Below are positions 1 to 16,596 of a stretch of DNA of 16,596 nt, piece after piece. Below the pieces are notes generated by a model that was not told the origin of the DNA, made no database searches, and saw only the letters and a list, made by a program, of their open reading frames with translations. Location of the stretch: assembly GCA_947097615.1 (NCBI GenBank), contig CAMURX010000016.1:1-16596 (forward strand), given 5' to 3'. Origin of the DNA: an uncultured Neisseria sp. GTDB taxonomy: Bacteria; Pseudomonadota; Gammaproteobacteria; Burkholderiales; Neisseriaceae. The position numbers and the translations under genes are program-made. The stretch's first letter is position 1. Every line of letters starts with the position of its first letter.

Positions 1-90
1 TTTGCTACGATGCGGGTGTAATCCTAGGGTGCGTTCCGAGGCGACTGGCCTGTTTAGTTGCTATGGTACGCTGATTTGAACATACAAAGG

Positions 91-109
91 TGTGTCGCTC
101 CGCGACACA
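91..109. repeat. Palindromic repeat, copy 1
   Basis: TGTGTCGC (91-98) and GCGACACA (102-109) form a perfect 8-bp stem with a 3-base loop, followed by CGCG. It shares its core and right flank with the copies at 171-192 and 13492-13510, so it is a dispersed repeat rather than a single hairpin. Its function is unknown; there is no T run that would make it a terminator. Confidence 0.6.
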
Positions 110-170
110 CGCGTTTCCCAATATTTCAGCAAATTTCGTCGGAAGGCTTCTGCCCAATTTACAAACCGCG

Positions 171-192
171 TGCGTCGCCTGCGGGCGACGCA
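171..192. repeat. Palindromic repeat, copy 2
   Basis: TGCGTCGCC (171-179) pairs perfectly with GGCGACGCA (184-192) around a 4-base loop. The flanks ACCGCG on the left and CCCTAC on the right match copy 3 at 13492-13510 when reverse complemented, giving a family of the form GTAGGGTGYGTCGC, loop, GCGACGCACGCGGT. This is the best-formed copy in the window. Confidence 0.65.
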
Positions 193-208
193 CCCTACTC
201 ACGACACG

Positions 209-252
209 AAAGGCCGTCTGAAAACCAAATTCGGATTTCAGACGGCCTTTTT
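209..252 (+). terminator. Uptake-sequence hairpin terminator
   Basis: Two oppositely oriented uptake sequences form a 15-bp stem (209-223 with 236-250), followed on the plus strand by a T run (248-252). The T run suits a transcript entering from the left edge. On the minus strand, where gltX reads, there is no T run, but the stem may still stop gltX transcripts. Confidence 0.6.
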
Positions 253-381
253 GTATTTGCAGATTAGCGGTTTTCACTCTGTTGAAACTACTCTTTTAAA
301 CGTTGGCCGACGCTGTATTTAAGCGGCAAACTGCGTACGTTGCTGCGTAACACACCCTACATACGGCCTTTTTGCTCTGCA

Positions 382-1776
382 TCAGGCGCGGATGCGGCGC
401 AATACTTCTTCTTTGCCGATGAGTGCCAATACGGCATCGACCGACGGGGTTTTGGCCGTGCCGCACACGGCAAGGCGCAGCGGCATACCGAGTTTGCCCA
501 TTTTGATGCCTTCTTCGTCGCAGAAAGGTTTGAACAGGGCGTGGATGGATTCGGCCGTCCACTCGTTTAGTGCTTCGAGGCGGTCGGCAAAGCGCAGCAT
601 GCGGGCGGGAGCTTCTTCGTCCCAGTGTTTTTGTACGTCGGCTTCGGCGGGCGTTTGTTTTTGGTAGAAATACAGGCATTCGTCGGCGAGCGTGTTCAAA
701 TCTTGGGCGCGGTCTTTGACGAGGGCAAGTACGTCTTCCAGATTCGGCGCGGCGGTGTCGGCGATGCCGCGTATGGCCAAACGCTCTTTCAAAAGCGCGG
801 CCAGTTTGCCGTTAGGCGTGATTTTGATGTGTTCGCCGTTGATCCAATAGAGTTTTTTCAAATCCATGCGGCTGGGCGAAGCGGATACGTCTTTCAGGTC
901 AAACCATTCGACAAACTGCTGCATGGTGAAAAATTCGTCGTCGCCGTGCGCCCAACCGAGCCGCGCGAGGTAGTTGAGCATGGCTTCGGGCAGGATGCCC
1001 ATGGCGTCAAACTCGGTAATCGCTACGGTGTCGCCGCTGCGTTTGGAGATTTTGCGGCCTTGTTCGTTGAGTATCATCGGCAGGTGGCCGTATTCGGGCA
1101 GCGTGGCGCCGACGGCTTTTAAGATGTTGATTTGCTTGGGCGTGTTGTTGACGTGGTCGTCGCCGCGTATCACATGGGTGATGCCCATGTCGAAGTCATC
1201 CACCACCACGCAGAAGTTGTAAGTGGGCGTGCCGTCGGCGCGGGCGATGATGAGGTCGTCGAGCGCTTCGTTGGGAATGGTGATGTCGCCTTTGACCAAG
1301 TCGCGCCAATGGGTTGCGCCCTCCAGCGGCATTTTGAAGCGCACAACAGGCTCGCGGCCTTCGGGTATCGGCGGCAATACTTTGCCTTCTTCCGGCCGCC
1401 AGCGGCGGTCGTAAGTGGCCGTGCCTTCTTTTTCGGCTTTTTCGCGCATGGCTTCGAGTTCTTCTTTGCTGCAATAGCAGTGGTAGGCGCAGCCTTGTTC
1501 GAGCAGCTGGGCGATGACTTCTTTGTAGCGGTCGAAACGGCGGGTTTGGTACACGACGTTATCGGCGTTGTCGTAGTTGAGGCCGACCCAGTTCATGCCG
1601 TCGAGAATGATGTTGACGGATTCGGCGGTGGAGCGGGCGAGGTCGGTGTCTTCGATGCGCAGTAGAAATTCGCCTTTGTGGTGGCGGGCAAACGCCCATG
1701 AAAACAGGGCGGTGCGTACGCCGCCGATGTGCAAATAGCCGGTGGGGCTGGGGGCAAAACGGGTTTTGACGGTCAT
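382..1776 (-). CDS. gltX: Glutamyl-tRNA synthetase
   Basis: This 464-residue class I aminoacyl-tRNA synthetase charges tRNA(Glu) with glutamate in the cytosol. The N-terminal signature RFAPSPTGYLHIGG (6-19) contains the HIGH-type motif, and KISKR (242-246) is the KMSKS-type motif. The length is normal for a bacterial GluRS. The ATG at 1776 has GGAG about 9 bases upstream. In the zinc-binding insert, C100 and C102 are present (CYC). The second half of the site reads YDRRWR, with tryptophan at 126 where the E. coli enzyme has its third cysteine, so the zinc is probably not held as in E. coli. It lies 105 bases downstream of the alkyltransferase gene with three uptake sequences between, so it may be transcribed separately. 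The identification is firm. Whether the enzyme also charges tRNA(Gln) cannot be told from the sequence. Confidence 0.97.
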   Translation of the reverse strand: MTVKTRFAPSPTGYLHIGGVRTALFSWAFARHHKGEFLLRIEDTDLARSTAESVNIILDGMNWVGLNYDNADNVVYQTRRFDRYKEVIAQLLEQGCAYHCYCSKEELEAMREKAEKEGTATYDRRWRPEEGKVLPPIPEGREPVVRFKMPLEGATHWRDLVKGDITIPNEALDDLIIARADGTPTYNFCVVVDDFDMGITHVIRGDDHVNNTPKQINILKAVGATLPEYGHLPMILNEQGRKISKRSGDTVAITEFDAMGILPEAMLNYLARLGWAHGDDEFFTMQQFVEWFDLKDVSASPSRMDLKKLYWINGEHIKITPNGKLAALLKERLAIRGIADTAAPNLEDVLALVKDRAQDLNTLADECLYFYQKQTPAEADVQKHWDEEAPARMLRFADRLEALNEWTAESIHALFKPFCDEEGIKMGKLGMPLRLAVCGTAKTPSVDAVLALIGKEEVLRRIRA

Positions 1777-1843
1777 GATGTCTCCGATGATGGGGAATGG
1801 ATTGGGTGTTTCAGACGGCCTTTTAGCTCGGAATACCGCATGG

Positions 1844-1882
1844 AGGCCGTCTGAAAGGCAAAAACGGCTTTTCAGACGGCCT
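1844..1882 (-). terminator. Inverted uptake-sequence pair after the alkyltransferase gene
   Basis: AGGCCGTCTGAA (1844-1855) and its reverse complement (1871-1882) can form a stem of at least 12 bp. The TGA stop of the alkyltransferase gene overlaps the right arm. No T run follows on the minus strand, so termination is likely but not certain. A third uptake sequence at 1810-1821 could pair with the middle copy instead. Confidence 0.45.
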
Positions 1883-2430
1883 CAAAATAAGGATGCGTTG
1901 CCGCTTTCCAAGTTCAGCAGTGCCTGCTTGCGCGGCAGGCCGCCCGCGTAGCCGGTGAGCCTGCCGCTGCTGCCGATGACGCGATGGCAGGGAACGATAA
2001 TGGAAATTTTGTTGGCGCCGTTGGCGGCGGCAACGGCGCGGACGGCTTTTGCATTGCCGAAGATTTCCGCCTGCGCTTTGTAGCTGCGGGTTTGGCCGTA
2101 GGGAATGTCGAGCAGGATGTGCCAAACCTGTTTTTGAAACGGCGTGCCAACCAAATCAAGCGGCAGGTCAAACTGCTGCCGCGAACCGGCGAAATATTCG
2201 TCCAACTGGCGGCGCAAGGCGGTTGCGGCTTCGTTTTCTACGGCAGTAATAGCGGACGGGCGGTAATGTGCGTTTAGGGCGCGCAATTCCCTGTCCAGCG
2301 TTTTTTGGTCGGCGAATTCGAGCAGGCACAGGCCATGCGGCGAAAAGACGGCAGCCATTTCGCCCAGCGGCGTGTCGATTTCCACGCGGTTGAGCGTGAT
2401 GCCGTGTGCGGCGTAATCGGTTTCAGCCAT
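1882..2430 (-). CDS. ogt: Methylated-DNA--protein-cysteine S-methyltransferase (Ogt/MGMT type)
   Basis: This 182-residue DNA repair protein takes the alkyl group from O6-alkylguanine onto its own active-site cysteine, a one-use reaction. The active-site motif VPCHRVIG is at 146-153 with acceptor Cys148. Upstream is the helix-turn-helix-like segment with the likely arginine finger (KAVRAVAAANG, Arg131). The C-terminal GYAGGLPRKQALLNLE matches the family end. There is no Ada-type N-terminal metal domain, so it is the stand-alone form. I chose the ATG at 2430 because it follows GGAG and overlaps the end of the yigZ gene by 8 bases (ATGGCTGA), which suggests translational coupling. A longer reading starting at 2508 would add 26 residues that merely read through the yigZ gene. 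The symbol ogt follows the E. coli stand-alone enzyme. Confidence 0.93.
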   Translation of the reverse strand: MAETDYAAHGITLNRVEIDTPLGEMAAVFSPHGLCLLEFADQKTLDRELRALNAHYRPSAITAVENEAATALRRQLDEYFAGSRQQFDLPLDLVGTPFQKQVWHILLDIPYGQTRSYKAQAEIFGNAKAVRAVAAANGANKISIIVPCHRVIGSSGRLTGYAGGLPRKQALLNLESGNASLF

Positions 2431-3052
2431 TTTCTTGTTCTCCGCTTTGTCCGTCGGTGTCGATTTCCATCTGCCGCGTTTGCCGCCAAGCGGACAAGCA
2501 GCTTTCATAGGCCGCCAACGGCACGCGCACGGTGAGGCGGCAGTCGAGCTGCAAATCCTGCGCGACGATTTCGGCCTGATGTTGTTTGGCGATGCGTACG
2601 GCGTCGTTCAAATGCGGGTAGCCGCAGCGCAGAAAAACAGTTTTTTCAATATTTTTTTCAATAACCTCCGCCGCTTTCAGGGCTTCGGCGGCCGCGGTTT
2701 TGTAGGCATGAATCAGGCCGGGCACGCCGAGCAGGGTGCCGCCGAAATAGCGCACGACGATAATCAGCGTGTCGGTTACGGCAAAGGAGTCGATTTGGCC
2801 GAGTATCGGTCGGCCGGCACTGCCCGACGGTTCGCCGTCGTCGTTGGCACGAAATTGCAGGCCGTCCGTACCCAAGCGGTAGGCATAGCACCAATGCCGC
2901 GCTTTGTGGTGCGCCTGCCGCTGCCGTTCGACATGGTTTTTCACATCTTCCGCGCTGCGCACGGGATAGGCATAGGCGATGAAGCGGCTGCCTTTGTCTT
3001 TGAACTCGGCTTCGACGGGTGCGGCAAGGGTGTGATAGGTGGCGGGAGACAT
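2423..3052 (-). CDS. yigZ: YigZ/IMPACT family protein (UPF0029)
   Basis: This 209-residue protein belongs to the YigZ/YvyE/IMPACT family. The N-terminal domain carries the family blocks ANDDGEPSGSAGRPIL and VVRYFGGTLLGVPGL, and the C-terminal part has the RNase PH-like/EF-G-IV-like fold known from E. coli YigZ. Its biochemical role in bacteria is not settled; eukaryotic IMPACT regulates the kinase GCN2. I chose the ATG at 3052 because the extra 19 residues of the longer reading (from 3109) would be encoded partly by an uptake sequence (3056-3067). No strong Shine-Dalgarno sequence is visible for either start. It overlaps the alkyltransferase start by 8 bases, so the two are probably one transcript. 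Confidence 0.9.
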   Translation of the reverse strand: MSPATYHTLAAPVEAEFKDKGSRFIAYAYPVRSAEDVKNHVERQRQAHHKARHWCYAYRLGTDGLQFRANDDGEPSGSAGRPILGQIDSFAVTDTLIIVVRYFGGTLLGVPGLIHAYKTAAAEALKAAEVIEKNIEKTVFLRCGYPHLNDAVRIAKQHQAEIVAQDLQLDCRLTVRVPLAAYESCLSAWRQTRQMEIDTDGQSGEQENG

Positions 3053-3115
3053 GGTTTCAGACGGCCTTATAAAGCGGACGGATTGTTGCCGGAATAAGCC
3101 TGCCAACAATCCGAG

Positions 3116-3153
3116 AGGCCGTCTGAAAGCCGGAAAACGTTTTCAGACGGCCT
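3116..3153 (-). terminator. Inverted uptake-sequence pair after etfA
   Basis: AGGCCGTCTGAA (3116-3127) and its reverse complement (3142-3153) form a 12-bp or longer stem with a loop of about 14 bases, just past the etfA stop at 3178. No clear T run follows on the minus strand. It is the usual Neisseria arrangement of paired uptake sequences at a gene end. Confidence 0.5.
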
Positions 3154-3177
3154 CGAAATGCCGGATATGCGGATAAA

Positions 3178-4110
3178 TCAGGCTTTCAGCGCGGCGGTCA
3201 GTTCGGGGACGATTTCAAACAAATCGCCGACGATGCCGTAATCGGCGACATTGAAAATCGCTGCTTCAGGGTCTTTATTGACGGCAACCACAATTTTGCT
3301 GTCCTGCATACCGGCAACGTGTTGGATTGCGCCGGAAATGCCGACGGCAATGTAAAGCTCCGGCGCGACGACTTTGCCGGTCTGCCCCACCTGGTAATCG
3401 TTCGGCGCATATTCGGCATCCACCGCCGCACGTGATGCGCCGACGGCCGCGCCCAAGGTGTCGGCCAGCGGCAGAATCAGCGCATCAAAGTTTTCCTTGC
3501 TGCCCAAGCCCTTGCCGCCGGACACCACAACCTTGGCCTGCGTCAGCTCGGGGCGTTCCAGCTGCGGCAGTTCGCGGCCAATAAAACGGCTCAGGTTTTG
3601 CGCGGGTGTGGCAGGCACTGCGGCAATTTGCGCGTTGCCACCGCTGCCTGCGGCTTCAAAGGCAGTAGCGCGGAAGGTCAGCACTAATTTGGCTTCTGTG
3701 CATTTTAAGGTTACCAGCGCGTTACCCGCATAAATCGGGCGGACGAAGGTATCGGCGTCGACGATTTCTACCAAGTCGGAAACCTGCGGACAATCGAGCA
3801 ACGCGGCGATGCGCGGCATCAGGTTTTTACCGAAGGCGTCGGCAGCGGCGGTGAGGTAGCGGTATCCCGCAGCCAGCGATACGGCCAGCGGCGCCAGTTC
3901 TTCGGCCAAGCCGTCGGCGTAATGCGGCGCATCGGCGGTCAGCACTTTGTTCACGCCATCGAGCCGTGCGGCCTGCACGGCAATGTTTTCCACGCCGCTG
4001 CCGGCAACCAGCAGATGCACTTCGCCGAGTTTGGCGGCGGCGGTAACGGCGTGCAGCGTGGCGGGATTTAGGGTTTGGCCGTCGTGTTCGGCAATCACTA
4101 AAACGTTCAT
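3178..4110 (-). CDS. etfA: Electron transfer flavoprotein, alpha subunit
   Basis: This 310-residue FAD-binding subunit of the soluble heterodimer passes electrons from acyl-CoA and other dehydrogenases to ETF:ubiquinone oxidoreductase. The C-terminal FAD domain shows the family signature from LYIAVGISGAIQHVAGM through AVNKDPEAAIF to VADYGIVGDL, and upstream lies VVSGGKGLGSKENF. The N-terminal MNVLVIAEHDG is the usual start of the alpha/beta domain. The ATG at 4110 is preceded by a strong AGGAGG with about 6 bases of spacing, so the five extra residues of the reading from 4125 are not part of the protein. The stop of etfB lies 11 bases upstream, so the subunits are cotranscribed in the order etfB-etfA. 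Confidence 0.97.
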   Translation of the reverse strand: MNVLVIAEHDGQTLNPATLHAVTAAAKLGEVHLLVAGSGVENIAVQAARLDGVNKVLTADAPHYADGLAEELAPLAVSLAAGYRYLTAAADAFGKNLMPRIAALLDCPQVSDLVEIVDADTFVRPIYAGNALVTLKCTEAKLVLTFRATAFEAAGSGGNAQIAAVPATPAQNLSRFIGRELPQLERPELTQAKVVVSGGKGLGSKENFDALILPLADTLGAAVGASRAAVDAEYAPNDYQVGQTGKVVAPELYIAVGISGAIQHVAGMQDSKIVVAVNKDPEAAIFNVADYGIVGDLFEIVPELTAALKA

Positions 4111-4121
4111 CTTTATCCTCC

Positions 4122-4868
4122 TCAAACCGCTTTGGCGGCTTTCAGTTTTTCCACCAATTCGGCAACGCTGCCGACTTTTTCGCCCGCCTGCCGCGCTTTC
4201 GGCTCGGCATAGCGCACGGCCTGCAAACGCAAAGCGGTGGACACGCCCAATTCTTCCGGCGTAGTTTTTTCCAGCGGTTTTTTCTTGGCCTGCATAATCT
4301 GCGGCAGTTTGACGTAGCGCGGCTCGTTCAGGCGCAGGTCGGCACTGATAACGGCGGGCAGCTTCAGGGCAACGGTTTCCAAACCGCCGTCAATTTCGCG
4401 GGTAACAAGAGCTTCATTGCCCTCGATAAGCACTTTTCCGGCAAACGTGCCCTGCGGCGCGTTCAACAGCGCGGCGAGCATTTGCGCGGTTTGGTTGGCA
4501 TCGTCGTCGATGGCCTGTTTGCCCAGCAGCAGGATTTGCGGCTGCTCTTTATCCGCCACCGCTTTCAGCAGCTTTGTCACTGCCAGCGGCTCCAAAGCGG
4601 CCTCGGTTTCAACATGGACGGCGCGGTCGGCACCCATTGCCAAAGCGGTGCGCAGGGTCTCTTCGCATTTTTTGCTGCCCAGCGACACGGCGACAATTTC
4701 GCCGATTTTGCCCGCTTCTTTCAGGCGGACGGCTTCTTCCACGGCGATTTCGTCAAACGGGTTCATCGACATTTTCACATTATCGATGTCCACATCCGAT
4801 CCGTCGCTTTTCACACGGACTTTGACGTTGTAGTCCACCACCCGTTTTACCGCAACCAATGCTTTCAT
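4122..4868 (-). CDS. etfB: Electron transfer flavoprotein, beta subunit
   Basis: This 248-residue AMP-binding beta subunit is the partner of EtfA. The recognition loop that contacts dehydrogenases is clear near the C-terminal third as [20 protein letters not shown]. The N-terminus [20 protein letters not shown] is typical. The ATG at 4868 follows GGGAGAGG with good spacing and overlaps the waaC stop (ATGA), so translation may be coupled to waaC. A longer reading to 5093 is only waaC sequence in another frame. The length matches the family. Coupling a lipooligosaccharide gene to a redox pair is an unusual pairing of functions; by recollection the same order exists in N. meningitidis. Confidence 0.97.
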
Positions 4869-5854
4869 TTTTCCTCTCCCTGGCAGCCTGTCTGCTGCGC
4901 CGCCATACATTCCAACAATAAACGATAAACTTCTTCTGTCTCCGGCATTTGGCCGACGCCGCCGATATTGCGCGCTTTGGCTGACTGTTGAACACCGGTT
5001 TTCTGCGGGTCGGTGTCGGTATAAATGCCGACCAGAGGCTTGTCCAACGCGTTGGCCAGATGCAGCAGGCCGGTATCCACACCCGCCACGCATTGCGCAC
5101 CGTCGAGCAGTGCGGCCGCCTGCAATAAATTCATTTTTTCACACACTCGGACATAAGGCAGGCCGTCGGCCAATTCCTGCGCCCGCGCTAATTCCTGCGC
5201 ATTGCCCCACGGCAGATAAACGGTATAACCGCCCAATTCGTGCAGCTTCGCCATCAGTTCGCGCCAATTTTCCTGCCGCCATAATTTGCTGTCGCGGCTG
5301 GTGGCATGAAGGACAACGCAATAAGGATGGTTCGGATTCGACAAACGGATATTTTCCGGCACAAGCGCGCCGAAAGACATTTCAGACGGCATCTCATAAG
5401 CGAAGGCTTGGGCAAACAACAAGCGGTTGCGCAATACGGCATCCTGCCCTTTTTGCACGAAAAAAGTCTGCGTATAAAAAAATGCCGCCAAACCCTCGCG
5501 CGCACTGCGCTTATCCAAACCTTTAACCGGAACGCCCGCCATTCTCGCAGGCAGGGCGCTTTTCAACAAACCCTGGCTGTCTAATACAAAATCAAACCGC
5601 TCCTGCCGCAAACTACTTTTCAGACGGCCTATCGCCTGCCAAGTCGCCCGTTTTGCCAATTCTTTACGCCACCGCCGCCAGCTCAAAATGTGGACTTTGC
5701 GTACAAAGGGATGCAGGCGGGCAATATCGGCAAATCCTTCCTCACAAAGCCAATGCAGCTCGACATCGGGGCGCACGCGTGCCAAATCGCTAACGGCGGG
5801 CAGGGTGTGTATCAAATCGCCCATGCTCGACAGGCGCACCAGTAGGACTTTCAT
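4865..5854 (-). CDS. waaC: Lipooligosaccharide heptosyltransferase I
   Basis: This 329-residue GT9-family glycosyltransferase adds the first L-glycero-D-manno-heptose from its ADP-heptose donor to Kdo of the lipid A inner core, on the cytoplasmic face of the inner membrane. The N-terminal [14 protein letters not shown] carries the conserved aspartate, here Asp13 as in E. coli WaaC. The C-terminal nucleotide-binding segment [19 protein letters not shown] is also conserved. The ATG at 5854 lacks a clear Shine-Dalgarno sequence. Its end overlaps the etfB start by 4 bases. Two in-frame uptake sequences occur: the usual AG form at 5619-5630 (read as GRLK) and one AT form at 5381-5392 (read as MPSE). 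A parS site lies 51 bases upstream. Confidence 0.95.
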
Positions 5855-5890
5855 GGATTTTCAGGAATCTGCTCGCAAGGCAGTTTTGCA

Positions 5891-5920
5891 TGTTTCACAT
5901 TACATGTTTCACGTGAAACA
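5891..5920. other. parS: parS centromere site with adjacent degenerate half-site
   Basis: Positions 5905-5920 read TGTTTCACGTGAAACA, a perfect 16-bp palindrome identical to the bacterial consensus parS bound by ParB. Just upstream, 5891-5900 reads TGTTTCACAT, matching the first 8 bases of the site. ParB binds parS and spreads to build the partition complex; chromosomal parS sites usually lie near the replication origin. The site is intergenic between waaC and the nicotinamidase gene. No parA or parB gene is in the window. The sequence match is direct; the function is inferred. Confidence 0.88.
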
Positions 5921-5923
5921 CAA

Positions 5924-6562
5924 TTAATTATTTGATTTTAAATATTGTTTTATTTTTTCGGCGTTCGGCAGCAATAATGCGCCCGCCGCCTGCATTTCCT
6001 GCCGCGCCTGTGCGACGGTTTCTTCGGCAATGCCGCGGCAGGCTGCTTCGTTGACGATAACCTGCCAGTCTCCGCCACGACACAGTTGCAGCACGGTATG
6101 TTTGACGCAGTAGTCGGTGGCCAGTCCGCCCACCAAAACAAAACGGGCATTTTGCGCATGCAGCCATTCGATCAGGCCGGTGCTCAACCGTTCTTCGATG
6201 TCGTGATAACACGCTCCGTAGGGGTGCAGCTCGGGATCGACGCCCTTCCATACGCAGAAATTGTAGCCGTCCAAAGCGGGCAGGCCGTCGAGCAGGGCGT
6301 AACCTTCGCTGCCGATTACGGCGTGGGCAACCCAAGTCAAATCCGCGTTTTTCAAACCGGTCGGCTGCAACATATCCACAGGATTATCCACAAGCCATTT
6401 TGCCTGCGGGCTGTGTGCGTCTTTGGTCATTACCCGCAGATCCGCCAAGGCCGCCTGTGCGTTCAATTCCGCTGCGATGGCGTCGCCGCCTGCGACAGGA
6501 AGCTCCGCCGGACAAAGCGGGGTAAAGGTTTTCTGCGCATCGACGTCTATCGAAATAATCAC
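5924..6562 (-). CDS. pncA: Nicotinamidase (isochorismatase-family hydrolase)
   Basis: The protein has 212 residues from the GTG at 6562. It probably deamidates nicotinamide to nicotinate for NAD salvage. Counting from that start, the catalytic triad is visible as Asp8 (DVDAQKTF), Lys106 (VWKGVDPE) and Cys152 (GLATDYCVKH), and the metal site as Asp48 and His50 (MTKDAHSP) with His80 as a likely third ligand. I prefer the GTG start because a near-perfect AAGGAGG lies 5 bases before it. The in-frame ATG at 6580 would put this site inside the coding region and lacks its own. A TATAAT at 6597-6602 on the minus strand supports a short leader. Pyrazinamidase activity is expected of the family. The gene contains two DnaA-box-like sequences. 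Confidence 0.9.
   Translation of the reverse strand: MIISIDVDAQKTFTPLCPAELPVAGGDAIAAELNAQAALADLRVMTKDAHSPQAKWLVDNPVDMLQPTGLKNADLTWVAHAVIGSEGYALLDGLPALDGYNFCVWKGVDPELHPYGACYHDIEERLSTGLIEWLHAQNARFVLVGGLATDYCVKHTVLQLCRGGDWQVIVNEAACRGIAEETVAQARQEMQAAGALLLPNAEKIKQYLKSNN
6372..6392 (+). promoter_or_regulatory. Two tandem DnaA boxes inside pncA
   Basis: 6384-6392 is TTATCCACA, the perfect consensus DnaA box. 6372-6380 is ATATCCACA, one mismatch away. Both have the same orientation, 12 bases start to start. They sit inside the nicotinamidase coding region, so codon choice is a possible alternative explanation for one of them. See the origin findings. Confidence 0.6.
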
Positions 6563-6596
6563 GGCGTCCTCCTTTGGCATTCACAAACAGGGCGGC

Positions 6597-6602
6597 ATTA
6601 TA
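6597..6602 (-). promoter_or_regulatory. -10 element for pncA
   Basis: On the minus strand this reads TATAAT, 34 bases before the preferred GTG start of pncA. No convincing -35 hexamer lies at the normal distance. A start site near 6590 would give a leader of about 28 bases holding the AAGGAGG ribosome binding site. Confidence 0.45.
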
Positions 6603-6622
6603 GCAAAACCGCCCCTGCCCCG

Positions 6623-6631
6623 TGCTACAAT
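6623..6631 (+). promoter_or_regulatory. Extended -10 promoter for trmO
   Basis: TGCTACAAT is an extended -10 (TG-n-TACAAT) 30 bases before the trmO ATG. No good -35 is present, which extended -10 promoters can tolerate. The same nine bases occur upstream of mutS on the minus strand (16379-16387). Confidence 0.45.
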
Positions 6632-6652
6632 CCGCACAACTTTTCAACACAG

Positions 6653-6661
6653 TTATCCACA
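6653..6661 (+). promoter_or_regulatory. Perfect DnaA box abutting the trmO start codon
   Basis: TTATCCACA, the consensus DnaA box, ends directly before the trmO ATG at 6662 and lies about 15 bases downstream of the predicted transcription start. It occupies the place where a ribosome binding site would be, and none is seen. It could be part of an origin cluster, a DnaA-controlled operator, or chance. Confidence 0.65.
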
Positions 6662-7330
6662 ATGCGCCACACCATCGAAACCATAGGCCGCGTCGTTTCC
6701 CCCTATACGCAGAAATTCGGCATTGCCCGCCAGCCGGGGCTGGTTCCGGCGGCGGAAGTCCGCATTGTTTTAGAGCCTCGTTTCGGTGCGGACTCGGTGC
6801 GCGGCTTGGAAACTTTCGGCTATATCTGGCTGCATTTTATTTTCCACGGCGTGTTGAACGAGGGCTGGTCGCCGCTGGTACGGCCGCCGCGCTTGGGCGG
6901 CAAACGGAAAATGGGCGTATTCGCCACTCGCAGCCCGCACCGCCCGAACCATCTCGGCCTGTCGCTGCTGAAACTGGAACGCATAGACTGTGAAAACGGC
7001 GTTTCCCTGATATGCAGCGGCGCGGATTTGCTCGACGGCACGCCGGTGGTCGATATCAAGCCCTACATCCCCTTTGTTGAAGCCAAACCCGACGCGGCAT
7101 CCGGTTTTGCCGGCGAAGCGCCGCCGCTGCTCGACGTGGTTTGGCAAACCGGCGCAGTGGGGCTTTCAGACGGCCTCAACCGCCTAATCGCACAATCCGT
7201 CGCCCAAGACCCGCGCCCCGCCTACCAAGACATTCCCGAACGGATTTATGTAATGGAAATCGCCGGGCTGGCGGTGAAATTCCGCATAAACGGGCGCACG
7301 GCGGTGATTCTGTCGGCAGAGGCCGTCTGA
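6662..7330 (+). CDS. trmO: tRNA (N6-threonylcarbamoyladenosine-37-N6)-methyltransferase TrmO
   Basis: The protein has 222 residues. TrmO (formerly YaeB/TsaA, UPF0066) uses S-adenosylmethionine to methylate t6A37 of threonine tRNAs, giving m6t6A. The family signature ATRSPHRPNHLGLSLLKL is plain in the N-terminal beta-barrel domain, preceded by LETFGYIWLHFIFH. The C-terminal part ends with PERIYVMEIAGLAVKFRI. The ATG at 6662 gives the normal family start (MRHTIETIGRVVSPY); a reading open from 6086 is only pncA antisense. No Shine-Dalgarno sequence is visible, and the bases before the ATG are a DnaA box. An uptake sequence is read in frame at 7165-7176, and a second one (7320-7331) supplies the last two codons and the stop (Ala-Val-stop). 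Confidence 0.93.
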   Translation: MRHTIETIGRVVSPYTQKFGIARQPGLVPAAEVRIVLEPRFGADSVRGLETFGYIWLHFIFHGVLNEGWSPLVRPPRLGGKRKMGVFATRSPHRPNHLGLSLLKLERIDCENGVSLICSGADLLDGTPVVDIKPYIPFVEAKPDAASGFAGEAPPLLDVVWQTGAVGLSDGLNRLIAQSVAQDPRPAYQDIPERIYVMEIAGLAVKFRINGRTAVILSAEAV

Positions 7331-7351
7331 AAACAGGTTTCAGACGGCCTC
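7319..7351. terminator. Shared terminator between convergent trmO and ubiG
   Basis: A perfect 14-bp stem (7319-7332 with 7338-7351) is made by two opposite uptake sequences around a 5-base loop. It sits between two converging genes and includes the trmO stop codon. T runs are short on both sides. Confidence 0.6.
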
Positions 7352-7368
7352 CGTCATGCTCAAACAGT

Positions 7369-8097
7369 TCAAGCAGCCGCAACCGGGCGGCAGGCAACCA
7401 TATAGTTCACATCCACCTTATCGCTTAAAAAATAACGCTGCAATAGCGGGTTGTAACCTAAACCCCTGCTGTCGGCCACATCCAACCCGGCCTGGCGGCA
7501 CATCCGCGCCAGCTCGGCGGGCGTGATGAACTTTTGCCAGTCGTGCGTGCCTTTGGGCACGATGTTCAAAATGTATTCCGCCCCCAAAATCGCGTGCAGA
7601 TAAGATTTCGCGTTGCGGTTGATGGTGGAGAAAAACACCATCCCGTCGGGCTTGGCCAGCTTGGCACAGGCGCGGATCACCGAAGCGGGATCGGGAACGT
7701 GCTCCATCATTTCCATGCAGGTCACTACGTCGTAGGCGTGTGGCGTTTCCGCTGCCAAATCTTCGACACTGACGCAGCGGTAGGACAAATTGTCCAACTG
7801 CTGCGCCTGAGCGTGGTAATGCGCGGTTTCCAGCGATTTTTCCGCCAAATCGATGCCTAGCACTTCGGCCGCGCCGCGTTTGGCGATGCTCTCGCTCAAA
7901 ATGCCGCCGCCGCAACCCACGTCCAGCACCTTTTTTCCCGCCAGATTGGCAAAACCGTCGATATAGTCGAGGCGGATGGGATTGATGTCGTGCAGCGGCT
8001 TGAACTCGCCTTCGCTGTCCCACCATTTTTCCGCCAAACGGCTGAATTTGTCGATTTCGCCGTGATCCACGTTCGGCTTTTGCGCGTCCTGATTCAT
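7369..8097 (-). CDS. ubiG: Ubiquinone biosynthesis O-methyltransferase UbiG
   Basis: This 242-residue S-adenosylmethionine-dependent methyltransferase carries out both O-methylations of the ubiquinone ring (2-polyprenyl-6-hydroxyphenol and 3-demethylubiquinol). The SAM-binding motif [11 protein letters not shown] is near 56-65, the acidic residue of motif II is in [10 protein letters not shown], and the post-motif [11 protein letters not shown] is typical of UbiG. The N-terminal [20 protein letters not shown] is the family hallmark. I chose the ATG at 8097, which has GGAGAAGAG in front. The GTG four codons earlier overlaps that ribosome binding site. A TAAAAT (8128-8133, minus strand) may be the -10. 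It converges on trmO and ends with a weakly conserved tail. Confidence 0.96.
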
Positions 8098-8155
8098 GCT
8101 CTTCTCCACTAAAAAACAATGCGGCGTATTTTAGCCGAAACCGCCCGAGGCGGAC

Positions 8156-8192
8156 GGAAAAAGGCCGTCTGAAACCTTTTCAGACGGCCTTT
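8156..8192 (-). terminator. Terminator of the small exported-protein gene
   Basis: Two opposite uptake sequences give a 15-bp stem (8160-8174 with 8178-8192) around a 3-base loop, followed on the minus strand by five T residues. It lies 12 bases past the stop at 8204 and separates that gene from ubiG. Confidence 0.75.
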
Positions 8193-8203
8193 ATGCCTTC
8201 AAG

Positions 8204-8620
8204 CTATTTCCACTCGGTACACAAAATATTCGATTCACTGCACGAAAGCGCATTGCTTTCCTCTTCACGGCAGGACTGTTTTGCCGCTGCCATCGCTGCC
8301 GCTTTAACACGGTTGCGCGCTTCGTAGCGCTGGCCGTTGACATAAATGCCGCATTCGTAAACCACATTGGTGAGTCGGGCTTTGCCGTCGGCAAAATCGG
8401 CGGCGGTCGGCGCCACCAATCTGGGCGGGGCAGAACCGTTTGTCTGTTCTCCGGCGGGTGCTGCGGGGCGGGCGGATATGCCGGCCTGCCGTTCCAATTC
8501 GGCGATGCGCTGTTTCATGGCGGCGATTTCCGCTTCCAAACGGCCGATGCGGCTGTTGTCTGCGGCGCAGGACAAAGCGGCGGCGGCGGATAAAAGCGCG
8601 ACCAAAAGCGTTTTTTTCAT
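8204..8620 (-). CDS. Small exported protein with coiled coil and four cysteines, function unknown
   Basis: A 138-residue protein that I do not recognise by name. Residues 1-20 look like a signal peptide (two lysines, then a hydrophobic stretch to SCAA). Cys18 could be a lipid-modified cysteine, but the bases of the lipobox (A-L-S-C) are not canonical. Residues 22-47 form heptads typical of a short coiled coil (RLEAEIAAMKQRIAELE). A proline- and alanine-rich linker (50-72) follows, then a C-terminal domain with Cys90, Cys117, Cys127 and Cys134, an even number that suits disulfides in the periplasm. The ATG at 8620 has GGAGAG in front, and TATAAT on the minus strand at 8673-8678 is a likely -10. 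Base composition matches the neighbours, so it is probably an old resident gene. A role in the envelope is an inference from the signal peptide only. Confidence 0.8.
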   Translation of the reverse strand: MKKTLLVALLSAAAALSCAADNSRIGRLEAEIAAMKQRIAELERQAGISARPAAPAGEQTNGSAPPRLVAPTAADFADGKARLTNVVYECGIYVNGQRYEARNRVKAAAMAAAKQSCREEESNALSCSESNILCTEWK

Positions 8621-8672
8621 GATTCTCTCCAATCCCGGAAAAACAAAGCCGCGCACGCGGCAACAGGCGCGG

Positions 8673-8678
8673 ATTATA
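8673..8678 (-). promoter_or_regulatory. -10 element for the small exported-protein gene
   Basis: On the minus strand this reads TATAAT, 52 bases before the ATG at 8620. The -35 region overlaps an uptake sequence and is a poor match. Confidence 0.45.
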
Positions 8679-8805
8679 TCGGATTCAGGCCGTCTGAAAG
8701 CCTGTTTTTTGCCGTTTGGCAGACAGGGTTTCATTGCTTTTGCCTTTTCAGACGGCCTGACCCGTTTGAGGCCGTCTGAAAAGGCGGTTCAGGCCAAACC
8801 GCAAA

Positions 8806-9000
8806 CCAAAAAATTAAATATATAAAAAGACGATTTGGATGATGTGCCACCTCTTTTGTGGATAAACCAGTTTTTCCTTTTTCTTTCAATATTTATCAGC
8901 AGATAAAAACCTGCGTAAAACGCATCTTCGTGTTTTGGGAAAAATGTGGATGTTTTTCAGACGGCTTTTCTGTTTTGTGGACAGTTTTTCTTTATCCACT
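8806..9000. other. AT-rich DnaA-box cluster, candidate replication origin core
   Basis: This lies in the 507-base divergent gap between the exported-protein gene and lpxC. An AT-rich run at 8806-8830 (with AAATTAAATATATAAAAAG) could be an unwinding element. Nearby are a perfect DnaA box on the minus strand (8857-8865), TTATCCACT at 8992-9000 (one mismatch), and two weaker matches, TGTGGATGT (8945-8953) and TGTGGACAG (8976-8984). A second AT-rich stretch spans about 8871-8907. The rest of the gap holds uptake sequences at 8687, 8747, 8769, 8956 and 9030. Identification as an origin is inference; the motifs are seen directly. Confidence 0.5.
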
Positions 9001-9127
9001 GCTTGCCGCTTCTTTTTCCGTCTCTAAAAAGGCCGTCTGAAAAGATTGCGAAAATCTATTGATGCCGCTGCTGCCGCAAAGAGCGCTTTGCCGTATCATG
9101 CGACGGCTTTTCAATAAGGAAAAAACC

Positions 9128-10048
9128 ATGTTGCAGAGAACCTTGGCCAAATCCGTCAGCGCCACCGGCGTCGGCCTGCATTCGGGCGAACGCGTGACGC
9201 TTACCCTGCACCCTGCCGCGGAAAACAAGGGCATTATGTTCCGCCGCAGCGACCTGCCGGGCGAACAGGGCGAAGCCGTCAAACTCACGCCCTACCTCAT
9301 CAACGACACCCGCCTGTCGTCCACCGTCGTCACCGAAAACGGCGTGCGCATCGGCACGATAGAACACATCATGTCGGCTCTGGCGGCCTACGGTATCGAC
9401 AATGTCCTGATTGAGCTGGACGCGCCAGAAATCCCGATTATGGACGGCTCCAGCCTGCCCTTTATTTATCTGTTGCAGGATGCGGGCATCGTCGATCAGA
9501 AAGCGCAGAAGCGTTTTTTGAAAATTGTCAAACCCGTTGCCGTCGAAACCGAAGGCAAGCGCGTGGCCCTCACGCCCTACAACGGATTCAAAGTCAGCCT
9601 CACCATCGAGTTTGACCATCCCGTCTTCAACCGCAGCACCCCCACTTTTGAAATCGATTTCGCCGACCAGTCCTATATCGACGAAATCGCCCGCGCCCGC
9701 ACCTTCGGTTTTATGCACGAAGTGGAAATGATGCGCTCGCACGGCCTCGGCCTCGGCGGCAACCTGTCCAACGCCATCGTGATCGACGACACCGACGTGC
9801 TCAATCCCGAAGGCCTGCGCTATCCCGACGAATTCGTCCGCCACAAAATCCTCGATGCCATCGGCGACCTCTACATCGCCGGCCATCCCATCATCGGCGC
9901 GTTCGAGGGCTACAAATCCGGCCATGCCGTCAACAACGCCCTGCTGCGTGCCCTGTTTGCCGACGAAAGCGCCTACGAATGGGCGGAATTTCCCGACAAC
10001 ACCGGCCTGCCGCCCGCCTTTTTCCGTGTTGACGGACAAGAGCCGTAA
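9128..10048 (+). CDS. lpxC: UDP-3-O-acyl-N-acetylglucosamine deacetylase
   Basis: This 306-residue cytosolic zinc enzyme catalyses the committed deacetylation step of lipid A synthesis. All expected residues are in place: the zinc ligands His80 (GTIEHIMSAL), His239 and Asp243 (FVRHKILDAIGD), the catalytic Glu79 next to the first ligand, and His266 (YKSGHAVNN). The N-terminal MLQRTLAKSVSATGVGLHSG is the family start. The ATG at 9128 follows AAGGA with 7 bases between. The reading open from 9059 would add 23 non-conserved residues. It is read rightwards, away from the DnaA-box cluster. In pathogenic Neisseria the pilE gene lies next to lpxC; none is seen here. The gene ends in TAA, followed by an uptake sequence at 10059. 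Confidence 0.98.
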   Translation: MLQRTLAKSVSATGVGLHSGERVTLTLHPAAENKGIMFRRSDLPGEQGEAVKLTPYLINDTRLSSTVVTENGVRIGTIEHIMSALAAYGIDNVLIELDAPEIPIMDGSSLPFIYLLQDAGIVDQKAQKRFLKIVKPVAVETEGKRVALTPYNGFKVSLTIEFDHPVFNRSTPTFEIDFADQSYIDEIARARTFGFMHEVEMMRSHGLGLGGNLSNAIVIDDTDVLNPEGLRYPDEFVRHKILDAIGDLYIAGHPIIGAFEGYKSGHAVNNALLRALFADESAYEWAEFPDNTGLPPAFFRVDGQEP

Positions 10049-10230
10049 AACATTTCCCGCCGTCTGAAAACAAAGTTTCAACAAAGTGAAAACGCGGTGG
10101 GAAACGCCGCATTTGTCCACCGCAATCTCAGGCCGTCTGAAAAGCATCCCCTGCCGTCCACAGAGAGAAAAACATCTGTCCGCAGCTTTTCAGACGGCCT
10201 GAAACCTTGTTTCCGATAAGAAAAACAGAG

Positions 10231-10239
10231 TTATCCACA
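10231..10239 (+). promoter_or_regulatory. Perfect DnaA box between lpxC and gnd
   Basis: TTATCCACA, consensus DnaA box, followed 20 bases later by an AT-rich stretch. It is the fourth perfect copy in the window. Confidence 0.6.
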
Positions 10240-10300
10240 CAACCGTCAGCCCTTCATCAAAAATATCATTTTATAAACCGTATTTTAATAAAGCGGCTTC

Positions 10301-10405
10301 TATAGCGAACCAACACGAAAATCTACGGCGTTGCTGCGCCTTGCCGTACTACTTGTACTGTCTGCGGCTTTGCTGCCTTGTATCTTTCCGTGTTGGTTCA
10401 CTATA
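10301..10405. mobile_element. Correia-like repeat enclosed element (CREE), short form
   Basis: A 105-bp miniature element bounded by inverted repeats TATAGCGAACCAACACG (10301-10317) and CGTGTTGGTTCACTATA (10389-10405), which match at 16 of 17 positions. The core contains CGCCTTGCCGTACTA and TTGTACTGTCTGCGGC, which from memory are core segments of the Neisseria Correia element. The length fits the known 104-108-bp short class. The termini share TATAG with the classic Correia ends but differ from their GTGGATTAAC, so this is a diverged subfamily. The element carries no transposase and would have been moved in trans. It ends 91 bases before gnd and could supply promoter or RNase III processing sequences; TATATT at 10404-10409 is a possible -10. 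Confidence 0.85.
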
Positions 10406-10496
10406 TATTTTTCCCGCAGCACTGGAAATTGGCGCTTGCGCCGCCATTCGGGTAAAGTGGCGGCCGTTTTCCAACTCAACCTCCGAAGGGCATCGA

Positions 10497-11945
<1,449 letters not shown>

Positions 11946-11981
11946 AACAAGGCCGTCTGAAAGCGCAGTTTTAATAAACAG

Positions 11982-12014
11982 AGGCCGTCTGAAACTCTTT
12001 TCAGACGGCCTTTT
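11982..12014 (+). terminator. gnd terminator
   Basis: Opposite uptake sequences form a 13-bp stem (11982-11994 with 11999-12011) around a 4-base loop, followed by four T residues. A further uptake sequence (11950-11961) lies just after the gnd stop. Confidence 0.75.
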
Positions 12015-12084
12015 GCCCGTTTTATCAATAAAACCGGCGGCACCCCCGCGCAGCGCCCCGAAAATCTCCCGCAGAATGCAGGAA

Positions 12085-12159
12085 GGGGGTGGCGGTACTC
12101 GGCTTGCGAAGCGGTTTTTTGCCAAAAACACCGCCGCAAGACCGAGTACCGTCACCCCC
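12085..12159. repeat. 75-nt near-perfect inverted repeat (large hairpin)
   Basis: The left arm starts GGGGGTGGCGGTACTCGG (12085-12102) and the right arm ends CCGAGTACCGTCACCCCC (12142-12159). These pair at 17 of 18 positions. Pairing continues inwards (CTTGCG with CGCAAG, then GCGG with CCGC and TTTTT with AAAAA) with short bulges, leaving only a few unpaired bases near 12120-12124. It is not made of uptake sequences. It marks the exact left border of the AT-rich region. It may be a miniature mobile element, an RNA hairpin or a strong terminator; there is no T run after it. I do not recognise the family. Confidence 0.7.
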
Positions 12160-12298
12160 GTAAGAAGAGCAATACAAAAAACGGCTAGAAAAACATAAAA
12201 AACACATCCAAAAACAACTAGAACATGCTCAGGCAGAAATCTCTCGTCATCACCAAATTGAGTTCTATATCGAACACCTTCATAAAGCATTTATTCAA

Positions 12299-12907
12299 AT
12301 GATTACCTCTCAAACAGTTTTTGCCTCAGTGCAACGCGATATGGACAAACACAAAACCACCGCAGAACTATTGAACAGGGCAAACGAAGAATTTATGGAA
12401 CGCTTCTCCGCAGACTTTCCGGATTTCGCCAGAAAAAGGGAAGAGATGCAAAAAAAATTCCACAATGGATATGTGCAACATAATATTGCTGGCTATATGA
12501 ATAAATCACCGGAAGAACAATATGAATTTTCGTTGATGATGGCAGACAAGATGATTGGGTTGGACGAGCTTTATAAAACACCAGATGGCAAACAATATCT
12601 TGATAAATTCTTCAAAAGCAGAAACATAGACATTAGCAAAAAACCATCCGATATGCTTTTATCCGATTTCTTAGGAAAAGAATTGGAACAAGGACATATT
12701 AAGGTGGATTTAACTATGGTGTTATTGGAGGCTGGCAATAATGCATATGAAAATGTCAGCTCTCCCAAAGCGAAAAGAATGGCTTCACTTGCATCTAGTA
12801 ATATGGAACACAAAAAACTACAACCCACACCAAATTTGTCAGATGTTCGTAGCCAGCAAGATATGATTGAAGAAAACCAAAGAAACTCTCAGCAATATCA
12901 GATGTAA
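12299..12907 (+). CDS. Unknown hydrophilic protein, probably 5'-truncated
   Basis: 202 residues from the ATG at 12299; I recognise no family. It is charged and rich in Glu, Lys, Gln, Met and Asn, with helix-forming stretches (17-60 and 76-92) and no signal peptide or membrane segment. Base composition is much more AT-rich than the flanking genes, and no uptake sequence occurs in it, which suggests transfer from elsewhere. There is no Shine-Dalgarno sequence before the ATG. The same frame stays open upstream to 12164 and reads as a plausible protein (EEQYKKRLEKHKKH, later QLEHAQAEISRHHQIEF) with no ATG, GTG or TTG. The stop TAA at 12161 comes two bases after the large hairpin. The likeliest reading is a gene that lost its 5' end. 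It converges on the exported-protein gene at 12944 and shares its terminator. Confidence 0.55.
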   Translation: MITSQTVFASVQRDMDKHKTTAELLNRANEEFMERFSADFPDFARKREEMQKKFHNGYVQHNIAGYMNKSPEEQYEFSLMMADKMIGLDELYKTPDGKQYLDKFFKSRNIDISKKPSDMLLSDFLGKELEQGHIKVDLTMVLLEAGNNAYENVSSPKAKRMASLASSNMEHKKLQPTPNLSDVRSQQDMIEENQRNSQQYQM

Positions 12908-12936
12908 AAATAGTGTCCAATAGGACACTATTTTTT
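12907..12936. terminator. Bidirectional terminator between convergent genes
   Basis: AAAATAGTGTCC (12907-12918) pairs perfectly over 12 bp with GGACACTATTTT (12923-12934) around a 4-base loop, and T runs follow on both strands. The TAA of the upstream gene overlaps its first base. Unlike nearly all other terminators here, it contains no uptake sequence. Confidence 0.88.
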
Positions 12937-12943
12937 AATCAGA

Positions 12944-13327
12944 TTATAGATAGTCATCTATAACACTACGTCCTGATTTGCGGTATTCTCTTTCTTTCCT
13001 TGCTGACTCAATAGCAGCACGTTCAACATTAGCTTCCCACTCTTTGCTTCCAACAGCAGGCTTTCTCTTCGCCTGTTTCGCAACCCGTTTCCCACTTTGT
13101 TTTACCCCAGCTTTAGCAGCACCTTTACCACTAACTTCAACCAAAGAGTCCTGTGCCCTGCCATTCAAATACTCATAACGTCCCGTGCTGTCATAACCTA
13201 TTTGGCTGTACAACTTGGCATCCGCTGCGCTTATGCCTTTTTCCCCCAATTCATACGCGGATGCCGCCATCGGTGCTGCGAGCAAGGTTGTTATCATTGC
13301 AATTTGTAAGATTTTGTTGGTTTTCAT
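12944..13327 (-). CDS. Small secreted basic protein, function unknown
   Basis: 127 residues from the ATG at 13327. Residues 1-24 are a clear Sec signal peptide (MKTNKILQIA, a hydrophobic core, then APMAASA before YEL). The mature part (about 103 residues) starts acidic, then has a strongly basic middle (68-90, with KQSGKRVAKQAKRK) and a charged helical C-terminal end. It has no cysteine. I recognise no family. An alternative ATG four codons earlier (13339) has no ribosome binding site; GGAT before 13327 is weak. Upstream on the minus strand, TATAAT (13386-13391) directly abuts four copies of a heptamer repeat, so expression may vary with copy number. It sits in the region that lacks uptake sequences and is more AT-rich than its surroundings, so acquisition by transfer is likely. 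Confidence 0.72.
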   Translation of the reverse strand: MKTNKILQIAMITTLLAAPMAASAYELGEKGISAADAKLYSQIGYDSTGRYEYLNGRAQDSLVEVSGKGAAKAGVKQSGKRVAKQAKRKPAVGSKEWEANVERAAIESARKEREYRKSGRSVIDDYL

Positions 13328-13385
13328 ATTTTTATCCATAAAAAAGTTGTTAAAAAATACCTTCCAAATCAATGAAAGTGTTAAA

Positions 13386-13391
13386 ATTATA
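13386..13391 (-). promoter_or_regulatory. Perfect -10 box of the secreted-protein gene
   Basis: On the minus strand this reads TATAAT, 59 bases before the ATG at 13327. The heptamer tandem repeat starts at the very next base upstream, so the spacer and -35 region fall in the repeats. A TTTACA (-35-like) lies beyond them at 13428-13433, 36 bases away at the present copy number. Confidence 0.65.
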
Positions 13392-13420
13392 CTGCACGCT
13401 GCACGCTGCACGCTGCACGC
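13392..13420. repeat. Heptamer tandem repeat, (CTGCACG)x4
   Basis: Four perfect, adjacent copies of CTGCACG (13392-13398, 13399-13405, 13406-13412, 13413-13419) and one further C. Such short tandem repeats change length by slipped-strand mispairing, a common route to phase variation in Neisseria. It is placed where the -35 to -10 spacer of the secreted-protein gene should be. Confidence 0.9.
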
Positions 13421-13455
13421 AAATTATTGTAAAGATTGAAATTATCATGCCCCGC

Positions 13456-13477
13456 CCCGCATCCGGCGGGCTTTTTT
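13456..13477 (+). terminator. Weak GC hairpin with T run
   Basis: CCCGC (13456-13460) pairs with GCGGG (13466-13470), followed by CTTTTTT. The short stem and T run look like a minimal terminator on the plus strand, but no plus-strand gene leads into it. It may be a remnant. Confidence 0.35.
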
Positions 13478-13491
13478 GTCGCCGTGTAGGG

Positions 13492-13510
13492 TGTGTCGCC
13501 CCGCGACGCA
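13492..13510. repeat. Palindromic repeat, copy 3
   Basis: TGTGTCGC (13492-13499) and GCGACGCA (13503-13510) form an 8-bp stem with one G-T pair and a 3-base loop. The left flank GTAGGG and right flank CGCGGTTTTG match the reverse complement of copy 2 at 171-192. A more decayed copy is near 13627-13655. Confidence 0.6.
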
Positions 13511-13550
13511 CGCGGTTTTGGGTTGTTGCGGGAAGTTGTGCGGAAAAATA

Positions 13551-13596
13551 AAAGGCCGTTTGAAACCATATCTTACTGAGCTTTCAGACGGCCTTT
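13551..13596 (-). terminator. mutS terminator
   Basis: AAAGGCCGTTTGAAA (13551-13565) pairs with TTTCAGACGGCCTTT (13582-13596) with one G-T wobble. On the minus strand the stem is followed by TATTTTT. The left arm is an uptake sequence with one changed base. Confidence 0.7.
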
Positions 13597-13658
13597 GGCA
13601 GGTGACGGGTGTTGTATGGAACGTGTGTGTCGCCTTGGGGCGGTACCTTACGCGGTTT

Positions 13659-16337
13659 TCAGACGGCCTTTTCGCTGCTGAGGGCTTTGAGGCGGTAGAT
13701 AAGGTCGAGGGCTTGGCGGGGGGTGAGTTCGTCGGGGCGGATGTCGGCGAGGGTGCGGATGAGGGTTTCGCTGTTTGGGTTTGGCGGTGTGTTTTCAGAC
13801 GGCCTTTTTGTGCCATCAGGGTTTTCGGTTGCGGGGCTATGGAGGCCGTCTGAAAGGCTGTTTGCCCCGTCGGACAAATCGGTTTGGCCGTGTTCTTTTT
13901 CAGACGGCCTCTCTTCGGGCAGGAGGGAGAAGATGTCGAGTTGGGGGCGGGCGGCGGCGGCTTGGGTTTCGAGGTGTTCGAGGTGTTTTTGTGCGGCTTT
14001 GAGGGCGGCGGCGGGCAGGCCGGCGAGTTTGGCGACGGCGATGCCGTAGCTTTTGCCGGTGGGGCCGGGTTCGACGTGGTGGAGGAAGACGATGTCGTGT
14101 CCTTCTTCGAGGGCGGCCAGGTGCATGTTGATGGCGGCGGGATGGGCTTCGGGCAGGGCGGTGAGTTCGAAGTAGTGGGTGGCGAAGAGGCTGAAGGATT
14201 TGTTTTTGCGCAGGAGGTGTTCGGCAACGGCGTGGGCGATGGCGAGGCCGTCGAAGGTGGAGGTGCCGCGGCCGACTTCGTCCATGAGGACGAGGGATTG
14301 GGGGGTGGCGTGGTGGAGGATGTAGGCGGTTTCGCTCATTTCGACCATGAAGGTGGAGCGGTTGGAGGCGAGGTCGTCGGAGGCGCCGATGCGGGTGAAG
14401 ATGCGGTCGATGGGGCCGATTTTGGCGGCGGCGGCGGGGACGTAGCTGCCGGTGTGCGCCAGGAGGACGATGAGGGCGGTTTGCCGCATGTAGGTGGATT
14501 TGCCGCCCATGTTGGGGCCGGTAAGGAGCATGAGGCGGTGTTTGTCGTCGAGGCGGGTGTGGTTGGCGGTGAAGTGGCGCACTTGTTGTTCGATAACGGG
14601 GTGGCGGCCGTCTGAAATGTCGATGGCGGGGTAGTCGGTGAATTCGGGGCGGCTGTAGTTGTGTTCGGCGGCAAGTCCGGCAAAGGCGGTGAGGACGTCG
14701 AGGGCGGCGGCGGCTTTGGCGGTTTTTTGCAGCAGGGGGAGTTGGTTTTGCAGGTCTTTGATGAGTTGGTCGTAGAGTTTTTTTTCTAGGGCGAGGGCTT
14801 GTTCTTGGGCGGTGAGGACTTTGTCTTCGAAGGTTTTGAGTTCGGGGGTGATGAAGCGTTCGGCGTTTTTGAGGGTTTGGCGGCGTTGGTAGTCGGCGGG
14901 GGCTTGTTCGGCCTGGATTTTGGAGAGTTCTATATAGAAGCCGTGGACGCGGTTGTATTCGACTTTGAGGGTGGTCAGGCCGGTGCGCTCGCGCTCACGG
15001 GCTTCGAGGGCGAGGAGGAATTCGTCGCCGTGGTTTTGGATGTGGCGCAGTTCGTCGAGTTCGGGGGAGTAGCCGTGGTTGATGACGCCGCCGTCGCGCA
15101 GCCAGACGGCGGGTTCGGGCAGGATGGCGGCGCGCAGGGTGGCGGCAATCTGTGTGCCTTCGGGGAAGATGTTTTTCAGGGTGTCTAGGAGGGGGGAGGC
15201 GGGCAGTTCGGTTTGCGCGAGGGTGTCGAGGCTGTCGCGCAGTCCGGCCAGATCGCGCGGGCGGGCGGATCCGACGGCGATGCGGGCGGCGATGCGTTCG
15301 ATGTCGGACAGGGTTTTCAGACGGCCTTTGAGGGCTTCGGTGCCGTTTTCCATCAGGGCGCCAACGGCTTCCTGGCGGGCGAGGATGTGGGCGCGGTTGC
15401 GCAGGGGGTGGTGCAGCCAGAGGGCGAGCAGGCGGCTGCCCATGTGGGTGGTGCAGGTGTCGAGGACGGAAAAGAGGGTGGGGGATTTTTTGTTGCCGAG
15501 GGGGGCGGTGATTTCGAGGTTGCGCCGGGTGGCGGCGTCCATGTCTATATATTGGCTTTCGCTTTCGAGGGAGAGGCCGTCGAGGTGGCGCGGCAGGCCG
15601 GATTGGGTGAGTTTGATGTAGTTGAGCAGGGCGCCGGCCGCGCCGATGGCGGGGGCGTGTTCGTCGGGGTCGAGGCCGAAGCCGCGCAAATCCTGCGCGC
15701 CGAAGTAGCGGGTGATGAGGTCGAAACCGCTGTCGGCGGCAAACTGCCAGGCGTTGAGACGGGTGATGTTGGCGTCTTTCAGGGTGATTTCGGGCGCGGA
15801 TTTGCCGTCGGGCAGCAGAATTTCCGCCGCCTGCAGGCGGGCGAGTTCGTCGGAAAGGCGGTCGGGTGTGGTGATTTTTGTTTTGAACTCGCCGCTTTGC
15901 AGCGACGCCCAGGCCAGCCCCAGCCGTTTTTTGTCGGCGCAGACGGCAACGATGCGGTTGGTTTCTTTGTCTTCCAATAAGGCCGAGTCGGTCAGCGTGC
16001 CGGGCGTAACGATGCGCACGACTTTGCGCTCCACCGGCCCTTTGCCCGCGCCGACTTCGCCCACCTGCTCGCACACCGCCACGCTTTTGCCCATCTTCAC
16101 CAGCCGCGCCAGATACTGCTCCGCCGCGTGAAACGGCACGCCCGCCATCTTAATCGGCACGCCGTCCATCTGCCCGCGCGTGGTCAGGGTGATGTCCAAC
16201 AGCTTCGCCGCTTCCACCGCGTCATCCAAAAACAGCTCGTAAAAATCGCCCATGCGGTAAAACACCAATTTGTCTTGGTGGTCGGCTTTAATGCCCAAAT
16301 ACTGCTGCATCATCGGGGAAACGGCGGGCTTGCTCAT
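13659..16337 (-). CDS. mutS: DNA mismatch repair protein MutS
   Basis: This 892-residue MutS-I protein recognises mismatches and recruits MutL. The mismatch-binding motif is DFYE, with Phe32 and Glu34. The C-terminal ATPase has Walker [11 protein letters not shown] (Lys613), Walker [17 protein letters not shown] and the helix-turn-helix region with [14 protein letters not shown]. The protein ends in a small tetramer-forming domain ([17 protein letters not shown]). It is longer than E. coli MutS (853), mainly through a linker near residues 805-850 that is largely encoded by uptake sequences (13794, 13843, 13899). I chose the ATG at 16337; the TTG eight codons earlier would read an uptake sequence. 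The stop codon is itself part of an uptake sequence (13658-13669). An extended -10 (TGCTACAAT, minus strand, 16379-16387) is a likely promoter. Codons over the 3' four-fifths end mostly in C, unlike the first 500-700 bases. Confidence 0.98.
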
Positions 16338-16378
16338 TTTCAGACGGCCTTTCAAAATCAAAAATCACAAAGCCGCGT

Positions 16379-16387
16379 ATTGTAGCA
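16379..16387 (-). promoter_or_regulatory. Extended -10 promoter for mutS
   Basis: On the minus strand this reads TGCTACAAT, 42 bases upstream of the ATG at 16337 and identical to the trmO promoter element. No good -35 is visible. Confidence 0.45.
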
Positions 16388-16475
16388 GCCCTGAAAAGCC
16401 CGCGCTTTTTCAGACGGCCTGCAGATTTTGTTTCCCGTGGCTGAACAAAATTCCCTTTCCGCACATTGACATGAC

Positions 16476-16536
16476 AAATTTGCTTTATTTTTTCCGTTTT
16501 TCCTGCTTGACTGAGGTTTGCTGGGTTCTGTATAGT
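16476..16536 (+). promoter_or_regulatory. Strong rRNA-type promoter with UP-like region
   Basis: TTGACT (16507-16512) and TATAGT (16531-16536) are separated by 18 bases. The 30 bases before the -35 (16476-16506) are T-rich and resemble an UP element. Transcription would start near 16543 and run right. With the boxA that follows, this fits an rRNA operon P1-type promoter. A second TTGACA at 16466-16471 has no matching -10. Confidence 0.6.
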
Positions 16537-16562
16537 TCACGTCTTCGCTGCTTTGACAGCGC

Positions 16563-16574
16563 TGTTCTTTAACA
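16563..16574 (+). promoter_or_regulatory. boxA antitermination element of a probable rRNA operon leader
   Basis: TGTTCTTTAACA differs at one base from the E. coli rrn boxA TGCTCTTTAACA. It lies about 20 bases past the predicted start site and 22 bases before the window edge. NusB/NusE bind boxA RNA to prevent premature termination of untranslated transcripts. The 16S gene itself is not in the window, so the operon is inferred. Confidence 0.65.
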
Positions 16575-16596
16575 AAACGATTACCGATAAGTGTGA

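Follow-up and report, generated by a model that had tools for sequence, protein, structure and literature searches.

Two inverted oriC-like modules around lpxC form a probable dnaA-detached chromosomal origin in Neisseriaceae

Where does a Neisseria-type bacterium start to copy its chromosome when DnaA boxes and parS lie together at a locus that carries no dnaA? This question was raised by a stretch of DNA of 16,596 nucleotides from an uncultured Neisseria sp. (hereafter the window), in which a first-pass annotation, made from the letters alone, had proposed a replication origin. We find that the window very probably contains the site where chromosome copying starts, far from dnaA, and that this chromosomal origin of Neisseriaceae likely consists of two inverted oriC modules around lpxC. 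The proposal of an origin region is thus supported, while its view of the boxes as one loose region missed the twin-module anatomy. The origin tests (box density, skew, conservation and dnaA distance) were done in Neisseriaceae relatives of the window.

DnaA boxes and parS cluster around lpxC, far from dnaA

The perfect DnaA box TTATCCACA occurs exactly at 6384 (+), 6653 (+), 8857 (-) and 10231 (+), as first annotated, compared with a mean of 0.07 copies in 200 dinucleotide shuffles of the window, in which four copies were never reached. The perfect parS described at the same time is likewise present as an exact 16-mer, and it is the sole site at up to three mismatches in the window (expected 0.10). 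The ORFs that we scanned reproduce the reported gene identities and orientations, gltX, an ogt-like gene, YigZ, etfA/B, waaC and a nicotinamidase-like gene reading leftward, trmO, lpxC and gnd rightward, and ubiG and mutS leftward. The parS site and the two boxes on the left are placed as follows:

5905..5920, no strand assigned: exact parS palindrome of 16 bp, in the gap from waaC to the nicotinamidase-like gene
6384..6392, + strand: outlying DnaA box, within the nicotinamidase-like gene
6653..6661, + strand: outlying DnaA box, immediately ahead of the trmO ATG

These two boxes are conserved outlying sites, apart from both modules described below, and their context and spacing (267-270 bp) are kept in four loci (G016, G025, G018 and G053).

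Counting perfect boxes in 30 lpxC-centred stretches of relatives gave 234, or 7.84 per 20 kb, and 77 background samples from four genomes gave 19, or 0.25 per 20 kb, that is, an enrichment around lpxC of about 31-fold over the sampled background in these Neisseriaceae. Chance clustering is ruled out by this density together with the shuffles. The boxes are also conserved in position, a perfect TGTGGATAA being found 100-360 bp upstream of lpxC in 24 of 30 loci, and 64 of 65 parS-like sites of relatives fall within 50 kb of lpxC. Counting against the locus, five perfect boxes of G015 form another cluster at 536-538 kb, well away from lpxC.

None of the 20 window ORFs run against NCBIfam was dnaA, dnaN, parAB or gidA. 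The detachment of the origin from dnaA, which had been predicted, is borne out by dnaA-to-lpxC distances of 122-691 kb in 32 relatives; a dnaA next door, a common trait of oriC that is not required, was found in none of them.

GC skew switches at the lpxC locus in relatives

A skew minimum at the locus had also been anticipated, and sampling of four relatives agreed with this in part. An origin-type switch lies at lpxC in G019 and G021 (0 of 300 permutations each) and about one sampling step off in G054, and no clear switch could be assigned to the lpxC locus in G016. The switch is 497 kb from dnaA in G019; for G021 this distance is 229 kb. In the window itself, the cumulative minimum falls near 13.3 kb, with none at 5.9-10.2 kb, which says little because the stretch is so short that gene orientation dominates. 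Taken from the relatives, the location of the origin is well supported by box density, parS and skew, the last in two to three genomes.

Two inverted modules flank lpxC

The boxes at 8857 and 10231 each head one module of about 195 bp, present in two copies that are inverted and flank lpxC. Each module begins with an AT-rich GATGA stretch, followed by box1, an IHF-like site and more boxes up to +135 (offsets counted in the module direction). Both copies match models R1 and R2, R1 having been built without the window, and 600 shuffled windows gave no module match with a profile earlier than these two models. The features are:

8810..9004, + strand: candidate oriC module A, upstream of lpxC (R1 75.5 bits, E 4.4e-23; R2 70.9 bits)
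8810..8845, + strand: A, AT-rich stretch with GATGA, presumed to be an unwinding element, function inferred
8857..8865, - strand: A, box1, perfect R1-like DnaA box
8884..8906, + strand: A, IHF-like stretch, with a poor match at +18 and the one-mismatch TATCAGCAGATAA at 8894-8906 (+28)
8945..8953, - strand: A, middle box-like site TGTGGATGT (+88), two mismatches
8976..8984, - strand: A, box2, degenerate TGTGGACAG (+119)
8992..9000, + strand: A, box3, inverted TTATCCACT (+135)
9128..10048, + strand: lpxC (TIGR00325), the spacer gene separating the modules
10086..10277, - strand: candidate oriC module B, inverted, downstream of lpxC (R1 68.5 bits, E 6.8e-21; R2 59.7 bits)
10113..10121, + strand: B, box2, degenerate, GGTGGACAA in module direction
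10200..10212, - strand: B, IHF-like site, two mismatches, +18 past box1
10231..10239, + strand: B, box1, perfect DnaA box, TGTGGATAA in module direction
10253..10275, - strand: B, AT-rich stretch with GATGA, presumed to be an unwinding element, function inferred

In the window, each box2 departs from the perfect box at two positions, and the IHF-like sites match poorly. Among the features by which an oriC is recognized, the locus has a DnaA-box cluster above chance, a parS nearby (common at origins, not universal) and, as a sequence feature, an AT-rich presumed unwinding element beside an R1-type box; the skew minimum is seen in relatives only (G019 and G021, with G054 near). DnaA-trios are of the TAG type, and we do not claim one here, the module having GATGA repeats instead. 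A reading of the boxes as simple lpxC and trmO promoter sites was rejected, given two copies with one layout and the coincidence of parS and skew.

Both modules are conserved in relatives

Searching with model R1 gave 56 matches at E<=1e-5 in 32 genomes, all within 46 kb of lpxC, and 2 of the 32 genomes lacked a match; with R2, a match was absent from 5 of 64. Two or more modules were found in 48 of the 64 genomes. Neighbouring modules on the same contig form 47 pairs, 32 inverted (29 of these with the AT-rich ends outward) and 15 direct. Most relatives have an IHF-like site in the module; with at most one mismatch, on the + strand, it follows box1 at +17 in five and at +18 in eight of 33 modules. 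At a distance of 1 Mb, G016 shows a partial match to the module (E 3e-5). A contig scan gave no Neisseria among the matches listed (80 loci).

The locus could be an origin in which one module alone fires, A in most species, the other being a relic or spare copy. Such a division would fit the 12 of 64 genomes that have a single module, as well as the state of box1, perfect in 16 of 20 A copies versus 8 of 17 B copies (sorted from 43 rows, with 6 set aside), from which B is possibly weaker. We nevertheless consider it unlikely, given that B is a conserved family of its own, with an invariant middle box and a mean column identity of 62% (60% in the A family), and that the A-B pairing persists in most of the 64 genomes, at spacings of 1-9 kb. 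Nor is A alone favored by the local skew, which in 13 of 14 loci takes higher values past B than in the interval from lpxC to B; in that interval it is negative in 13 of 14, and past B it is positive in only 7 of 14. In one genome, G021, the sign changes at about 1604 kb, beside the lpxC-side module. Coding-strand bias dominates the skew at fourfold-degenerate sites, so that skew gives no claim on the main starting module.

Comparison with known origins and control sites

Like the modules here, E. coli oriC has an R1-type box adjoining an AT-rich stretch and further boxes, the last of them inverted. In addition, GATCAACAACCTG, the core IHF site of oriC, begins 18 nt after R1, comparable to the IHF-like site at +17/+18 in our modules, and E. 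coli oriC, like this locus, is not adjacent to dnaA. In contrast, it is a single module whose last box lies at +180 (+135 in ours) and which has no inverted twin around a gene.

Bacillus subtilis and Helicobacter pylori have bipartite origins, in which two DnaA-box regions flank a spacer gene and together cover at most about 2 kb (PMC4285127, PMC8235120). The present locus shares this arrangement, with a box-bearing part on either side of a spacer gene. However, the spacer of the bipartite origins is usually dnaA rather than lpxC, and their DNA unwinding element (DUE) lies in one part, whereas both parts here have an AT-rich element; the two parts at this locus are also copies of each other. 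Because both subregions have an AT-rich element, we do not class the locus with the described bipartite type, and call it bipartite-like at most.

Module A might alternatively be the origin and B an adjacent DnaA control site, akin to datA or DARS. In the accessible text of PMC10380432, E. coli datA, which lies near oriC, and DARS2 have DnaA boxes and an IHF site, much as B has boxes and an IHF-like site, and the boxes of B are often weaker; the same text presents these as control sites and mentions for them neither an origin-type unwinding element nor a twin relation to the origin. B shares with A both the AT-rich element beside box1 and the box spacing, and its AT-rich end holds the fourth least stable distinct 50-mer of the window, which makes the control-site reading quite improbable.

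Proposed initiation mechanism

We propose that A and B act jointly in initiation. In each module, box1 would be the loading site for DnaA; with the DNA bent by IHF, the DnaA array would then melt the adjoining AT-rich stretch. The inward-facing box arrays of A and B may touch, looping out lpxC, and the outcome would be a composite (bipartite) origin with one unwinding element at either end, while ParB on parS, 3 kb off, would tag newly made origins and drive their movement. In its general form, to which we give an even chance, Neisseriaceae chromosomes would have a symmetric composite origin of two DUE-bearing, E. coli-like modules, both used in initiation, anciently duplicated, separately maintained, and inverted around lpxC or a few neighboring genes.

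That the locus is instead a DnaA-box-rich titration or regulatory cluster, the true origin lying elsewhere, for example at dnaA, is highly improbable: boxes do reach 10-20 kb past the modules in several genomes, and the skew is unclean in two of four, but the box cluster falls together with parS and the skew switch at the locus, and we reject an origin at dnaA in view of the distant skew switch and the few boxes there (0, 1, 2 and 2 perfect boxes per 20 kb in four dnaA regions).

If the symmetric composite origin is true, one chromosome would normally have a pair of unwinding sites separated by one to several kb, and a conserved, inverted, unwinding-capable pair would differ from the described split origins, with their DUE in one part. 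Two questions thereby become directly testable: whether a single chromosome uses two start sites, and what limits firing to one event per cycle. With the origin placed, replichores, gene dosage and analyses of read depth are also fixed for a medically important family. The N. meningitidis chromosome record was rotated to dnaA in one study, according to the accessible part of its text (PMC7046676); Neisseria records may thus start at dnaA, though this gene is 122-691 kb from the locus in 32 relatives. The titles and abstracts that we searched contained no Neisseria oriC layout; most subscription papers were outside this search, and an earlier description is possible.

For the related genus Laribacter, an Ori-Finder prediction of oriC in L. 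hongkongensis comprises eight DnaA boxes; the accessible text describes neither twin modules nor where this oriC lies with respect to lpxC (PMC3135505). Among outgroups, weaker module matches were seen away from lpxC in Deefgea (E 9e-9) and in two Vogesella (E 1e-5 and 5e-5), and waaA is present in both Vogesella stretches with a match.

A probable origin region around lpxC

The first-pass annotation had proposed a replication origin region in the window from four perfect DnaA boxes (TTATCCACA) and one perfect parS. These sites lie where it placed them, the number of boxes is far above chance, and its gene identities proved correct among the ORFs scanned, three of which were assigned to no family. 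The features of the window are as follows.

Genes (ORFs scanned): gltX, ogt-like, YigZ, etfA/B, waaC, nicotinamidase-like, trmO, ubiG, lpxC, gnd, mutS
5892-5920: a second parS half-site (TGTTTCAC), closely followed by the perfect parS
6384 and 6653: perfect DnaA boxes
8810-9004 (+): oriC-like module A, upstream of lpxC
10277-10086 (-): oriC-like module B, downstream of lpxC
10302-10408: element with inverted-repeat ends like CTATAGCGAACCAACACGAAAA / TTTCCGTGTTGGTTCACTATATA, between module B and gnd
12256-13411: stretch of low GC content (about 35-45%), between gnd and mutS
12299-12907 (+): ORF in the low-GC stretch
12944-13411 (-): second ORF in the low-GC stretch

All whole-genome statements come from relatives in the family of G001 (a Snodgrassella), of which 83 genomes were searched and 79 have lpxC. 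Among the matches listed, the LpxC of the window is at most 85% identical to theirs, so that its own species is probably absent from the relatives listed. Near lpxC, 30 stretches of about 20 kb hold 234 perfect boxes (7.84 per 20 kb), compared with 19 in 77 background samples from four genomes, all more than 50 kb from lpxC (0.25 per 20 kb; 80 drawn, three dropped as nearer). Numbers per locus are uneven, from 1 to 24, with at most two in the relatives G007, G020, G021, G032 and G033; boxes are dense 13-30 kb off lpxC, near parS, in G021 and G032 (10 and 12 in 20 kb). Genome-wide box lists are complete for G015, G019 and G023: 18 of 45 sites lie within 16 kb around lpxC in G019, and 7 of 37 within 11 kb in G015. 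Allowing one mismatch, parS is present in 34 of 35 genomes; in the 31 with one large contig (G072, G081 and G084 excluded), 64 of 65 parS-like sites are no more than 50 kb from lpxC, the nearest being 2.0-3.8 kb away in 16 of the 31. The distance from lpxC to dnaA is 122-691 kb (32 genomes) and to parB 49-1012 kb (28 genomes searched). In the four dnaA regions read, perfect boxes per 20 kb number 0, 1, 2 and 2.

GC skew was sampled in twenty 20-kb pieces per genome, and scores were compared with 300 permutations. In G019 (lpxC at 2417 kb) the skew switches from negative to positive somewhere within 2350-2480 kb, and in G021 (lpxC at 1604 kb) somewhere within 1574-1666 kb; 0 of 300 permutations reached either score, and the opposite switch is roughly half a chromosome distant in both. 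For G054 the coarse switch falls at 1242-1354 kb versus lpxC at 1174 kb (1 of 300 permutations), and in finer samples the sign first changes at about 1175 kb and is mixed up to 1250 kb. Finer samples of G019, from 2340 to 2460 kb, show weak and mixed skew, and the score of G016 was reached by 91 of 300 permutations.

Origins distant from dnaA are already known, as in E. coli, and the way older records are numbered may already imply the location of the Neisseria origin. No description of a twin-module Neisseriaceae origin was found in searches of an open-licence full-text library.

Two inverted modules flank lpxC

The module layout was derived by aligning the relatives' sequence upstream of lpxC on its DnaA box. 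Its common form is an AT-rich stretch containing GATGAT..GATGA, then a short spacer, box1 (TGTGGATAA), box2 at about +118 (nt from box1) and, at about +135, box3 in inverted orientation. When a profile was built from 18 relatives without the window, it matched the window twice, upstream (+) and downstream (-) of lpxC, and gave no match in 600 shuffles, 300 of the whole window and 300 by block. Model R1, likewise built without the window from 16 A copies, detects A with E 4e-23 and B with E 7e-21, and R2 (14 B copies, window excluded) again detects both; the proposed boxes at 8857 and 10231 are their respective box1. The other two, 6384 and 6653, keep their context and 267-270 bp spacing in four relatives (G016, G025, G018 and G053); the trmO ATG follows immediately on box 6653 in the window and in two of these (G016 and G025), and in the other two (G018 and G053) the box overlaps an ATG.

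The two window modules agree in 56% of aligned columns. Mean identity is 0.495 among A copies, 0.511 among B copies, and 0.474 or 0.486 between A and B from different genomes or the same one. The middle box is invariant in B copies and degenerate in A copies, and in a weakly supported tree the copies of G016, G025, G029 and the window are intermixed. From these alignments we read A and B as an old duplication whose copies were kept apart, with some apparent homogenisation among the window's neighbours.

R1, applied in 32 genomes to the 75 candidates per genome that ranked best at first look, matched 56 times at E<=1e-5 and never farther than 46 kb from lpxC. Of these genomes, 22 have two matches, 2 have three, 6 have one and 2 have none; for the 15 that supplied an A copy to the model, the A matches are so by construction. 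R2, with stricter filters (38 candidates per genome, E<=1e-4), was run on 64 of the 83 genomes, 14 of the 64 having supplied a B copy: 40 have two matches, 2 have three, 17 have one and 5 have none. Merging the R2 matches with the R1 rows missing from them places a module in 60 of 64 genomes, and two or more in 48. Of the neighbouring pairs on one contig, 47 in all, 32 are inverted, with the AT-rich ends facing outward in 29, and 15 are direct; in three genomes the pair is split over two contigs. Spacing is 1.0-1.5 kb in ten inverted pairs, which leaves space for just lpxC, as in the window, and 3.0-3.5 kb in fourteen. The direct pairs of G017, G021, G027, G032 and G052 are separated by 16.3-16.7 kb, an arrangement suggestive of an inverted or inserted segment carrying one module and parS.

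Besides its two modules, G016 has a partial match at 1 Mb from lpxC (G016:C1:1210348-1210476; E 3e-5), which covers model positions 61-199. G015 has five perfect boxes clustered far from lpxC (G015:C1:535929-538411), where the R1 search gave no strong module match. Two Vogesella loci show weaker matches (L267 4436-4595, L268 4473-4807) among 10 and 7 perfect boxes in 9 kb, within about 1 kb of waaA and away from lpxC, possibly an older origin position.

Likeness to known origins

Among 33 modules, an IHF-like site with at most one mismatch on the + strand starts at +17 in 5 and +18 in 8, and elsewhere at offsets 8 to 59 only in the window's A (+28); counting both strands adds five single matches (20, 20, 21, 24 and 51). 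With two mismatches allowed, +17 is found in 10 and +18 in 15. In E. coli oriC (named record), the IHF site GATCAACAACCTG, which is two mismatches from the consensus, starts 18 nt after R1. In sequence, each module thus resembles the unwinding part of an origin of the E. coli kind. The putative steps would be binding of DnaA and IHF, melting, looping and use of both copies. In stacking energy, the fourth and fifth least stable distinct 50-mers of the window are 10256-10305 in B and 8861-8910 in A, the latter beginning within box1; the three less stable ones are two at 12.9-13.4 kb, in the low-GC stretch, and one next to parS.

The inward-facing box arrays flanking a spacer gene are also reminiscent of the split origins known from B. 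subtilis and H. pylori. There, the spacer is looped out by DnaA bound to both parts (PMC8235120) and the DUE lies in one part (PMC4285127); here, by contrast, both modules have an AT-rich element.

Neither ORF of the low-GC stretch matched NCBIfam or Pfam, and the stretch is possibly acquired DNA. The element at 10302-10408 is reminiscent of Correia-type small Neisseria repeat elements.
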